A stretch of 64,000 nucleotides of DNA, taken from positions 1 to 64,000 of the forward strand of contig JALEMR010000051.1 in NCBI GenBank assembly GCA_022768245.1. Reading direction: 5' to 3'. The translations under genes and the position numbers were made by a program. The notes beneath the pieces were generated by a model. That model searched no databases. It was not told where the DNA came from and saw only the letters and a program-made list of their open reading frames with translations. Below, one piece after another: positions 1-64,000 of the stretch (positions are counted from its first letter, which is position 1; each line of letters starts with the position of its first letter). Source of the DNA: Oscillospiraceae bacterium (GTDB lineage: Bacteria > Bacillota > Clostridia > Oscillospirales > Ruminococcaceae).

Positions 1-1
1 C

Positions 2-265
2 GAGAAGCTTGGACTTACAGATGAAGAGATAGAAGCAAAGTTCGGCTTCCTTGTTGAAGCGTACAAGTATGGTGCAGCGCCTCACGGAGGCATGGGCATC
101 GGACTTGACCGACTTGCGATGATTATGTGCGGAGCAGACAGTCTGAAGGACGTAACAGCGTTCCCGAAGGTACAGAACGCGTCCGAGCTTATGAGCAATG
201 CGCCCGCAGAGGTGGATAAGGAGAGCCTGGATATACTGGGCATCACTGTAATTGACAGTGAATAA
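2..265 (+). CDS. aspS: Aspartyl-tRNA synthetase, C-terminal part (5' end outside window)
   Basis: This is the last 87 codons of a class II aminoacyl-tRNA synthetase that charges tRNA-Asp in the cytoplasm; the reading frame is open from base 2 and stops with TAA at 263-265. The class II motif 3 is visible as GGMGIGLDRL around residues 30-39 of the fragment, and it is followed by the TAFPK stretch and acidic tail typical of bacterial AspRS. The bulk of the enzyme, including the anticodon-binding domain and motifs 1 and 2, lies upstream of the window. A GC-rich hairpin without a T-run follows at 274-290. The family call is firm. Whether it is a discriminating or non-discriminating enzyme cannot be judged from this fragment. 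Confidence 0.93.
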   Translation, partial: EKLGLTDEEIEAKFGFLVEAYKYGAAPHGGMGIGLDRLAMIMCGADSLKDVTAFPKVQNASELMSNAPAEVDKESLDILGITVIDSE

Positions 266-273
266 GCAATTGC

Positions 274-290
274 GCGGAGCTCTGCTCCGC
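274..290 (+). terminator. GC-rich hairpin after aspS
   Basis: A perfect 7-bp stem GCGGAGC/GCTCCGC with a 3-base loop lies just after the aspS stop. No T-run follows, so it may be a 3'-end stabilising hairpin rather than an efficient intrinsic terminator. Confidence 0.4.
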
Positions 291-390
291 CGAAAGCGAA
301 CCTTTCACTTATGTTAACTTCAAGCAAATCAACGAACAGCAGCACCGAAACCGAACATCAACCAATAACCAGCCAAAGCAGGTGAATAAA

Positions 391-1233
391 ATGAACGCGA
401 TAAAAAAGATGATATCGGCAATAATGACTGCCGCAATTTTAGCGGTGACAGGCTGCGGCGGGACTGCGGATAAGACCGCGGAAAAATCTTCCGAAACAGC
501 CGAGCAGACTTCGGTACAGACCACCGCGTCATCTGCTGAAACAAAGGAGGAAACCACCGTGACAAGACCTGAAAGACCTACCTTCACCAAGGACGATAAG
601 GTGATAGCTCTGACCTTCGACGACGGACCCAATCTTACAACTACTACCGCAGTTATCAATAAGCTTGAGGAGTATGATATCGTGGCAAGCTTCTTCCTCG
701 TGGGCGACAATATCACAGGCAATGCAAACGAGGGCAGCGCTAAGGTTTTCAAACGCGCATACGATATGGGCTGCGAGATAAACAGCCACTCCAGAACTCA
801 CAGCAATATGACCGAAATGTCTCCCGAGGATATCAAGGCGGAAATGGACTATACCTCCGATAAGATATTCGAGATAACAGGGGAGCGACCCCATTTTTTC
901 CGTCCGCCCTATATCGCAGTGAACGATGTGATGTTTGAGAACATCGACCTGCCATTTATCGCAGGCTACGGAGCCAACGACTGGGAGGACAGCGTATCCG
1001 CCGACGAGCGCGCGGAGAAGGTCCTCGCACAGGCAAAGGACGGCGCGATAATTCTGCTCCACGATATGCAGGGCAATTCCAAGACAGTGGAGGCTCTCGA
1101 TACGATCATTCCCGCTCTTAAGGACGAGGGCTACAATTTTGTGACGGTCAGCGAGCTCTTTGCCGCAAAGGGCGTGGAGCCGCAGGATAACATCATCTAC
1201 TCCTACGCGGAGCAGACTGCGATGTACGGCTGA
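391..1233 (+). CDS. Polysaccharide deacetylase (NodB/CE4) lipoprotein
   Basis: A 280-residue secreted lipoprotein of the carbohydrate esterase 4 family, which removes N-acetyl groups from peptidoglycan or other envelope glycans. The N-terminus has a basic start, a hydrophobic run and the lipobox LAVTGC, so the mature protein should be anchored by its cysteine to the outer face of the membrane. A Ser/Thr/Glu-rich linker follows. The NodB domain shows motif 1 TFDDGP (metal Asp at about 77-78), motif 2 HSRTH (His 133 and 137), motif 3 RPPY, and later DWED and LLHD. ATG 391 is preferred because AGGTGA at 380-385 is well placed. An upstream in-frame GTG at 382 overlaps that site. A second NodB protein starts at 62629. 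The exact substrate is not known. Confidence 0.88.
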   Translation: MNAIKKMISAIMTAAILAVTGCGGTADKTAEKSSETAEQTSVQTTASSAETKEETTVTRPERPTFTKDDKVIALTFDDGPNLTTTTAVINKLEEYDIVASFFLVGDNITGNANEGSAKVFKRAYDMGCEINSHSRTHSNMTEMSPEDIKAEMDYTSDKIFEITGERPHFFRPPYIAVNDVMFENIDLPFIAGYGANDWEDSVSADERAEKVLAQAKDGAIILLHDMQGNSKTVEALDTIIPALKDEGYNFVTVSELFAAKGVEPQDNIIYSYAEQTAMYG

Positions 1234-1259
1234 TTATACGACAAAATGAGGTGAAGATA

Positions 1260-2009
1260 ATGAGCGGACATGACAATGATTCCTATGATGTGACCACGGG
1301 CATAATGCTCACCGTCAAGGAAAAACTGGATAATATAAGCGTGCGCTTCAAGCTGTGGAAGATAAATCCGCTGCTGGCGGGGTCTGTGCTGATAATAGCT
1401 GCAGTGGCGGTCATTCTCGGCATCGCCATAGCAAAGGAGAACGAGCCCGTTTTTTCAAGTCCCTGCGAAAGCGGTTTTGAAGAAAGGTTCATCACAAGGA
1501 CAAAGAATAAGGTCACCGTATCCATGCGGGTCTCGGATATGGGGATTTACGACCCCGACAGGAAAAGGGCAATCCCCACTCTTGAATACAGCAGCAATTC
1601 CGACGAAGTTGCCATCACCGCCGACTTTATCTTTACCAACAACGGAAAAGAGGATTTTACCTTCGGCAACGCAGGCGGGATAGCGTTGGGCTATGCCAAG
1701 GACGTGAAATACAAGAAGGACGGCAGAAACGACGCATATGCGGTGATAGGCTTCTTGTACTCCGAGGAGAATGACAGCTATGAGGGCGTCTATTCTATAA
1801 GAGTTGCTCCGGGAGAGACTGTGGAGAAGCGATTCCGTTTCATCTATCCTGCGGAGTATGCGGATAAGATAGTTTCTCTATACATCTGCAGACCCTGGGT
1901 GGACGACAACCACGAGGTGACCGTCTTTGAGGTAATGGGCGTGGGCGAGCCCTTCCTTACATTCAGGCTGAATAACCAAAAGCTTTTCCCCGCCCTTACG
2001 AAGATTTGA
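1260..2009 (+). CDS. Unknown membrane-anchored protein with extracytoplasmic beta-rich domain
   Basis: I do not recognise this 249-residue protein. It has a polar N-terminal cytoplasmic tail of about 40 residues, one hydrophobic segment at roughly 43-63 (LLAGSVLIIAAVAVILGIAI), and an outer domain of about 180 residues. The outer domain carries alternating hydrophobic strands, including a FIFTNNGKEDFTFG stretch reminiscent of Ig-like or telokin-like (DUF4352-type) secreted domains. The preferred start is ATG 1260, preceded by GAGGTGA; the in-frame GTG at 1251 lies inside that ribosome-binding site. It lies 26 bases after the NodB lipoprotein and 22 bases before holB, so it is probably co-transcribed with both. 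A role at the envelope is inference only. Confidence 0.65.
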   Translation: MSGHDNDSYDVTTGIMLTVKEKLDNISVRFKLWKINPLLAGSVLIIAAVAVILGIAIAKENEPVFSSPCESGFEERFITRTKNKVTVSMRVSDMGIYDPDRKRAIPTLEYSSNSDEVAITADFIFTNNGKEDFTFGNAGGIALGYAKDVKYKKDGRNDAYAVIGFLYSEENDSYEGVYSIRVAPGETVEKRFRFIYPAEYADKIVSLYICRPWVDDNHEVTVFEVMGVGEPFLTFRLNNQKLFPALTKI

Positions 2010-2031
2010 AGCGACCGCCGAGGATGATAAC

Positions 2032-3018
2032 ATGAAGCTATATTCCAAAGACAACATAAAGCAGCTTGCTTCCTCAATGAAAAACTCGGGGAGATTTTCC
2101 CACGGCTTCATTCTCACAGGGGAGCCCGGCTCGGGACGAAAGACCGCCGCAAAATATCTTGCCATGGCAAGACTCTGCGCAAGTCCCGCCTCCGACGGCA
2201 CCCCCTGCGGAGTGTGCAGGGAATGCCGCCGCATCGAGAACGATTCTCACCCCGACGTGAAATGGCTCGAAGGGGACACCGATTCGGGAGGATATTCCGT
2301 GGCGCATATACGAGATACGGTCGCCGACGTTTACGTAATGCCGAACGATACCGACGCCAAATTCTACATTATCCCCGAAGGAGAAAAGCTCCTTGCGGCG
2401 GCTCAGAACGCTCTTCTGAAGATAGTTGAGGAGCCGCCCGAATATGGCTATTTCATCTTCACGGCGAAGAGTCCGTCGGCGTTTCTGCCCACGATAATCT
2501 CCCGTACCGTGACGGTGGGAGTGGGCGAGTGTACACGCGAGGAATGTATCGCCGCCCTGACCGATATGGGGAAATACTCCGAGGAGGATATCCTGCGGGC
2601 AGTATCTGCATGCCGCGGGAATATCGGAAAATGTGTGAGCTACCTTGAAAAGGGCGAGATGTACGAGCTGTGCACCGCCGTGCAGGACATAGCCGCAGCG
2701 CTGATATCCTCGGACAGCTACACCGTGCTGAAGATACTGTCCTCCCGAAAAAACCGCGAGGACTTCCGAACCGTGCTGAATATGCTTGACTGCGTTATCC
2801 GCGACAGTGCGGTGATACAGATAATGGGCAGCCGAACAGCGGTGACGGGCTGTGCGGAGAATGCTTCCGAGACCCTTGCTTCCATGATAACGCGGGACAG
2901 AGCGCAGAAGCTCCACGAGGTCATCACGGAGGCGGAATATCTGTGCAGCTCTGCGCTGAACTGCAATGTTCAGGCGGCGGCGTGCTGTGTGACCGACGCG
3001 CTGTCAAAAATAATATGA
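2032..3018 (+). CDS. holB: DNA polymerase III subunit delta' (clamp loader)
   Basis: This is the 328-residue delta' subunit of the clamp loader, an AAA+ protein that helps open and load the beta clamp at replication forks. Visible are the degenerate P-loop GEPGSGRKT near residue 32, a four-cysteine zinc site (Cys near 48, 57, 60 and 63, with the pattern CGVCREC), and the sensor/SRC region AQNALLKIVEEPPE near 121-134, followed by TIISRTV. The length is normal for Firmicutes. The operon differs from the common tmk-holB-yaaT order, because here the gene is followed after 13 bases by a PH-domain protein and then an FkbM methyltransferase. Confidence 0.9.
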   Translation: MKLYSKDNIKQLASSMKNSGRFSHGFILTGEPGSGRKTAAKYLAMARLCASPASDGTPCGVCRECRRIENDSHPDVKWLEGDTDSGGYSVAHIRDTVADVYVMPNDTDAKFYIIPEGEKLLAAAQNALLKIVEEPPEYGYFIFTAKSPSAFLPTIISRTVTVGVGECTREECIAALTDMGKYSEEDILRAVSACRGNIGKCVSYLEKGEMYELCTAVQDIAAALISSDSYTVLKILSSRKNREDFRTVLNMLDCVIRDSAVIQIMGSRTAVTGCAENASETLASMITRDRAQKLHEVITEAEYLCSSALNCNVQAAACCVTDALSKII

Positions 3019-3031
3019 ACGGAGAATGAAA

Positions 3032-3418
3032 ATGGGAACCGACATCACCTGCATCTGGACCGACAAGAAGAGAACACTTTTCGGCTTGCCGCTGTCCTTC
3101 ACGAGATATTTTCTGACCGAAAAGAAATTCATCATTAGAACGGGCTTTCTGAACGTGCATGAAGCGGAGTTCGACCTGTACCGCGTCATCGACAAGAGCC
3201 TTGACCTGCCGCTGGGGCAGAGAATGTTCGGCTGCGGAAGCTTGAATATCACCGTAAGGGACGCAGATACGCCTTCCGTCATCGTGAAGTCCGTAAAGGA
3301 CCCGCGGAAGTTCATGGAGCTTTTCGAGGAACAGGTGGATATCCAGCGTGACAAGTACAATACCCGCGGACGGGACATGATAGCCCCCGAGCCGCCCATG
3401 CCCCCGGAGGATGACTGA
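3032..3418 (+). CDS. Small bacterial PH-domain protein
   Basis: A 128-residue soluble protein resembling the bacterial PH domain (DUF304/YdbS-YdbT type): a short first strand, the phrase YFLTEKKFIIRTGFLN, then DLYRVIDKSL and a GCGSLNI turn, ending with an amphipathic helix DPRKFMELFEEQV. The typical pattern 'Y.lT..R.i...G.....i.l..I.di......' is recognisable. A proline-rich acidic tail (EPPMPPEDD) follows. ATG 3032 is chosen over ATG 3026 because the GGAG at 3021-3024 is best spaced for it. The stop overlaps the start of the next gene as TGATG, which implies translational coupling to the FkbM methyltransferase. The function is unknown. Confidence 0.7.
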   Translation: MGTDITCIWTDKKRTLFGLPLSFTRYFLTEKKFIIRTGFLNVHEAEFDLYRVIDKSLDLPLGQRMFGCGSLNITVRDADTPSVIVKSVKDPRKFMELFEEQVDIQRDKYNTRGRDMIAPEPPMPPEDD

Positions 3419-4485
3419 TGCTGCCCGGATTCATAACAGAGCGCACCACGTCGTGGGAATATCTGAAAAGCGCCGATAAGCCCATATTCATCTACGGCAT
3501 GGGAGACGGTGCCGTGAAGATACTGAACATCTTCGCCGAAAAGGGGATAGCCGCCGCAGGCTTTTTCGCCAGTGACGAGTTTGTCCGCGGACACAGCTTC
3601 ATGGGACATCTTGTCCATTCGCTCTCGCAGATAGAAGAGCAGGTTGAGGATTTCATCGTTGTCCTTGCGTTCGGCGCAGGCTATGAGAGCCTTTACGATA
3701 AGATAAACCGCATCGCGGAAAAGCATACGCTGATAGCGCCAGACGTGCCCGTTTACGGGGGCGGACTGTTCGACCTTGACTTCTGCGAGGAGAACTGCGA
3801 TAAGCTGAGCAGGGTGTACGAGCTCCTTGCGGACGATATCTCGCGGCAGACCTTCGCGGACGTCATCAACTACAAGATAAGCGGCAGGATAGAGTATCTG
3901 AACCGCTGCACCATGCCGAGGAAAGAGATATTCCGCGAGCTTATCGACCTTAGAAGCTGCAGGACATATATCGACATGGGCGCGTATAACGGGGACACCG
4001 TCCTTGAATTTGCGGAGCTTACTGGCGGCAGCTATGATAAGATATACGCCGTCGAGCCCGATTCGAGGAATTTCCGAAAGCTCACAAAAAACACCGAAGG
4101 ACTTCATAATGTGGAGCTGTACAATGGGGCGGCATGGTCGGACAACAGCATGCTTACCTTTTCGGACAAATCGGGCAGACAGTCTGCGATAGATCCGTTC
4201 AAAACGGGTAAAATAAAGGAGATACAGGGTATCACGGGGGACAGTCTGACCGAGCACGCGGACTATATCAAAATGGACGTAGAGGGTGCGGAGCGGGAAG
4301 CTATCCTCGGAGCGAGGAAGTCCCTTGAAAACGGCGCAGCGCTGACAGCGGCGCTCTATCATCGAAACGAGGACATGTTCGATATCCCACTGCTTGTCCA
4401 CGAGATAAATCCCCGGCTAAAGCTGTATGTAAGACATCAGCTCTACATCCCCGCCTGGGAAACAAATCTGATAGCTATGCAGTGA
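3418..4485 (+). CDS. FkbM family methyltransferase
   Basis: A 355-residue protein with a C-terminal FkbM-type SAM-dependent methyltransferase domain. The glycine-rich SAM site DMGAYNGDTVLEF lies near residues 183-195, then YAVEPD with the acidic residue that binds ribose, and the family signature YIKMDVEGAEREAILGA near 281-297. The N-terminal 130 residues contain IYGMGDGAVKIL, which looks like a nucleotide-binding Rossmann start, as often seen in FkbM proteins linked to glycan modification. The substrate is probably a sugar or lipid glycan hydroxyl, but that is inference. It is translationally coupled to the upstream PH-domain gene. Confidence 0.82.
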   Translation: MLPGFITERTTSWEYLKSADKPIFIYGMGDGAVKILNIFAEKGIAAAGFFASDEFVRGHSFMGHLVHSLSQIEEQVEDFIVVLAFGAGYESLYDKINRIAEKHTLIAPDVPVYGGGLFDLDFCEENCDKLSRVYELLADDISRQTFADVINYKISGRIEYLNRCTMPRKEIFRELIDLRSCRTYIDMGAYNGDTVLEFAELTGGSYDKIYAVEPDSRNFRKLTKNTEGLHNVELYNGAAWSDNSMLTFSDKSGRQSAIDPFKTGKIKEIQGITGDSLTEHADYIKMDVEGAEREAILGARKSLENGAALTAALYHRNEDMFDIPLLVHEINPRLKLYVRHQLYIPAWETNLIAMQ

Positions 4486-4602
4486 TTAGCGATTAGCAAT
4501 TAGTGATTAGCAATTAGTGATTAGCTATTAGTAATTAACATTTTGCAGATAGCATTTAGCTATAATTACTATTCGCTAATCGCTAATGGCTATTTGCTGA
4601 TA
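4481..4602. repeat. AT-rich tandem 14-mer repeats with inverted partner upstream of asnS
   Basis: Three to four imperfect direct repeats of a 14-base unit, AGTGATTAGCAATT, run from about 4481 to 4537. A reverse-complement version of the same motif, CGCTAATCGCTAAT, lies at about 4573-4588. The block could fold into a long hairpin just before the asnS ribosome-binding site. It also contains an open frame with ATGs, but no coding signal was seen. Confidence 0.6.
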
Positions 4603-4623
4603 GGCTCCAAAGGAGACACACAA

Positions 4624-6009
4624 ATGAAACGAACTGAGATCAAGAAGATATTCGACGAAGCGGAGAGCTTTTCCGCAGTAACTGTCTGCGGGTGGATAAG
4701 GTCCGTCCGCGTCAGCAAAAACGTGGCGTTCCTGACGATCAACGACGGCAGCTGCTTTAATTCGCTGCAGATAGTCGCCGACAGGGAACGTCTCGCCGAT
4801 TTTGACGGACTGTCAAAGCTCAACGTAGGCGCGGCAGTTTCAGCAAAGGGGGAGATAGTTCTCACCCCGGGCGCAAAGCAGCCCTTTGAGCTTCGGGCGG
4901 CAGATATCACGGTGGAGGGCGCGTCCTCGCCCGATTATCCGCTGCAGAAGAAAAACCATACAATGGACTATCTGCGGACCATGCCTCACCTGCGCATGAG
5001 GACAAACACCTTCGGAGCAGTATTCAGAGTGCGTTCGGTGGCTGCCCAGTCGATACACAGGTATTTCTCCGAGAACGGCTTTGTGTATGCACATACGCCG
5101 CTTATCACCGCCAGCGACTGCGAGGGTGCAGGGGAGATGTTCCGCGTGACCACCCTTGACCTTGACAATATCCCTAAGACCGAGGACGGCAAAGCGGACA
5201 GCTCCGCAGACTTTTTCGGCGAACAGGCGAGCCTGACCGTGTCGGGTCAGCTGGAGGGCGAAGCCATGGCAATGGCGTTCGGGAAGATATATACATTCGG
5301 TCCCACGTTCAGGGCGGAGAAGTCCTATACGCCCCGTCATGCGGCGGAGTTCTGGATGATAGAGCCCGAGATAGCATTCGCCGATCTGGAGGACGATATG
5401 GAGCTTGCGGAGGATATGCTGAAATATGTCCTCAAGGATATCATGGACAGATGTCCCGACGAGCTTGCCTTCTTTGAGAAATTCTATGCCGAGGGACTTA
5501 CCGAGCGGCTTGATTCCGTGGTATCGTCGGATTTCGGAAGAGTCAGCTACACCGAAGCGGTAAAGCTTCTGGAGGACAGCGGGAAGGACTTCGAGTATCC
5601 CGTGTTCTGGGGCTGTGACCTGCAGACCGAGCATGAGCGTTATCTGACGGAGCAGGTATTCGGCAGACCCGTGTTCGTGTACGATTATCCCAAGGAGATA
5701 AAGGCGTTCTACATGCGTGCCAACGACGACGGCAAGACCGTTGCGGCTGCAGATCTGCTGGTGCCGGGAGTAGGCGAGCTTATCGGCGGAAGTCAGCGCG
5801 AGGAGCGCACGGAGCTGCTTGAAGCACGTATCAGAGAGCTTGGCATGGACGTTTCCGAGTACGAGCGCTATCTTGACCTGAGAAGATTCGGCGGAGCAAA
5901 GCATGCAGGCTTCGGACTGGGCTTTGAGCGTCTCATTATGTATGTAACGGGCATGCAGAATATCAGAGACGTTATTCCTTATCCCCGGACTGCGGGTAAT
6001 ATTTATTGA
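4624..6009 (+). CDS. asnS: Asparaginyl-tRNA synthetase
   Basis: A 461-residue class IIb synthetase that charges tRNA-Asn. The N-terminal OB-fold anticodon-binding domain (VCGWIRSVR, near 20-28) precedes the catalytic core. Motif 2 appears as FGPTFRAE followed by [12 protein letters not shown], and motif 3 as GFGLGFERL near residue 440. The protein ends in [11 protein letters not shown], which is diagnostic for AsnRS. ATG 4624 is chosen because AAAGGAG at 4609-4615 is well placed; an upstream in-frame extension to 4543 falls inside the repeat block and has no family support. A 12-bp stem hairpin follows at 6074-6100. Confidence 0.95.
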
Positions 6010-6073
6010 TATGCATTTGAGCGGGGACATTCTGCGCTTCAAAATAAATAATAAATTCTGTTGATGTTATTGT

Positions 6074-6141
6074 CCGCTGCGGGAAATCTTTCCGCGGCGG
6101 ATATTTTGTTACCGACTGAAAAATGCTGCAGAATATCCGCC
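6074..6141 (+). promoter_or_regulatory. Overlapping alternative hairpins between asnS and the LytTR gene
   Basis: Stem 1 pairs 6074-6085 with 6089-6100 (12 bp, CCGCTGCGGGAA with TTTCCGCGGCGG). The bases 6096-6105, GGCGGATATT, are also exactly complementary to AATATCCGCC at 6132-6141. The two structures share bases and exclude each other. Either this is only the asnS 3' end or it is an attenuation-type switch for the LytTR operon. Confidence 0.45.
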
Positions 6142-6190
6142 GATAAATGCAGCTTACCTAACAAAATCCGCAGCTTGCCGAAAAAGGATT
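6109..6190 (+). promoter_or_regulatory. Candidate LytTR boxes
   Basis: Three similar motifs, TACCGACTGAAAAA (6110-6123), TACCTAACAAAA (6155-6166) and TGCCGAAAAAGG (6176-6187), lie upstream of the LytTR start. The last two are 21 bases apart, the two-turn spacing usual for LytTR sites. A TATGAT -10-like hexamer at 6207-6212 follows, and no good -35 is seen, as expected for an activated promoter. This is inference. Confidence 0.4.
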
Positions 6191-6238
6191 TACAGAAGGA
6201 AAATAATATGATAAACTAAGACCATGGGAGGTGAGACG

Positions 6239-6676
6239 GTGAAAATAACTATTGAGGAGATAGGCAGGGACTCCGAGGAGGAGATAATACTGCGGTGCCA
6301 TGAGGTAAACGACGGCGTGCTGGATATGGTCAGACAGCTTCGTGCGCTGCAGACGGGACTGGCAGGCTATCGGGACGGCGAGATACATAAGCTGTCCTTT
6401 GACGATATATATTATTTCGAGGTGGTGGACAGCAAGTCCTTTTTCTACTGTCGTGAGGAGGTCTTCGAGAGCCGCCTGAAGCTGTACGAATTCGAGGAGC
6501 TGTGCAGGGGCACAGGCTTTTTCCGTGCGTCTAAGTCGATGATAGTCAACTCGGACAAGATAGATTACGTATCTCCGTCTTTTTCGGGGAGATTCGAAGC
6601 AGCGCTGGAAAACGGCGAAAAGGTAATGGTATCGAGACAGTACGTAGGTGTGCTGAAAGAAATAATGGGTCTGTAA
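6239..6676 (+). CDS. LytTR family transcriptional regulator
   Basis: A 145-residue DNA-binding regulator without a receiver domain. Residues 45-145 form a LytTR domain with its usual marks: DDIYYFEVVDSKSFFYC, then LYEFEEL, FFRASKSMIVNSDKIDYVSP near 100-119, and the final NGEKVMVSRQYV. GTG 6239 is chosen because GGGAGGTGA at 6226-6234 lies at the right distance; the in-frame ATG at 6224 has no such site. The next gene encodes a DUF3021 protein. LytTR-DUF3021 pairs are known as small regulatory systems in which the membrane protein restrains the regulator. It likely controls its own operon and the ABC transporter behind it. Confidence 0.88.
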   Translation: MKITIEEIGRDSEEEIILRCHEVNDGVLDMVRQLRALQTGLAGYRDGEIHKLSFDDIYYFEVVDSKSFFYCREEVFESRLKLYEFEELCRGTGFFRASKSMIVNSDKIDYVSPSFSGRFEAALENGEKVMVSRQYVGVLKEIMGL

Positions 6677-6688
6677 GGAGGTCATATA

Positions 6689-7117
6689 ATGAACAAAAAA
6701 GAGACGCTGCGAATGCTTGTAAATCATTTTTTCATCATATACACCTGTACGATGTTTGCGACCATATTGTTCTGCAGTCTGAACGAGCCGAAAACAACGG
6801 AGATAGATGTGAGCTTTCTGGGATATGCGGCGATATTCTCGCTGTGTGCAGACCTGCCGACGCTGGTGTATCTGTCGGATAAGGAGCTTACCAAAAAAGG
6901 GTGGTGGATTCGTACGGCTGTTCATACGGTGCTTCTGGAGATAGTGCTGCTGACTGTGGGCTATAAGCTGGGAATGTACAGCGGTATACTGGGCTTTGTG
7001 CTGTTCTTCGGCATGGTGATCCTGGTAGACACGGTAGTGCGGCTTGTAACCTACATCAACGATGTCGGCACTGCGGAAAAGATTAATGGTCAGCTGAAAA
7101 AGCGCAGAGGAGAATAG
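6689..7117 (+). CDS. DUF3021 family membrane protein, partner of the LytTR regulator
   Basis: A 142-residue integral membrane protein with four predicted hydrophobic segments, at about 10-30, 43-62, 74-95 and 100-124. The layout and the basic C-terminus (QLKKRRGE) fit the DUF3021 family. The gene starts 12 bases after the LytTR stop behind AAGGAGG. In characterised LytTR regulatory systems the co-encoded membrane protein inhibits the regulator until a signal is sensed, and I infer the same role here. It ends 3 bases before the small Cys-rich gene. Confidence 0.8.
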   Translation: MNKKETLRMLVNHFFIIYTCTMFATILFCSLNEPKTTEIDVSFLGYAAIFSLCADLPTLVYLSDKELTKKGWWIRTAVHTVLLEIVLLTVGYKLGMYSGILGFVLFFGMVILVDTVVRLVTYINDVGTAEKINGQLKKRRGE

Positions 7118-7120
7118 ACT

Positions 7121-7300
7121 ATGGAAAATGTGACAAAATGGCTGCTTTGTCCGTGCTGTGACGGCAAGACAAGGATAAAGCTGCGGCAGGACACGGTGAT
7201 GAAAAGCTTTCCGCTGTTCTGTCCGAAATGCAGACGGGAAACGCTTATCGACGAATGCGGATTTAAGGTAAATGTTATTGAAAGGGGAGAATTAAGGTGA
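7121..7300 (+). CDS. Small cysteine-rich (KTR-type) protein
   Basis: A 59-residue protein with two CxxC zinc knuckles, CPCC near residues 10-13 and CPKC near 34-37, and the phrase KTRIKLR directly after the first knuckle. This matches the cysteine-rich KTR family, a small putative zinc-ribbon protein whose function is not established. The start ATG 7121 lies 3 bases after the DUF3021 stop behind GAGGAGA. The stop TGA 7298-7300 overlaps the GTG start of the ABC ATPase gene, which strongly supports it as a real, translationally coupled member of this operon despite its size. Confidence 0.78.
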   Translation: MENVTKWLLCPCCDGKTRIKLRQDTVMKSFPLFCPKCRRETLIDECGFKVNVIERGELR

Positions 7301-8214
7301 GTGAAAATATCATTGAGATAGAGCATCTGAACAAGTCCTTCGGGGACGTGAAGGCGGTCAACGACCTGAGCATCAGAGTAAAGGAGGGCGAGCTGTACGC
7401 TTTCTTAGGAGTAAACGGTGCGGGAAAATCCACCACTATATCCATTATCTGCGGACAGCTCAGTAAGGACAGCGGAAAGGTCGTGGTTTCGGGAAGAAAC
7501 ATCGACGACGGCATGGAGGACGTAACCAGAAGCCTCGGAGTGGTATTCCAGAATTCGGCGCTGGATATGGCGCTGAATGTGCGGGAGAATCTGGAGAGCC
7601 GTGCGGCGCTGTACGGCATCAAGGGTGAACGGTTCAGAAAGCGCCTTGAGGAGCTGTCGGAGATACTGGACTTCAAGGATATCCTGACACGCACGGTAGG
7701 CAAGCTTTCGGGAGGACAGCGGCGGCGCATCGACATTGCGCGGGCGCTGCTCCACAGACCTAAAATACTTATCCTCGACGAGCCCACCACGGGACTTGAC
7801 CTACAAACGAGAAAGCTTTTGTGGGACGTGACGGAAAAGCTCCGCCGCAGTGATAACATGACGGTATTCCTGACTACCCATTACATGGAGGAAGCTGCGG
7901 ACGCCGATTATGTTGTCATACTGGACAGCGGAAGGATATCCGCCGAGGGCACGCCGCTGGAGCTGAAAAACAAGTACACGGGAGATTTTATCACCCTGTA
8001 CGGCGTGACGGAGCGTGAGCTTGACAAAATAGAGCTCCCCAAGGAGAATATCCGTGACGGAGTGAGGATAGCCGTGCCGAATACAGCCGCCGCAACAGAG
8101 CTTATCGTGCGTTATCCCGAGCTGTTCAAGGATTATGAGATAACAAAGGGAAAAATGGACGATGTTTTCCTTGCGGTAACGGGAAAGAAACTCATTGGAG
8201 GAAATGAAAAATGA
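7297..8214 (+). CDS. ABC transporter ATP-binding protein (ABC-2 type)
   Basis: A 305-residue ATPase that powers an ABC-2 exporter. The Walker A GVNGAGKST lies near residue 39, the signature LSGGQRRR near 132, Walker B ILILDEPTTGLD near 151-162, and the switch histidine in TTHYMEEA near 190. The C-terminal 80 residues resemble the regulatory tail of DrrA/CcmA-like ATPases. The GTG start 7297 overlaps the stop of the upstream gene, and the stop overlaps the permease start as ATGA. Substrates of such systems are often antibiotics, peptides or lipids. The LytTR context suggests a peptide or stress-linked export role, but this is not shown. Confidence 0.92.
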   Translation: MSENIIEIEHLNKSFGDVKAVNDLSIRVKEGELYAFLGVNGAGKSTTISIICGQLSKDSGKVVVSGRNIDDGMEDVTRSLGVVFQNSALDMALNVRENLESRAALYGIKGERFRKRLEELSEILDFKDILTRTVGKLSGGQRRRIDIARALLHRPKILILDEPTTGLDLQTRKLLWDVTEKLRRSDNMTVFLTTHYMEEAADADYVVILDSGRISAEGTPLELKNKYTGDFITLYGVTERELDKIELPKENIRDGVRIAVPNTAAATELIVRYPELFKDYEITKGKMDDVFLAVTGKKLIGGNEK

Positions 8215-9110
8215 CAGGACTGGGAAATCTTATAAAACGTAATTGCAGACTGTTCTTCAAGGACAAGGGAATGTTCTTCACATCGCTTATCACGCCGATA
8301 ATACTGCTTGTGCTGTATGCGACCTTTCTTGCGAACGTGTATAAGAGCAGCTTCATGTCAGCGCTGCCCGAGGGCTTCGTGGACGCGGAGAATATCATCG
8401 ACAAAACGGTAGCGGGACAGCTTTTCTCGTCGCTGCTGGCGGTATGCTGTATCACGGTAGCATTCTGTTCGAATATGCTTATGGTGCAGGACAAGGTGAA
8501 CGGAGTGCGGAAGGACCTGACGGTGACTCCCGTGAAGCGGTCCGTACTTGCGCTGAGCTATTATGTATCGACGGCGTTTTCCACGCTGATAGTCTGCTTC
8601 GGAGCAGCGGCGGCGTGCTTCATCTACATAGCGAATATCGGCTGGTACATGTCCGCGGAGGACGTGCTGATGATACTGGGCGATATATTCCTGCTGGTGA
8701 TGTTCGGAACGGCGCTGTCGAGCATAGTGAACTCGTTCCTGACTTCGCAGGGGCAGATATCGGCGGTAGGAACGGTAGTATCCGCAGGCTACGGCTTCAT
8801 CTGCGGAGCGTACATGCCCATCTCCCAGTTCGGTGAGGGACTTCAGAAGGTACTGTCCTTCCTGCCGGGTACCTACGGCACATCGCTGCTGAAGAATCAC
8901 GCCATGCGCGGAGTATTCGAGGAAATGACCGATATAGGCTTCCCCGAGGAGATAGTGGAAGCTATCAAGGATTCGGTGGACTGCAATCTGTACTTTTTCG
9001 ACAACAAGGTGGAGACGGGGGATATGTGCCTGATACTTGCCATTGCGGATGTGGTGCTTATCGGGGTGTATATAATACTTAATATGCGAAAGTCCGATGC
9101 ACGTCGGTAG
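8211..9110 (+). CDS. ABC-2 type transporter permease
   Basis: A 299-residue membrane permease with six hydrophobic segments: one near 22-42, a large outside loop containing ALPEGFVDAENIID, then five closely spaced segments from about 70 to 295. The segment order and length match ABC-2 permeases of daunorubicin-type or polysaccharide-type exporters. It partners with the ATPase encoded immediately upstream, whose stop overlaps this start by four bases. It is the last gene of the LytTR operon and is followed by an intrinsic terminator at 9135-9167. Confidence 0.9.
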   Translation: MTGLGNLIKRNCRLFFKDKGMFFTSLITPIILLVLYATFLANVYKSSFMSALPEGFVDAENIIDKTVAGQLFSSLLAVCCITVAFCSNMLMVQDKVNGVRKDLTVTPVKRSVLALSYYVSTAFSTLIVCFGAAAACFIYIANIGWYMSAEDVLMILGDIFLLVMFGTALSSIVNSFLTSQGQISAVGTVVSAGYGFICGAYMPISQFGEGLQKVLSFLPGTYGTSLLKNHAMRGVFEEMTDIGFPEEIVEAIKDSVDCNLYFFDNKVETGDMCLILAIADVVLIGVYIILNMRKSDARR

Positions 9111-9134
9111 ATTGATCTCTCCTTTGATGATAAA

Positions 9135-9167
9135 CAAAAAACTACTCTTTTTCGGAGTAGTTTTTTT
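9135..9167 (+). terminator. Intrinsic terminator of the LytTR-ABC operon
   Basis: An AAACTACTC/GAGTAGTTT stem with a short T-rich loop, followed by a run of seven T. Confidence 0.85.
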
Positions 9168-9213
9168 GTATATATGTGTATATATAATTCAGTATCCTTC
9201 GCTAATTATTGAC

Positions 9214-9360
9214 CGCCCGCGGGAAAAAGTACCCTAGGCTAAAAGCGAACAACGCGGGATAGCCGCGGGTCATCCCGCCCCGCGGGAAAAAGTATCCTAA
9301 GCTGAAACACAAACAACGTGGAATAGCCGCGGGTCATCCCGCCCGCCGGGTCATCCCGCC
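9214..9360. repeat. GC-rich tandem duplication of about 64 bp
   Basis: Two diverged copies of a unit that begins CCGCGGGAAAAAGTA and ends GCCGCGGGTCATCCCGCC lie head to tail at about 9217-9278 and 9279-9342. A third partial copy of the end module (CCGGGTCATCCCGCC) reaches 9360. The unit contains inverted CCGCGGG/CCCGCGG motifs. It separates the ABC operon from the convergent LCP-like gene and abuts the latter's stop codon. Confidence 0.75.
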
Positions 9361-9365
9361 CGTCG

Positions 9366-10358
9366 CTATTCGAGGGTCGGGGCAGAATATGCCGCAGGGA
9401 GCTCGCTTGCGCTGTCTATGGGCATGCTGTCATCTTCGGAGAAGCTGTCATCGCCGTAGATGTCCAGCGAGAACCAGGAACGGAGCGAATCCACGAACGA
9501 AGCGTCAAGGACATACCTGCCCTCTGCATCGTACACTCCCGAGGGGAGCACCAGCTCTGCGCATTCACTTGAATTGTCCGCCATGTACTGCAGGGCTTCC
9601 TTTTTGAAGTCGTAGTCATATACGGTTATGTCGGTCTCGGCGCCGCTGTTCAGGATACCGCTGAATACCTGATCCATGCTTGTGCGCAGTCTCTCGCCCG
9701 AAGCGTTGACAAAGTCGGTAACGATCTCTCCGATAAGCGCGGCACGCTCGGTCTCACCGTTTCTGTAATCGGGGTAGGTGAACGCCTTTCGCATTGTGGT
9801 GGGGTCCAGCGAGCAGTTGCCCTCGCGGATAACAGTGACCTCGCCCGTTTTTTCGTTCTCGTAGATAAGCGTGTCGGAGAAAATATGGTTCACCGTTTCA
9901 AAATGCGCAGCCATAGTCTCAAAGCTTGATTTGTCGAAGATCATGTATTTTTCCGCGGTAAGTCCGCATACATTTTCAACAGCACGCTTTGCGCCCTGTA
10001 TCCCGTCGCTGCGGTAGAAGTCGTATATTGTGCCCTCCACGCCGTTGACGGCAGCATACATATCGCTCTGCAGGGGCACGATGACAAGTCTTTTTTCCGC
10101 AGGCAGGAGCCTTGTAAGCACGAAGGCTGTCGCGGACATTCTGTCCTCGGCGTCAAGAACGAACAGGGTAGTCTGATTGTCCAGCACACCGGGAGTATAT
10201 ACCTCGGGCTCGGTGGAGCTTGTCACCTCGATATCGCTTATGCTGCCCGAACGATTAGTTTTCTTGATCGCTATCAGTCCCACCACAAGTATTATCACAA
10301 CGGTGACAACTATGGTGATAACATAAGTAAGCGCGATCTTTGTACTCTTTTTTGCCAC
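9366..10358 (-). CDS. Divergent LCP-like (LytR-CpsA-Psr) membrane-anchored protein
   Basis: A 330-residue protein with a short cytoplasmic tail, one membrane segment near 10-32 (YVITIVVTVVIILVVGLIAI) and a large outer domain. The outer domain follows the LCP plan: TTLFVLDAEDRM, then LVIVPLQSDMY, IQGAKRAVENVCGLTAEKYMIFD and the later FETVNHIF. True LCP enzymes attach glycopolymers to peptidoglycan and carry PRDT-type arginine/aspartate motifs. Here that place reads PLQSDM, so the phosphotransferase residues look incomplete and activity is doubtful. The start is taken as GTG 10358 because GGAGGT lies 7 bases before it; the ATG at 10373 overlaps that site. The tail is acidic and Ser/Asp-rich. 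Confidence 0.68.
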   Translation of the reverse strand: MAKKSTKIALTYVITIVVTVVIILVVGLIAIKKTNRSGSISDIEVTSSTEPEVYTPGVLDNQTTLFVLDAEDRMSATAFVLTRLLPAEKRLVIVPLQSDMYAAVNGVEGTIYDFYRSDGIQGAKRAVENVCGLTAEKYMIFDKSSFETMAAHFETVNHIFSDTLIYENEKTGEVTVIREGNCSLDPTTMRKAFTYPDYRNGETERAALIGEIVTDFVNASGERLRTSMDQVFSGILNSGAETDITVYDYDFKKEALQYMADNSSECAELVLPSGVYDAEGRYVLDASFVDSLRSWFSLDIYGDDSFSEDDSMPIDSASELPAAYSAPTLE

Positions 10359-10474
10359 AGTTTTTACCTCCATATCCGGCAGATGCCGAAAGTCATAATA
10401 AAAAATTTCTGATAACTATTGAAAAGCGGGTAAATTTGTATTATAATAAATATTGTGTGCGAATGATCTGCGTG

Positions 10475-11026
10475 TCAGAAAAAGCTCAGGTTTTCCATCT
10501 GCGGAAAAAGCCTGTTGATGTCCAGGATATGAACATCCACGCCGAGCTTTTTCGCATATCTGACGGTATAGCCCGTGCCTGTCTTATAGTCGCCGACAAC
10601 AGCTATCATCCGCGAGGAACGGTCAGCCATGAAGCGGTTCCGCTCGAACATGCAGCCCTTGAAGTAATTCTCACTGACATAAACTATCCCCGAAGCACGG
10701 GAAACTATCCTCTGTGTGAGCTGTTCTTCCTCGGCGGTCTTGTATCTGGAATCGTAATTTCTGAAAGGATATGCGCCGTAAAGCTGTAAATAGCGGTTAT
10801 TATCCATAAGCTCCTCGACTATCTCGGCAGCCCACATATCAACGCCTGCCGCCATTCCAGAAATAAAGGTATCATAGCCGTCGTTCACTGCGTCGATAAT
10901 CTCCTGCCGAAGCAGGCTTTTCAGTACGAGTATCGTCTGCGAGCGGGGATCGCCGTTATCAGGAAGCTTATCGGGGCGATGTCCCGTAAAGCACACGGTC
11001 TTGCTTTTGTCAAATATCAGGTCCAT
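10475..11026 (-). CDS. SLOG-fold protein (DUF1273/YpsA-like)
   Basis: A 183-residue cytoplasmic protein with a SLOG (TIR-like Rossmann) fold. The N-terminus reads VCFTGHRPDKLP, the core has TFISGMAAGVDMWAAEIVEEL near 70-90, then YPFRNYDSRY, and later MIAVVGDYKTGTGYTVRYA. These match the YpsA/DUF1273 SLOG group, which is thought to bind nucleotide-derived ligands. No effector gene is next to it, so it looks like an orphan housekeeping SLOG protein. ATG 11026 is chosen (AAAGGCGA upstream) over a longer frame from 11083. It is divergent from alr and has its own promoter at 11088-11116. Confidence 0.8.
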   Translation of the reverse strand: MDLIFDKSKTVCFTGHRPDKLPDNGDPRSQTILVLKSLLRQEIIDAVNDGYDTFISGMAAGVDMWAAEIVEELMDNNRYLQLYGAYPFRNYDSRYKTAEEEQLTQRIVSRASGIVYVSENYFKGCMFERNRFMADRSSRMIAVVGDYKTGTGYTVRYAKKLGVDVHILDINRLFPQMENLSFF

Positions 11027-11087
11027 ACCGCAGTCGCCTTTCTGCAAAAATTCATGCAAATATGTACATCTGCGTACAATCAATAAT

Positions 11088-11116
11088 ATTATACCACATC
11101 ACAAACAGATTTTCAA
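11088..11116 (-). promoter_or_regulatory. SigA-type promoter of the SLOG gene
   Basis: On the minus strand, TTGAAA (11116-11111) and TATAAT (11093-11088) are separated by exactly 17 bases, about 60 bases before the ATG at 11026. Confidence 0.75.
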
Positions 11117-11150
11117 GTATCTTACAAATATTTTTAAGGAGATTTTTATA

Positions 11151-12308
11151 ATGAAGGATTTTCTGAGAAGAACATGGGCGGAGATCCATCTTGACCGCAT
11201 GGAGCACAATGTAAATGAGCTTACGAAGCTTATCTCGGACAGCACCGTTCCCGCCGCAGTGGTCAAGGCGAACGCCTACGGTCACGATGATATACACTGT
11301 GTTCCCTTTCTGGAGAAATGCGGGATAGAGTTCTTCGCGGTCTCCAATATAAACGAAGCTGAGAAGCTCCGTTCCTGCGGCTGTAAGGGTGATATCCTCA
11401 TTTTAGGGTACACTCCGCCCGAGTATGCGGACGTTCTGGAAAAGTACGATATCATACAGGCGGCGGTCTCCTATGAGCATGCACAGGCGCTGTCGGAGTG
11501 TTCTCACGGCGAAGTCCGCGTACATATGGCGATAGATACGGGCATGGGCAGGATAGGTCTTCTGACCGACGACCTGAACGAGTGTGCGGATACATTCGAA
11601 AAAGCGGCGGCTCTTCCGCATATAAAGCTTGAGGGAGCCTTCACCCACTATGCAGCTGCGGACAGCTTTGAATCCTCGGACATGGAATACACCCTCGAAC
11701 AGACCGACCGCTTTTTCGCTCTGAGGGAGGAGCTTGACCGCAGAGGCGTTCATTTGAAGCATTATCACTGTCTGAACAGTGCAGGCTCGGTATTCCACTA
11801 TGACAGCCGCAGCACTGTTGCGCGGTTCGGCATACTTATGTACGGGTTAAAGCCCGATATCAGCCTTGATATTCCCTTCGAGCTGAAGCCTGTCATGGAC
11901 TTCAAGTCCTCGGTATCCTATGTAAAGACCTTGAAGAAGGGGAGCTGTGTAAGCTACGGCAGGACCTTCCGCGCCGACAGAGACATACTTACAGCCACCA
12001 TACCCGCAGGCTATGCGGACGGCTTTTCGAGGAATCTTTCCGGCAAAGCGAGCGTAATCATCAACGGCAGAAAAGCTCCGATAATCGGACGGATATGCAT
12101 GGACCAGTTCATGGCGGACGTAACGGGAATACCCGATGTAACGGCGGGAACGGAGGTAACGCTTTTCGGCGGAGAATGCGGTCAGACAGCGGACGACTTG
12201 GCGCAGCTGTACGGAACGATAGGCTACGAGATAGTCTGCGGCATATCGAAGCGCGTACCAAGGGTAATAATGTACAATGGCGAAGTCGTTGACGTATCGG
12301 AGTATTGA
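11151..12308 (+). CDS. alr: Alanine racemase
   Basis: A 385-residue PLP enzyme that interconverts L- and D-alanine for peptidoglycan synthesis. The PLP lysine lies in VVKANAYGH (Lys 39). Other signatures are the dimer-interface phrase CMDQFMADVTG near 316-326 and the second-base tyrosine region CVSYGRTF near 264-271. The N-terminus RRTWAEIHLDRMEHNV is typical. The start is ATG 11151 behind TTAAGGAG; an upstream in-frame extension to 11001 lies over the divergent promoter region and is rejected. The gene is followed by 27-bp tandem repeats. Confidence 0.96.
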   Translation: MKDFLRRTWAEIHLDRMEHNVNELTKLISDSTVPAAVVKANAYGHDDIHCVPFLEKCGIEFFAVSNINEAEKLRSCGCKGDILILGYTPPEYADVLEKYDIIQAAVSYEHAQALSECSHGEVRVHMAIDTGMGRIGLLTDDLNECADTFEKAAALPHIKLEGAFTHYAAADSFESSDMEYTLEQTDRFFALREELDRRGVHLKHYHCLNSAGSVFHYDSRSTVARFGILMYGLKPDISLDIPFELKPVMDFKSSVSYVKTLKKGSCVSYGRTFRADRDILTATIPAGYADGFSRNLSGKASVIINGRKAPIIGRICMDQFMADVTGIPDVTAGTEVTLFGGECGQTADDLAQLYGTIGYEIVCGISKRVPRVIMYNGEVVDVSEY

Positions 12309-12330
12309 GTCGGGCGGGGCAGCCCCGCAG

Positions 12331-12419
12331 CCATTGCCGGTCGGGAACGCCCGACAGCGATTGCCGGTCGGGAACGCCCGACAGCCATTGCCGGTCGGGA
12401 ATGCCCGACAGCCATTGCC
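12331..12419. repeat. 27-bp tandem repeats after alr
   Basis: Three full copies plus a partial copy of a 27-base unit containing ATTGCCGGTCGGGAACGCC, with repeat starts at 12333, 12360, 12387 and 12414. Each full unit holds a perfect hairpin GTCGGG-AACG-CCCGAC. A related GC-rich stem, GGGCGGGGCAGCCCCGC, precedes them at 12312-12328. Confidence 0.85.
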
Positions 12420-12632
12420 GCGTTGTTAGTTTTTCGGAATAGCTTGCATTATCCCGCGGAAGTATGCAAAAAAACCAAACTCTGTGATATAGTAATTTTG
12501 CATAGAATTAGTGTAATAGCTTTGTACGTTCCTACAAAATGTTCAGAAAATGAAATATTTTCCGCCAGTGAATTGTTTATATAGTGAAAGCAAAAACCGT
12601 TCCCGTGAATGGCTATGAAAGGACATGAAAAA
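12420..12632 (+). other. Intergenic stretch before the SLH protein
   Basis: An AT-rich leader with no coding signal. A TATAGT -10-like hexamer occurs near 12572 with no convincing -35, and AAAGGA at 12618-12623 is the ribosome-binding site for ATG 12633. Nothing else could be assigned. Confidence 0.4.
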
Positions 12633-14801
12633 ATGAAAAAGAAAACTATATCGGCTGCGGCAGCGGTCATGGCGGCTGTATTTGCGTTCGGAGCTGCTGC
12701 TCCCTGTACCTCTGTTGTGGCAGAAGCTGTCACATCGTCATCATCGGCAAAGTCGGAAAGCGCAGCTAAAATGGAAGCTGCTCTCAAGATCGTGAAAAGC
12801 CGCATAAATATTCCCGAGGAATTCACCGAGTTTTCCTACAGCACAAGGACCGAAAAGGCTATAGAAGGCTATAACTTCACATGGAAGGCAGTGGACGCTG
12901 CGGGCGAGGAGCAGGGTTCCGTTGAAGTTACCATAATGGACAGCATCATTACAAGATACAACGTCAATTATAACAACGATTATATCGGCACCCCTACTCT
13001 CGCAAAGCTTTCCAAGGAAAAGATACATGAGTATGCGGTGTCCGCAGTAAAGGCTCTCGACCCCGACATCGCCGACCAGATAGAGGTCTCGGAGGATTTC
13101 AGCATCAGCCTTCACGGAAGTTCTGCCCGTATCGATCTGAGCCGAAAGGTAAATGGTCTGTATTTAGGCAAGAACACAGGCTCCATATATATCAACAAAA
13201 ATACGGGCGAGGTAGTATCCTTTTCGCTTAACTGGTGGAATGACGCCGAGTTCGAGGACTCTTCCAAGGCTGTCACCGAGGAAGAAATGGAGCAGTCATA
13301 TAAGGACAACGTGAAGCTTGTGCCGTCCTATGTCATCAACCGGGTGTACGACGATAAGGGTAAGGTCACGGGAAAGACTGCAAAGCTTATCTTCTCACAG
13401 GATAACAAAGCAGTTTTCGACGCTTCCACGGGAAAGCCAACCACCATGTATGATGACTACGCAAAGGCAAACAATACCGCGAATTATTCACTTTACGATA
13501 CTGTCGAGGAAGTGCTCGTTGAAGAAGACTGCGAGGAAGTGGTGGAATCAGCTCCCGCAACAGGCGGCGGATATGAAGTGACCCTCACCGCCGCCGAAAA
13601 GCAGGCTCTCATGGACAGCGGAAAATACTACTCCAAGACCGAAGCGGTGGAGATTATCACAAAGGACAAGTATCTGAACATCGGCGATGATTACGTTATG
13701 GAAAGCGGAGTATTCCGCGAGGGAAACAGTCCCTCCGGCTTCACATGGCAGTTCAGCTTTTACAAGAACACCGAGAAGGAGTACAGAAGCGTTTATGTTA
13801 CCATGGACGCGGAATCGGGGAAAATAATAAGCTTCAATAAATATGCCAAGTCCCCCACAAAGACCATCAATATCAAGACGGTCAACAAGATAGCGGAGCA
13901 GGCGGCGGAGTATTATCTCTCCGATATCTTCGGCGAGTACAAGCCGGCGGAAAGCAACACCGCAGACGCAAATAAGCAGACCTCGCGGAACATCATTTTC
14001 AGCCGCTATGTGAACGATATCGCCGTTCAGGATAATGATATCATCATCAACGTAAATTCCGACGGCGAGGTCATGAGCTTCTCCTACAATTACGATGAGG
14101 CCGCCTTCCCCTCTGCGGACATTATTTCCGAGGAAAAGGCATATGAGAAGGCTTTTGAACAGACCGATTTCAGACTCTATTACGACGGCTTCCGGCGCCT
14201 TGACGGAAAGTCACGGATATACATGCTCTACACGGTGGATGATTTTTATCTCGACGCAAAAACGGGAAAGCTCTGCACATCGAACGGCTCGCCCATAACC
14301 GCCAAGGAAAAGACGGATGGCTGTCCCTACACGGATATCGAAGGTCACTGGGCGGAGAAGTACATCACCACGCTGTATGATTACGGCATCAAGCTCTCCA
14401 CGGACAGCGGCGACAAGTTCGACCCCGATGAATACATTACCGAGCGAGAGTTCTCTGAGCTGCTGAATTCCGTGTTCTATGTAAATGCGATGCCGCTGAT
14501 GTACGAGGATTATTCCTATTCGAAGGCGGCAGAGTACGGCAATGACAAGCTGACAAAGGCTGCGGCGGCGAAGGAGTTCGTGCTTTGCGCAGGCGGAAAG
14601 GATTTCGCCGAGATAAAGGGGATATACAAGTCTCCCTTCAAGGACGTTGAGCCTACCCGAGAAGATCTGGGTTACATATCCATTGCATACGGCATGGGCG
14701 CGGTGAAGGCCGATTCCGGCGGAAACTTCAATCCCGAGGGCAAGCTTACCAGAGGGTATGCTATGTATATGATATATAACTATCTTAAGAACAACAGCTG
14801 A
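12633..14801 (+). CDS. Cell-surface protein with YcdB/YcdC-type repeats and C-terminal SLH domain
   Basis: A 722-residue exported protein. A signal peptide covers about residues 1-35 (MKKKTISAAAAVMAAVFAFG, cleavage near VAEA). Two related PepSY-like modules of the YcdB/YcdC type follow; each contains a phrase such as SIYINKNTGEVVSFSLNWW or SVYVTMDAESGKIISFNKY. The last 150 residues hold S-layer homology modules (CPYTDIEGHWAEKYITTLYD and later SPFKDVEP...YISIAYGMGAVK), which bind the protein non-covalently to cell-wall polymers. ATG 12633 is chosen because AAAGGA sits at the right distance and a standard signal peptide follows. The role is unknown. Similar proteins in Clostridia are thought to regulate or inhibit surface proteases, which is inference. 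Confidence 0.82.
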   Translation: MKKKTISAAAAVMAAVFAFGAAAPCTSVVAEAVTSSSSAKSESAAKMEAALKIVKSRINIPEEFTEFSYSTRTEKAIEGYNFTWKAVDAAGEEQGSVEVTIMDSIITRYNVNYNNDYIGTPTLAKLSKEKIHEYAVSAVKALDPDIADQIEVSEDFSISLHGSSARIDLSRKVNGLYLGKNTGSIYINKNTGEVVSFSLNWWNDAEFEDSSKAVTEEEMEQSYKDNVKLVPSYVINRVYDDKGKVTGKTAKLIFSQDNKAVFDASTGKPTTMYDDYAKANNTANYSLYDTVEEVLVEEDCEEVVESAPATGGGYEVTLTAAEKQALMDSGKYYSKTEAVEIITKDKYLNIGDDYVMESGVFREGNSPSGFTWQFSFYKNTEKEYRSVYVTMDAESGKIISFNKYAKSPTKTINIKTVNKIAEQAAEYYLSDIFGEYKPAESNTADANKQTSRNIIFSRYVNDIAVQDNDIIINVNSDGEVMSFSYNYDEAAFPSADIISEEKAYEKAFEQTDFRLYYDGFRRLDGKSRIYMLYTVDDFYLDAKTGKLCTSNGSPITAKEKTDGCPYTDIEGHWAEKYITTLYDYGIKLSTDSGDKFDPDEYITEREFSELLNSVFYVNAMPLMYEDYSYSKAAEYGNDKLTKAAAAKEFVLCAGGKDFAEIKGIYKSPFKDVEPTREDLGYISIAYGMGAVKADSGGNFNPEGKLTRGYAMYMIYNYLKNNS

Positions 14802-14819
14802 CATACGACTAAGCAATAA

Positions 14820-14853
14820 AAAAGGAAGTATCGCGTGACGGTACTTCCTTTTT
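14820..14853 (+). terminator. Terminator of the SLH protein gene
   Basis: AAAGGAAGTA/TACTTCCTTT with a 10-base loop followed by T's. Its A-rich left flank means it may also act on the minus strand. Confidence 0.85.
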
Positions 14854-14858
14854 ATTAT

Positions 14859-14889
14859 AAAAAATCGGGTATCATTACAGATACCCGAA
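14859..14889 (-). terminator. Terminator of the aspartate kinase gene
   Basis: On the minus strand, CGGGTATC/GATACCCG with a 6-base loop, followed by a T-run. Confidence 0.85.
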
Positions 14890-14918
14890 AATGCATCAAC
14901 TGTTAATTGACTTACAGC

Positions 14919-16235
14919 TTACTTTACGAAAGCCTCATAAATAGCCTTAGTAGCAGTTTCAAAATCCTCTTCCTCAACGCCGATGATGATGTTCAGCTCG
15001 GAGGAGCCCTGATCTATCATCTTTACATTGACTCTCGCTTCTGCAAGTGCGGAGAACAGCTTGCCTGCGGTACCTCTCTGCTTTCTCATTCCTCTGCCCA
15101 CAACGGCGATAAGCGCCAGATTGTTTTCAATTTCAAGCTTGTCGGGGTGAACGCGGAAGTTGATCTCATCGAGGATAGCTCTTTCCTTGCCAACGAGAGC
15201 GTCGGTAGCCACGATAACGCTCATGGTGTCGATACCGGAAGGCATATGCTCAAAGCAGAGACCGTTCTTCTCCAGTGAACGGAGAACATTTCTTCCGAAG
15301 CCGACCTCACTGTTCATCATATCCTTTTCGATCTGGATAACTGAGAAGCCCTTCTTGCCTGCGATACCTGTGATTATGTGCTTGCTGGAATCGGCAGTCT
15401 CGGCAACGATCATGGTGCCGGGGTCCTCGGGGTGATTGGTGTTCTTGATATTTATGGGGATACCTACAGATCTTACGGGGAAGATAGCGTCCTCGTGGAG
15501 AACGGTAGCGCCCATGTAAGCAAGCTCTCTGAGCTCGCGGTAGGTGATAGTGGTGATAGGCTCGGGATCCTCAACTATTCTGGGGTCACAGATAAGGAAT
15601 CCGCTTACGTCGGTCCAGTTCTCGTAAAGCTCTGCATCGGCAGCCCTTGCAACGATAGAGCCCGTAACATCAGAGCCGCCTCTGGAGAAGGTCTTTATGG
15701 TATCGTTGGGCATGGAGCCGTAGAAACCGGGGATAACGGCATTCTGAGTCTCGTCAAGCTTGGGAGTGAGCGCCTCGAGAGTCTTGTTCAGGTCAAACAC
15801 GCCCGACTCGTCGAAGAAGACGAAGCCTGCGGGGTCGAGAAATTCAAAGCCCAGATAGTTGGCGAGTATCATGCTGTTGAGATATTCACCGCGGCTTGCG
15901 GCGTAATCGCGGCCTGCACGGTGAGCGAAGGAATTCTTGATGTGGCGGAATTCCTCTTCGAGGGAGAAATCGAGACCCAGCTCGGCAATAATAGAGTTGA
16001 AGCGGTTTTCTATATCAGCGAATTCCTTGCTGAAGTCGCTGCCCTTAGCAGCCTTGTCATAGCAGCGGTAGAGCATATCGGTTATCTTGACATCATCGGA
16101 AAAACGCTTTCCCGGTGCGGAAGCCACAACGAATCTTCTTGTGGGATCAGCCTTTACAATAGCGGCAACCTTTTTGAACTGGTTAGAGTCTGCCAGCGAG
16201 CTTCCGCCGAATTTTACGACCTTTGTTTTATTCAT
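14919..16235 (-). CDS. lysC: Aspartate kinase
   Basis: A 438-residue enzyme that phosphorylates aspartate, the first step to lysine, threonine, methionine and diaminopimelate. The kinase domain begins VVKFGGSSLAD and contains GFYGSMPNDTIKTFSRGGSD near 169-188 and the helix YRELRELAYMGATVLHEDAI. Two ACT domains occupy the last 140 residues (SVIQIEKDMMNSEVGFG and ALIAVVGRGMRKQRG), so feedback control by lysine and/or threonine is likely. It is a single-domain enzyme, not fused to homoserine dehydrogenase. The gene is monocistronic between its own promoter (16328-16356) and terminator. The short leader shows no lysine riboswitch. Confidence 0.93.
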   Translation of the reverse strand: MNKTKVVKFGGSSLADSNQFKKVAAIVKADPTRRFVVASAPGKRFSDDVKITDMLYRCYDKAAKGSDFSKEFADIENRFNSIIAELGLDFSLEEEFRHIKNSFAHRAGRDYAASRGEYLNSMILANYLGFEFLDPAGFVFFDESGVFDLNKTLEALTPKLDETQNAVIPGFYGSMPNDTIKTFSRGGSDVTGSIVARAADAELYENWTDVSGFLICDPRIVEDPEPITTITYRELRELAYMGATVLHEDAIFPVRSVGIPINIKNTNHPEDPGTMIVAETADSSKHIITGIAGKKGFSVIQIEKDMMNSEVGFGRNVLRSLEKNGLCFEHMPSGIDTMSVIVATDALVGKERAILDEINFRVHPDKLEIENNLALIAVVGRGMRKQRGTAGKLFSALAEARVNVKMIDQGSSELNIIIGVEEEDFETATKAIYEAFVK

Positions 16236-16327
16236 TACAGATCAATCTCCTTGACTTTCGGATTATCGGGACAATACGCGGCGGACGTTTCCCTGTTCCG
16301 CACGGGGCAAGTATCATCACAAACACT

Positions 16328-16356
16328 ATTATAATACAAATCTTCTGATTATTCAA
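16328..16356 (-). promoter_or_regulatory. SigA-type promoter of aspartate kinase
   Basis: On the minus strand, TTGAAT (16356-16351) and TATAAT (16333-16328) have a 17-base spacer. The transcript leader would be about 85 bases. Confidence 0.72.
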
Positions 16357-16391
16357 CCGTAATTTTTTACAAATTTTCATATAAAAATATA

Positions 16392-16429
16392 GTCCGTTTG
16401 TGAAATACTGCTGTACATCACAGACGGAC
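16392..16429. repeat. Inverted repeat between aspartate kinase promoter and MCP terminator
   Basis: GTCCGTTTGTGA (16392-16403) pairs with TCACAGACGGAC (16418-16429) with one mismatch over 12 bases. The role is unknown. It could be an operator for aspartate kinase or a leftover repeat. Confidence 0.5.
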
Positions 16430-16449
16430 AGTTTTGCGGGACCATTCAA

Positions 16450-16487
16450 TAAAAAGCGGCTGTCCGCATAAGCGCCTACAGCCGCTG
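16450..16487 (-). terminator. Terminator of the MCP gene
   Basis: On the minus strand, AGCGGCTGT/ACAGCCGCT followed by TTTTTATTG. Confidence 0.85.
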
Positions 16488-16503
16488 AGATATGGTGAAT
16501 AAT

Positions 16504-18378
16504 TTACTTTCTTGTGACCATCTGCATGAGTCTGCCTGCTTCTGCGTCAAGCTTCTTTGCGGTATCCTGCGCACTGAAGGAGATAGCCGAGTTGGTCTGC
16601 ACAACGTCGGAGATAAGGGTCATGCCGCTGGAAGCCTCGCTGATAGCGGTAGCCTGCTGAGAAGTGGCATTGGATATTTCTTCGATAAGGGCAGTATTTT
16701 TGTCCATGCTCTCCAGCATAGCGGAAAGCTCTTCGGCTGCAGCGTCTGCGACCTGTGCGCCCTGCTTGACCGCTTCGAGTGTCTCTGCGATAAGAGCGGT
16801 GGTGCCCTGTGCAGCCTCTGCGGACTTGTTGGCAAGATTTCTCACTTCGTCGGCAACAACTGCGAAGCCCTTGCCGTGCTGACCTGCGCTTGCGGCTTCG
16901 ACTGCGGCATTGAGAGCGAGGATATTGGTCTGGAATGCGATATCGTCGATAGTGTTGACGATATTGCCGATCTTGTTGGAGGCTTCGCTGATGCGGTCCA
17001 TGGACTCCTGCATCTGCTTGAGCTTTTCTGCGCTGAGCTTAAGATGCTCGCCCGTAGCAACGGTGATCTCCGCCGCATTTTTCGCAGACTTCGCATTTTC
17101 GTTGACATCTCTGGAGATGTTCGCAAAGGCAGCTGAGAGCTGTTGAACGGTAGCAGCCTGAGAGGAGGAGCCGTCGGAGATCTTTTTTGAAACGTCCTCC
17201 ATTTCGTTTGCGTAGCTGTTGATGCTGCCGGAGATATCCTTGATCTGTCTGAGCAGATTTTCCATGGAGCCGTTAAGGCGTCCTGTCTCGGACATTTTAG
17301 ATTCGATGCTGTCGAGCATGCCGTTAATGCCGTCGCTTAAGACGGAGAATTCCTCGCAGCTGCGGACATCAACACGAAGGTCGGTATCGCCCGCCTTGAT
17401 CTTTTCCATATCGGTGTCGATTTCGTTGATGGGCGCGATGATGTAGAGCTGGACTGCACGGTTGACTATCCATGAAAGAAGAACGATGACAACTGCGATA
17501 AATACCACGGTGATAACGGTGATGAGGACGGTCTGTCCCATTATCTCGGAGCTGGGGATAAGGGTGCCTATGTAATAACCGGAGGCCTCGGCGGTGCATA
17601 CATAGAACAGGGAGCCGTTTATCTTAGCGGTCTTGCCCTTGCCCTCCTCCATGGTGAGGAGCTTTTCGGTAAAGCCTGCTTCGGAAGCGTCTGCACCGAT
17701 AAGGGACTCGTCATAGAAAGCGGCGATGGTATTGTCCGCCTTTGACACTGCAAACATGGAGCCGTTGGTGCCCACGGTGATGGTGCTGAGAACCACGTCT
17801 ATCTGATTATCTGCGATAGCGTTGCTGAGACGTTCGGGCTCAAGACCTACCTGAACAATACCTGTCTTGTCCTTTCTGGATACGCCGATATACTGGTAGA
17901 GCTTGCCTTCCGCGCCATTGGGCTGAGGCTCCTGCGCGAGTTCGGAAGAGGAGTCTTTAAGTAAGGAAAGGAATGGCTTTGTCTGCTCGGAGGAGCTGAA
18001 ATCGAAGCCGAAGTAATCAGGCACAGTACCCCACTGAATTATGCCGTTTTCATCAGTAACATGGAGCTCATCGACGCCCAGCATCACTCTGATGCGTTCA
18101 AGCTCGTCGGAGTCATCAAGTATGGAGGGGTCCAGCATTATCATTTCAGCAAAGGAATTTGCGGAGGAGAGATAGCCTTCGTTAAGAGTTTCGTACAGCT
18201 CCGTTATCTGACTTTCGGCAGTGGTGAGCTTATTTTTCGCGCCCATAATGCGGTAATCGGCGGTGTCTCTGGCGGAGCTTTGCTGAAGCCCCACCTGCAG
18301 AGCGAAGACAAGCACAGCCGAAAGCAGCAATGCGATAACTGCGCCAACGTAAATGTTTTTCAAGATAATTTTCTTCAT
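16504..18378 (-). CDS. Methyl-accepting chemotaxis protein
   Basis: A 624-residue transmembrane chemoreceptor. Membrane segment 1 lies near 8-28 ([17 protein letters not shown]). It is followed by an extracytoplasmic sensor of about 250 residues with Cache-like features ([28 protein letters not shown]), a second membrane segment near 290-315, a HAMP region, and the cytoplasmic signalling coil. The kinase-contact tip reads [20 protein letters not shown] followed by [15 protein letters not shown] 18378 behind GAAGGTGG is preferred over an upstream extension to 18459. No C-terminal CheR-binding pentapeptide is seen. No other chemotaxis or flagellar gene is in the window, so the ligand and pathway are unknown. 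Confidence 0.93.
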
Positions 18379-18610
18379 GCTTTTACCACCTTCATAATAT
18401 TTTCCCTGAAAATGTTCCGAAAATATCATATTTCCCCAATAAATTCTGCGATTTAGCAAGTTAGCACGTAAATCGACTATATTAATTAAATATTAACACA
18501 AAAAGCAATTTATTACAAGTACGAATGATAAATATACTATTAACTAAGTGTTAATTCAGTGGAATTTCACATAAATTTTCCTACATATCTGCTCGGATTT
18601 GTGACGAATG

Positions 18611-18642
18611 AAAAAAATTCAGCCCTCCTAAAAGGAGAGCCG
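18611..18642 (-). terminator. Terminator of the DEAD-box helicase gene
   Basis: On the minus strand, GCTCTCCT/AGGAGGGC (with G-U pairs) is followed by GAATTTTTTT. Confidence 0.7.
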
Positions 18643-18662
18643 GAATAATATGTCTGATGATG

Positions 18663-20381
18663 TCACTGATGACGCTTGTTCTTGTTGGAGTAGCTTCTTC
18701 CTGTGCGGTCATGTCTGCGGTCGTCTCTTCCGCCGCGCCTGTTTCCGCGGTCGTTCCTGCCGCCTTTGCCGCCGAAGTCGCGGCGGGGCTCCTTTCGTCT
18801 GCCGACGTCGTAGAGCTTCACGGTGACCCGCTGACCGTTTATCTTCTGACCGTTCATGACCTCGATTATGCTGTCCTTTTCATCGGCGGGGACCTCAACG
18901 GTGGAGTAATTGTCATAGATATCTATCTTTCCGAACGCCTTTCCGGGAAGGTTCGTGATATCCGCCAGCGCGCCTAAGATAAAGTTGGGTGCTATCCTGT
19001 TTCGCCTGCCCACGGATATCTCCAGCTTGACAGTCTCGGTCTTACCTCTGCCGAAGTCGCGGGGGAGAGACTTCACAAATTCGGGGATATTCTTCACGTC
19101 CTTGGAAAGTCTCATGCCGATAAGCGCCGCAGCTACGTCCTCTGCAGAGTATCCCTGCGAAAGTATTCCGTCGAGATAGGCTCTGCTTTCGGGGTACTTG
19201 TTTTCGTTTATGGCAGATATCACCTTGTCGGAAACGCGGGAGATCTTCTTTTCAACTATCTCGCTGCGGTCGGGAAGGTCACGCTTAGCGATGTCTGCCT
19301 TGGTGAATCTGGAGATATCGCGGAGCTCATAGACCTGACGTCTGCCGCTGACAAGAGTATATGCCTTGCCGCTTTTGCCGGCGCGGCCTGTTCTTCCGAT
19401 GCGGTGGATATAGTATTCATTGTCCTGCGGGATATCGTAGTTGAAAACAGCGTCCACGTTGTCCACGTCGATGCCTCGGGCTGCCACGTCGGTGGCTATG
19501 AGAATATTTATCCTGCCCGATTTAAAGGCGTTGAGTACCTGTGTCCTGGACTGCTGCTTCATGTCGCCGTGAAGTCCCGCAGCCTTGAATCCCCCCGAGA
19601 CCAGAGACTCGGAAAGCTCGTCCACCATTTTCTTGGTATTGCAGAACACCATGGAAAGCTTGGGCTCGTAAGCCGCCAGCAGCAGCTTTAAAGCGTCGTT
19701 CTTTCTGCCCATGGGGACTTCGTAGTAGTACTGCTCCACGCTTTCGACGGTGCGGGTCTTGTTTTCCACCTTTATCATCACGGGGTCGTGCTGGTAGAGG
19801 TCGGTTATGGCGAGGATAGCGGGGGGCATGGTCGCCGAAAAAAGCACGGTCTGACGTTCTTCGGGGACAGCGCCGAGTATCTGCTCGATGTCCTCGCGGA
19901 AGCCCATGTTGAGCATTTCGTCCGCTTCGTCCAGGACGATGGTGCGGAGGTTTTCAAGCTTAAGTGTTCTGCGGTCCATGTGATCCATGACGCGTCCGGG
20001 AGTTCCCACAACGATGTTTGCGCCCCGTTTGAGCGCGGAGATCTGTCTGTCCATGGAAGCGCCGCCGTAAACAGCAGCTGTTTTCACCCATGGCATATAT
20101 TTCGAGAATTTGTTCAGTTCCTCGCATGCCTGCATGGCAAGCTCTCTTGTGGGGCAGAGAATGAGTGCCTGTACGGAGCGGTCCCCGCGGTCTATCCTTT
20201 CGATAAGGGGCAGACCGAAAGCGGCAGTCTTTCCCGTGCCCGTGTTGGAGCGGCCGATAAGGTCTGCACCCGACAGCATAACGGGGATAGCCTTAGACTG
20301 TATCTCGGTAGCCTCGGAAAAGCCCAGATCGTCTATTGCGTGTAAAGCTTCGGGAGAAAGTCCCAGTTCAGTAAAAAGCAT
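18663..20381 (-). CDS. DEAD-box ATP-dependent RNA helicase
   Basis: A 572-residue RNA helicase of the CsdA/DeaD/CshA group, used in ribosome assembly and mRNA turnover, often under cold stress. In order: the Q motif region FSEATEIQSKAIP, Walker A SNTGTGKTA near 45, PTRELA, TPGR, DEADEM near 150, SAT, then the second RecA domain with ARGIDV and HRIGRTGRAG. From about 430 to 510 lies a DbpA-type RNA-binding module (LEISVGRRNRIAPNFILGA...). The tail is a basic RGG-rich low-complexity region of about 55 residues. It has its own promoter at 20429-20457 and appears monocistronic. DeaD or CshA orthology cannot be decided without a tree. Confidence 0.93.
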   Translation of the reverse strand: MLFTELGLSPEALHAIDDLGFSEATEIQSKAIPVMLSGADLIGRSNTGTGKTAAFGLPLIERIDRGDRSVQALILCPTRELAMQACEELNKFSKYMPWVKTAAVYGGASMDRQISALKRGANIVVGTPGRVMDHMDRRTLKLENLRTIVLDEADEMLNMGFREDIEQILGAVPEERQTVLFSATMPPAILAITDLYQHDPVMIKVENKTRTVESVEQYYYEVPMGRKNDALKLLLAAYEPKLSMVFCNTKKMVDELSESLVSGGFKAAGLHGDMKQQSRTQVLNAFKSGRINILIATDVAARGIDVDNVDAVFNYDIPQDNEYYIHRIGRTGRAGKSGKAYTLVSGRRQVYELRDISRFTKADIAKRDLPDRSEIVEKKISRVSDKVISAINENKYPESRAYLDGILSQGYSAEDVAAALIGMRLSKDVKNIPEFVKSLPRDFGRGKTETVKLEISVGRRNRIAPNFILGALADITNLPGKAFGKIDIYDNYSTVEVPADEKDSIIEVMNGQKINGQRVTVKLYDVGRRKEPRRDFGGKGGRNDRGNRRGGRDDRRHDRTGRSYSNKNKRHQ

Positions 20382-20428
20382 AATTTTCCTCTCAATTTCA
20401 CATTATTGTATATAAAAGTTAATATATT

Positions 20429-20457
20429 ATTATAGCATTTTTTCTTTGGGGATTCAA
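20429..20457 (-). promoter_or_regulatory. SigA-type promoter of the DEAD-box gene
   Basis: On the minus strand, TTGAAT (20457-20452) and TATAAT (20434-20429) with a 17-base spacer. Confidence 0.72.
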
Positions 20458-20474
20458 TGAATTTAGTGTAAATT

Positions 20475-21800
20475 TTATTCGCATACTACATTTATCCCCG
20501 CAATCCCCAGAGCCAGGAACAGCTGTGCATACTCCTCCGTGATAAGCTCTCCCGGCACAGCCGCGGCTATCCCCGGCGGACAGGCGGAGACCGTTCTGCC
20601 GCATATTTTTCCGACGGCTTCGCTTACGGGAACATATCTGCATGGCGAGAACATGGCTTCCCGTACGGACATCATCTGCTTAGGCTTGGGAAAGACAAGG
20701 GGACGGCTTCTCATGAGTATCTTAGGCATTCTGACTTCTTTAAGCGCAGACAATATCCTTTCAAAGTCGCTGTCGGAGTTAGAGGGTGACAGCATCAATA
20801 CCGCATACGAGTTGTCGGCGTATTCACATTCTATTTCATTGCTTCGGAGATGTTCCGCCAAATCGTTTCCGTCAATGCCCCGAGCCGCGGAGTGAATTGT
20901 AAGCTTCAGCGGCTCTTCGCCGTAGAAGTCGTATATTGGGGAAAGCTTTGTTTTCAGCTCGTTAATTTTGGAGACTGTCTGCTTCAGCTCGGCGGGGAAA
21001 CGCTCGGCAAGGTATCTGTTGCACAGGTCCAGCGACTGCAGTATCAGATAGGACGGGCTTGACGAACAGAACAGGGACATGCACTCCTTTGCACGTCCCG
21101 CAAGCGCGGCATTTCCCACATGAAGATATCCTCCGCCCGTCAGTACGGGGAGAGTCTTATGAGCGCTGTCGCAGCAGATGTCCGCTCCCAGAGCAATGGG
21201 GTGCAGAGACGGCTCAAGGAATGCGGTGTATGCGCCGTGGGCGTTGTCGCAGATAAGATATGCGCCGTATCTGCGGCATACCTCGGATATCGCCTTCACA
21301 TCAGATATATGTCCCAGATAGTCGGGAGAGGTAATGTACACGGCGGAAGCAGGGTAGCGTTTCAGAGCGGCTTCCACGTCCTCGGGCGATATCTCACCCG
21401 ATACGGCGGTGTCGGTGTTTCGGGGGAAAATCCACTCTGCGTTCAGGTCAAGCAGTGCGCATGTATTTATGAAGGCTCGGTGAGCATTTCTTGCGGCAAT
21501 GATATGACTGCCCTTTCCGCAGACCGCCGCAAGCATTGCCTGAATGCATCCCGTTGAGCCTGCGCAGGAGTATATAGTCTCCTCGGTGCCGAACAGACGC
21601 GACGCATTTTTCTCACTTTCGGCGATGATTCCCTCCGCTTCAAAAAGAGCGTCCGCGCCCTTTATTTCGGTGATATCGTACAGAAAACCATTTTCAAAGC
21701 CGCATGGAAAGGGAGCATGTCCCTTATGTCCCGGCATATGTCCGCGGATGGAGTTTCCCTCGGCGTATTTTTTCACAAAGTCGTATATAGGAGTATTGAT
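20475..21800 (-). CDS. Orn/Lys/Arg decarboxylase-type PLP enzyme, probable non-canonical start
   Basis: A PLP enzyme of the ornithine/lysine/arginine decarboxylase fold, about 441 residues. It has the family phrase HMPGHKGH near the start, SCAGSTGCIQAMLAAV, CDNAHGAY, and the PLP lysine in DSAHKTLPVLTGG. Its length fits the short group found in Firmicutes (YaaO/SpeA-like), so polyamine or lysine/arginine decarboxylation is likely, but the substrate is not readable. The first ordinary start in frame is GTG 21776, which removes the conserved NTPIYDF opening. The good site AGGTGA lies 6 bases before an in-frame ATC at 21800, right after an in-frame stop. I therefore place the start at ATC 21800 with caution; GTG 21776 is the conservative alternative. 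Confidence 0.83.
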   Translation of the reverse strand: MNTPIYDFVKKYAEGNSIRGHMPGHKGHAPFPCGFENGFLYDITEIKGADALFEAEGIIAESEKNASRLFGTEETIYSCAGSTGCIQAMLAAVCGKGSHIIAARNAHRAFINTCALLDLNAEWIFPRNTDTAVSGEISPEDVEAALKRYPASAVYITSPDYLGHISDVKAISEVCRRYGAYLICDNAHGAYTAFLEPSLHPIALGADICCDSAHKTLPVLTGGGYLHVGNAALAGRAKECMSLFCSSSPSYLILQSLDLCNRYLAERFPAELKQTVSKINELKTKLSPIYDFYGEEPLKLTIHSAARGIDGNDLAEHLRSNEIECEYADNSYAVLMLSPSNSDSDFERILSALKEVRMPKILMRSRPLVFPKPKQMMSVREAMFSPCRYVPVSEAVGKICGRTVSACPPGIAAAVPGELITEEYAQLFLALGIAGINVVCE

Positions 21801-21831
21801 AGCGGTTCACCTCACATTATTATCTGAATAA

Positions 21832-21860
21832 ATTATATTATAACCGTCGGCTGTTGTCAA
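21832..21860 (-). promoter_or_regulatory. Consensus promoter of the decarboxylase gene
   Basis: On the minus strand, TTGACA (21860-21855), a 17-base spacer and TATAAT (21837-21832) form a perfect SigA consensus. Confidence 0.85.
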
Positions 21861-21966
21861 GAATGAATATTCCTCCGCGGTTTTGATAGAATAGTATAAA
21901 ACACCGTCATTTTATTGAGTTTATATGTACAAAAGGGAAAATTTTTGAATTTGTCGGCAAAATCAC

Positions 21967-21995
21967 TTGCAAAAATAATAAAAATGTAATATTAT
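21967..21995 (+). promoter_or_regulatory. Promoter of the aspartate-type aminotransferase
   Basis: TTGCAA, a 17-base spacer and TATTAT. A leader hairpin CTGCG-TAAAAG-CGCAG follows at 22018-22033, flanked by ACGGA/TCCGT arms. Confidence 0.6.
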
Positions 21996-22073
21996 ATAAG
22001 GTGGTGTACGGAAAATTCTGCGTAAAAGCGCAGTATATTCTCCGTAAATAATAGTGAAAGGGATAATTTTCAG

Positions 22074-23354
22074 ATGAAACTTTCAGAAATGAACAAGGCG
22101 GAGCTTGAAAGCTTTAAGAATGAAGCTTCGGCAAAGTACGAGGATTACAAGGCTCAGGGACTTAAGCTCGATATGTCGAGAGGAAAGCCCGGATCAGATC
22201 AGCTCGATATTACCATGGATATGCTGGACATCGTAAACAGCAAGTCCGATCTGCGCTGCGAGGACGGCACCGACGTCCGCAACTACGGTACGCTTACCGG
22301 TATCATTGAAGCAAAAAAGCTCTTTGCAGAGGTTCTCGAGGTTTCACCCGATGAAATTATCGTAGGCGGAAATTCCAGTCTTGCCCTTATGTACGACGCT
22401 GTTGCAAGAGGAATCACTCACGGCGTTTACGGAAGCGAAAAGCCCTGGGGCAAGTATGATAAGATAAAGTTCCTCTGTCCCGCTCCCGGATATGACCGTC
22501 ACTTCGGCATATGTGAGTGCTTCGGCATTGAGATGATAACTATCCCCATGCTCCCCACAGGTCCCGATATGGATATGGTGGAGAAGCTGGTCTCCGAGGA
22601 CGAAACTGTCAAGGGCATCTGGTGCGTACCTATGTACTCCAACCCCGACGGCATAACCTACTCCGACGAGACAGTCAAGCGCTTCGCAAACCTTTCCCCC
22701 AAGGCAAAGGATTTCAGGATATTCTGGGATAACGCGTACTGCGTTCATCACCTGACCGATGACCCCGATACTCTTCTGAACATATTCGACGAGGCTAAAA
22801 AGGTGGGCAAGGAGGATATGATCTTCGAGTTCGCTTCCACATCAAAGATATCCTTCCCCGGCGCAGGCGTTGCAGTTATGGCGGCTTCCAAGAACAATAT
22901 TGCTCAGATAACAAAGATACTCGGAATGCAGTGCATAAGCTATGACAAGATAAATCAGCTTCGCCATGTAAGATATTTCAAGAACCTTGACGGTATCAAG
23001 GCAAAAATGAAGCAACATAAGGATATCATCGCTCCCAAGTTCGATATCGTGCTGAACACCCTTGAAAAGGAGCTGGGAGAGCTGGGCGTTCTGGACTGGC
23101 ACACTCCCAAGGGCGGATATTTCATCTCGGTATATACTCTGAACGGCTGTGCAAAGAAGGTTGTTAACTACTGTAAGGAAGCGGGAGTTGTACTCACAGG
23201 CGCGGGCGCTACCTATCCCTATAAGAACGACCCCGAGGACAGAAATATCAGAATAGCTCCCACATATCCCAGCCGCGAGGAGCTTCAGAAGGCGATAGAT
23301 ATTTTCTGTACGGCAGTTAAGCTTGCTTCTGCGGAAAAGCTTCTTGCCGAATGA
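22074..23354 (+). CDS. Aspartate aminotransferase-type PLP enzyme (PF12897 group)
   Basis: A 426-residue fold-type I aminotransferase of the unusual aspartate aminotransferase subgroup found in many Clostridia and Actinobacteria. The N-terminus carries LDMSRGKPG, the substrate-binding opening typical of the group. Later come VRNYGTLTG, VGGNSSLALMYD, FLCPAPGYDRHF, MYSNPDG, FWDNAYCVHHL and the PLP lysine in FASTSKISFPGAG. It likely interconverts aspartate and oxaloacetate. The gene is monocistronic between a promoter at 21967 and a strong terminator at 23377. It fits metabolically with the aspartate kinase encoded 6 kb upstream. Confidence 0.88.
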   Translation: MKLSEMNKAELESFKNEASAKYEDYKAQGLKLDMSRGKPGSDQLDITMDMLDIVNSKSDLRCEDGTDVRNYGTLTGIIEAKKLFAEVLEVSPDEIIVGGNSSLALMYDAVARGITHGVYGSEKPWGKYDKIKFLCPAPGYDRHFGICECFGIEMITIPMLPTGPDMDMVEKLVSEDETVKGIWCVPMYSNPDGITYSDETVKRFANLSPKAKDFRIFWDNAYCVHHLTDDPDTLLNIFDEAKKVGKEDMIFEFASTSKISFPGAGVAVMAASKNNIAQITKILGMQCISYDKINQLRHVRYFKNLDGIKAKMKQHKDIIAPKFDIVLNTLEKELGELGVLDWHTPKGGYFISVYTLNGCAKKVVNYCKEAGVVLTGAGATYPYKNDPEDRNIRIAPTYPSREELQKAIDIFCTAVKLASAEKLLAE

Positions 23355-23376
23355 TCATAAATAAATGATAGTTTGA

Positions 23377-23408
23377 AAAGCTGCTGCATTTTTACAGCAG
23401 CTTTTTTT
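23377..23408 (+). terminator. Terminator of the aminotransferase gene
   Basis: AAAGCTGCTG/CAGCAGCTTT stem with an AT-rich loop, followed by a seven-T run. Confidence 0.9.
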
Positions 23409-23423
23409 CGGAAAGGAATTAAT

Positions 23424-24071
23424 ATGAACAGATACAATGCCGTGATATTTGACATGGACGGGCTTATCATCGACACGGAAAAGCTTCTGATAAAATACTG
23501 GGTCACAGCCGCAAACGAGTTCGGCTATCCCATGAAAAGGGAGCATGCCTTACATATCCGCAGTCTGTCAGGTGCGCTGGCAGAGCCATATCTGCGGGAG
23601 GCGGTCTGCCCCGATTTTGATTACAAAAAGGTGCGCAGCAGACGCATCGAGCTGATGAACGCAGACATCGCCAAAAACGGAATAGAGCTGAAAAAGGGCA
23701 TCATCCCTCTTCTTGACGAGCTTGACAGGCGGCATATGCAGAAAGCTGTCTGCACTGCCACCGATCTGGAGAGGACCACGAGATATCTGACCTCGCTGAA
23801 TATTTTCCACCGCTTTGACAAGGTTATCTGCGGTCCCATGGTGGAGCACGGAAAGCCTGCTCCCGATATTTATCTGTATGCATGCGGAGAACTGGGAGAG
23901 TCTCCCGAGCGCTGTCTTGCTCTGGAGGACAGCCCTAACGGAGTGCGCTCCGCCTATTATGCGGGGTGCGGAGTGGTCATGGTGCCCGACCTTACAGCGC
24001 CCACCGAAGAGGACAGGAAATATATCCTCGGAGAGGCATCCGACCTTGAAGCTGTTATAAAATACCTGTGA
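23424..24071 (+). CDS. HAD-superfamily phosphatase (beta-phosphoglucomutase-like)
   Basis: A 215-residue HAD hydrolase. Motif I is FDMDGLIIDTE near residues 9-19, with the nucleophile and acid/base aspartates; motif II is in VCTATD; the lysine is in HGKPAPDIY; motif IV is LEDSPNGV near 168-175. The helical cap between motifs I and II puts it in the subfamily of beta-phosphoglucomutase and small phosphatases. It is not possible to tell a phosphatase from a mutase by reading alone. ATG 23424 behind GAAAGGAA is chosen; a longer in-frame version from 23373 overlaps the upstream terminator. Confidence 0.85.
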   Translation: MNRYNAVIFDMDGLIIDTEKLLIKYWVTAANEFGYPMKREHALHIRSLSGALAEPYLREAVCPDFDYKKVRSRRIELMNADIAKNGIELKKGIIPLLDELDRRHMQKAVCTATDLERTTRYLTSLNIFHRFDKVICGPMVEHGKPAPDIYLYACGELGESPERCLALEDSPNGVRSAYYAGCGVVMVPDLTAPTEEDRKYILGEASDLEAVIKYL

Positions 24072-24174
24072 TAGCTTTTTACTATTTTTTCGTCAGATTA
24101 TTATAGAAAAACGAAAAACATGATGATATAATTAGGCATATCCCAAAACCAAGATCACAAGGGGTGTGATTAAA

Positions 24175-25989
24175 ATGTCTGATAAGGACGATATCTTCAG
24201 CAAGAAAAACAAAGCAGGCGAGACCATGGACTATGAAAAGCTCCAGGAGAGCTTCCGCCGCAACAAGAACCACAGTCTGAAAACTCTGCTTGCCATTTAT
24301 AAGGGACAGTACGGCAGACTTGTGCTGTCGGTGATATTCTTCGCGGTGAAGAATTCTCCCGTGTGGGTGCTGCCCATAGTTATCGCAAACATCATCAACA
24401 TCGCAGCGGAGCCTCCCGCAGACCCGCTCAGGGAGATAATCATCAATGTGCTGATAATGGTGGTGCTAGCGGCGCAGAATGTGCTGACAAATTACTTCCA
24501 TACATACTTCTACTCCAAGGCGATACGCGAGGTGGAATGTACTCTGCGAAGCTCTATGGTTCGCAAGCTCCAGCAGCTGTCCATAACCTTCCATAACGAA
24601 ATGGAGTCGGGACGGCTCCAGTCCAAGATAATGCGCGACGTTGAGCAGGTGGAGTCCCTTTCGTCGCAGATATTCATTTCGGTGCTGAGCATTGTAATGA
24701 ATATCATCGTCGCATTCGGAGTAGTGCTCAGCTCATCAATGACTGTGTTCCTGTTCTTCTTAGGGACTATACCCGTGGCAGTGCTTATCAGGACGGCGTT
24801 CCGCAAGAAGATAAACCTGAGCAACAAGCTGTTCCGTCATGAAATGGAGGAGACCTCCGTCAAGGTCATGGAAATGGTGGAGCTTATCCCCGTCACAAGA
24901 GCCCATGCTCTTGAGGACGTGGAAACCGAAAAGATAGACAATCAGCTGAAAAACGTGGCAAACGAGGGCTTCCGATTGGATATGATACAGTCCTATTTCG
25001 GCTCGGTCAGCTGGGCTGCGTTTCAGATTTTCCAGGTGGTATGTCTGGGATTCACGGGCTATCTTGCGGTGAAGGGCACTATCCCTCCCGGCGACGTGGT
25101 GATGTATCAGACCTACTTCGGAACGATAGTCAACTCGGTCAGCGGAATAATCACTCTGCTTCCTACTATCTCAAAGGGACTGGAATCTGTAAACTCCATC
25201 GGAGATATACTGCTCTGCACCGACGTTGAGGACAGCGGCAGCAAAAAGAACATCGGTACCGTCAAGGGCAATATCGAATTCCGTGACGTGACCTACAAGT
25301 ACAAGGACGCCGACGAGCCTGTGATAAATCATCTCGACCTGAAGATCAAGGCGGGGGAGACGGTGGCATTCGTCGGAGCTTCGGGAGCGGGAAAGACCAC
25401 TCTTATCAACATGGTGATAGGCTTTCTCCGCGCGGACTCGGGGGAAATACTTATTGACGGCAAGCCCATAAGCAGCTTCAATATCCAGAGCTACCGCCGC
25501 AATATCTCGGTAGTTCCGCAGACGCCCATACTGTTCACGGGGACTATCCGCGAGAATATAACCTATGGCTCGGAGGATATCAGCGAGCAATTCTTAAACG
25601 AAGTGATCGAGGCGGCAAATCTTAAGGACGTCATCGAGTCCATGCCCAACGGGCTTGACACCATGATATCGGAGCACGGAGCCAATCTTTCGGGCGGACA
25701 GCGGCAGAGAGTCTCCATAGCGAGAGCCTTCGTGAGAGACCCCAGCATACTTATTCTCGACGAGGCTACTTCCGCGCTGGATACCATCTCCGAGAAGAAG
25801 ATACAGGACAGCATCGACCGACTGGTAAAGGACCGCACCACGCTTATCGTGGCACATCGTCTCTCCACCATACGCAACGCGGATAAGATAGCCGTGATAG
25901 GGGAGGGCGGACTGAAGGAATTCGGCACCTATGACGAGCTTATGGCGAAAAAGGGCGATTTCTACAAGCTGAGGTCACTCCAAAGCTGA
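24175..25989 (+). CDS. ABC exporter half-transporter (fused membrane and ATPase domains)
   Basis: A 604-residue type IV ABC exporter that should act as a homodimer, since no partner gene is adjacent. The membrane domain, with six hydrophobic segments, spans about 45-330. The ATPase domain has Walker A GASGAGKTT near 402, the signature NLSGGQRQR near 507, Walker B LILDEATSALD near 527-537, and the switch histidine in VAHRLST. ATG 24175 behind AAGGGGTG is preferred to GTG 24166. A TATAAT hexamer at 24126-24131 may be its -10. The substrate (lipid, peptide or drug) is not evident. Confidence 0.9.
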   Translation: MSDKDDIFSKKNKAGETMDYEKLQESFRRNKNHSLKTLLAIYKGQYGRLVLSVIFFAVKNSPVWVLPIVIANIINIAAEPPADPLREIIINVLIMVVLAAQNVLTNYFHTYFYSKAIREVECTLRSSMVRKLQQLSITFHNEMESGRLQSKIMRDVEQVESLSSQIFISVLSIVMNIIVAFGVVLSSSMTVFLFFLGTIPVAVLIRTAFRKKINLSNKLFRHEMEETSVKVMEMVELIPVTRAHALEDVETEKIDNQLKNVANEGFRLDMIQSYFGSVSWAAFQIFQVVCLGFTGYLAVKGTIPPGDVVMYQTYFGTIVNSVSGIITLLPTISKGLESVNSIGDILLCTDVEDSGSKKNIGTVKGNIEFRDVTYKYKDADEPVINHLDLKIKAGETVAFVGASGAGKTTLINMVIGFLRADSGEILIDGKPISSFNIQSYRRNISVVPQTPILFTGTIRENITYGSEDISEQFLNEVIEAANLKDVIESMPNGLDTMISEHGANLSGGQRQRVSIARAFVRDPSILILDEATSALDTISEKKIQDSIDRLVKDRTTLIVAHRLSTIRNADKIAVIGEGGLKEFGTYDELMAKKGDFYKLRSLQS

Positions 25990-26010
25990 AATCAGTTAAC
26001 AGCGCACAGT

Positions 26011-26050
26011 TAAGGCAACACCGCACAAAGCTTTGTGCGGTGTTGCCTTA
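26011..26050. repeat. Perfect 40-bp palindrome
   Basis: TAAGGCAACACCGCACAAAG is followed immediately by its exact reverse complement, with no loop base. Short related runs of CAGTTAAC lie on its left side (25993-26012). See findings. Confidence 0.9.
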
Positions 26051-26052
26051 AA

Positions 26053-26093
26053 TAAAACGCCGACGGCAAATGATATTGCTGTCGGCGTTTTGT
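26053..26093 (+). terminator. Bidirectional terminator between exporter and cellobiose phosphorylase
   Basis: A 16-base stem AAAACGCCGACGGCAA/TTGCTGTCGGCGTTTT with one wobble and a 6-base loop. A and T runs at the two ends permit action on either strand. Confidence 0.8.
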
Positions 26094-26106
26094 ATATGCA
26101 TTCAGA

Positions 26107-26146
26107 CAGAAAAGCTCCGGAAAGGAATGTACCCTTCCGGAGCTGT
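26107..26146 (-). terminator. Terminator of cellobiose phosphorylase
   Basis: On the minus strand, AGCTCCGGAA/TTCCGGAGCT with a 12-base loop, followed by TTTTCTG. Confidence 0.82.
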
Positions 26147-26185
26147 TTTACTGTTAACTATTCACTGTACACTGTTAACTGCTTA

Positions 26186-28594
26186 TCAGCCAAGTGTTAT
26201 TGTGATATCGTTCTCGTCCTGAAGCTTGTCCGCGGGAATGAAGTTTCCGTCAAGCTTTTCGCCGTTCATGACGATCTCCTTAACGCCGCTCTCAACGCCG
26301 TCGGGATTGTTGAAGGTCATGTTCAGCTTCTTGCCTCTGAACTTCTTTGTAACGGTGTAGCTCTTCCAGTCGGAGGGAACTGCGGGGTCAACAACGAGAC
26401 CGTCAGCGTTGGGTCTCATGCCGAGGATACCCTCAACGCAGCCTACCATTACAGTAGAGCCTGTACCTGTGAGCCAGTGTACGTGAGAACGTCCCTCGAA
26501 GGGAGAGCGCTTGGACTCGGTGAACTGTCCGTGAACGTAGGGCTCCATAACTCTGATCTCTGCCTTATCGTTCATGGAAGCGGGCGAAGACTCGGTGAAG
26601 TATTCAAATGCGCGGTTACCGTGACCGAGGAGAGACTCTGCAAGGATAGCCCAGCCCTGAGTCTGAGAGAAGATACCGCCGTTTTCCTTGGTATCGGGAT
26701 TGAAGATATGCATGAGCGCACCGTCAAAGTAGTCGTTGATATAGGGAGGATCCATGATCTTTACGCCGTAAGGAGTATTGAGTATCTCGTGTACGGACTC
26801 CATGGACTTCTCGCCCTGCTCCTTGGAAGCAAAGCCCGAGATAACGCCCCAGCTCTGAGGATTGAGCCACATATTTGCTTCGGGGTCGTTCTTTGCGCCT
26901 ACCTTTACGCCGTCCTCTCTGATACCTCTGATGAATCTGTCCTCGTCCCAGCAGTCGGAGAGAGACTTGCCAAGCTTAGCCTGTACCTCGTCGAGATACT
27001 TGACATACTCGGTATCGTTCTTATCCTGAGCGTAGCCCTTGAGGATAGTCATAGCGTAGTAGAGCTGGAATGCAACGAATGTAGATTCGCCCTTCTTGCC
27101 CATTCTGAGGCAGTCGTTCCAGTCAGCGTGGAGACCTGCGGGCATATCGTGATCGCCGAGACGCTTCATGGAGAAGTCGATAGCACTCTTAAGGTGATCG
27201 TAAACGGTGCCCTCGCCGCCCGTAGCGTATACGATAACTTCATCGAGGAATGCCTTGTTGCCGCTTTCGCCGATGTACTTGTCGATAGTGGGGAAGAGCC
27301 AGAGAGCGTCGTCCGCACGGTAAGAGGGATGACCTGTCTCCTGAGCGTAGGGGGATTTTTCGTTGTTCTCGTCGGGAGCGTTTTCATGACCCGCATTGTG
27401 ATTGAACTTAACGAGGGGCAGACCGCCGCCGTTGTCAACCTGAGCGGAGAGCATGAATCTGATCTTTTCTGCGGCAAGCTCGGGATCGAGATGGATGATA
27501 CCCTGGATATCCTGAACGGTATCGCGGTAGCCGTAGCCGTTTCTGAGACCGCAGTAGATGAAGGAAGCGGCTCTGGACCAGATAAAGGTGATGAAGCACT
27601 GGTAAGCGTTCCATACGTTTATCATGTTATTGAAGGGCTCGGAGGGAGTATGTACCTGGAAGTTGTTGAGCTTGGAATGCCAGTAGTCCTTGAGCTCCTT
27701 GATCTCGGCGTCTACTCTGCCTGCCTGCTCGTAGGAAGCGATGATCTGGGAAGCCTCTGCGCTGTTCTTCTGACCAACGAGGAATACTATCTCGATAGTT
27801 CCGCCTGCGCCCAGCTCAACAGCTGTCTGGAGAGCGCCGCATGCATTGCCGTTGTAGTTGAGGACGTTGTCGCATCTGCCGCTTTCAACAGCGATAGGAT
27901 TTCCATATGTTCTGTAGGAGCCGATGAAGTTGTCCAGCGAGCCGTTGTAGCCGCAGACGGAAGCGCCTGCGATACCGAAGAAGCGCTCCTTGTGGTTGGA
28001 GCCTGTTGCGTCTCTGCCGCTGTTCTCGTTGATATGCTGGATTATTCTGTTTTCCTCGAAGGAGGTTCTTGTGATGAACTGAGTATACTGGAGATTTACC
28101 TGATCCTGCTCGTAGTTGCTTTCGGAGGTGAACTCGCAGAAGCCGTAAACGGAAAGCTTTCTGGGAGTGGGAGCCATATTGGTGATCCTTGCTCTCCATA
28201 CCTCGTAGGTCTTTCCGAGAGGAACGTAGTATGTCACCTCGGAGTGAACGTCTGCATAATCTGCGGACATTACGGTATAAGCTGTGCCGTGGCGGCATAC
28301 GCTCTTGTACTGATCGAGGGGCTTGCCGACAGGCTGCCAGGAAGCAGACCAGTAATCCTTTGAATCGTTATCCCTGATATAGATATATCTTCCGGGAAGA
28401 CCGATGTTGGAGTTGAAGCGGTAACGGAGGATTCTTCCGTTGGCGCCCGACTGAACGAAGCTGTAGCCTCCTGCATTATTGGAGATGATAGCTCCGTATT
28501 CGGGGGAGCCTAAATAGTTAGCCCAGGGTGCGGGGGTGTTGGGCTTATCAATTACATATTCCTTGTTTTCAAGGTCGAAATGACCATAGTTCAT
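26186..28594 (-). CDS. cbpA: Cellobiose phosphorylase (GH94)
   Basis: An 802-residue cytoplasmic enzyme that splits cellobiose with phosphate into glucose and glucose 1-phosphate, saving ATP in cellulolytic bacteria. The N-terminus MNYGHFDLENKEYVI matches known cellobiose phosphorylases. The catalytic region shows RNGYGYRDTVQD, then GGGLPLVKFNHNAGHENAPD and the catalytic-acid motif HADWNDCLRMG near 490-500. The C-terminal phrase HWLTGTGSTVMVGCVEGILG and the length also fit this subgroup rather than cellodextrin phosphorylase, which is longer. It has its own promoter (28669-28697) with a cre-like operator downstream of the start site. Codon use is strongly biased, as in highly expressed genes. 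Confidence 0.95.
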   Translation of the reverse strand: MNYGHFDLENKEYVIDKPNTPAPWANYLGSPEYGAIISNNAGGYSFVQSGANGRILRYRFNSNIGLPGRYIYIRDNDSKDYWSASWQPVGKPLDQYKSVCRHGTAYTVMSADYADVHSEVTYYVPLGKTYEVWRARITNMAPTPRKLSVYGFCEFTSESNYEQDQVNLQYTQFITRTSFEENRIIQHINENSGRDATGSNHKERFFGIAGASVCGYNGSLDNFIGSYRTYGNPIAVESGRCDNVLNYNGNACGALQTAVELGAGGTIEIVFLVGQKNSAEASQIIASYEQAGRVDAEIKELKDYWHSKLNNFQVHTPSEPFNNMINVWNAYQCFITFIWSRAASFIYCGLRNGYGYRDTVQDIQGIIHLDPELAAEKIRFMLSAQVDNGGGLPLVKFNHNAGHENAPDENNEKSPYAQETGHPSYRADDALWLFPTIDKYIGESGNKAFLDEVIVYATGGEGTVYDHLKSAIDFSMKRLGDHDMPAGLHADWNDCLRMGKKGESTFVAFQLYYAMTILKGYAQDKNDTEYVKYLDEVQAKLGKSLSDCWDEDRFIRGIREDGVKVGAKNDPEANMWLNPQSWGVISGFASKEQGEKSMESVHEILNTPYGVKIMDPPYINDYFDGALMHIFNPDTKENGGIFSQTQGWAILAESLLGHGNRAFEYFTESSPASMNDKAEIRVMEPYVHGQFTESKRSPFEGRSHVHWLTGTGSTVMVGCVEGILGMRPNADGLVVDPAVPSDWKSYTVTKKFRGKKLNMTFNNPDGVESGVKEIVMNGEKLDGNFIPADKLQDENDITITLG

Positions 28595-28620
28595 GGGACA
28601 GCACTCCTTTGATATTTTTT

Positions 28621-28635
28621 TTGTAACCGTTTTCA
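28621..28635 (-). promoter_or_regulatory. cre/LacI-family operator in the cellobiose phosphorylase leader
   Basis: TTGTAACCGTTTTCA matches the catabolite-responsive element consensus WTGNAANCGNWNNCW at every defined position. It lies about 30 bases downstream of the predicted transcription start, a position suited to roadblock repression. A second palindrome, TCGGAG-TAT-CTCCGA, lies at 28640-28654. Confidence 0.6.
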
Positions 28636-28668
28636 GCAGTCGGAGTATCTCCGATACATACTATTTAT

Positions 28669-28697
28669 ATATTATCATATAGCTGCTGTTTTTTCAA
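28669..28697 (-). promoter_or_regulatory. Promoter of cellobiose phosphorylase
   Basis: On the minus strand, TTGAAA (28697-28692), a 17-base spacer and TAATAT (28674-28669). Confidence 0.65.
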
Positions 28698-28767
28698 GTG
28701 ATTTCAGAATAATTAACAATTTTTTTACGTATTCATTAGATAAAATGTATTAAATCGCCTAAAAGCG

Positions 28768-28806
28768 TAAAAAATCCGATACGCCGCGGGGTGCGCCGTA
28801 TCGGAT
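28768..28806 (-). terminator. Terminator of the secreted protein gene
   Basis: On the minus strand, ATCCGATACG/CGTATCGGAT with a GC-rich loop, followed by a T-run. Confidence 0.85.
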
Positions 28807-28833
28807 ATGGTTCATATCACACGAAAGCGGATA

Positions 28834-29655
28834 TCAATAGCCGTAGCTGCTTAAGTCCATCTCTTCGTAGTCGTCGGGAACTGCCAGATCGGAGCTCTTT
28901 ACCGAGGTTGTGATCTTAACACTGTAAATGATAGAATCCTCCACCATCATAACGAGGTTGAGCTTGGTATCGAATACGCAGCCGATGGTACTGCCGTCGG
29001 AGGTCTCGAACACCTCATAATAGTAGCCCTTGTCCTTGTGCTTGAATTTGAAAAGCTTGCCCTTCTGAGAATCCTTTATGCCGAGATCCGCTGCGTCTTC
29101 TGCGGTCGATACAACAGCAGATGAGAGGTCCTCTTCGCTTTCACTTTCGTAGCTGATCATCTCCTTGGTAGAAATATCGAGGAGATAGGCTGTCTCTGCA
29201 TCCTGATATAAAGCCATACCTATCGAAGAACCGTCAACGTCCATATACATAACGGTCTTGGACTTATTTCCCTTGACAGCCATGCTGACTACCTGATCCT
29301 TTGAGACCAGAGTAACGGACATTGAAGCCTTGGAGGGGTCCTCGCTCATTTTAGATGCATTCTTATAGAGCTTATCGAAGAAACGCTTGGTTCTTGACTT
29401 GCTGTATGTAACAGCACTCTTGGAAGATTTTCCGTCATAGCTCTGCACCTTTTTTGCCAGTCCGGAATTGAATTTCAGACCTGCAAGCTTAACAGCCTCG
29501 GTGTATGCGGGGTCGGAAGCGTACATTTCGGAGACGATGCAGCTTTCTTCGGAATAATTATATTCCTGGGCAGTGGCAGCGATGCTGAAAGAAGAGATCA
29601 TTGAGCAGCATACTGCGGCTGCAAGTGCGACAGACATTTTTTTCTTGAAATTCAT
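28834..29655 (-). CDS. Unknown secreted protein (LolA-like beta-rich domain possible)
   Basis: A 273-residue exported protein that I cannot assign to a named family. The signal peptide is clear (MNFKKKMSVALAAAVCCSMI, cleavage near ATAQ at 29). The mature part has evenly spaced beta strands such as SMSVTLVSKDQVVSMAVKG, TVMYMDVDGSSIGMALYQD, TAYLLDISTKEMISY and KGYYYEVFETSDGSTIGCVFD. This layout resembles LolA/outer-lipid-binding-like folds used by some Gram-positive secreted lipoproteins, but no lipobox is present. It has its own perfect promoter at 29729-29757 and its own terminator. Its neighbours on both sides are transcribed separately, so the context gives no function. Confidence 0.7.
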   Translation of the reverse strand: MNFKKKMSVALAAAVCCSMISSFSIAATAQEYNYSEESCIVSEMYASDPAYTEAVKLAGLKFNSGLAKKVQSYDGKSSKSAVTYSKSRTKRFFDKLYKNASKMSEDPSKASMSVTLVSKDQVVSMAVKGNKSKTVMYMDVDGSSIGMALYQDAETAYLLDISTKEMISYESESEEDLSSAVVSTAEDAADLGIKDSQKGKLFKFKHKDKGYYYEVFETSDGSTIGCVFDTKLNLVMMVEDSIIYSVKITTSVKSSDLAVPDDYEEMDLSSYGY

Positions 29656-29728
29656 ATTGTGTATTCCTCCATTAAGTTAATTGTTACATTTTTTTGATCT
29701 TGGGGGTAAACTTTTGTAACTTTAGATA

Positions 29729-29757
29729 ATTATAGCATACTATAACCGTTTTGTCAA
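29729..29757 (-). promoter_or_regulatory. Consensus promoter of the secreted protein gene
   Basis: On the minus strand, TTGACA (29757-29752), a 17-base spacer and TATAAT (29734-29729) are perfect consensus hexamers. Confidence 0.85.
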
Positions 29758-29970
29758 TAATATTTCTCAAATATTTCATATTTCTAATGATTTTTTAAGG
29801 TAATGCATTTAGTGTATTGTCCAAGCTCTGTGAAATCAGTTTGTATGCCTGCGTTCCTGTTGTACTATGTTCTGAGAACAGCGTACACTTCAATATCTGC
29901 TAATAAATTCACCTGACTTTCACATACTCTTGTGCAAAGTGCTGATTTTGAAAAAAATATCAAAATACCC
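29758..29970. other. AT-rich intergenic stretch between divergent promoters
   Basis: Between the minus-strand promoter at 29729-29757 and the groES promoter at 29972 I see no coding signal, strong hairpin or repeat. Confidence 0.5.
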
Positions 29971-29971
29971 C

Positions 29972-29999
29972 TTGATTTTTTCTGAAAAGTTGGTAAAAT
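29972..29999 (+). promoter_or_regulatory. groESL promoter
   Basis: TTGATT (29972-29977) and TAAAAT (29994-29999) with a 16-base spacer lie directly before the CIRCE operator. An overlapping TATAAT at 29999-30004 is an alternative -10. Confidence 0.65.
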
Positions 30000-30003
30000 A
30001 TAA

Positions 30004-30030
30004 TTAGCACTCAAAGAGAAAGAGTGCTAA
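30004..30030 (+). promoter_or_regulatory. CIRCE operator (HrcA binding site)
   Basis: TTAGCACTC-N9-GAGTGCTAA matches the CIRCE inverted repeat exactly. It lies just after the groESL promoter, so heat-shock control by HrcA is expected. Confidence 0.97.
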
Positions 30031-30079
30031 CACACGAAGCTAAAGTCTGCTAACCGTTTATCGGGAGGCACCACTATAG

Positions 30080-30382
<303 letters not shown>

Positions 30383-30408
30383 TAAATAATCGTTTGATAC
30401 GGAGGTAA

Positions 30409-32043
<1,635 letters not shown>

Positions 32044-32064
32044 TAACTGACATGATCATATAGT

Positions 32065-32098
32065 AAAAAACCGTCGGGCAGACAGTCCGACGGTTTTT
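32065..32098 (+). terminator. Terminator of groESL
   Basis: AAAAACCGTCGG/CCGACGGTTTTT with a 9-base loop. Confidence 0.92.
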
Positions 32099-32121
32099 GT
32101 TATGTTTGCATGAGAGACAAT

Positions 32122-32154
32122 AAAAAACGTCAGCCGAAAGCTCTCGGCTGACGT
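32122..32154 (-). terminator. Terminator of the coiled-coil gene
   Basis: On the minus strand, ACGTCAGCCGA/TCGGCTGACGT followed by TTTTTTA. Confidence 0.9.
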
Positions 32155-32170
32155 ATGTATCGGTATAATA

Positions 32171-34054
32171 TCAGACCTTTACAACTGCCTTATTCATGAT
32201 CCTGCCGTTCTTGATGTTCTTGTAGCCGTAAAGTACGCACTCGTCCACGGGACCGGAATATTCCTCCTTCTTCTTATCGCCGAAGAAGAGAGCCTTTCTT
32301 TCCTCGCGGGACATTATGCGCTCATGGAGCTCTTCGTCGTACTGGGTGCCCTTGGGTGCGTCGATAAGCTCGTAAACGGGACTGCTCTGGCTGCTGTTGT
32401 GGAAATCGAGGAAGTATGCGAACAGCTTGTTCAGGCTGGCAACATCGGTGAAGTCCTCTGCTCTTATCCTGCTCTGTGCGTATTCCCACAGACCCTGGAT
32501 ATGACCCCACTGTGCGCCGCAGCAAAGGAAGCTGCGGATAGTAAGTCCTTCGGGGAATACCTGTGCTTCGTCCAGTCCCGACTTGGACTTGGGGGAGAGG
32601 TTGACATAAAGGTCATACATGGAGGTGAGATCGCCGAAGGTGGACTTGTAAGCGTCCGCGCTGCGCTGTGCTTCTTCGACCTCCTGCTGCATGGAGGTAA
32701 GGCGGGTGTTGAGGTCGCCTATGGAGTTCTTGTAGTCGTTTATCTGGGATTCAAGGGCAGAGGAATAATTGCCTGCGTCCTCGATCTGCTGCTCCTTAAG
32801 TGCGATAGTATCGTTAAGGTGGCTGATATTTGCGGAAAGCTCGGTGATCTGACCGTCTCTTGCGGTGATAGCCACATGAGCCTTTTCAACTTCCTCGGCG
32901 TAAGCGTTGGCAGTCTCTGCATATTCGTTGATCTTCTCCTTGAGGACAAGCATAGCCTGCAGCTGTCTTCTCATAACGTCAATCTTGTCGTCGCGCTCGT
33001 TGATAGTTGCATTGAGCTCGTTTACGGACGCGGTGAGATTTTCGTTTGTGCTGCGGAGGTTCTCCATTTTTTCGGCATATTCATTGCGCTCGGAGTTGAG
33101 CTCGCTGATGGTGGAATCCTTGTCCGCAAGGGCAGCCTTTGTACGTTCGAGCTGGTCTGCGATCTCAGCCAGCTTGGAGCCTGCGAGAGCAGCCTTTGAA
33201 GTAGCCTCGTCTGCGGCAGCCTTTATGGAAAGCTTGTCGTTTTCCAGAGAAGCGGTCTTTTCCTGAAGTGCGGATATCTGTTCGAATCTCTGTTCCAGCT
33301 CTGCGTTCTGCTGAGCGATGATCTCGTCGGCTTCTGCTTTAGCGGCATAGAGCTCGGAATATCTTGCCTTAAGCTCTGCGGCAGCCTCTTCCTTGGCGAT
33401 AGCCTCCTCCTTGACCTTGGCGGTCTGAGCTTCTGCGTCTGCGATCTTTGCGTTGAGGACCTCTATCTGCTCTGCGGCAGCCTTTGCGGAGCTGTCGCCC
33501 TGTGCCTGAGCGGCAGTCATAGCGCTGATACGGTTGTCCCTGTCGGTGATATCTGCCTTAGCCTTATCCAGCATTTCGGAGAGCTCGCCCACCTTAAGAG
33601 TGAGTTCGTTGATCTGATTTGCAGCTTCCTGAGCGCTGGAATCGCCAGCGGCCTGAGCAGCGGTCATGCTGCTGATACGGCTGTCTCTCTCGGCGATGTC
33701 AGCCTTAGCCTTTTCGGCAGCGGCGGTAAGCTCTTCTATCTTTGCGTTAAGGGATTCTATCTTGTCCTGAGCTGCCTTAGCGGTATTATCGCCCGAAGCC
33801 TGAGCCTCGGTAAGCTCGGATATCCTTCTGTCGCGGTCGGAGATCTCCAGCTTGAACTTATTGAGCTGGAGATTGATGCCGGATATCTCGATATTCTTGG
33901 AGTTGACCTCTTCTTCGAGCTCGGCGATACGTGCCTCATATTTTGCAATATCCTCGGCAAGAGAATCCTCGCCGAAAATTTTTCTGAGCGCAGCCTTGAC
34001 CGTATCGTCCGCAAGACTGTCGATCAGCATTCCGGTAAATTCATTTAATTCCAT
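32171..34054 (-). CDS. Long coiled-coil protein with GrpE-like C-terminal domain
   Basis: A 627-residue protein without signal peptide or membrane segment. Residues 35-455 are almost entirely heptad coiled coil, rich in Ala, Glu and Lys. Within this lie three near-identical 49-residue repeats starting at 71, 120 and 169 with the pattern I..RD.RIS..T.AQA.GD..A. The tail (about 470-627) is globular. It includes IRSFLCCGAQWGHIQGLWEY, then GTQYDEELHERIM, and finally GPVDECVLYGYKNIKNGRIM with NKAVVKV. The last part resembles the C-terminal beta domain of GrpE (pattern G..fD..lHeav...GtV.e.l..GY.....vlrpA.V.V), so I infer an Hsp70 nucleotide-exchange-related or structural role. It has its own promoter and lies tail to tail with groESL. 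The function is not established. Confidence 0.72.
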   Translation of the reverse strand: MELNEFTGMLIDSLADDTVKAALRKIFGEDSLAEDIAKYEARIAELEEEVNSKNIEISGINLQLNKFKLEISDRDRRISELTEAQASGDNTAKAAQDKIESLNAKIEELTAAAEKAKADIAERDSRISSMTAAQAAGDSSAQEAANQINELTLKVGELSEMLDKAKADITDRDNRISAMTAAQAQGDSSAKAAAEQIEVLNAKIADAEAQTAKVKEEAIAKEEAAAELKARYSELYAAKAEADEIIAQQNAELEQRFEQISALQEKTASLENDKLSIKAAADEATSKAALAGSKLAEIADQLERTKAALADKDSTISELNSERNEYAEKMENLRSTNENLTASVNELNATINERDDKIDVMRRQLQAMLVLKEKINEYAETANAYAEEVEKAHVAITARDGQITELSANISHLNDTIALKEQQIEDAGNYSSALESQINDYKNSIGDLNTRLTSMQQEVEEAQRSADAYKSTFGDLTSMYDLYVNLSPKSKSGLDEAQVFPEGLTIRSFLCCGAQWGHIQGLWEYAQSRIRAEDFTDVASLNKLFAYFLDFHNSSQSSPVYELIDAPKGTQYDEELHERIMSREERKALFFGDKKKEEYSGPVDECVLYGYKNIKNGRIMNKAVVKV

Positions 34055-34083
34055 ACAACAACCACCGTTTCATATTTTGATCG

Positions 34084-34102
34084 GCAGAATAAACTATTCT
34101 GC
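34084..34102 (-). promoter_or_regulatory. Leader hairpin of the coiled-coil gene
   Basis: GCAGAAT/ATTCTGC with a 5-base loop lies in the 5' untranslated region, about 30 bases before the ATG. A role in mRNA stability is possible. Confidence 0.45.
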
Positions 34103-34121
34103 TTTATACCTATTTATTGTT

Positions 34122-34150
34122 AATATATCATAAAATCAATTATTTGTCAA
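34122..34150 (-). promoter_or_regulatory. Promoter of the coiled-coil gene
   Basis: On the minus strand, TTGACA (34150-34145), a 17-base spacer and TATATT (34127-34122). Confidence 0.8.
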
Positions 34151-34323
34151 GGTTTTTTTTATACATTATCATTAAGATAAAACTGCAATAATTTCACTTA
34201 TTATCATATAATGATTTGTTATCGCCGAGAACGGCGCTCCTGCGCATAAGACGAGTTTTTCAAATTTTTTGAGCGGCAGGCTTTGTACGGATATTTTTTT
34301 CGGATATTTAAACTATTTGACGG

Positions 34324-34352
34324 TTGACTTTTTTATAAAAAAATTATATAAT
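34324..34352 (+). promoter_or_regulatory. Promoter of the MarR-GH3 operon
   Basis: TTGACT, a 17-base spacer and TATAAT. Transcription should start near 34360, which rules out any start codon upstream of that point for the MarR gene. The rest of the interval 34151-34323 holds only a small hairpin, CGCCG-AGAA-CGGCG, at 34223-34236. Confidence 0.85.
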
Positions 34353-34391
34353 GGATTCAGAAGAAAATCGATCGCTGAAGGGAGGAGGATC

Positions 34392-34859
34392 ATTACGGAC
34401 AGGGAAAATGAACACGGCGACCGCATCATGACCAGAATGATAGTGAGCGCAAAGAGGCTGGCGGGGATAAAGCTTGTGAAAAGTGATATGGAGGATATCA
34501 CCCGGAGCGACCTGAATATCATGTATGTTATCTCCGAAGCGCCCGACGGCATCCCCGTTTCGGACATATCCGAACAGCTGGGCTGTACCGTTCCCGCCGT
34601 TTCCAAAAGGCTGAAGCCTCTGGAACAGGGACATTATATCACCCGTAAAAAGGACGGTTCGGATCACCGCACCATAAAGGTATATCTTACCGATAAGGGC
34701 AGAAATATCTCCGAGCGCTGCAAAAGGGAGACCGCCGAGATAATGGGACGGATAACCGAGAGAATGGGCAACGATATGGACAAGTTTATCACGCTTGCGG
34801 AAAAATTTATCGACATAGCCGAGCAGGAGGTCAGAGAGTGGCAGCCCGACGGCAAATAA
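34392..34859 (+). CDS. MarR family transcriptional regulator, uncertain start
   Basis: A winged-helix regulator of 144 to 155 residues. The helix-turn-helix reads PVSDISEQLGCTVPAVSKRL followed by the wing LEQGHYITRKKDGSDHRTIKVYLTDKG (given here as two parts of one region), which is classical MarR. The start is unclear. GGGAGGAGG at 34380-34388 is well placed for an in-frame ATT at 34392. The first in-frame ATG is 34428, with no good ribosome site, but a seven-codon frame (ATG 34408 to TGA 34431) overlaps it. The gene lies 29 bases before the GH3 beta-glucosidase and is probably co-transcribed with it, which suggests control of a beta-glucoside gene or of its own operon. Confidence 0.82.
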   Translation: MTDRENEHGDRIMTRMIVSAKRLAGIKLVKSDMEDITRSDLNIMYVISEAPDGIPVSDISEQLGCTVPAVSKRLKPLEQGHYITRKKDGSDHRTIKVYLTDKGRNISERCKRETAEIMGRITERMGNDMDKFITLAEKFIDIAEQEVREWQPDGK

Positions 34860-34888
34860 TACATAGTCTGAGGTAAAGGAATTATTTT

Positions 34889-37624
34889 ATGAAAAAGGTA
34901 CTTGATTGGAATAAATATCTTGATAAGGCGGCAGAAGCGGTCTCCGAGGGAGTCGTACTGCTGAAAAACGATAACGGAGCTCTTCCTTTGGGTAAGTCGG
35001 AGGAGATAGCGCTCTTTGGAAGAATGCAGCTCCATTATTATAAGAGCGGCATGGGCTCTGGCGGTATGGTAAACGTTTCTAAGGTGACGGGCATTCTCGA
35101 CGGTCTCCTTGAAGCGGGCGCAAAGGTGAACGATGAACTGCTGGGAGTCTATAAAAAATGGGACGAGGAAAATCCCGTGAAGGACGAGGAAAGCTGGGGA
35201 AATGCCAAATGGTCTCAGGAGGAAATGCCCCTTGACGATACTATTGCCGAAAATATCGCAAAACAGACCGACACCGCTGTTGCAGTCATCGCAAGAACAG
35301 CCGGCGAGGAAATGGACAATACCTGCGAGAGGGGCTCATATCTGCTGTCCGAGGGCGAAAAGCAGATGCTTGTCACCGTGAGGAAGCATTTCAAAAAGCT
35401 GATAGTCCTGCTGAACACGGGCAATATCATCGACATGAGCGAGATAACAGAAATATCCCCCGACGCGGTGATGTACGTATGGCAGGGCGGAATGACCGGA
35501 GGAACCGGCACTGCACAGGTGCTGCTCGGAAAATCGCCAAGCGGAAAGCTGCCCGATACTGTCGCATATTCGATATCCGATTATCCCTCGGACAAATACT
35601 TCGGCAATAAGGAGAGGAATTTCTATTCCGAGGATATCTATGTGGGCTACAGATATTTTGAGACCTTCGCTCCCGAGAAGATATTATATCCTTTTGGATA
35701 CGGGCTTTCTTACACGAATTTTGAGGTCAATGTTACAGCGTCGGAAATTGATGATGTGACAGCAAGCTTTTCCGTATCCGTGAAAAATATCGGAGAATAT
35801 GATGGCAAGGAGGTCGTTCAGCTTTACTATTCCGCTCCCTGCGGAAAGCTGGGACAGCCCGCAAGACAGCTTGCCGCCTTTGAGAAAACGGACTGTCTTA
35901 AGCCCGGCGAGGAACAGACTTTAATTCTGTCAGTAAAGATCAATGACCTATGCTCTTACGACGATTCGGGCGTTACGGGACATCGCTTCTGCTATGTTCT
36001 GGAAGAGGGTACATACGGATTTTATATCGGCACAGATTCTCACAGCTGCCAAAAGGCGGGGGAGTATGTCCTCGATAAGCTCCGTGTGGTTCATGAGTGT
36101 ACCTCGGCAATGGCTCCCGTGGAGAGCTTTAAGAGAATGAAGTCGGATAACGGCAGACTTGTTTTCGAGGATGTTCCCCTTATGACCTATGATGAGAATG
36201 CAGTCAGAAAAGCTGCTCTGCCCGAAGAGCTGACATACACGGGCGACAAGGGCATAAAGCTTGCGGACGTGCTTTCGGGTAAATATTCCATGGACGAATT
36301 CATCGCACAGCTTTCCGATGAAGACCTTGCGGCGATAATCCGCGGCGAGGGCATGGGCAGCCCCAAGGTCACTCCCGGAACGGCTGCGGCATTCGGCGGC
36401 GTTACCGAAAGGCTGAAAGGCTTCGGCATACCCTGCGTATGCTGCGACGACGGTCCCTCGGGAATGAGACTTGACTGCGGCACAAAGGCGTTCAGTCTGC
36501 CTAACGGAACACTGCTGGCATCAACATTCAATACAAAGCTGCTGACAGAGCTTTTTATATTTACGGGCATGGAAATGACTGCCAATAAGGTAGACTGTCT
36601 GCTTGGTCCCGGAATGAATATCCACCGTCATCCCTTAAACGGCAGAAACTTTGAGTATTTCTCCGAGGACCCCTGTCTTACGGGCATTATCGCTTCGTCA
36701 CAGCTTGCGGGACTTAAAATGTCCGGAGTGACCGGAACGATAAAGCATTTCTGCGGAAACAATCAGGAGACCTGCAGAAGAACAGCGGACGCAATAGTCT
36801 CCGAGAGAGCGCTCCGCGAGATATATCTTAAGGGCTTTGAAACAGCCGTGATGAACGGCGCGGATTCTGTTATGACCACATACGGCTCGGTAAACGGCAT
36901 TCGCACTCCCGTCAGCTATGACCTGAACACGGTCATTCTCCGTGATGAATGGGGCTTTGACGGCGTTGTTATGACCGACTGGTGGGCTGCGGTGAACAGA
37001 CGTGACGAGGAAACATCCCTCACCGACTTTGCCGCAATGGCTGCTTCGGGCAACGACCTGTACATGGTCTGCGCCGACGGTGAAAAGCAGGAAGGCAATA
37101 CCCTTGATGAACTGAAAAGCGGCTTCATCACAAGGGGAGAGCTTCAGCGCAATGCAGCGGATATCTGCCGCTTTGTCATGAACAGCATGGCAATGAAGCG
37201 CATGCTGGGCACGGCGGACGAAATTGAGATACAAAATCGTCCCGACGAGGGCGAGACCAACGAGGGCGCTGTGGAATTCTTCAAGGTGGACCAAAAGGCT
37301 TCACTGTCGGGAGAAAATATCCGAGTCACAAAGGGCGGCTCCTATGCCTTTGGGCTGGACGTTTCCGTCTTCGGCAGATACAAGGTCAAGATTACCGCTT
37401 CATCGACGGCAAGCGAGACCGCACAGCTTCCTGTGACGGTGTTCTGCATGGGCTCGTCCATAGGCACCTTCACCTGGAATGGCACAGGCGGTGCTCCCGT
37501 TTCATTTGAAACGGACACATTCTTCTTCTCACGTTTTGTCACCATGAGACTCTATTTTGCACAGGGCGGACTTGATATGATAAGCCTTGATTTCGAGCTT
37601 ATCGAACCCGAGTCGATGCAGTGA
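34889..37624 (+). CDS. GH3 beta-glucosidase with permuted domain order
   Basis: A 911-residue glycoside hydrolase family 3 enzyme with the domains in reversed order. Residues 1-290 correspond to the usual second (alpha/beta sandwich) domain (EGVVLLKNDNGALPL, then LLNTGNIIDMSEI). Residues 300-400 are a fibronectin-III-like domain. Residues about 440-800 are the catalytic barrel with FEYFSEDPCLTGIIA, IKHFCGNNQE and the nucleophile in GFDGVVMTDWW (Asp 697). A beta-rich tail of about 110 residues follows. No signal peptide is seen, so it probably acts on imported cellobiose or other beta-glucosides. This order is known from some rumen GH3 enzymes, including R. albus. It follows the MarR gene. Confidence 0.92.
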   Translation: MKKVLDWNKYLDKAAEAVSEGVVLLKNDNGALPLGKSEEIALFGRMQLHYYKSGMGSGGMVNVSKVTGILDGLLEAGAKVNDELLGVYKKWDEENPVKDEESWGNAKWSQEEMPLDDTIAENIAKQTDTAVAVIARTAGEEMDNTCERGSYLLSEGEKQMLVTVRKHFKKLIVLLNTGNIIDMSEITEISPDAVMYVWQGGMTGGTGTAQVLLGKSPSGKLPDTVAYSISDYPSDKYFGNKERNFYSEDIYVGYRYFETFAPEKILYPFGYGLSYTNFEVNVTASEIDDVTASFSVSVKNIGEYDGKEVVQLYYSAPCGKLGQPARQLAAFEKTDCLKPGEEQTLILSVKINDLCSYDDSGVTGHRFCYVLEEGTYGFYIGTDSHSCQKAGEYVLDKLRVVHECTSAMAPVESFKRMKSDNGRLVFEDVPLMTYDENAVRKAALPEELTYTGDKGIKLADVLSGKYSMDEFIAQLSDEDLAAIIRGEGMGSPKVTPGTAAAFGGVTERLKGFGIPCVCCDDGPSGMRLDCGTKAFSLPNGTLLASTFNTKLLTELFIFTGMEMTANKVDCLLGPGMNIHRHPLNGRNFEYFSEDPCLTGIIASSQLAGLKMSGVTGTIKHFCGNNQETCRRTADAIVSERALREIYLKGFETAVMNGADSVMTTYGSVNGIRTPVSYDLNTVILRDEWGFDGVVMTDWWAAVNRRDEETSLTDFAAMAASGNDLYMVCADGEKQEGNTLDELKSGFITRGELQRNAADICRFVMNSMAMKRMLGTADEIEIQNRPDEGETNEGAVEFFKVDQKASLSGENIRVTKGGSYAFGLDVSVFGRYKVKITASSTASETAQLPVTVFCMGSSIGTFTWNGTGGAPVSFETDTFFFSRFVTMRLYFAQGGLDMISLDFELIEPESMQ

Positions 37625-37709
37625 GTGCTTCATTTTCGTCAATTATCACACTATTTGATGTATTGAGAAGATTTTTCATGTGAAAAACAAAGAATTTATT
37701 GATAATTTC

Positions 37710-37738
37710 TTGACAAAGTGAAAAAATCTATATATAAT
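37710..37738 (+). promoter_or_regulatory. Consensus promoter of the DUF6465 gene
   Basis: TTGACA (37710-37715), a 17-base spacer and TATAAT (37733-37738) match the consensus exactly. The leader is about 87 bases. Confidence 0.88.
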
Positions 37739-37831
37739 ATAGTTGTTAATGGAATATATATTTTTATGCGTTATGCGAATAAAATTATATAGGCAAATCA
37801 GACGATCGAATTTTTAATGGAGGTTATAAGT

Positions 37832-38134
37832 ATGGCTTCGAGAAAAACAGAAGGCACAGTATCAAAGACAGCAGCTTCCACCACTAAGAAAGCTGCCGCA
37901 AAGACAGCTGAGAAAAAAGATGTTAAGACAGAGGTAAAGTCATCGGTCTATGTTGAGTACGGCAGCGGTCAGATAGACGTAAAGAATATCCTTCAGGACG
38001 TTATCGCAGCTAATTCCGCTGAAGGCGGCGAGGCTCCCAAGTCCGTTGAGATATACATAAAGCCTGAGGAAAAAGCAGCATACTATGTTATCAACGGCAA
38101 GTCCGAAGGCAAGAAGATAGATCTTTATTTCTGA
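37832..38134 (+). CDS. DUF6465 family small protein
   Basis: A 100-residue soluble protein. The first 40 residues are a basic, Lys/Ala/Thr-rich low-complexity region (VSKTAASTTKKAAAKTAEKK), reminiscent of histone-like tails. The second half is a conserved small domain with VYVEYGSGQIDVKNILQDVI and IYIKPEEKAAYYVINGKSEG, which matches the DUF6465 family of Clostridia. The function is unknown. The tail could bind nucleic acid or polyphosphate, which is inference. ATG 37832 behind GGAGG is chosen over ATG 37817, which overlaps that site. A perfect promoter and a terminator make it monocistronic, and it looks highly expressed. Confidence 0.78.
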   Translation: MASRKTEGTVSKTAASTTKKAAAKTAEKKDVKTEVKSSVYVEYGSGQIDVKNILQDVIAANSAEGGEAPKSVEIYIKPEEKAAYYVINGKSEGKKIDLYF

Positions 38135-38163
38135 TCTGTTATTCAATAAGCTTTAACCTGAAC

Positions 38164-38198
38164 AAAGACGTTTCGCTTTTGTAACGGAACGTCTTTTT
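38164..38198 (+). terminator. Terminator of the DUF6465 gene
   Basis: AAAGACGTT/AACGTCTTT stem extended by CG pairs, followed by T's. Confidence 0.82.
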
Positions 38199-38249
38199 GA
38201 TGTAAGCGCTTTTTTGCGCGAAAAATATATTTTTAAGGAGAAAATCATC

Positions 38250-39035
38250 ATGAATCTTAAAAAAACTGCCGCAGCTCTCTGCATTATGAGCGTATGCGCT
38301 CTTTCCGCATGCGGAAGCTCCGTTCCCGCAAATACAGTAAACTCCGTTGACGACCTCAACGGCAAGACTATCGGTGTTCAGCTCGGCACCACAGGCGATA
38401 TCTACGCAGGCGACGTAGAGGGCGCTGCCGTTGAGCGCTACAACAAGGGCGCTGATGCTATTCAGGCTCTCAAGCAGGGCAAGGTGGACGCTGTTATCAT
38501 CGACAACGAGCCCGCTAAGGTATTCGTTGAGAATAACGACGATCTTAAGATACTTCCCGACGCATTCGCTGTTGAGGAGTACGCTATCGCTATCAAGAAG
38601 GGCAACGATGAGCTCACCGAGCAGATAAACGGCGCTCTCGCAGAGCTTAAGGCTGACGGTACCCTCGATTCTATCAAGACTAACTGGATAGGCGAGGAAG
38701 CAGGTCAGCACCCTTACACTTCTCCCGAGGGCACAGACCGCAGCAACGGTACTCTCGTTATGGCAACAAATCCCGAGTTCCCTCCCTATGAGAGCATGAG
38801 CGGCGATACCGTTATCGGCTTCGATGCTGATATGATGCAGGCTGTATGCGACAGACTTGGCATGGAGCTGGTTATCGACAGCATGTCTTTCGATTCCATC
38901 ATCGCAGCCGTTGACTCCGGCAAGGCAGACGTAGGCGTCGCAGGCATGACCGTTACCGAGGAAAGACTTGAAAACGTAAACTTCTCCGATCCCTATACTA
39001 CCGCTACTCAGGTAGTTATCGTCAGAAAAGACTGA
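38250..39035 (+). CDS. Amino-acid ABC transporter substrate-binding lipoprotein, circularly permuted
   Basis: A 261-residue solute-binding protein of the SBP_bac_3 family, the extracellular receptor of a polar amino-acid importer. The lipobox LSAC puts the lipid on Cys 21. The order of the two halves is swapped. Residues 32-153 (SVDDLNGKTIGVQLGTTGDI ... NGALAELKADGTLDSIKTNW) correspond to the normally second half. After a Pro/Ser/Gly linker, residues 168-261 (TLVMATNPEFPPYESMSGD ... GMTVTEERLENVNFSDPYTT) correspond to the normally first half, with the ligand-binding aromatic and acidic positions present. The permease and ATPase genes follow directly and look normal, so the system is probably functional. 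Start ATG 38250 lies behind AAGGAG. Confidence 0.88.
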   Translation: MNLKKTAAALCIMSVCALSACGSSVPANTVNSVDDLNGKTIGVQLGTTGDIYAGDVEGAAVERYNKGADAIQALKQGKVDAVIIDNEPAKVFVENNDDLKILPDAFAVEEYAIAIKKGNDELTEQINGALAELKADGTLDSIKTNWIGEEAGQHPYTSPEGTDRSNGTLVMATNPEFPPYESMSGDTVIGFDADMMQAVCDRLGMELVIDSMSFDSIIAAVDSGKADVGVAGMTVTEERLENVNFSDPYTTATQVVIVRKD

Positions 39036-39059
39036 TAAGCTTCGCGGGGAGATCAGCTG

Positions 39060-39752
39060 ATGAACGAAATTCTTGAAGTACTGTACAAGACCTTTATCGT
39101 GGACGACCGCTGGAGATTTCTGACCGACGGTCTTAAAAACACGCTTACTATCACATTATTTGCCGTTATCATAGGAATGGTGCTGGGTCTGATAACCGCG
39201 ATCATCAGGACCACCCATGACAAGACGGGACATCTTAAGATACTCAACTTCATATGCAGGGTGTATCTGACGGTCATTCGCGGAACGCCCGTAGTTGTCC
39301 AGCTTCTGATAATCTACTTCGTGGTGTTCGGCTCGGTCAATATCAACAAGCTTTTTGTTGCCGTGCTGGCATTCGGTCTCAATTCGGGAGCGTATGTGGC
39401 GGAGATAATCCGCTCTGGCATCATGTCCATTGACAACGGACAGTTTGAAGCGGGCGAAAGTCAGGGCTTCAGCTATACGCAGGTCATGATCTATATCATT
39501 CTTCCGCAGGCGTTCAAGAACGTTCTTCCCGCTCTGGCAAACGAGGCCATCGTTCTGCTTAAGGAGACCTCCGTTGCGGGATATATCGCCATAAACGACC
39601 TTACAAAAGGCGGGGATTATATCCGCTCCGTGACCTATCAGGCTTTCCTGCCTCTGGTCACAGTGGCGCTTATCTACCTTGTTATGGTAATGGCATTATC
39701 ATGGCTTGTTTCCAAGCTGGAAAGGAGACTGGCTCTCAATGACAGACGATAA
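39060..39752 (+). CDS. Amino-acid ABC transporter permease (HisM/GlnP type)
   Basis: A 230-residue integral membrane permease of the polar amino-acid family. It has about five hydrophobic segments, starting with [20 protein letters not shown], then the family signature [20 protein letters not shown] near 76-95. The ATPase-coupling EAA loop appears as [22 protein letters not shown] near 138-159. It works with the binding protein upstream and the ATPase downstream. Its 3' end overlaps the ATPase start at 39739 by 14 bases, which implies coupled translation. Confidence 0.94.
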
Positions 39753-40506
39753 GAAAAAATCCTGGGACTCCAATTCCGATATGATAGTTGCGGACGGTCT
39801 GTACAAATCCTTCGGGACTCTCAACATTCTTAAGGATGTCAGCGTTACCGTGAAGAAGGGCGAAAAGGTGGTCATCATCGGGCCCTCGGGGTCGGGAAAG
39901 AGCACCTTCCTGCGCTGTCTCAATCTCCTTGAAAAGCCTACGTCGGGACATATCCTCTTCGAGGGCACCGACATCACCGAGGCAAAGGGCGCCGAGCTTA
40001 ACATGATAAGACGGCGCATCGGAATGGTTTTCCAGCACTTTAACCTGTATCCTCACCTGAGCGTGAAGAAGAATATCACTCTCGCTCCCGTAAAGCACAA
40101 GATATTGACTGCCGAGGAAGCCGACAAAAAGGCGGACGAGCTTTTAAAGCTGGTCGGACTTTCCGATAAGGCGGGGGCGTATCCCAATCAGCTTTCGGGC
40201 GGTCAGAAGCAGCGTATCGCCATTGCGAGAACTCTTGCCATGAATCCCGACGTCATCCTGTTCGACGAGCCTACCTCCGCGCTTGACCCCGAAATGGTAG
40301 GCGAGGTGCTCAATCTCATGAAGCAGCTTGCGGACGCGGGAATGACCATGATCGTCGTGACTCACGAAATGGGCTTCGCGCGTGAAGTCGCTTCAAGAGT
40401 AATGTTCATGGACGACGGAAATATCCGGGAGGAAGGCACTCCCGACGAATTCTTCGGAAATCCCCGCAATCAGCGCTTAAAGGACTTCCTTTCGAAGGTT
40501 CTGTAA
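39739..40506 (+). CDS. Amino-acid ABC transporter ATP-binding protein (GlnQ type)
   Basis: A 255-residue ATPase of polar amino-acid importers. Walker A is GPSGSGKST near residue 50, the Q-loop region is [13 protein letters not shown], the signature LSGGQKQR lies near 151, Walker B is [20 protein letters not shown] near 171-190, and the switch region is [12 protein letters not shown]. These match GlnQ/ArtP/HisP closely. The start is ATG 39739 behind AAAGGAG; an in-frame extension to 39706 lies deeper in the permease gene. A strong terminator follows at 40521-40554, so the importer is a three-gene operon. Confidence 0.95.
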
Positions 40507-40520
40507 TCTTTGTTTATACA

Positions 40521-40554
40521 GCTCATTATCGGCAGGCTCCGATAATGAGCTTTT
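40521..40554 (+). terminator. Terminator of the amino-acid importer operon
   Basis: GCTCATTATCGG/CCGATAATGAGC with a 6-base loop, then TTTT. Confidence 0.9.
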
Positions 40555-40606
40555 GAATTTAATGTGAATTTTTAGTGAATATATATTGATATTTTCCTTC
40601 GGACTA

Positions 40607-40635
40607 TTGCAATTTTATGAGAAATATGGTATAAT
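40607..40635 (+). promoter_or_regulatory. Promoter of the yicC-remA-gmk housekeeping operon
   Basis: TTGCAA, a 17-base spacer and TATAAT, about 58 bases before the yicC start. Confidence 0.78.
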
Positions 40636-40692
40636 ATATTAATTAGTATGGATTGCTATGTGCTGAAAAAATAAGTTGGAGCGGGGATTACT

Positions 40693-41571
40693 ATGATAAA
40701 GAGCATGACCGGATTCGGAAGAGATGAGGAAATAATCGGCGGACGGGATATCATCGTGGAGATTCGTTCCGTCAATCATCGTTTTTACGAGTTTTCCGCA
40801 AGGATACCAAGAAATTACGGCTACCTCGAGGAGAAGCTCAAAAATACTCTTAACGGCAGGATATCCCGCGGAAAGACCGAGGTCTTCGTTTCGATAACCG
40901 ACGTGGAGGAAAAGGATACCGTTATCAGACTTAATGAGGCGGCTGCAAAGGCGTGCATAGACGCTCTCCGCAGCGCCAACGAAAGGCTCGGACTTAAGGA
41001 CGATATCACCCTTTCGCAGGTCATGAGAATGCCCGACGTTTTCACCGTGACCAAGACCGAAGCCGACGAGGACGAGATCTGGGAGGCTGTCAGAACAGTG
41101 GCTTTGAAGGCTCTTGACAATTTCATCTCCATGCGCGAAAACGAGGGCGAAAGAATGAAAGCCGATTTTCTGGGCAGACTTGATTTTATTGATAGGCTTG
41201 TGGCAATGGTGGAGGAACGCTCTCCACAGGTCAACGAGCTTTACCGCGCAAGGCTGTACAACAGGCTCAAGGATATCCTCGAGGACAAGAACATCGACGA
41301 GTCCCGTATTCTTGCGGAGACCGCTATCTTCGCCGACAAGACCGCCGTGGACGAGGAGACCGTCCGCCTGAGAAGCCACATAAAGCAGTTCAGAGAGCTG
41401 CTGGAGCAGGACGATCCCGTGGGCAGAAAGCTTGATTTTCTCATTCAGGAGTTCAACCGCGAGGTCAATACCATCGGCTCAAAGGCGCAGGACGCGGAGA
41501 TCACCAAAATTGTAGTTGATCTTAAATCCGAGATCGAGAAGATCAGGGAACAGGTACAGAACATAGAATAG
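40693..41571 (+). CDS. yicC: YicC family endoribonuclease
   Basis: A 292-residue protein of the YicC/YloC family, a conserved RNase reported to cut and regulate RNAs. The N-terminal domain has MIKSMTGFGR at the start and VEIRSVNHRFYEFSARIP. The C-terminal DUF1732-type domain has DESRILAETAIFADKTAVDE, the acidic KLDFLIQEFNREVNTIGSKA and the final DLKSEIEKIREQVQNIE. It opens the operon yicC-remA-gmk-rpoZ, the usual order in Clostridia and Bacilli. Confidence 0.93.
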   Translation: MIKSMTGFGRDEEIIGGRDIIVEIRSVNHRFYEFSARIPRNYGYLEEKLKNTLNGRISRGKTEVFVSITDVEEKDTVIRLNEAAAKACIDALRSANERLGLKDDITLSQVMRMPDVFTVTKTEADEDEIWEAVRTVALKALDNFISMRENEGERMKADFLGRLDFIDRLVAMVEERSPQVNELYRARLYNRLKDILEDKNIDESRILAETAIFADKTAVDEETVRLRSHIKQFRELLEQDDPVGRKLDFLIQEFNREVNTIGSKAQDAEITKIVVDLKSEIEKIREQVQNIE

Positions 41572-41595
41572 TATCATATCAGAGGTGCAATAAAT

Positions 41596-41862
41596 ATGAA
41601 GCTTATCAACATCGGCTTCGGAAACGCCGTGAACGCTGACCGTGTGGTCGCTATCGTCAGCCCGGAGAGCGCGCCCATAAAGCGCATTATCCAGGAGGCA
41701 AGGGACAAGGGACTGCTTATCGACGCATCATACGGACGGAAGACCCGTTCGGTGATCGTCTCAGACAGCGGTCATGTGGTGCTGTCCGCGGTGGCGCCCG
41801 CTTCCGTGGCGGGACGCGCAGCCGACGATGATAAAGAGGGGAGCGTTGAGGAAGATGTCTGA
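41596..41862 (+). CDS. remA: RemA-like extracellular matrix regulator (DUF370)
   Basis: An 88-residue DNA-binding protein. [20 protein letters not shown] and [17 protein letters not shown] are the hallmark segments of RemA, which in Bacillus subtilis activates matrix and osmoprotection genes and forms ring oligomers that wrap DNA. The tail past residue 75 ([17 protein letters not shown]) is acidic and variable. It lies between yicC and gmk as in many Firmicutes; its last 8 bases overlap gmk. Confidence 0.93.
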
Positions 41863-42463
41863 AAAAGGACAGCTTATCGTTGTTTCCGCGCCGTCGGGCT
41901 GCGGAAAGGGAACCATTCTTGCGGAAGTATTAAAGGACGACAGTTTTTATTACTCCGTTTCCGCCACCACCCGCAGTCCCAGAGAGGGCGAGCAGGACGG
42001 CGTGAATTATCATTTCCTTACAAGGGAGAAATTTGAGGAGCTTATTAACAGCGGCAGTATGCTGGAATATGCGGAATACTGCGGCAATTATTACGGCACG
42101 CCTCTTACCTACATAGACGAAAATCTGAACAAGGGCAAAAATGTTATACTCGAGATAGAAGTGGAGGGCGCTATGAATGTCCGAAAGCTTCGTCCCGATG
42201 CGGTGCTGATATTTATTCTGCCGCCGTCCATGAAGGAGCTTCGCCGCCGCCTTGAAAAGCGGGGCACGGAGACCTCCGAGGTGGTCGAGAAACGTCTCGC
42301 TCAGGCGGCGCGGGAGATAAAATGCGCCGACAAATACGATTATATAATGGTAAACGGTCCGCTGGACAAGGCTGTGGAGGATTTTAAAACTATCATATCC
42401 GCTGCGGCAATGTCCTGCGAAAACAATAAATATTTAATTGATGAGGTGCTTGAAAATGCTTAG
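41855..42463 (+). CDS. gmk: Guanylate kinase
   Basis: A 202-residue kinase that converts GMP to GDP with ATP. It shows the P-loop APSGCGKGT near 13-21, the GMP-binding segment [35 protein letters not shown] and [15 protein letters not shown], and the lid with [11 protein letters not shown] 41855 is chosen: GGGGAGCG and GAGGAAG lie just before it, and the protein then starts at the normal place. An upstream extension to 41774 runs through remA and is rejected. Confidence 0.96.
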
Positions 42464-42677
42464 ACCATGTCTTTCACAGATAACAACAAAAAATGAGAGC
42501 TATTACTCCGTTGTAATGGCAGTCGCTAAGAGAGCAAGAGAGATAACCGACGAGCTTATCGCCAATGAAAAGCCTCTTGAGGAAAAGCCCGTAAAGACCG
42601 CTGTCGACGAGCTTGCTGCAAGAAAATTCTTTATCGTCGAGGATTCCGCTCTCAGAAGCTCTTCCAGAGCTGAATGA
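42456..42677 (+). CDS. rpoZ: RNA polymerase omega subunit
   Basis: A 73-residue omega subunit that helps assembly of the beta' subunit of RNA polymerase. [20 protein letters not shown] and AVAKRAREITDEL are the recognisable core (the RxREI-type helix). The C-terminal KTAVDELAARKFFIVEDS is the clostridial form. The start ATG 42456 overlaps the gmk stop by 8 bases, behind GAGGTG. The stop overlaps priA as ATGA. Confidence 0.92.
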   Translation: MLRPCLSQITTKNESYYSVVMAVAKRAREITDELIANEKPLEEKPVKTAVDELAARKFFIVEDSALRSSSRAE

Positions 42678-45142
42678 ACACCGAGTCGGTAAGTATTGCC
42701 GAAATAGGCATAAGCGGCGCTTCCGTCGCTTATGACAAACGGTACAGCTATATCATTCCCGACGAGCTGTCGGGGACGGTATCTGCGGGAAAAAGAGTTA
42801 TCGTCCCTTTCGGACGGGGCAGCAGAAAGCGTATCGGGATAGTGCTTTCCGTATCGGAATGCTCTGCGGCTGAAACGCAGAAATGCAAATGCATAACGTC
42901 GGTCATCGACAGCGAGCCTGTCATTGGCGGCGAGATGCAGAAAATGCTGGAATGGCTCCACGATATGACCTTATGCACCTATTACGACGCTTTCAGGGCG
43001 CTTATCCCGCCGGGACTCAGTGTGAACTTCACAGAGAAATACAGTTTTTCCGAAGCCGATACCGAGCAGAAAAAGGGTCTTTCTCCGCAGGCGGCGGATC
43101 TGTACGCTTCCTTTTCCGAGGTGAAAAACCGCAGGGAGCAGGAAATGATGATCTCCGCGGCCTTTGACGGCACGGATAAAGCTGCGGCTGAGGAACTGCT
43201 CTCAAAGGGGCTTATCGTCCGCTGTGACGAGGTCAGGCGCCGCGTTAAGGACGAGACCTTGCAGATGATACATCTGTCCGAGGGTTTTTGCGATCACCCC
43301 GAGCTGTTCAAGCTTACTCCAAAGCAGAAAAAGATAGCCGAGGTATTAGAGGAAAACGGCGCGGCTTCTGTTAAGGAGCTGTGCTATCTCTGCAATATTA
43401 CTGGTCAGGTCATAAAGAATATGCTGAAAAGTGGAGCGGCGGAAAGCTTTGAATACGAGGTCATACGTCCATCCGAGGCAAAGGCTGATTCGGACCCCGA
43501 TGATATCGTACTCACCGACGAGCAGCAGGCGGCTTATAACGGCATTTCCTCACTGATAGACTCCGATAAGCCTGACTGCGCGCTTCTCTTCGGAGTTACG
43601 GGCAGCGGAAAGACGTCCGTTTTCGCAAAGCTGATAAAGCATACCCTCGATATCGGAAAGAACGTAATTATGATGATACCCGAGATATCTCTGACTCCGC
43701 AGACGGTCAGCCGTTTTCAGAGCCTGTTCGGAGATATGGTGTCGGTCATTCACAGCAGCCTTTCCATGACCGCCAGGCTCAACGAGTACAAGCGGATAAG
43801 ATCGGGCGGCAGCAGGATAGTGGTGGGAACGCGCAGTGCCGTGTTTGCGCCCATTGACAACATCGGTCTTATCATAATGGACGAGGAGGGGGAAATGACC
43901 TACAAGTCGGAGACCTCTCCCAGATACAGCGCAAGAGACGCCGCAAAAATGCGGTGCGTATATCATAATGCAGTGCTGCTGCTTGCTTCGGCTACGCCGT
44001 CCATAGAAAGCTTTTACAACGCCGAAAGAGGCAGGTACAAGCTGTTCGAACTGAAAAACAGATATGCGGGGAATCCGCTGCCATCCGTGGATATAATAGA
44101 TATGTCCGAGGAGGAGCTTTGCGGCACCTCGGGGATATTCAGCGCAAAGCTGGTAAACGAGCTGAATGCCAATCTTTCGCGGGGGGAGCAGTCCATTCTG
44201 CTGCTGAATCGTCGGGGATATTACACCTTTATATCCTGTACGTCCTGCAGAGAGCCTGTAAAGTGTCCCAACTGCAGCATTCCGCTGACCTATCACAAGA
44301 CCAACAACCGTCTTATCTGCCATTACTGCGGCTTCAGCGAGGATATGCTGACGAAGTGTCCCTGCTGCGGAAGCGAAAAGCTGAAAATGACGGGGCTCGG
44401 CACTCAGAAGCTGGAGGACGAGATATCAGACCTTTTCCCGAGCGCAAGGATACTCCGCATGGACGCAGATACGACCTATTCCCGCTACGCTTACGAACGT
44501 TCATTCAAGGCGTTCGAAAACGGCGAGTACGATATCATGCTGGGCACACAGATGATAGCTAAGGGACTTGATTTCCCGAATGTCACTCTTGTGGGCGTGC
44601 TTTCGGTGGACAAGGCGCTTTTCTGCGGCGATTTCCGAAGCTATGAGCGGACGTTTTCCCTTATCACGCAGGTGGTGGGACGAGGAGGCAGAAGCGATAA
44701 GGCGGGACGTGCATACATTCAGACCTGCGTTCCCGAGCATTATGTAATAAATCTTGCGGCACAGCAGGATTACAAGGAGTTTTACAGGCAGGAATCCGCT
44801 CTGCGGAAGGCGCTGACCTATCCTCCTTACTGCGACATATGCGTGGCAGGCTTTTCCTCCGTGAACGACAGGCACGCCGACGACGGCTCCAAGGCATTCC
44901 TCGGGCTCATAAGCGACGAGGTCGATAAGGGAAACATCAGGTTTCCGCTGCGGGTGCTCGGTCCTGCGAGGTGCGTGTTTGAAAGGATAAACGGACGATT
45001 CCGCTACCGCATTATCATAAAATGCCGCAATACCGCTGAATTTCGGGAATTTATCTCCGAGATTCGCTTAAGATTTCTGAAAATGAAAGAATATTCCGAC
45101 GTTCAGCTTTATATTGATATAAATGGTGATATCGGACTATGA
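42674..45142 (+). CDS. priA: Primosomal protein N' (replication restart helicase)
   Basis: An 822-residue SF2 helicase that reloads the replisome at stalled forks. It has an N-terminal 3'-DNA-binding domain (VAYDKRYSYIIPDEL), a winged helix and Walker A GVTGSGKT near 307. The Walker B region IIMDEEGEMTYKSE reads DEEG where most PriA proteins have DEEH. The zinc module follows with four CxxC pairs (CTSC, CPNC, CHYC, CPCC) near 518-565. Helicase motifs VVGRGGRSDKAG and YPPYCDI are intact. The rest of the protein is normal in length and order, so the DEEG change may be tolerated. It is coupled to rpoZ by an ATGA overlap. Confidence 0.95.
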   Translation: MNTESVSIAEIGISGASVAYDKRYSYIIPDELSGTVSAGKRVIVPFGRGSRKRIGIVLSVSECSAAETQKCKCITSVIDSEPVIGGEMQKMLEWLHDMTLCTYYDAFRALIPPGLSVNFTEKYSFSEADTEQKKGLSPQAADLYASFSEVKNRREQEMMISAAFDGTDKAAAEELLSKGLIVRCDEVRRRVKDETLQMIHLSEGFCDHPELFKLTPKQKKIAEVLEENGAASVKELCYLCNITGQVIKNMLKSGAAESFEYEVIRPSEAKADSDPDDIVLTDEQQAAYNGISSLIDSDKPDCALLFGVTGSGKTSVFAKLIKHTLDIGKNVIMMIPEISLTPQTVSRFQSLFGDMVSVIHSSLSMTARLNEYKRIRSGGSRIVVGTRSAVFAPIDNIGLIIMDEEGEMTYKSETSPRYSARDAAKMRCVYHNAVLLLASATPSIESFYNAERGRYKLFELKNRYAGNPLPSVDIIDMSEEELCGTSGIFSAKLVNELNANLSRGEQSILLLNRRGYYTFISCTSCREPVKCPNCSIPLTYHKTNNRLICHYCGFSEDMLTKCPCCGSEKLKMTGLGTQKLEDEISDLFPSARILRMDADTTYSRYAYERSFKAFENGEYDIMLGTQMIAKGLDFPNVTLVGVLSVDKALFCGDFRSYERTFSLITQVVGRGGRSDKAGRAYIQTCVPEHYVINLAAQQDYKEFYRQESALRKALTYPPYCDICVAGFSSVNDRHADDGSKAFLGLISDEVDKGNIRFPLRVLGPARCVFERINGRFRYRIIIKCRNTAEFREFISEIRLRFLKMKEYSDVQLYIDINGDIGL

Positions 45143-45185
45143 TAATAAATCGCATACTTATTTTATCTCGAAAGGATAGTTTTTG

Positions 45186-45659
45186 ATGGCAATAAGAAAC
45201 ATTGTAAAAAAGGGCGACGAGGTGCTCAGAAAGAAATGCCGTCCCGTTACAAAATTCGACGACAGACTCTTTCAGCTTCTCGATGATATGAAGGACACAC
45301 TCGTCAAGGCTGACGGCTGCGGACTTGCCGCTCCTCAGGTGGGAGTACTCCGCCGTATCGTGATAATCGACGTGGGAGACGGTCCCATTGAGCTTATCAA
45401 TCCCGAGATCGTTAAAATGAGCGGAAGACAGAGAGAGGTAGAGGGCTGCCTTTCCTGCCCAAATGAATGGGGCTATGTGAAGCGTCCCATGAAGGTCACT
45501 GTAAGGGCACTGAACAGAAACGGCGATACCGTGGAATATCAGGGCAAGGAGCTTTTCGCCCGTGCAGTATGCCACGAGCTCGATCATCTGGACGGGCGGC
45601 TTTTCGTGGACATTGCCGATGAAATGGTAGACCCTTCCGAAATGGAGGATCGCAAGTAA
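45186..45659 (+). CDS. def: Peptide deformylase
   Basis: A 157-residue metalloenzyme that removes the formyl group from nascent proteins. All three motifs are present: GCGLAAPQVG near 41-50, EGCLSCP near 88-94 with the metal cysteine, and CHELDHLDG near 129-137 with the two metal histidines and the catalytic glutamate. The start is ATG 45186 behind CGAAAGGA. It is followed by fmt after 22 bases, the common pairing of deformylase and formyltransferase. Confidence 0.97.
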   Translation: MAIRNIVKKGDEVLRKKCRPVTKFDDRLFQLLDDMKDTLVKADGCGLAAPQVGVLRRIVIIDVGDGPIELINPEIVKMSGRQREVEGCLSCPNEWGYVKRPMKVTVRALNRNGDTVEYQGKELFARAVCHELDHLDGRLFVDIADEMVDPSEMEDRK

Positions 45660-45681
45660 TTAACGCAAGGAGGCTTCTGCC

Positions 45682-46641
45682 ATGAACATAATTTTTATGG
45701 GTACTCCCGATTTTTCCGTGCCCTGCTTAAAGGCGCTTATCGACAGCGGTGAGACTGTTTCCGCCGTATTTACCCAGCCCGACAAGGCAAGGGGCAGACG
45801 GGGAAATAAGCTTATGCCTTCTCCTGTGAAGGAAGTTGCTTTACAGTATGATATCCCTGTGTACACTCCCGCAAGCCTGAAAAAGGGTGAGGACGCAGAG
45901 CTTTCATGGAAGGTCATAAGCGATATCGCGCCCGATATGATAGTCGTGGTCGCTTACGGAAAGATACTTCCCACAAGGATACTGGAAGCGCCGAAATATC
46001 ACTGCATAAATATCCATGCGTCGCTGCTCCCGAGATACAGAGGAGCTGCGCCGATACAGCGGTGTATCCTCAACGGAGAAAAGATGACGGGCGTTACATC
46101 AATGCTTATGGCTGACGGCGTAGATACGGGCGATATGCTGCTGAAGGAGGAAACGGAAATAGGCGTGAACGAGACCTATTCCGAGCTTACCGAAAGGCTG
46201 TCCGAGATGGGCGCAAGGGTTTTACTTGACACTTTATCTGCTGTTAAGAATGGCACTTTACAGCCTATACCGCAGGATGAATCGCTGTCCTGTCAGTCTC
46301 CTATGATAACTAAGGACATGTGTCCCATAGATTTTTCCAAGACTGCCAAAGAGGTGCATTGTAAAGTATGCGGCTTGTCAGCTTCACCCTGTGCGGTGTG
46401 CTATATAAACGGCAGACGTCTTAAGATATATCACTCGGAGCTGTCCGGTATCACTTCGGACAAGCCTTGCGGTACCGTTGTTAAGGACAACGAGCTTACC
46501 ATAGTCTGCGGAGACGGAAAATGCGTGACCTTCACCGAGGTACAGACCGACGGCGGCAAGCGTATGAAAACGTCGGACTTCCTCCGCGGAAATCCCGTTA
46601 AGGCGGGTACCGTTGTGACATCGGAGGAAACTCAGAATTGA
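45682..46641 (+). CDS. fmt: Methionyl-tRNA formyltransferase
   Basis: A 319-residue enzyme that formylates initiator Met-tRNA using 10-formyl-tetrahydrofolate. It shows MNIIFMGTPDFSVPCL at the start and the catalytic/folate-binding region NIHASLLPRYRGAAPIQ near 110-126, with Asn and His present. The catalytic aspartate lies in DGVDTGDML, and the C-terminal OB-like domain begins near 205. The stop overlaps the TTG start of rsmB by 3 bases. Confidence 0.97.
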   Translation: MNIIFMGTPDFSVPCLKALIDSGETVSAVFTQPDKARGRRGNKLMPSPVKEVALQYDIPVYTPASLKKGEDAELSWKVISDIAPDMIVVVAYGKILPTRILEAPKYHCINIHASLLPRYRGAAPIQRCILNGEKMTGVTSMLMADGVDTGDMLLKEETEIGVNETYSELTERLSEMGARVLLDTLSAVKNGTLQPIPQDESLSCQSPMITKDMCPIDFSKTAKEVHCKVCGLSASPCAVCYINGRRLKIYHSELSGITSDKPCGTVVKDNELTIVCGDGKCVTFTEVQTDGGKRMKTSDFLRGNPVKAGTVVTSEETQN

Positions 46642-47963
46642 GATCTGCAAGATATGTTATCTACGAGCTGCTGATGAAAATGGAAAAGGGCGCGTACTCC
46701 AACATTGCACTGGACAGCGTGCTTTCCTCGGAGAAGCTCTCTCCCGAGGACAGACGCTTTGTTTCGAGGGTCTTCTACGGTGTGACCGAGCGGAAGATCA
46801 CTCTTGACTATATCATCACACAGTACAGCAAGACCCCGCCCGAAAATCTTGACAGAGAGGTGCTGACCGTGCTTCGCATGGGACTGTACCAGCTGATGTT
46901 CTGTGACAGCGTGCCCGACAGTGCGGCTGTGAACGAATCGGTGAAGCTTATCAAAGAAGCGGGAAAAGGAAAGGCTTCGGGCTTTGTGAACGGACTGCTC
47001 CGCAATTTTATCCGAAGCGGCTGCAAATACGAGCTTCCCGAGGATAAGATATCCTCTCTTTCAGTGAAGTATTCCTGCCGTGAGGATATCGTAAGGCTGC
47101 TTCTTGACGGCTGCGGCGAGGAGAATGCCGTTTCTCTGCTGGAAGCGTCCTTCCTTGAGGGGGATATGACCGCAAGGGTCAACACGCTGAAAATCTCCGC
47201 CGAAGGGCTTATGAAAATGATATCCGAAAGCGGCGGTGAAGCTGTTCCCTGCGGATTTGGACCGCTTAGCAGCTGTGCTCTGGAGATACGCTCAATGAAG
47301 AGCGGGGACCTGAGTCGCTCGGAGGCTTATAAAGACGGACTGTTCCACATTCAGGACATTTCCTCGCAGATATGCTGCCTTGCGGTGGCTCCCGACGAAA
47401 ATGATACGGTCATCGACGTCTGCGCCGCTCCCGGAGGAAAATCCTTTACGCTGTCCGAAATGATGAACGGCAAAGGAAGTATCATCTCCTGCGAGCTTCA
47501 CAAAAACAGGGCAGTCCTCATTGAAAAGGGCGCGAAGCGGCTGGGACTTCATAACATCACCGCAATTGTCAGCGACGGGAGGAAATTCAATGAGCGTCTT
47601 CCGCTGGCGGACAAGGTGCTCTGCGACGTTCCTTGTTCGGGACTGGGTGTTATGCGCGGCAAGCCCGAGATAAAGTACAAGGACCCCGACGACTTCAAGG
47701 GTCTGCCACAGATACAGTACGATATTCTGCAGAACGCGTCAAAATACGTGAAAAGCGGCGGCGTTCTTGTGTACTCCACCTGCACGGTCAATCCTGCGGA
47801 GAACGACGGAGTTACTAAGAGATTCCTTGAAAGTCATCCCGATTTTTACGGCGTTCCTTTTCTGGAGAGATACGGGGAGCCATTTGGAGGCTGTTCCGTT
47901 ACCGTTTTCCCGAAGCATTTCGGCAGCGACGGCTTTTATATATGTAAGATGATGAAAAAATAA
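46638..47963 (+). CDS. rsmB: 16S rRNA m5C967 methyltransferase RsmB
   Basis: A 441-residue SAM-dependent RNA methyltransferase. An N-terminal NusB-like helical domain (RYVIYELLMKMEKGAYSNIA) precedes the catalytic domain, which has the SAM motif VCAAPGGKSFTLSEM near 256-270. Both active-site cysteines are visible in DVPCSGLGVMRGKPE and YSTCTVNPAEND. It starts with TTG 46638, overlapping the fmt stop; GGAGGAAA at 46623-46630 fits this start. The zinc metalloprotease gene that often sits between fmt and rsmB is absent. Confidence 0.95.
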   Translation: MRSARYVIYELLMKMEKGAYSNIALDSVLSSEKLSPEDRRFVSRVFYGVTERKITLDYIITQYSKTPPENLDREVLTVLRMGLYQLMFCDSVPDSAAVNESVKLIKEAGKGKASGFVNGLLRNFIRSGCKYELPEDKISSLSVKYSCREDIVRLLLDGCGEENAVSLLEASFLEGDMTARVNTLKISAEGLMKMISESGGEAVPCGFGPLSSCALEIRSMKSGDLSRSEAYKDGLFHIQDISSQICCLAVAPDENDTVIDVCAAPGGKSFTLSEMMNGKGSIISCELHKNRAVLIEKGAKRLGLHNITAIVSDGRKFNERLPLADKVLCDVPCSGLGVMRGKPEIKYKDPDDFKGLPQIQYDILQNASKYVKSGGVLVYSTCTVNPAENDGVTKRFLESHPDFYGVPFLERYGEPFGGCSVTVFPKHFGSDGFYICKMMKK

Positions 47964-47975
47964 ACGGAGTTATTT

Positions 47976-49004
47976 ATGGAAAAGCTTGATATATTGTCTC
48001 TTTATCCCGACGAGCTTGCGGCTGAAATTGAAGCCCTCGGCGAGAAAAAATTCAGAGCGGCTCAGATATTTAACTGGCTCCATGTGAAGCGTGCTGTCAG
48101 CTTTGAGGAAATGACTAATATTTCATTGTCACTTCGTACAAAACTTGACGATAGATTTTATATAAATCGCCTAAATGTTGCGAAAACGCTTGAATCTTCC
48201 ATAGATAATACTGTAAAATATTTGTATGAGTTGTCTGACGGCAATCATGTGGAATGCGTGCTTATGGATTACAAGCACGGCAACAGCCTGTGCATATCCA
48301 CTCAGGTGGGCTGCAAAATGGGCTGTCAGTTCTGCGCTTCCACAATTGCGGGCTTTAAGCGAAATCTTGAACCGTCGGAGATGCTCTCGGAGATATACGA
48401 GGCGGAACGCAGCTCGGGACGCAAGGTGGAAAGCCTTGTGCTCATGGGCATCGGCGAGCCGCTGGATAACTTCGATAATGTTGTACGCTTTCTGAAGCTT
48501 CTGTCCTGTCCGGAGGGCAAGAATCTCAGCCTGCGTCATGTTTCGCTTTCTACCTGCGGTCTTGTTGACAGGATATATAAGCTGGCAGAGCTGAAACTCG
48601 GACTTACTCTTTCCGTTTCGCTCCACGCCGCCGACGATAAGCGCCGCAGTGAAATAATGCCTGTAAATAATTCATATAATATTGAAAAGCTCCTGAAGGC
48701 CTGTCGTGACTACATAGCTTCGACGGGGAGAAGGATATCCTTTGAGTATGCCGTTATCCGCGGCGTCAACGATTCAAAAGCCGACGCGGACAAGCTTATC
48801 GGTCTTCTCAAAGGGATGAACTGTCACGTTAATCTCATTCCCGTCAATGAGATTAAGGAACGTGATTTCAAGTCTGACAGAAGATCTGTCCTGAACTTTC
48901 AGCACATGCTGGAGAACGGCGGACTTAACGTTACGGTCAGACGGACTCTGGGCAGCGATATCAACGCCGCCTGCGGTCAGCTGAGACGGGAATATGAGAT
49001 CTGA
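47976..49004 (+). CDS. rlmN: 23S rRNA/tRNA adenine-C2 methyltransferase RlmN
   Basis: A 342-residue radical-SAM enzyme that methylates A2503 of 23S rRNA and A37 of some tRNAs. The iron-sulfur cluster motif is CKMGCQFCAST near 112-122 (CxxxCxxC). The methyl-carrying cysteine is in AACGQLR near the C-terminus (about 335), and GEPLDNF and SLHAADD are further signatures. The N-terminal accessory domain matches, including KKFRAAQIFNWLHVK. The early part has more A/T-ending codons than its neighbours. Confidence 0.95.
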   Translation: MEKLDILSLYPDELAAEIEALGEKKFRAAQIFNWLHVKRAVSFEEMTNISLSLRTKLDDRFYINRLNVAKTLESSIDNTVKYLYELSDGNHVECVLMDYKHGNSLCISTQVGCKMGCQFCASTIAGFKRNLEPSEMLSEIYEAERSSGRKVESLVLMGIGEPLDNFDNVVRFLKLLSCPEGKNLSLRHVSLSTCGLVDRIYKLAELKLGLTLSVSLHAADDKRRSEIMPVNNSYNIEKLLKACRDYIASTGRRISFEYAVIRGVNDSKADADKLIGLLKGMNCHVNLIPVNEIKERDFKSDRRSVLNFQHMLENGGLNVTVRRTLGSDINAACGQLRREYEI

Positions 49005-49045
49005 ACGCGCTTTTTCGGCGCGAATTAATCGGAGGTGACGGTGGA

Positions 49046-49789
49046 TTGCAAATAATCGCAGAGTCGTCCAAGGGAAATGTACGAAGTGAAAATCAGGACA
49101 GGGTCAATACGATAGAACTGGGACCCTCCGCGGCTTTTGCAGTCGTATGCGACGGCATGGGCGGCGAAAATGCAGGCAGCTTTGCAAGCGAAACTGCTAT
49201 TTCCGTCATTTCCAAGCGTATAGAAAGCGGATATCGCCCGGACAGCAGCTCCGCTGCTTTAAAGCTGCTCCTGATGAGCGCTGTGAGAACGGCAAATGCT
49301 GTGGTGTATGATCTCTCGGAGACCGATCCGATGAAAAAGGGCATGGGAACTACCGCTGTTGCGGTAATGCGGTGCAAAAACGTGATTTACTGCGTGAACG
49401 TCGGCGATTCCCGTGCATATCTGATAAACGGCGGCATCACACAGATAACCAAGGATCATTCCGCCGTTATGCAGCTCTACGAAAGCGGAAAGATAACCTT
49501 TGAGGAAATGAAAACTCATCCGAACCGCAATTATCTGACCAGAGCTGTCGGCGTTGCGGAGCATGTCAGCCCCGATTATTTCGAGCTTAACGCGGACAGC
49601 GGCAGTATAGTGCTGCTGTGCTCCGACGGGCTTTGCGGCGTGTGCAGCGACGAGGAGATACTCTCCGCGGTCAAGGGCTGTCCACTCGCAGACATACCTA
49701 AAAAGCTCATCGATCTCGCCCTTGAATGCGGCAGCAGGGACAACATAACCGCAGCTGTCATTTCGGGCTTCGATGATACCGACATATGA
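49046..49789 (+). CDS. prpC: PP2C-type Ser/Thr protein phosphatase (Stp/PrpC)
   Basis: A 247-residue metal-dependent phosphatase that reverses PrkC phosphorylation. Metal-binding aspartates are in NQDRV, FAVVCDGMGGENAG, VLLCSDGLCG and CGSRDNITA, all in the usual order. The start is TTG 49046 behind GGAGGTGA, giving QIIAESSKGNVRSENQD; no ATG fits. The kinase gene follows after 104 bases, so this is the standard phosphatase-kinase pair that tunes cell-wall growth, translation and dormancy in Firmicutes. Confidence 0.94.
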   Translation: MQIIAESSKGNVRSENQDRVNTIELGPSAAFAVVCDGMGGENAGSFASETAISVISKRIESGYRPDSSSAALKLLLMSAVRTANAVVYDLSETDPMKKGMGTTAVAVMRCKNVIYCVNVGDSRAYLINGGITQITKDHSAVMQLYESGKITFEEMKTHPNRNYLTRAVGVAEHVSPDYFELNADSGSIVLLCSDGLCGVCSDEEILSAVKGCPLADIPKKLIDLALECGSRDNITAAVISGFDDTDI

Positions 49790-49825
49790 CACTAACGGAG
49801 CTTTCCGTTTGTATATATATTCGTA

Positions 49826-49845
49826 TGCGGGAGCACCTTCCCGCA
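49826..49845 (+). other. GC hairpin between phosphatase and kinase genes
   Basis: TGCGGGA-GCACCT-TCCCGCA without a following T-run. It may be an RNA-stability element that sets different levels of phosphatase and kinase. Confidence 0.4.
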
Positions 49846-49893
49846 GCGGCTTCTTGTTTCAGACATATGAAAACTTAAAGGAAGGTTATATCA

Positions 49894-52185
49894 ATGGATA
49901 AAAACATAGGCAAGCGACTTGACGGCAGGTACGAAATAACCGAGCTTATCGGTATGGGCGGAATGGCCGACGTCTATAAGGCAGAGGATATCGTTGATAA
50001 GAAGGTCGTCGCCGTTAAGATCCTGAAAAAGGAATACGCGGACAATGATGATTTCGTAAGACGTTTCAGAAACGAATCCAAGGCCATAGCCGTGCTTTCT
50101 CACCCCAATATCGTTAAGATATACGACGTGGGCTTTACCGATAAGATGCAGTTCATCGTTATGGAGTACATCGACGGCATTACCCTCAAGGAGTTCATGG
50201 AACAGCAGGGCGTTCTCAAATGGAAGGACGCGGTCTACTTTATCACTCAGATACTCCGCGCGCTCCAGCACGCTCACGACAGGGGCATCGTCCACCGCGA
50301 CATCAAGCCGCAGAACATTATGCTTTTTCCTGACGGAAATATCAAGGTCATGGACTTCGGCATTGCAAGATTTGCCCGCGAAGAGGGCAAGACTATGTCC
50401 GACAAGGCTATAGGCTCCGTTCACTATATCAGCCCCGAGCAGGCAAGGGGAGATGTCACCGACGAACGCAGCGACATCTACTCCACAGGCGTTATGCTCT
50501 ATGAGATGATCACGGGCAGAAAGCCCTTCGACGCGGATTCTCCAGTTGCGGTGGCAGTTATGCATATGCAGAACAGCGCCGTTTTGCCGAGACAGATAAA
50601 CGATACTATCCCCATAGGTCTCGAGGAGATAGTTATGCGTGCAATGCAGAAGGATCCTTCCAAGAGATATCAGTCCGCTTCGGAAATGATAAACGATATC
50701 GAGGAATTCAAGAAGGACCCCTCCGTTGTGTTCGGATATAATTTCGGTCAGAACGCCATGGGCTCCGCAGTCCGCGAGGACAACGAGAAGACCATGTACT
50801 TCGACAAGAACGAGGTCAAGTCTTCCTCGGCAGGCGGTCAGGGCACGAGGTTCTCTTCCGCCGCGGCACCCGCTCCCGCAAGAAAGACCGGGACCGCTGT
50901 CAAGACCGTCCCCGATTACGAGGAGGACGATGACGACGATGAGGATGACGATGAGAACGAGGTATCCAAGACATCCTATTTTGTGGTGACGCTTACCGCT
51001 ATCGCCGCGACCGTGCTTATCGTGGCAGTTATTTTCATTGCGATAAATCTTGGATCCATATTCGGGACCGAGATAGATAATACCGATATGATGCCCAATC
51101 TCGTCGGAGTGAACTACAACGACGCAAAGTCAACCTATGCTCCCTATTTTGATATGATCGTTGAAAGTCAGGAGTATTCCGCAGAGTATGACGAGGGCGT
51201 TATCATCGCTCAGACACCCAAGGCGGGCAGCGAATTTATCATTCAGAACACCACCGTCAAGGTCAAGGTCAGCAAGGGTCCACAGATGGTCACCATACGC
51301 AATGTGTACGATCTGGAGGCTAACACTGCCAAGGATATGCTTGAAAAGCAGGGCTTCTTCGTGACTATCGCATTCCAGACCGACGACAGTGTTGACGAAA
51401 ACCATGTTATCGCCACCGAGCCCGCTCACAACGAAAAGGTGGAAAAGGGCTCCACTATCATCATGTATGTAAGCCAGGGTCCCGAGGTGCAGGACGTTCT
51501 TATGGTTGACGCCGTTGAAATGGGACTTTTCGCCGAGGACGCAGAGAACCTCTTTAAATCTAAGGGTCTTGTCGTAACGCTCAAGGAAGAGGACAGCTTC
51601 GAGGAGAAGGGACTTGTTCTTGCACAAAGCATTCCCGCTACCGACGAGTACGGCAATGTCAACGTAGTCAGCCCCGGTACCGAGATCGTTCTCACGGTAA
51701 GCTCGGGTACACCGCCTGCTACCGACGCTAATATCACATTTGCAGTTCCGTCCGACGTCAAGGGCGCGGCAGCCTTCAAGGCTTATATCAACGGCAATAT
51801 TTCGGGTACTGTCACGGTGGATAATCTCGCTTACGTTTCCACCGTTACCATCACCGTAAACGGCTCAACGACTCAGACCGTAAGCATCGAAGCTACCAAC
51901 TCCGAGACAGGCGAGTCGGATAAGATAAGCGAGTACGTGGTGGACTTTACTAACGGAACAGTCACCGAAATGAGCATGAACAAGGAGCTTTTCATTGAGC
52001 TTTTCGCCGAGGAAGAGGAAACTACCACCGAGGAAACCGAGGACGATCATGGCGGTATCCTTGACGAGTTCCCCATTTTTGGCAATGACGATGATGAGCA
52101 GACAGAGACGACCGTGACCGAGGCTCCCTCCGATGAGACCTATTATGAGGTGCCCGACGATCAGTGGTGGCAGACTATCACATGA
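49894..52185 (+). CDS. prkC: Membrane Ser/Thr protein kinase with PASTA domains
   Basis: A 763-residue eukaryotic-type kinase. The cytoplasmic kinase domain (1-275) has GMGGMADVY, VAVKIL with the ATP lysine, HRDIKPQNIM, DFGIAR and SVHYISPEQARG. A linker ends in an acidic run near 345-357, then a membrane segment near 365-388 (YFVVTLTAIAATVLIVAVIF). Outside are three PASTA repeats (about 395-606), which bind muropeptides or lipid II. Beyond them lies a further beta-rich domain and an acidic Thr/Glu-rich tail. It senses wall fragments and phosphorylates growth and division proteins. The long tail after the PASTA repeats is an addition compared with B. subtilis PrkC. Confidence 0.96.
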   Translation: MDKNIGKRLDGRYEITELIGMGGMADVYKAEDIVDKKVVAVKILKKEYADNDDFVRRFRNESKAIAVLSHPNIVKIYDVGFTDKMQFIVMEYIDGITLKEFMEQQGVLKWKDAVYFITQILRALQHAHDRGIVHRDIKPQNIMLFPDGNIKVMDFGIARFAREEGKTMSDKAIGSVHYISPEQARGDVTDERSDIYSTGVMLYEMITGRKPFDADSPVAVAVMHMQNSAVLPRQINDTIPIGLEEIVMRAMQKDPSKRYQSASEMINDIEEFKKDPSVVFGYNFGQNAMGSAVREDNEKTMYFDKNEVKSSSAGGQGTRFSSAAAPAPARKTGTAVKTVPDYEEDDDDDEDDDENEVSKTSYFVVTLTAIAATVLIVAVIFIAINLGSIFGTEIDNTDMMPNLVGVNYNDAKSTYAPYFDMIVESQEYSAEYDEGVIIAQTPKAGSEFIIQNTTVKVKVSKGPQMVTIRNVYDLEANTAKDMLEKQGFFVTIAFQTDDSVDENHVIATEPAHNEKVEKGSTIIMYVSQGPEVQDVLMVDAVEMGLFAEDAENLFKSKGLVVTLKEEDSFEEKGLVLAQSIPATDEYGNVNVVSPGTEIVLTVSSGTPPATDANITFAVPSDVKGAAAFKAYINGNISGTVTVDNLAYVSTVTITVNGSTTQTVSIEATNSETGESDKISEYVVDFTNGTVTEMSMNKELFIELFAEEEETTTEETEDDHGGILDEFPIFGNDDDEQTETTVTEAPSDETYYEVPDDQWWQTIT

Positions 52186-52208
52186 TTTAATATGATGGAG
52201 GAATTTAG

Positions 52209-53120
52209 TTGCAGAACGAAGAAACGTCTGTGAAAAATTCTCCCGGACTTATTCTGAAATCCGTCGGAGGTCTGTATTTTGCAGAGACCTCCGACGGTAT
52301 TATTGAATGTAAGGCAAGGGGGATATTCAGAAAAGAAAACATATCTCCCTGTGCAGGAGACAGAGTAAACGTTGAACATGACGGGAAAACGGGGCTTATC
52401 ACCGAGATATTTCCCAGAAAAAATCAGATAATACGTCCTCCGCTGGCAAATCTTGATTACCTGATATTCGTCATATCTACCTGCGAGCCCGAACCGTCCT
52501 TCCTTGTGCTGGACAAGTTCCTTGCGGTGGCAGAGTTCAAGAAGATAAACGGCGCAGTGGTGCTGACTAAGAACGACCTGAAAAGGCGGCAGGATATCGA
52601 GGACATCTATCGCGGAATCGGACTGCCCGTATTCGTCACCGATTACAGCGACCCCGCAAGCTATATGCCTATCTGCGACCTTATCGCGGGACATATCTGC
52701 GCTCTTACAGGCAATACCGGGGCGGGGAAGTCTACCCTGCTGAACAATATCGACGCGTCTCTCGGACTGGAAACGGGCGAGATAAGCAAAAAGCTGGGCA
52801 GAGGCCGCCATACCACCAGACAGGCGGAGCTGTTCAAGCTGTCCAACGGCGGATATATCGCGGACACACCCGGTTTTTCCGCATTCGATACCAACAGCTA
52901 CGACATTATCCTCAAGGACGAGCTGAAATACTGCTTCCCCGAATTTGAGAGGTACGAGGGGAAATGCCGCTTCCCCGACTGCGCTCACATCAAGGAAAAG
53001 GGCTGTGCAGTCATCGAAGCCGTCAACAGCGGAGAAATCGCCAAGTCGCGGCATGACAGCTATGTTCAGATGTACGAGGAGGCTAAGCTTATCAAGGAGT
53101 GGGAGGTCAGAAAGCAGTGA
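52209..53120 (+). CDS. rsgA: Ribosome small-subunit assembly GTPase RsgA
   Basis: A 303-residue circularly permuted GTPase needed for late 30S maturation. An N-terminal OB-fold is followed by the GTPase motifs in the permuted order of the family: G4 LTKND near 119, then G1 GNTGAGKST near 168, then G3 DTPGFSAFD near 219. The C-terminal zinc site is CRFPDCAHIKEKGC near 257-270. It starts with TTG 52209 behind GGAGGAA. The stop overlaps the thiN GTG start. The rpe gene commonly found next is missing. Confidence 0.95.
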   Translation: MQNEETSVKNSPGLILKSVGGLYFAETSDGIIECKARGIFRKENISPCAGDRVNVEHDGKTGLITEIFPRKNQIIRPPLANLDYLIFVISTCEPEPSFLVLDKFLAVAEFKKINGAVVLTKNDLKRRQDIEDIYRGIGLPVFVTDYSDPASYMPICDLIAGHICALTGNTGAGKSTLLNNIDASLGLETGEISKKLGRGRHTTRQAELFKLSNGGYIADTPGFSAFDTNSYDIILKDELKYCFPEFERYEGKCRFPDCAHIKEKGCAVIEAVNSGEIAKSRHDSYVQMYEEAKLIKEWEVRKQ

Positions 53121-53734
53121 TATGCAGTATTTTCGGCGGCGCGAACATAAACGATTATGACGGAATAAAGCTGTCCGACGGGGTCATCATGGCTGCGGAC
53201 AGGGGATATATCCACTGCAAACGTCTCGGCATTTCCGACAAGATATCCCTGCTCATAGGAGACTTTGACAGCATAGGAGAAGCTGTCCCCGAGAATATCC
53301 CCGTTATAAAGGCTCCCTGCGAAAAGGACGACACCGATATGATGCTCGCCGTGAAAAAAGGCTTTGAAGCCGGCTGTGACGAGTTTCACATATACGGCGG
53401 TCTGGGCGGACGATTCGGACATACTGCGGCGAATATCCAGACTCTTATGTACATCCTTAACCGCGGAGGACGTGGCGTTCTCTTCGGAGATGATTATGAT
53501 ATAGAGCTGCTCTCCTGCGGAACGACGATATATGAGGACTGCGGCACGAGATATGTTTCGATATTCTCCCTGACCGAAAAGGCGGAGGTCATCATATCGG
53601 GACTGAAATACAGCGGCGAGGTGACCTTCACCAACGATTTCCCGCTGGGCGCAAGCAATGAGTTCACCGAGGACGGAAAGTGCGAAATTACGGTCAAATC
53701 GGGAATAATTGTTGTGGTTTTTGAAAAAAAGTAA
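53117..53734 (+). CDS. thiN: Thiamine pyrophosphokinase
   Basis: A 205-residue enzyme that makes thiamine diphosphate from thiamine and ATP. The metal-binding aspartates are in GDFDSIGE near 52-59. The substrate-binding region is PCEKDDTDMMLAVKKG near 71-86, and GGLGGRFGHTAANIQTL near 94-110 is the family signature. GTG 53117 is chosen because it overlaps the rsgA stop and GGGAGG at 53101-53106 is well spaced; the upstream GTG at 53099 lies just before that site. Confidence 0.92.
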   Translation: MICSIFGGANINDYDGIKLSDGVIMAADRGYIHCKRLGISDKISLLIGDFDSIGEAVPENIPVIKAPCEKDDTDMMLAVKKGFEAGCDEFHIYGGLGGRFGHTAANIQTLMYILNRGGRGVLFGDDYDIELLSCGTTIYEDCGTRYVSIFSLTEKAEVIISGLKYSGEVTFTNDFPLGASNEFTEDGKCEITVKSGIIVVVFEKK

Positions 53735-53798
53735 CACTTTTCCGACAAACGAATATGATGAACTGTGGAAGCAAATACATATTCTTTTGGAGGTACTT

Positions 53799-53894
53799 AT
53801 GAAGCTTATCGTTGTGAAAAGTCCGAAGCTCCTTACAAAGCTGTTCAGGATAATTTTCAAGATCAGCAAGGAGGATATGACTGCCGAAGAGTAG
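53799..53894 (+). CDS. spoVM: SpoVM-like small membrane-curvature peptide
   Basis: A 31-residue peptide with an amphipathic helix (MKLIVVKSPKLLTKLFRIIF). In Bacillus the 26-residue SpoVM recognises convex forespore membrane and anchors SpoIVA to start coat assembly. Sequence similarity (MK-x-x-x-x-K-x-PK-x-L opening, basic-hydrophobic helix) and position directly after thiN support the call. TTGGAGGT at 53787-53794 is a strong ribosome site. It is longer than the Bacillus peptide by an acidic tail (EDMTAEE). It is the last gene of the long operon and is followed by a terminator. Confidence 0.83.
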   Translation: MKLIVVKSPKLLTKLFRIIFKISKEDMTAEE

Positions 53895-53915
53895 CGCATA
53901 TCCCGCATTATGCAG

Positions 53916-53944
53916 AGCCGCAGTCATAATCCTGCGGCTTTTCT
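53916..53944 (+). terminator. Terminator of the yicC-spoVM operon
   Basis: AGCCGCAG/CTGCGGCT with an 8-base loop, then TTTCTC. Confidence 0.85.
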
Positions 53945-53957
53945 CATAATCTGTATT

Positions 53958-54330
53958 ATTGCTCCACCAATTAACTTAATGTCTGCTCAACAGCGGAAAA
54001 AGTGCGTAGAAGCTTTGCTTCGGAGCATTTTTTCCGTTGTTGGGTGCAAGGATTTTTGGCGTTTTAGCCAAAAATCCTTGCACCTTGCCGCCCGTCAGCG
54101 GCGGCAAAGCAGACATTAATCAGGTATTACGGCACAAATCTTTGATTTGTGTCGCTGAAAATCCTGTTTTACAGGATTTTCAGCCAATAACTTATGAAGA
54201 TTTATGCGCAGAACCGCTGACAAAAGACTAGGAAGAAAACCGCAGGAATATGCGATGTTTCAAGGTTTTCTGACGAAGGATCTTGGCAGCGGGGCAAGCA
54301 GAAAATTCAACAGTTAATTGGGGGAGCAAT
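53958..54330. mobile_element. Mosaic inverted-repeat element, long copy (MITE-like)
   Basis: A 373-base non-coding element bounded by near-perfect 18-bp inverted ends: ATTGCTCCACCAATTAAC at the left and GTTAATTGGGGGAGCAAT at the right. Inside, TTAATGTCTGC (53976-53986) and GCAGACATTAA (54109-54119) bound an inner block with hairpins at 53988-54042, 54044-54083 (17-bp stem) and 54085-54106. Further hairpins lie at 54132-54152, 54155-54183 (13-bp stem) and 54233-54280. The last 60 bases are closely related to the short copy at 59908-60010. No transposase gene is present. The small open frames inside it have no coding support. Confidence 0.82.
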
Positions 54331-54354
54331 AGTATACTGATTGGAGGAATATGC

Positions 54355-54639
54355 GTGAAATGCACATTTTCCGAGATAAAGGGCAAGGAGATAATATGCG
54401 TGAAAACGGGCACTAAGCTGGGCTATGCGGACGATCTGGAGTTTGATACCGACGGAATGTCTGTAAAAGCACTGCTGATATTCGGACGATGTCAGCTTTT
54501 CGGGCTTCTCGGCAGACAGGACGACATCAGAGTGGATGCAGATGATATCCAGCTTATCGGCGAGGATACCGTGCTTATCCGCGGAAATAGGTATATTTCA
54601 CCAAAGAAGGACAAAATCAGAGTGAAAAGTTTGTCATAG
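54355..54639 (+). CDS. ylmC: YlmC/YmxH family (PRC-barrel) protein
   Basis: A 94-residue PRC-barrel-like protein. FSEIKGKEIICVKTGTKLGY and DDLEFD near the start, then ALLIFGRCQLFGLLG and IGEDTVLIR, match the YlmC/YmxH group, which is tied to sporulation in Firmicutes but has no firm biochemical role. GTG 54355 behind GGAGGAA (54343-54349) is chosen; the frame upstream runs into the mobile element. The gene begins only 25 bases after the element's right end, so the element could supply or alter its promoter. Confidence 0.82.
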   Translation: MKCTFSEIKGKEIICVKTGTKLGYADDLEFDTDGMSVKALLIFGRCQLFGLLGRQDDIRVDADDIQLIGEDTVLIRGNRYISPKKDKIRVKSLS

Positions 54640-54656
54640 ATGTATGAACATAATAC

Positions 54657-54685
54657 TTGACAAAATGGGAAGAGTATGCTATAAT
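54657..54685 (+). promoter_or_regulatory. Consensus promoter of rpsB-tsf
   Basis: TTGACA (54657-54662), a 17-base spacer and TATAAT (54680-54685). The transcript leader of about 107 bases (54692-54798) is GC-rich and structured, as expected for an S2-controlled leader, though I cannot assign it to a known motif. Confidence 0.85.
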
Positions 54686-54798
54686 ATGTAATGCAAATTC
54701 ACACGCTGGGTTTTCGGCGTTGGTGTCCGTTCGTTCGGATAAGCGCAGAGCAAGGCTCGGCGGAGGAAAATCTATTAACCAAATCGGAGGAAATTAAA

Positions 54799-55536
54799 AT
54801 GGGCGTAGTATCAATGAAACAGCTTCTTGAAGCAGGCGTACACTTCGGTCACCAGACAAGAAGATGGAACCCCAAAATGGCACCTTACATCTTTACAGAG
54901 AGAAACGGTATTTATATTATCGATCTCCAGAAGACTGTAAAGAAGCTCGATGAAGCTTATGCATTCATCCGCAGCGTGGCAGAGAACGGCGACAATGTTC
55001 TTTTCGTAGGAACAAAGAAGCAGGCTGCCGATTCCGTTAAGGAAGAAGCTGTAAGAGCAGGCGCTTACTTTGTAAACGCAAGATGGCTCGGCGGTATGAT
55101 GACAAACTTCAAGACCATCCAGAGAAGAATCGCAAGACTTGAACAGCTCCACACAATGCAGGAGGACGGCACATTTGACCTTCTCCCCAAGAAGGAAGTT
55201 GTTAAGCTTGAGCTTGAAATAGAAAAGCTTGAAAAGTATCTCGGCGGTATCAAGGAAATGAAGAAGCTCCCCGGAGCACTCTTTATCGTTGACCCCCGCA
55301 AGGAGAAGATCGCAGTAGCTGAGGCTAAGAAGCTTGGTATTCCGATAGTTGCTATCGTTGATACAAACTGCGACCCCGATGACGTAGATTATGTTATCCC
55401 CGGAAACGACGACGCTATCAGAGCCGTTAAGCTTATCGCAGGCGCTATGGCAGACGCTATCCTCGAGGGCAGACAGGGCGCAGAGGGCGCTTCCGAAGAG
55501 GCTGCTGCAGCTGAGGAAAAGGCAGACGAGGAATAA
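54799..55536 (+). CDS. rpsB: 30S ribosomal protein S2
   Basis: A 245-residue ribosomal protein. It shows the family signature [20 protein letters not shown] near the start, [33 protein letters not shown], and [20 protein letters not shown] near 189-208. The start is ATG 54799 behind CGGAGG; an in-frame extension to 54691 lies in the untranslated leader. It is followed by tsf, the universal pairing. The acidic Ala/Glu tail is common in Clostridia. Confidence 0.98.
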
Positions 55537-55653
55537 TAATCCCTCTATCGGGAAAAATATTTACGGATATTTTCTTTGAATTTCAGGCAGATATAATTTT
55601 TTATGTCTGCCTTGATTTCGATTTATGGATAAAATGTGAAAGGAATGTTTACA

Positions 55654-56577
55654 ATGGGAAAGGTATCAATCGCAGAAATCAAGGATCTTATGAAATCCAC
55701 AGGCGTCGGCATGATGGACTGCAAGAATGCTCTTACAGAGGCTGACGGCGACAGAGATAAGGCTATAACAATCCTTCGTGAAAAGGGACTTGCTACACAG
55801 GCTAAGAAGAGCTCCAGAGTTGCGGCAGAGGGTATCGTTACTTCTGTTGTTGAGGGCAATGTCGGTGCTGTTGTAGAGGTCAACATCGAGACAGACTTCG
55901 CTGCAAACAACGACGAGTTCAAGGCTTTCGTTGCAGCTGTTGCCAAGACTGTTATCGAGCAGAACCCTGCAGATCTCGACGCACTTAAGGCTGCTAAGAT
56001 CAGCGGCGGCGACAAGTCCGTTGAGGAGTCCCTCCAGGATCTCTTCATCAAGATCAGAGAGAACATGGTCATCCGCCGTTTCACCAGACTTGAAGGCGTA
56101 CTCGTTCCTTATGTTCACGGCGGCGGAAGCATTGGCGTAATGGTAAAGCTGGACACAGATCTTCCCGCTGACAAGGTTTACGAGGTTGGCAAGAACTGCG
56201 CTCTCCAGGTTGCAGCTATGAACCCCGCTTATCTTAACCGTGAGTCCGTTCCCGCAGAAGTTCTTGAGAACGAGAAGAATATCATCATGGCTCAGATGGC
56301 TGAGGATCCCAAGATGGCTTCCAAGCCCGAGCAGGTAAGAGCTAAGATCGCAGAGGGCAAGGTTGGCAAGTATTACACCGAGAACTGCCTCCTCGAGCAG
56401 GCTTACGTAAAGGACGACAAGGTTTCTGTTGGCAAGTATGTTGAGGATTCCGCTAAGGAACTGGGCGGCAAGATCTCCGTTGTTGAGTTCGTTCGCTTTG
56501 AGAGAGGCGAGGGCGTTGAGAAGAAGGTTGACAACTTTGCCGAGGAAGTTGCAAACATGGCAAAGGGTAACCTGTAA
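55654..56577 (+). CDS. tsf: Elongation factor Ts
   Basis: A 307-residue guanine-nucleotide exchange factor for EF-Tu. The N-terminal UBA-like domain has the signature LMKSTGVGMMDCKNAL (EF-Ts motif 1), and the core shows VVEVNIETDFAANNDEFKAF and YVHGGGSIGVMV. ATG 55654 is chosen because AAAGGA at 55639-55644 fits it; the upstream GTG at 55636 overlaps that site. A terminator follows at 56615-56650. Confidence 0.98.
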   Translation: MGKVSIAEIKDLMKSTGVGMMDCKNALTEADGDRDKAITILREKGLATQAKKSSRVAAEGIVTSVVEGNVGAVVEVNIETDFAANNDEFKAFVAAVAKTVIEQNPADLDALKAAKISGGDKSVEESLQDLFIKIRENMVIRRFTRLEGVLVPYVHGGGSIGVMVKLDTDLPADKVYEVGKNCALQVAAMNPAYLNRESVPAEVLENEKNIIMAQMAEDPKMASKPEQVRAKIAEGKVGKYYTENCLLEQAYVKDDKVSVGKYVEDSAKELGGKISVVEFVRFERGEGVEKKVDNFAEEVANMAKGNL

Positions 56578-56614
56578 TTCACTGCCTGATCAAATAATAA
56601 TTATAATAATAAAA

Positions 56615-56650
56615 CAGCGCTGCATTTCATACGATCTGCGGCGCTTTTTT
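56615..56650 (+). terminator. Terminator of rpsB-tsf
   Basis: AGCGCTGCA/TGCGGCGCT with a 12-base loop and a T-run. It lies directly before trmN6. Confidence 0.85.
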
Positions 56651-56662
56651 CGGAGTGACCAC

Positions 56663-57382
56663 ATGAACGATATTTCATTTGAAACGCTGAAAAACGGCTG
56701 CGAGATAGCCGTCACAAAGGAACATACCTTCGGTACTGACGCTTTTCTGCTTGCCGATTTCGCACAGGTGCGCCATAAGGACATCGTCTGCGATATGGGC
56801 ACGGGCTGCGGTATCATCGCTATTCTTATGAAGCTGCGCTATGAGCCTAAGCTGGTGTATGGCATTGATATCCAGCAGCAGGCGATAGAACAGTTTGAGA
56901 TCAGCGTGGAGCGCTCCGGATTGAAGGATATTTTCCCGATACATATGGACTTAAAGGAACTAAAGGCTCCCGCACCCCTCGAAAGATGTGATGTTGTCAC
57001 CTGCAATCCTCCGTATAAGGCGGCTTCTGCGGGGATAGAAAGCAACTATGATCCCCAGCGTATCGCACGGCACGAGATACTCTGCAACATCAACGACGTA
57101 TGCAGAGCCGCGGACAGGCTGCTGAAATTCGGCGGAAGGCTCTGTCTGTGCAATCGTCCCGAGCGGCTGGCGGACGTTATCTCTGCAATGAAGAACAATC
57201 ACATTGAGCCGAAATCGCTGCGATTCGTTGCAAAGACTCCAAAGGACGCGCCGTGGCTGTTCCTTATGGAGGGGAGAAAGGGAGGAAAGCCTTTCATGAA
57301 TGTCCTTCCACAGCTTTACACCTGCGAAGGCGGAGCTGTTTCCGAGGAACTGAAAAGCATTTACGGTCATACAGAGCCGTGA
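56663..57382 (+). CDS. tRNA1(Val) A37 N6-methyltransferase family protein (TrmN6/YfiC)
   Basis: A 239-residue SAM-dependent methyltransferase. The SAM site is CDMGTGCGIIAILMKLR near 42-58 and the catalytic NPPY motif is in DVVTCNPPYKA near 110-120, which indicates N6-adenine or exocyclic amine methylation. The TrmN6/YfiC group is the best match. It starts at ATG 56663, is followed 17 bases later by rsmI, and the pair probably forms one unit. The same yabB-yabC (rsmI) pairing occurs in Bacillus, which supports the call. Confidence 0.88.
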   Translation: MNDISFETLKNGCEIAVTKEHTFGTDAFLLADFAQVRHKDIVCDMGTGCGIIAILMKLRYEPKLVYGIDIQQQAIEQFEISVERSGLKDIFPIHMDLKELKAPAPLERCDVVTCNPPYKAASAGIESNYDPQRIARHEILCNINDVCRAADRLLKFGGRLCLCNRPERLADVISAMKNNHIEPKSLRFVAKTPKDAPWLFLMEGRKGGKPFMNVLPQLYTCEGGAVSEELKSIYGHTEP

Positions 57383-57399
57383 GCTGAAAGGAAGTTATT

Positions 57400-58230
57400 A
57401 TGAGCGGAATTTTATATGTTGTGGGGACTCCCATCGGAAATATGAGCGATATCACCTACCGCGCCGTTGAGATTCTGTCTTCGGTGGATTTCATCTGCGC
57501 CGAGGATACCCGCGTCACCGTCAAGCTGCTGAACTATTACAATATCAAAAAGCCGCTGGTGAGCTATCACGAGCATTCTGCAAGACAGGTCAGCGAGAAT
57601 ATCATCACCCGCATTGAACAGGGTGAGAACTGCGCTGTGGTCACCGACGCGGGCATGCCCTGCATTTCAGACCCCGGCGAGGACTTGGTGAAGCTCTGCG
57701 CCGAAAGGGGAGTGCGCACCGAGGTCGTTCCCGGACCTACTGCCGCAGCTTCCGCAGTGGCTGTCAGCGGACTTTCTACGTCCAGATTTTCCTTTGAGGG
57801 CTTTTTGTCCGTCACAAAAAAGCAGCGGTTCGCTCATCTGAAAAGCGCTGCGCTGGATACTCATACGCTTGTGTTCTACGAAGCTCCTCACAAGCTGCTC
57901 GATACGCTGAACGACATGTTGGCATACTTCGGAAACAGGCGCATTTCTATATGCCGCGAGCTCACCAAGATTCATGACGAAATTATCCGAACAGATATCG
58001 AGGGAGCTATCGCACACTTTGAGGAGATCCAGCCAAGAGGGGAGTTCGTCCTCGTGGTGGAAGGCTACGAACCGCCCGAGATATCCGAGGAGATAAATAT
58101 CGAGGAAGCCGCCGCTCAGGCAAGAAAATTCGCCGAACAGGGCATGAAGTTGTCCGAGGCCTGCAAGGAAGCGGCAAAGCTTACCGGCTACAAGAAGAGC
58201 GAGATATACTCGTTCATTCTTAATGAGTGA
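57400..58230 (+). CDS. rsmI: 16S rRNA 2'-O-ribose C1402 methyltransferase RsmI
   Basis: A 276-residue tetrapyrrole-methylase-fold enzyme. The N-terminus LYVVGTPIGNMSDITYRAVE and EDTRVTVKLLNYY are diagnostic, followed by VTDAGMPCISDPGEDLV and VPGPTAAASAVAVSGL near 110-125 and FYEAPHKL. It methylates C1402 in the decoding centre together with RsmH. The start is ATG 57400 behind AAAGGAAG. A terminator follows at 58238-58282. Confidence 0.96.
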   Translation: MSGILYVVGTPIGNMSDITYRAVEILSSVDFICAEDTRVTVKLLNYYNIKKPLVSYHEHSARQVSENIITRIEQGENCAVVTDAGMPCISDPGEDLVKLCAERGVRTEVVPGPTAAASAVAVSGLSTSRFSFEGFLSVTKKQRFAHLKSAALDTHTLVFYEAPHKLLDTLNDMLAYFGNRRISICRELTKIHDEIIRTDIEGAIAHFEEIQPRGEFVLVVEGYEPPEISEEINIEEAAAQARKFAEQGMKLSEACKEAAKLTGYKKSEIYSFILNE

Positions 58231-58237
58231 TAATTCA

Positions 58238-58282
58238 AATGCAATGAATTTGAAGGATTTAAAAAATTCATTGCATTTTTTG
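58238..58282 (+). terminator. Terminator of trmN6-rsmI
   Basis: AAATGCAATGAATTT/AAATTCATTGCATTT stem with a purine-rich loop, then T's. Confidence 0.88.
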
Positions 58283-58364
58283 CTGCGGATTTTTATGATA
58301 TTCATAAATTTGCCAATAATTTTTGTATTAAATGAATAAAAATAAAAAAATACTTCAAAAACTA

Positions 58365-58393
58365 TTGCAAATCCTGTATTAAAGTGATATAAT
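58365..58393 (+). promoter_or_regulatory. Promoter of gdhA
   Basis: TTGCAA, a 17-base spacer and TATAAT. The leader is about 92 bases. Confidence 0.78.
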
Positions 58394-58443
58394 ATGACTT
58401 GTAGGGTGCCGAAGGACGTCAGTTCTTCTCAATATTTTATAAA

Positions 58444-59839
<1,396 letters not shown>

Positions 59840-59861
59840 TAGCTTTTATTTTACAAATAAT

Positions 59862-59909
59862 GCCGCTGTATCGGGAGGATATCCTCTTCCCGCTGCAGCG
59901 GCTTTTTTT
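59862..59909 (+). terminator. Terminator of gdhA
   Basis: GCCGCTG/CAGCGGC outer stem with an inner CGGGA/TCCCG stem, followed by seven T's that run into the short mobile element. Confidence 0.9.
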
Positions 59910-60010
59910 GCTCCCCCAAATTAAATGATGAGGATTTATGCTTGCCCCACTGACGACGGATTTCGTCAGTGGGGCAAGCATAAAATTCAATAGTTAATTG
60001 GGGGAGCAAT
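59908..60010. mobile_element. Short copy of the mosaic inverted-repeat element
   Basis: A 103-base element with ends TTGCTCCCCCAAATTAA and TTAATTGGGGGAGCAAT. The centre is a perfect 17-bp hairpin GCTTGCCCCACTGACGA/TCGTCAGTGGGGCAAGC (59940-59979). Its right half, GGGGCAAGCATAAAATTCAA and onward, matches 54291-54330 of the long copy with few changes. It sits directly after the gdhA terminator. Confidence 0.82.
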
Positions 60011-60019
60011 AATATGGAA

Positions 60020-60056
60020 AGACCCGTGACATTTCGGACACGGGTCTGTTTTTTAT
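60020..60056. terminator. Terminator of the endoglucanase gene (bidirectional)
   Basis: AGACCCGTG/CACGGGTCT with a 10-base loop. The T-run is on the plus side (GTTTTTTATG); the minus side has TTTCC. Confidence 0.75.
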
Positions 60057-60069
60057 GTATCGGACAGGC

Positions 60070-61551
60070 TTACTTGCTGTATTTTACCAGTGCGTCTGCA
60101 ATGTCCTTGAACTTGAATTTGCAGGTCTTGCGGTCGAATATTCCGAAATTCTCTGCGCCTATATTAAAGCAGCCGTTATCCCACCATAAGCAGGTGATGT
60201 TGTACTTTCTTGCGCCGCTGACATAATACTTTGTCCATGCTATTCTGTCGGCAAGATTGTTCTTGTTGGTGGCGCCCATTTCGCCGATGACAACGGGAAT
60301 GCCCTTGCTTACGAACTTCTTATCAAGGTTACTGAAGAACCAGTCAAGCTCGTTCTTTTCAGTCTGCGAGAACTTTTTAGTGCCGCTTGCATTCATTGCG
60401 AAATTGTAGGGGCTGTATGCATGAACGGAAACGATCAGTCTGTCGTCGTCGGGAAGCTTGATATCATTGAGCGCGTTGTCCGAGGAGGAAGCTCCATAAC
60501 CGGGGAGCATAAGGAAACGATATTTATTATTTCCGCCGCTGTTTCTGATAAGCTTGGTGAAGGCCGCGTTAAGCTTGTTAACTGCAACTCTTTCATCAGC
60601 AGTGCCTCCGTTCCACTCGGCTGCGCTGCCTTCTATACGGGGCTCATTCATGGACTCGAAGACAAGATGCTCGTCGTAATTCTTAAATGTATCGGCTATC
60701 TGAGTCCATATCTTAAGGAATCTCTTTTCGACATCTTTATAGTCGTTTGTCGATTTTATCGCCTTTTTCAGGTCATATACAGCGTTATCGTGATGCATAT
60801 TCAGGATAACGTACATATCGTTGTCGATAGCGTAATCCACGACCTCCTTGACGCGATTCATCCATTCCTCGTTTATATTGTAGTTTGAGTCAAGGTGATC
60901 ATGCCAGGTCACGGGAATTCTTATTGTATTGAATCCCTTTGCCTTTATGGCGGTTATCATTTTCTTAGTAGTCGTGGGATTGCCCCAGCATGTTTCACTG
61001 GAAAGACCGGCGTCGGAGATCGAGTTTCCCGAGTAGGCGTCCAGAGTATTTCCCAGATTGAAGCCCACCTGCATATCCTCTACCAGCTCCATAGCGGTTA
61101 TTTTTTTATCAAATCCGTTTGATGATGATGTGTTTGACGATGTACTTGACGAAGCCGCGGACGAGGACTTCTTTACAACAACTGTAAGCTTAGCCGAAAG
61201 GTCTGACTTGTCCGTTGTCTTGACGGTGATAGTCGCGGTCCCTTCCTTGACTGCGGTAACGACTCCCTTTGATGATACCTTAGCGATCTTGCTGTCGGAG
61301 GAGGAGTAGGACAGCTTCTGATTTGTGGCATTTGAGGGCGTTATCTTCGACTTGATGGTGTAGGTCTTGCCCACAGACATCGTTACCTTGGAAGCGGCGA
61401 GATTCAGAGTTTTTACCTTGACAGCAGCTGCTGCCGAAGCGGATATCGCCGCAGGGGACATAGTCTGCTGAACGTCCGACGCGCCAAACCCGGCTATTCC
61501 AACAAGCAGCGAGGCGCTCGTCAGCAGAGAAACGATTTTTTTCATTTTCAT
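60070..61551 (-). CDS. Secreted GH5 endoglucanase with N-terminal Ig-like (BIG2) domain
   Basis: A 493-residue exported cellulase. A signal peptide covers about 1-24, followed by an Ala/Ser stretch. A BIG2 Ig-like domain lies at 45-128 (TYTIKSKITPSNATNQKLSY), then a Ser/Thr linker (129-145). The GH5 barrel lies at 150-493 with VGFNLGNTLDAY, IRIPVTWHDH, NMHHDN, the acid/base Glu 303 in SMNEPR, HAYSPY and the nucleophile Glu 424 in VIGEMGA. No dockerin or CBM was found, so it is probably free or wall-associated through the BIG2 domain rather than part of a cellulosome. The neighbouring gene at 61674 carries a closely related BIG2 domain. Confidence 0.94.
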   Translation of the reverse strand: MKMKKIVSLLTSASLLVGIAGFGASDVQQTMSPAAISASAAAAVKVKTLNLAASKVTMSVGKTYTIKSKITPSNATNQKLSYSSSDSKIAKVSSKGVVTAVKEGTATITVKTTDKSDLSAKLTVVVKKSSSAASSSTSSNTSSSNGFDKKITAMELVEDMQVGFNLGNTLDAYSGNSISDAGLSSETCWGNPTTTKKMITAIKAKGFNTIRIPVTWHDHLDSNYNINEEWMNRVKEVVDYAIDNDMYVILNMHHDNAVYDLKKAIKSTNDYKDVEKRFLKIWTQIADTFKNYDEHLVFESMNEPRIEGSAAEWNGGTADERVAVNKLNAAFTKLIRNSGGNNKYRFLMLPGYGASSSDNALNDIKLPDDDRLIVSVHAYSPYNFAMNASGTKKFSQTEKNELDWFFSNLDKKFVSKGIPVVIGEMGATNKNNLADRIAWTKYYVSGARKYNITCLWWDNGCFNIGAENFGIFDRKTCKFKFKDIADALVKYSK

Positions 61552-61611
61552 GGTTTTGAGATCACTCCATTTACAAATAATTATACATATATTATACCAA
61601 TATATAAAAGA

Positions 61612-61656
61612 AATGTCAATGATCCGCGGAGTTTTTTTCCTTGCCGATCATTGACA
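61612..61656 (-). terminator. Terminator between the Ig-like gene and the endoglucanase gene
   Basis: ATGTCAATGATC pairs exactly with GATCATTGACAT across a 21-base loop; on the minus strand TTTCTTTT follows. Confidence 0.65.
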
Positions 61657-61673
61657 TGATGATTTTTAGTATG

Positions 61674-62339
61674 CTATTGTCTGTTGAAATAATCTATGCC
61701 GTCGTCGGGCTTGAAGTAGGTTCGGATATATCCGTCGGTGGATAACACCACAAATTCTCCCGTAGCTTCGAGAAAATAGATATCGTCACCGTCCTCCTTT
61801 TCGGTCTTATGGAGCGCGTCGGGGGAACTGATGACCTTGTTTGCTCCGTCAAGATATTCCTGTGCAGTGGAATAGCCGAACTCGCTGCCGTGCTTCCGGA
61901 AATGCTCTTCAAGGTAGCTGTCATAACGGAATGTGTAGTATTTTTCGGGCTCCTTTACGGTGACCTTAAGCCTTGCGTATATTTTTGAGCCGTCTGTAGC
62001 CCTTACATATATTACGGCAGTGCCTTTGCTTACTGCGGTTATCTTTCCCTTAGAGGATACCTTGGCGACCTTACTGTTTGACGATGAATAGGAAAGCTTT
62101 GTATTTGTCGCATTTGTGGGAGTTATCTTTCGTTTTATTTTGTAGGTATCACCCTCGGTGAGGGTTATTGATGAAGCGGACAGCTTTATCGACTTGATCT
62201 TTATTGATGAATTGCTTCCGTGATTGGAAGATACGGCGGTCAAAGATACTGTGTCAACAGGCTGTGCGGATGTGTTTATTCCCGCAATGCCCGCAATCAT
62301 TACCGCACAGGTCAGCAGTGAAATGAGTTTTTTCAGCAT
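61674..62339 (-). CDS. Secreted Ig-like (BIG2) protein with toxin-like C-terminal domain
   Basis: A 221-residue exported protein. The signal peptide is residues 1-26 (cleavage near TSAQ). A BIG2 domain at 46-128 is strongly similar to that of the adjacent endoglucanase. The C-terminal 90 residues carry LEEHFRKHGSEFGYSTAQEY (His 146 and 150) and end with the conserved-looking phrase STDGYIRTYFKPDDGIDYF (Arg 206, Lys 210). This resembles small nuclease-like domains at the C-termini of polymorphic and LXG/WapA-type toxins. The resemblance is from memory of the pattern, so confidence in the toxin role is limited. No immunity-like gene is adjacent. Confidence 0.68.
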   Translation of the reverse strand: MLKKLISLLTCAVMIAGIAGINTSAQPVDTVSLTAVSSNHGSNSSIKIKSIKLSASSITLTEGDTYKIKRKITPTNATNTKLSYSSSNSKVAKVSSKGKITAVSKGTAVIYVRATDGSKIYARLKVTVKEPEKYYTFRYDSYLEEHFRKHGSEFGYSTAQEYLDGANKVISSPDALHKTEKEDGDDIYFLEATGEFVVLSTDGYIRTYFKPDDGIDYFNRQ

Positions 62340-62514
62340 GAATATTCGCTTCCTTTTGATAAATTATTCGGATATATTATATCACCTAAACCACAAAATG
62401 TCAAGCTTTTGACGGGAAATATGAGAGGATTTTACTCAGAGTTCTGCGTGAAAATCGGAATATTTTCAGGAAAAAAGTATAGTTTACTGATTGATTACAA
62501 AGTCGAATTATGTC

Positions 62515-62543
62515 TTGACATCGGGAAAAATAAATTATATAAT
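62515..62543 (+). promoter_or_regulatory. Consensus promoter of the SGNH-NodB gene
   Basis: TTGACA (62515-62520), a 17-base spacer and TATAAT (62538-62543). The leader runs to the ATG at 62629. Confidence 0.88.
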
Positions 62544-62582
62544 AGAAAATGTAGAACAGAAAAAAATAATTTTATACTGAAC

Positions 62583-62632
62583 GAAAGGAGAGCTTTTTCG
62601 ATTTTTTATCGAAAATCATGGACAACAAATGA
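62583..62632 (+). promoter_or_regulatory. Structured ribosome-binding region of the SGNH-NodB gene
   Basis: GAAAGGAG (62583-62590) is 38 bases before the ATG. Between them lies a hairpin TTTTCGAT/ATCGAAAA (62595-62615) and a four-codon frame, ATG 62618 to TGA 62632, that overlaps the true start by ATGA. Confidence 0.5.
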
Positions 62633-64000
62633 ATAAAAAGATCACGGCTGCTGCAGCTGCTTTGCTTGCAGTAAGCCTTATAACAGCCTGCGGTCAGCAA
62701 GGCGATTCGGATATCGACGCTGACGCTTCTTCACAGGATACTGCTTTCGAATCCTCATATAGTGACGTTTCACAGTCTGCGGAATCTGAGGTCGCTACGG
62801 TAAGCATGCCTGTTGTTACAGAAGCGGAGCCCGAAAATGTTTCTGCAGTTAAGCCTTATCTCAGCGAAATAATGTTCGTGGGAGACGATATGTGCGCAGG
62901 ACTCACATATAATTCTGAGGTCGATAAGAATATGGTATTTGCCGAAAACGGTATGGCAGCTTCCGATATTCTTGACCATTCCTTTGAAAACGGCAATATT
63001 GTTGACTTTGCAGCGGAGAATAAGCCTATGTATATATACGTATGGCTTGGAATAAATGACCTGTCTTACTGCAACGATTATGCCTACTATGTGAATATGA
63101 AATCTGTGATAACCGCTCTGCACGAGGCTTCGCCCGACAGTATCATCGCAGTGATGTCTCTGCCGCCTGTGGCTTCTGTCAGCTCCTGGGATAACGATGT
63201 ATGCGGCGGAGGTGCAAGCTACGATATCTCTGTATATCAGGATACTATCGAGGGTCTTGTTTCCGATCTGGCTTCGGAAAAGATCGTCTGCATTGATTCA
63301 TCGTCTGTCCTTAAGAACGAAAACGGACGTCTTGACGAGGGCTTTGACAGCGGTGACGGTCTGCATATCAATGAATCGGGCTATGACGCAGTATGCAGTT
63401 ATATAAACGTTAACCGTTTTTATAACGAATCTATGGGCGATGTCAAGGCGGAAAATATGCCTGTTGTTACGGAATCGCCTGTTTCCGATGAGAACCCGGA
63501 TATTACAGATACCGAAACAGATGTGGCAGAGGAATCAAAAACTGCTGATACGGAGATCATCGGCAAGGACGATCTGAAGGCTGAACGTGAGCCTTATACG
63601 GTGAGCAGTCCAAAGGTGTGCTATCTGACCTTCGACGACGGTCCGTCGGATAATTCGGAGGCTATCCTTGATATTTTGAAGGAAAATGATATAAAGGCGA
63701 CATTTTTCGTGGTTGGCTGGTGTGTGGACGGCAGAGAGGATATTCTGCAGCGCATGGTCGATGAAGGACATACTATCGGTATACACACGTATTCTCATGA
63801 TTATGAGGAGATATACGAGTCCAAGGAAGCCTATGTTGATGATTTCGAAAAGGTCTATAATGTAATATATGATACAGTGGGCGTAAGGCCGTGGCTTTTC
63901 AGATATCCCGGCGGAAGCTATAACAACTTTAACAAGGACGTCGCCGATGATATAATCACCGAAATGAACGGCAGGGGATTTACTTACTTTGACTGGTCCT
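62629..64000 (+). CDS. Lipoprotein fusing an SGNH-like domain to a NodB deacetylase (3' end outside window)
   Basis: An open frame of at least 457 codons that leaves the window. The lipobox LITAC puts the lipid on Cys 21. Residues about 75-265 form an SGNH/GDSL-hydrolase-like domain with block III GIND (141-144) and block V DGLH (Asp 243, His 246). Block I reads FVGDDM, with Asp 87 where the nucleophilic Ser should be. After a Thr/Glu-rich linker, a NodB/CE4 domain starts near 325 with YLTFDDGPSD (Asp 336, 337), IGIHTYSH (His 386, 390) and RYPGGSYN. Together this suggests an envelope polysaccharide deacetylase with a carbohydrate-binding or inactive esterase module. The signal sequence supports ATG 62629. 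Confidence 0.85.
   Translation, partial: MNKKITAAAAALLAVSLITACGQQGDSDIDADASSQDTAFESSYSDVSQSAESEVATVSMPVVTEAEPENVSAVKPYLSEIMFVGDDMCAGLTYNSEVDKNMVFAENGMAASDILDHSFENGNIVDFAAENKPMYIYVWLGINDLSYCNDYAYYVNMKSVITALHEASPDSIIAVMSLPPVASVSSWDNDVCGGGASYDISVYQDTIEGLVSDLASEKIVCIDSSSVLKNENGRLDEGFDSGDGLHINESGYDAVCSYINVNRFYNESMGDVKAENMPVVTESPVSDENPDITDTETDVAEESKTADTEIIGKDDLKAEREPYTVSSPKVCYLTFDDGPSDNSEAILDILKENDIKATFFVVGWCVDGREDILQRMVDEGHTIGIHTYSHDYEEIYESKEAYVDDFEKVYNVIYDTVGVRPWLFRYPGGSYNNFNKDVADDIITEMNGRGFTYFDWS

Follow-up and report, generated by a model that had tools for sequence, protein, structure and literature searches.

The window (the whole 64,000-nucleotide stretch of DNA analysed here, from the genome that we call G000) carries on its minus strand a gene for a long-stalked protein with a GrpE-like tail, adjacent to and convergent with groES (30095-30382) and groEL (30415-32043), with terminator-like hairpins between groEL and the long-stalked gene. 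Its features, from promoter to terminator, are:

34122..34150, minus: promoter-like TTGACA-17-TATATT, kept in three species of the genus
32171..34054, minus: long-stalked GrpE-like protein, whole ORF, 627 aa, ATG start, dN/dS 0.053
33971..34054, minus: N-terminal segment, aa 1-28, possible anchor (likeness by eye)
32960..33970, minus: coil segment 1, aa 29-365, in a single unbroken heptad register
33698..33844, minus: repeat 1, aa 71-119
33551..33697, minus: repeat 2, aa 120-168
33404..33550, minus: repeat 3, aa 169-217
32879..32965, minus: conserved motif within the coil, aa 364-392, coinciding with the +3 register shift; each of the five long members has it
32642..32959, minus: coil segment 2, aa 366-471, in a shifted register
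32375..32641, minus: helical domain, aa 472-560, family-specific, not significantly matched by the GrpE helix bundle
32174..32374, minus: probable GrpE-type beta-wing, aa 561-627; long members have in common an insert that follows its conserved His
32127..32154, minus: terminator-like hairpin, 12 pairs, 3' of the stop codon

By a simple counting method we compared the gene between G000 and G002, the sole pairing used because synonymous change relative to G003 was near saturation. The whole ORF gave a dN/dS of 0.053 (groEL, 0.043), with 0.037 in the 49-residue repeats, 0.034 in the C-terminal part (aa 471-627) and 0.010 around the mid-coil motif (aa 361-392). This is a real, conserved, working gene under purifying selection, with its own conserved promoter; no CIRCE element was found at it, the sole CIRCE of the window (a perfect one) lying at 30004-30030, upstream of groES. 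The first-pass annotation had drawn attention to the position next to groESL. The adjacency is present in the window, and groEL is a neighbour in G002 as well, but other genes neighbour the long-stalked gene in G003, G117 and G203, with nothing obvious in common among translations read by eye; since the adjacency is not conserved, we regard the link to groESL as incidental and reject it as a functional clue.

Relatives were collected from family, order and phylum samples of genomes, which overlap in part. In the family sample, 11 of the 197 genomes were listed at E up to 0.1, and six (the window's own included) have the GrpE-like gene; the weak matches L013 and L015 were left out of the member count, L016 (ParA-like) and L017 (a transposase) were rejected on reading, and at L014 the sole ORF seen was antisense to another gene. 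The order sample listed 4 of 345 genomes, with G461 and the window's own accepted and G440 and G520 left out, while the phylum sample gave 5 of 398 at E up to 1e-4, namely the window's own and four new ones. A scan of genome contigs returned one locus (L005, the G002 contig), and no homologues were found in viral contigs, plasmids or phages. There are five long members (G000, G002, G003, G117 and G203) and six short or medium ones (G152, G461, G943, G1135, G1261 and G1181; about 156-380 aa). The window protein falls within the family by its definition, a helical plus beta-wing domain held in common with the short and medium members, and its N-terminal segment (aa 1-28) has a look-alike, judged by eye, in the g1, g115, G461 and G152 members.

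Over residues 29-471 (443 residues) the window protein is heptad-periodic and proline-free, which bears out the initial description of a coiled coil of more than 400 residues. Proline is absent before residue 471, the hydrophobic period of 3.5 over residues 30-470 had a power of 4.5 (at most 2.0 in shuffles), and our register-tracking script found one register from 29 to 365, a single +3 shift, and then one register to 471. In each of the five long members (G000, G002, G003, G117 and G203) this shift coincides with the motif QLQ.M.VL.EKINEYA.TANAYA..VE.A; the motif is missing from the short members. Within the window genus, length is fixed (627 aa in G000 and G002, 626 aa in G003, with no gap before residue 590), whereas the sister-genus proteins reach 733 aa (G117) and about 725 aa (G203), with several further register breaks in the coil. 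The suggestion of a ruler thus survives in part: because the sister-genus coils differ in length and register, a precise ruler is plausible only within the genus and is unlikely across the clade. If fully helical, and at the usual rise per residue, the coil would form a rod of about 65 nm, presumably a parallel dimer, in two parts of roughly 50 and 15 nm jointed at the conserved mid-coil motif. Long bacterial coiled coils of SMC and other types resemble it in coil-profile matches and comparable rod length (the SMC arm measures 49 nm according to the available text of PMC5526789), but the window protein has no ATPase head or hinge. Matches to SMC, Rad50, MAD, JetC and others covered the coil only, fell far below cut-offs, and were rejected as coiled-coil cross-matches.

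Three repeats spaced by 49 residues and starting at residues 71, 120 and 169 had been described as exact. Their presence and spacing are confirmed, but their sequences are not exact, the pairwise identities being 24, 27 and 25 of 49 residues. At lag 49 the best self-match over 45 residues had 29 identities, whereas 200 shuffles of the coil gave no more than 16 of 45 at any lag tried; at the DNA level (spacing 147) the copies were 71% and 62% like the reference copy. Flanking 49-residue units (starts 22, 218 and 267) do not match, at 3-10 of 49. All three repeats are retained in the G003 orthologue and the sister genus has a single unit-like stretch (by eye), so the tripling looks specific to the window genus.

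In layout the protein is like GrpE (PF01025), with a coiled stalk, then helices, then a C-terminal beta-wing, and the C-terminal GrpE-type pattern first noted in it is indeed present at residues ~561-627 (common to both: G..FD...H......G.V..v...GY...g.vi..a.V.V). From the window sequence alone the relationship is not provable: the Pfam GrpE model did not match the window tail, and against an unbiased comparison set of nine canonical GrpE proteins, retrieved with the Pfam model rather than with our family profile, the tail scored 20.6 in hhalign with a shuffled maximum of 20.1, which is not beyond chance. The profile comparison proposed at the outset was nonetheless significant at the level of the family, the 11-row family profile scoring 50.5 against the independently chosen GrpE set (at most 19.0 in 120 shuffles), the five long rows alone 38.1 (null 23.1), the six short/medium rows alone 41.4 (null 18.6), and the beta part of the profile 46.2 (null 24.2, 100 shuffles). 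A first profile-profile score of 88.8 was discounted, because nine of the ten GrpE rows of A7 had been chosen by the family profile; unbiased GrpE sets gave 49.1 and 50.5.

The Pfam GrpE model matched the tails of G203 (22.5 bits, E 9.7e-5, hmmscan) and G117 (17.7 bits, E 0.003), as well as G943 (E 0.033) and G152 (E 0.049), with no match for the G003 and G461 tails. When the tails of G203 and G117 were scanned against all of Pfam, GrpE was the sole family returned; each of these tails is also the second-best GrpE match in its genome, behind grpE itself. Searching the class sample with the family profile (391 genomes, E up to 0.01), we found that 10 of the 13 non-self matches were true GrpE genes, the remainder being other proteins (L060, L063) or a broken frame (L062). 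Together, the family-level scores, the Pfam matches and the class-sample matches indicate that the protein ends in a diverged beta-wing of GrpE type, ~67 residues long and homologous at the family level. By the curated cut-off of PF01025 (25.8 bits) the long-stalked protein is not a GrpE: the window gave no match and its best relative, G203, 22.5 bits, reaching 30.8 bits only when adjacent coil pieces were included in a genome-wide profile search. The GrpE signal is confined to ~45-50 columns. The helical part scored 11.5 against the GrpE bundle (null maximum 17.5; not significant), GrpE did not come up when the PDB was searched with the family profile, and an AlphaFold model based on the window and L005 sequences (192 aa) was poor (pLDDT 44.6) and was set aside. 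The GrpE likeness might instead be convergent, arising in a small beta domain of other ancestry whose turns follow a similar pattern; the few columns involved and the non-significance of the window alone speak for this, but long rows and short rows each exceed their own nulls, Pfam returned GrpE only for the tails of G203 and G117, and all six short members are located with an Hsp70-like gene, and we consider convergence very improbable.

As the first-pass annotation held, this is not the housekeeping GrpE: canonical grpE of the window genome stands beside dnaK on contig C86, separate from the long-stalked gene, and canonical grpE was likewise present in 10 of the 10 other genomes tested. Compared with GrpE, the window protein has a stalk of ~443 residues rather than ~70 (the latter from the available text of PMC12987570), a length of 627 rather than about 200 aa, a different helical domain and an extra beta-wing insert, and its gene lies outside the hrcA-grpE-dnaK cluster without CIRCE control. 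Of the proposal of an extended GrpE paralogue, the relationship to the GrpE beta-wing stands at family level, but by appearance the protein is no offshoot of housekeeping GrpE.

The short and medium members have the same C-terminal helical plus beta-wing domain as the window protein (23-27% identity) but differ from it in their much smaller size (about 156-380 aa) and in their linkage, seen in all six, to a divergent Hsp70-like ATPase gene; for five of them the linkage is direct, and at two loci there is also a HerA-like ATPase. The Hsp70-like ATPase gene lies 3 bp downstream of the GrpE-like gene in G152 (983 aa), 3 bp from it in G1135 (994 aa) and 9 bp from it in G943 (its ORF in two pieces), overlaps it in G1261 (1010 aa), and in G1181 follows at 12 bp (1092 aa), then comes a second copy of 1043 aa, so that tandem Hsp70-like genes stand behind one GrpE-like gene (L110:6936-13390). 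In G461 the two genes share a strand, with the ATPase gene lying about 4.4 kb downstream, beyond the HerA-like gene, and itself interrupted by an IS630-like transposase gene (L031:12293-13492). The ATPase motifs occur in the order VGIDFGTKST, EPAAYA...FDFGGGTTDFDFG, LAGNSSKSPIV and GKTGVAFGLL, and match those of DnaK by eye; Pfam HSP70 matched the G1135 copy (E 0.0046) and none of the other copies scanned, while hhalign aligned the linked ATPase with DnaK over the second phosphate motif (E 1.7e-4, probability 49.5). We call these ATPases Hsp70-like on the eye-read motifs together with modest profile support. Hsp70-like genes without an adjacent GrpE-like gene were found in G003, G123 and G207. 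In the family sample the Hsp70-like gene was present in 2 of the 6 GrpE-like-bearing genomes against 4 of 197 overall (P = 0.0045, with no phylogenetic correction).

The idea of an Hsp70 partner, supported by the linkage in all six short and medium members, fares worse in the window genome. No Hsp70-like gene was seen near the long-stalked gene among the ORFs read in 27000-40000, and a search of the long-form genomes found none in G000, G002, G117 or G203, leaving G003 as the only one with such a gene, unlinked on another contig. Matches to PF00012 in G000 were DnaK and two partial matches only, which we read as MreB-like. No Hsp70 paralogue of the linked kind having been found in the window genome, the case for a dedicated partner there is weakened, by the refuting condition set in the first-pass annotation. 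Such a partner might be encoded by an unlinked gene that was missed in the window assembly; G003, of the same genus, has both genes unlinked and the assemblies are drafts (G000 is 98% complete), but there was no match either in G002, G117 or G203 (93-100% complete), which makes this quite improbable. Separately, two adjoining ORFs in G203 (503 and 602 aa; G203:C22:3705-6490, the L043 region) have Pfam HSP70 matches besides DnaK, and this pair may be a possible further Hsp70 partner.

In GrpE dimers one beta-wing keeps the Hsp70 nucleotide-binding domain open, and the stalk, of about 70 residues, contacts the chaperone, according to the available texts of PMC4753570, PMC12987570, PMC10803776 and PMC10825016; in Mycobacterium tuberculosis GrpE the contacts to DnaK include basic stalk residues Arg64-Arg86 (available text of PMC10803776). 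No significantly aligned equivalent of the latter was found in our family, the matched columns being those of the beta-wing only. We favour, at about even confidence, the reading of the window protein as an orphaned, lengthened member of the Hsp70-linked GrpE-like family that binds an Hsp70 at the end of its rod. In this view about 443 residues would form a parallel coiled-coil rod ending in the helical domain and GrpE-type beta-wing, and the latter, by analogy with GrpE, would bind the Hsp70 nucleotide-binding domain and either promote ADP release or hold the chaperone. The N-terminal segment may serve as an anchor and the mid-coil motif as a joint or docking site. Such a protein would descend, in a direction that we infer, from shorter GrpE-like proteins whose genes accompany that of a divergent Hsp70-like ATPase, the stalk having lengthened in the long lineage, partly by tripling of the seven-heptad unit, and the linkage to the ATPase having been lost. 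Because no ATPase of the linked kind was found in the window genome, the likely client there would be housekeeping DnaK or an unrecognised Hsp70-fold protein. Three options follow for that genome: action on DnaK, action on an unrecognised ATPase, or loss of the Hsp70 role. Every step past a beta-wing on a long coil is one that we infer.

A structural rod (a cytoskeletal, nucleoid or envelope scaffold) whose tail is of GrpE ancestry without Hsp70 function, the head serving for dimerisation or another ligand, is a rather doubtful alternative. It would agree with the lack of a linked Hsp70-like gene in all five long-form genomes, with the beta-wing insert added in long members, and with their common mid-coil motif, which short members lack, but the head is strongly constrained (dN/dS 0.034 over aa 471-627 between G000 and G002) and retains most conserved positions of the family.

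GrpE is described as the only type of Hsp70 exchange factor in bacteria, and as the sole one per eubacterial genome, in the available text of PMC4753570. If bacteria do have a separate GrpE-like family paired with Hsp70-like ATPases of its own, and one branch of it carries a stalk six times as long, then both the partners and the reach of bacterial Hsp70 cofactors have diversified. Whether stalk length positions Hsp70 within the cell also becomes testable. Neither a long-stalk GrpE nor a GrpE-like/Hsp70-like pair was described in the literature that we covered (titles and abstract openings, with subscription papers and preprints outside the scope).

Besides the Hsp70-like gene, G943 and G461 carry a HerA-like ATPase of ~1030 aa (HerA models match that of G461), making a recurring cassette of GrpE-like gene, Hsp70-like ATPase and HerA-like ATPase in distant genomes of the phylum (L107 in G943, L031 in G461); that of G461 also has a dynamin-like GTPase, on the opposite strand. 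This cassette may represent a mobile or defensive system. In the GAP1-N2 GTPase conflict systems of Firmicutes and Actinobacteria, HSP70 is paired with a GrpE other than the housekeeping one (eLife 2020, available text of PMC7159879), whereas the window gene stands alone. A more specific proposal, which we hold to be unlikely, is that of a bacterial Hsp70 co-chaperone serving as a tether of long reach: a jointed rod of ~65 nm that bears a GrpE-type head would anchor Hsp70 action at a fixed cellular site, having evolved from a GrpE-like/Hsp70-like pair that is otherwise part of a mobile, possibly defensive, cassette with the HerA-like ATPase. Downstream of the Hsp70-like gene, G1135 (L108:10093-11880) and G1261 (L109:1552-3336) encode a protein of ~595 aa; the G1135 copy has a DUF4280 match and a near-cut-off AHH nuclease match, like secreted toxin cargo.

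Follow-up and report, generated by a model that had tools for sequence, protein, structure and literature searches.

The spoVM-ylmC interval and its empty counterpart

In the window, by which we mean the whole stretch of 64,000 nucleotides analysed, spoVM and the sporulation gene ylmC/ymxH are separated by a gene-less patch of about 370 bases, which is a nested pair of two unrelated MITEs. The features of the locus, and a related one downstream, are listed below.

53799-53894, + strand: spoVM, left neighbour (NF033436, 33.1 bits, cut-off 31)
53957-53958, no strand: TA, left copy of the outer element's probable target duplication (from the empty site of G003)
53959-53978, + strand: left part of the outer element, with terminal inverted repeat TTGCTCCACCAATTAACT (matches the uninterrupted copies L023, L025, L028 and L030)
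53973-53978: AACTTA, target of the inner insertion, within the outer left part
53979-54192, + strand: inner element, a hairpin-array MITE with its right end missing (about 40 matching places in its own genome, the long ones 91-98% identical)
54185-54194, no strand: deletion junction, the start of hairpin 6 (CAATAACT) joined to the residual AACTTA (full copies continue; hairpin 6 and the right end, about 32 bp, are missing)
54195-54329, + strand: right part of the outer element, with terminal inverted repeat AGTTAATTGGGGGAGCAA (94-97% identity to four uninterrupted copies)
54330-54331, no strand: TA, right copy of the outer element's probable target duplication (from the empty site of G003)
54358-54639, + strand: ylmC/ymxH, right neighbour (TIGR02888, 50.7 bits, cut-off 44.2)
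59908-60009, + strand: short relative of the outer element, 102 bp, without the inner insertion (last 66 bases 88% identical, other end matched inverted)

The sister species G003 shares the spoVM-ylmC neighbourhood but lacks the composite, so that the element does not replace a usual spoVM-rpmB neighbourhood, as the preliminary description had it. The empty site reads CTGTATTATTATACAGATTGG and its counterpart in the window CTGTATTA-element-TAGTATACTGATTGG; both window flanks, with a single TA, have the length of the G003 site with two mismatches, and identity across the ylmC side is 93%. Since G003 has nothing of the composite at the orthologous position, the whole of it (53959-54329) is an insertion. 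A terminator-like hairpin 3' of spoVM (53914-53945) is kept in G003, which places this insertion between the terminator and the start of ylmC.

The right edge of the composite lies about 12 bp upstream of the Shine-Dalgarno-like GGAGG of ylmC, and the inner part has a very stable predicted fold (-131.5 kcal/mol against -56.2 +/- 4.3 in shuffles, z = -17.5), both of which would suit a regulatory RNA or attenuator fixed at this locus and acting on ylmC. That reading is extremely improbable given that nothing upstream of ylmC in the congener G002 matches the element, and the empty G003 site together with the many copies elsewhere rules it out. The preliminary description had tied such an RNA to a lack of further copies and a locus conserved in relatives, and the opposite was found on both counts.

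Two families, one inside the other

The outer MITE is 155 bp long with inverted ends of about 20 bp (TTGCTCCnCCAATTAACT). In the window, the inverted ends first described as 18 bp extend to 23 nt (53954-53976 and 54312-54334, 91% complementary), and positions 53954-53976 and 54188-54334 recur uninterrupted at four further loci of the same genome. It thus has the terminal inverted repeats, the several copies and the empty site of a MITE. TA flanks all five full-size copies and is probably duplicated on insertion, judging from one empty site that would also accommodate a mismatched 6-bp duplication. Duplication of TA is known from RUP and IS630. The outer element resembles the RUP-type MITEs, which are linked to IS630-Spn1 (PMC3049150), in its probable TA duplication and in its inverted ends of about 20 bp. 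The partial second copy noted earlier 5.6 kb away is the relative at 59908-60009. It lies directly behind a terminator-like hairpin 3' of a glutamate dehydrogenase-like ORF, and its left end enters the T run.

The inner family was searched in the 2.41 Mb of the same genome (102 contigs), where window positions 53977-54192 match at about 40 places, many of them at contig ends. Full copies are 244-249 bp long (about 246) and carry no gene; beyond window position 54192 they have a sixth hairpin and then ...TTGAGTACGCACTA, reading on as CAATAACTGCCCTTCGGGCAGTTATTGAGTACGCAC where the window copy stops. Their terminal inverted repeats, of the TARTGYSTGCTCAA type at both ends, are imperfect, with about 10-11 of 14 positions matching. 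The inner block had been described as bounded by an 11-bp inverted repeat. Such a repeat is present, and is in fact 12 nt long and perfect (53976-53987 and 54108-54119), but it closes the first half only, and the genomic copies set the end of the block at 54192.

A single larger diverged element, rather than a nested pair, could be imagined from the window, where both parts stand together. Four outer copies lacking the inner block, and dozens of inner copies that stand free of outer ends, refute it, and we give it practically no probability. The preliminary view of one non-autonomous element inside another is thus borne out by two families found apart in the genome and by the composite missing in G003.

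As to the order of events, the 155-bp outer MITE would have entered a TA between spoVM and ylmC, and the inner MITE of about 246 bp would then have entered AACTTA in its left arm. The window junction (CAATAACT/TATGAAG), set against the residual AACTTA, fits a later deletion between AACT repeats, by which the inner MITE would have lost its last 32 bp or so.

Target site, distribution and a candidate partner

The inner family inserts at TAnnTA and makes duplications of 6-7 bp. Among 29 copies with both flanks available, the flanks match above shuffled pairings clearly only at a length of 6 (11 exact against 3.4, z = 3.6). Adding copies of the family from further genera, and three IS copies, to those of its own genome gives a set of 40, of which 19 show an exact duplication of 6 or 7 bp against 4.4 after shuffling; none of 20,000 shuffles reached 19. 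Pairs such as GAATTA/GAATTA (L115) and TACTTA/TACTTA (L125) show true duplication and not merely a preference for AT-rich sites. The duplication of the window copy is not directly visible because its right end is deleted. All 19 exact duplications fall among the 32 forms of at least 80 bp (the three IS copies included) and none among the eight shorter, single-hairpin forms of 44-50 bp, which may therefore be old or remnants. In one 50-bp single-hairpin form (L174, contig C353 of G002) the flanks are inverted (GATACT...AGTATC), the palindrome extending past the element.

With inverted ends, target duplication, short length, multiple copies and no transposase gene, the inner family has the characters of a MITE, and it shares shortness, lack of genes, inverted ends, target duplication and a stable fold with the bacterial MITEs described previously (PMC10969869, PMC2229807). 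Our search of open-licence papers returned no description of it, and it is apparently undescribed so far. Compared by description, BOX of streptococci (PMC3049150) is likewise composite, modular, strongly folding and non-autonomous with a variable number of internal modules, but it varies by the number of tandem boxB units, whereas the inner family loses distinct hairpins in a fixed order. High-copy hairpin arrays are also found in REPIN/BIME and GTAG-tagged palindromes (PMC3116915, PMC3733652), from which the inner family differs by its target duplications, its DDE-type ends and its lack of a RAYT link. An origin as a REPIN/BIME-like element or from IS200/IS605 (Y1 transposase) would account for the hairpin arrays, the palindromic minimal units of 49-50 bp and the GTAG beside hairpin 4 in many copies. 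We consider it highly unlikely in view of the 6-7-bp duplications and of ends like those of an IS with a DDE (IS5) transposase; Y1 elements are not known to make target duplications.

The family occurs in two of the four genomes of the genus, the elements of G002 being 73-75% identical. In the family-level sample, clear copies were found in the genera G112, G115 and G291 and a weak fragment in G094, counts that are lower bounds with two candidates scored per genome. The right end also occurs in two public assemblies, an uncultured Ruminococcus and an uncultured Clostridia MAG. Plasmid and phage collections gave no match; in scans of IMG/VR one pattern gave none, and the other gave two that look like chance matches in phage coding sequence. 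About 25 contig ends of the present assembly lie within the family, and in G112 (60 contigs) a substantial proportion of contig ends fall in the MITE or its IS. This system seems to limit the assembly of such genomes, and the family thus both shapes and confuses Ruminococcus-type genomes.

For bacterial MITEs, mobilisation in trans by an IS with similar ends is assumed (PMC10969869, PMC2229807). A second set of ends (GTGTATCCTCAACAACCAGTC) occurs in G112 at sites of the same TAnnTA type and is part of an IS with an IS5-family transposase. The IS ends GTGTATCCTCAACAAC compare with the MITE end GTGTCTGCTCAACAAC of that genome, both at TAnnTA-like sites, although assembly did not yield a complete G112 IS. 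Similarly, the IS end ATGTCTGCTGAACAATTGAAAAAAG of G067, a more distant relative, compares with the G115 MITE ATGTCTGCTCAACAACTGAAAAAG. More distant IS ends (ATGTCTACTGAA) occur in G191 and G247, and those of the G002 IS (GTCTCTCCTCA) match the MITE ends at only 8 of 11 positions. The transposase of G094 scores 437 bits against NF033578 (cut-off 275) and has DUF772 and DDE_Tnp_1_2 domains; long transposases are present in G094 and G297, and the G002 one, 88% identical, is an N-terminal half cut off by the contig end. One of the three complete IS copies examined, that of G297, has an exact duplication, the 7-bp TATATTA. A 6-7-bp TAnnTA duplication is not known to be the usual length in the well-known IS5 subgroups.

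A candidate for the matching transposase that the preliminary description suggested seeking was found in relatives, on an IS5-family IS with similar ends, but the gene was not found in the present assembly, from which it may have been lost or may be missing with the repeats; present mobility there is accordingly putative. A PF01609 search likewise returned nothing in this genome. Four PF01609 matches in G002 were rejected as the mover, having no matching ends.

The IS5-family IS (NF033578) resembles the inner MITE, which carries no transposase gene, in its ends, its target and also a hairpin at its left end. A GTGCAAG...CTTGCAC hairpin in the leader of the transposase gene abuts the Shine-Dalgarno. 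In six of the seven IS leaders, with one mismatch tolerated, an arm of the GTGCAAGG type is found some 66 bp in from the left end, as far in as hairpin 2 lies in the MITE. This colinearity suggests that the left part of the MITE derives from the left end of the IS. The leader hairpin is conserved in L281, L301, L302, L303, L309 and L328, where translational control is a possibility.

The best explanation, which we hold very probable, is a pair of nested MITEs, the inner one putatively mobilised in trans by an IS5-family transposase and having a putatively IS-derived hairpin array as its interior. From the likeness of ends, target and left-end hairpin, the mover is probably an IS5-type transposase that would recognise TA|RTGYnTrCTCAA-type ends, make 6-7-bp duplications at TAnnTA and move the MITE in trans. 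The interior would descend from the left end of the IS and have become a hairpin array.

A predicted double cloverleaf

The inner family is predicted to fold as two tandem cloverleaves of three hairpins each. In the window copy, the hairpins (hp1 to hp5) are placed as follows.

53976-54119, no strand: first cloverleaf, closing stem P1 (TTAATGTCTGCT / AGCAGACATTAA) around hp1-hp3 (12 bp, 100% complementary; conserved in the alignment as helix 1)
53988-54042, no strand: hp1 (between species, 7 of its 18 pairs have changed in a compensatory way)
54043-54084, no strand: hp2, perfect 18-bp stem GGTGCAAGG...CCTTGCACC (counterpart in the IS transposase gene leader)
54085-54107, no strand: hp3 (from folding; G002 arms largely different, still paired)
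54130-54154, no strand: hp4 (from folding and alignment)
54154-54184, no strand: hp5, perfect 14-bp stem (from folding; G002 arms largely different, still paired)

The two perfect stems, first given as 13 and 17 bp, are one base pair longer each (18 bp, 54043-54060/54067-54084; 14 bp, 54154-54167/54171-54184). Of the six or more hairpins claimed, hp1-hp5 are present, but the sixth of the family is truncated here, and six are reached only by counting the outer element's own pairing.

In an alignment of four genomes, two closing stems are common to all, with three hairpins within each. Paired cells make up 97.5%, and 20 of 75 pairs have changed on both sides; compensatory cells number 86, compared with 34 for shuffled sequences (500 shuffles, all of them lower) and 0-17 when the pairing is slid. 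These pair counts exclude hp3 and hp5, which MAFFT misaligns between species and which were judged by folding each element singly. The same plan (hp1-hp3, linker, hp4-hp6, similar ends) is found in a 258-bp element of G191 beside a transposase 50% identical to that of G094, although its arms are almost wholly different and only hp2 retains a GTGCAAGG/CCTTGCAC core. This 258-bp element (L308, 1108-1380, contig C124) directly adjoins the end of a related IS, the ends nearly touching (TAGACATTACTTAATGCTCACTGAAC). Shape is thus conserved over the long term and across species. While the MITEs of PMC2229807 are single long stem-loops, or two arms in the CIR elements, the inner family has two cloverleaves of three hairpins in tandem, with arms that give way to others from species to species while the pairing is kept, and as far as we could find this shape-conserved double cloverleaf is a new variant among MITEs. 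Nested MITEs are a known principle, and what is unusual here is the member, a widespread hairpin-array family whose shape outlasts its sequence.

Could the double cloverleaf itself be selected, as a functional structured RNA or single-stranded DNA with mobility as its means of spread? The strong covariation and conserved linkers, the G191 plan with its replaced arms, the presence of hp2 both in the MITE and, immediately before the Shine-Dalgarno, in the IS leader, and the distinct substitutions of 0.41 per paired against 0.84 per unpaired site in alignable copies would all fit. Its roles might be, for example, transcript buffering or processing, titration of a regulator of the IS transposase mRNA via hp2, or an aid to transposition. 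On the other hand, single changes between close copies mostly break pairs (37 distinct, against 18 to G-U and 7 compensated), copies with one to five hairpins exist, and the 19 copies with two scorable neighbours, too few a number, have no clear bias in gene orientation. An RNA read from one strand is expected to give an excess of C>T plus A>G over G>A plus T>C, and the asymmetry observed, 26 against 18, is not significant. Rfam gave nothing above the gathering score, the best hits being eukaryotic miRNA models far below the cut-off. Given the broken pairs and the lack of a significant RNA-type asymmetry, the data demonstrate conservation of shape and not selection for it, and we regard a selected function as possible but rather doubtful. 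Equally doubtful, in our judgement, is its broader form, in which the double cloverleaf is under selection across distant IS5-group lineages in an element defined by shape and acting as RNA or single-stranded DNA; if true, it might for example regulate the IS transposase via the hp2 leader hairpin or be needed for transposition.

DNA template switching can create and repair hairpin stems (PMC8794818). The persistence of the hairpins would be explained most economically by template-switch repair of palindromes together with renewed amplification of intact copies; the alternative would be that the fold is selected. Arm turnover with the pairing kept offers a natural test between compensatory change by selection and template-switch mutation (PMC8794818).

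Reduced forms retain hp3-6 (L040, L046, L225), hp1 with hp4-6 (L222), hp4-6 (C37, C55), hp1 with hp6 (L065, junction at TTTCAGCCA, common to hp2 and hp5), hp1 alone (L234) or hp6 alone (49-50 bp). Since natural forms range from one to six hairpins and there is a probable partner IS, both mobility and what each hairpin contributes can be tested directly. Also, a 49-bp form of G002 (L154, contig C45, 11744-11792) combines an end of one type with an end of the other (TCGTGTCTGCTCAA / TTGAGCACGCACTA), which suggests that the two are used interchangeably.
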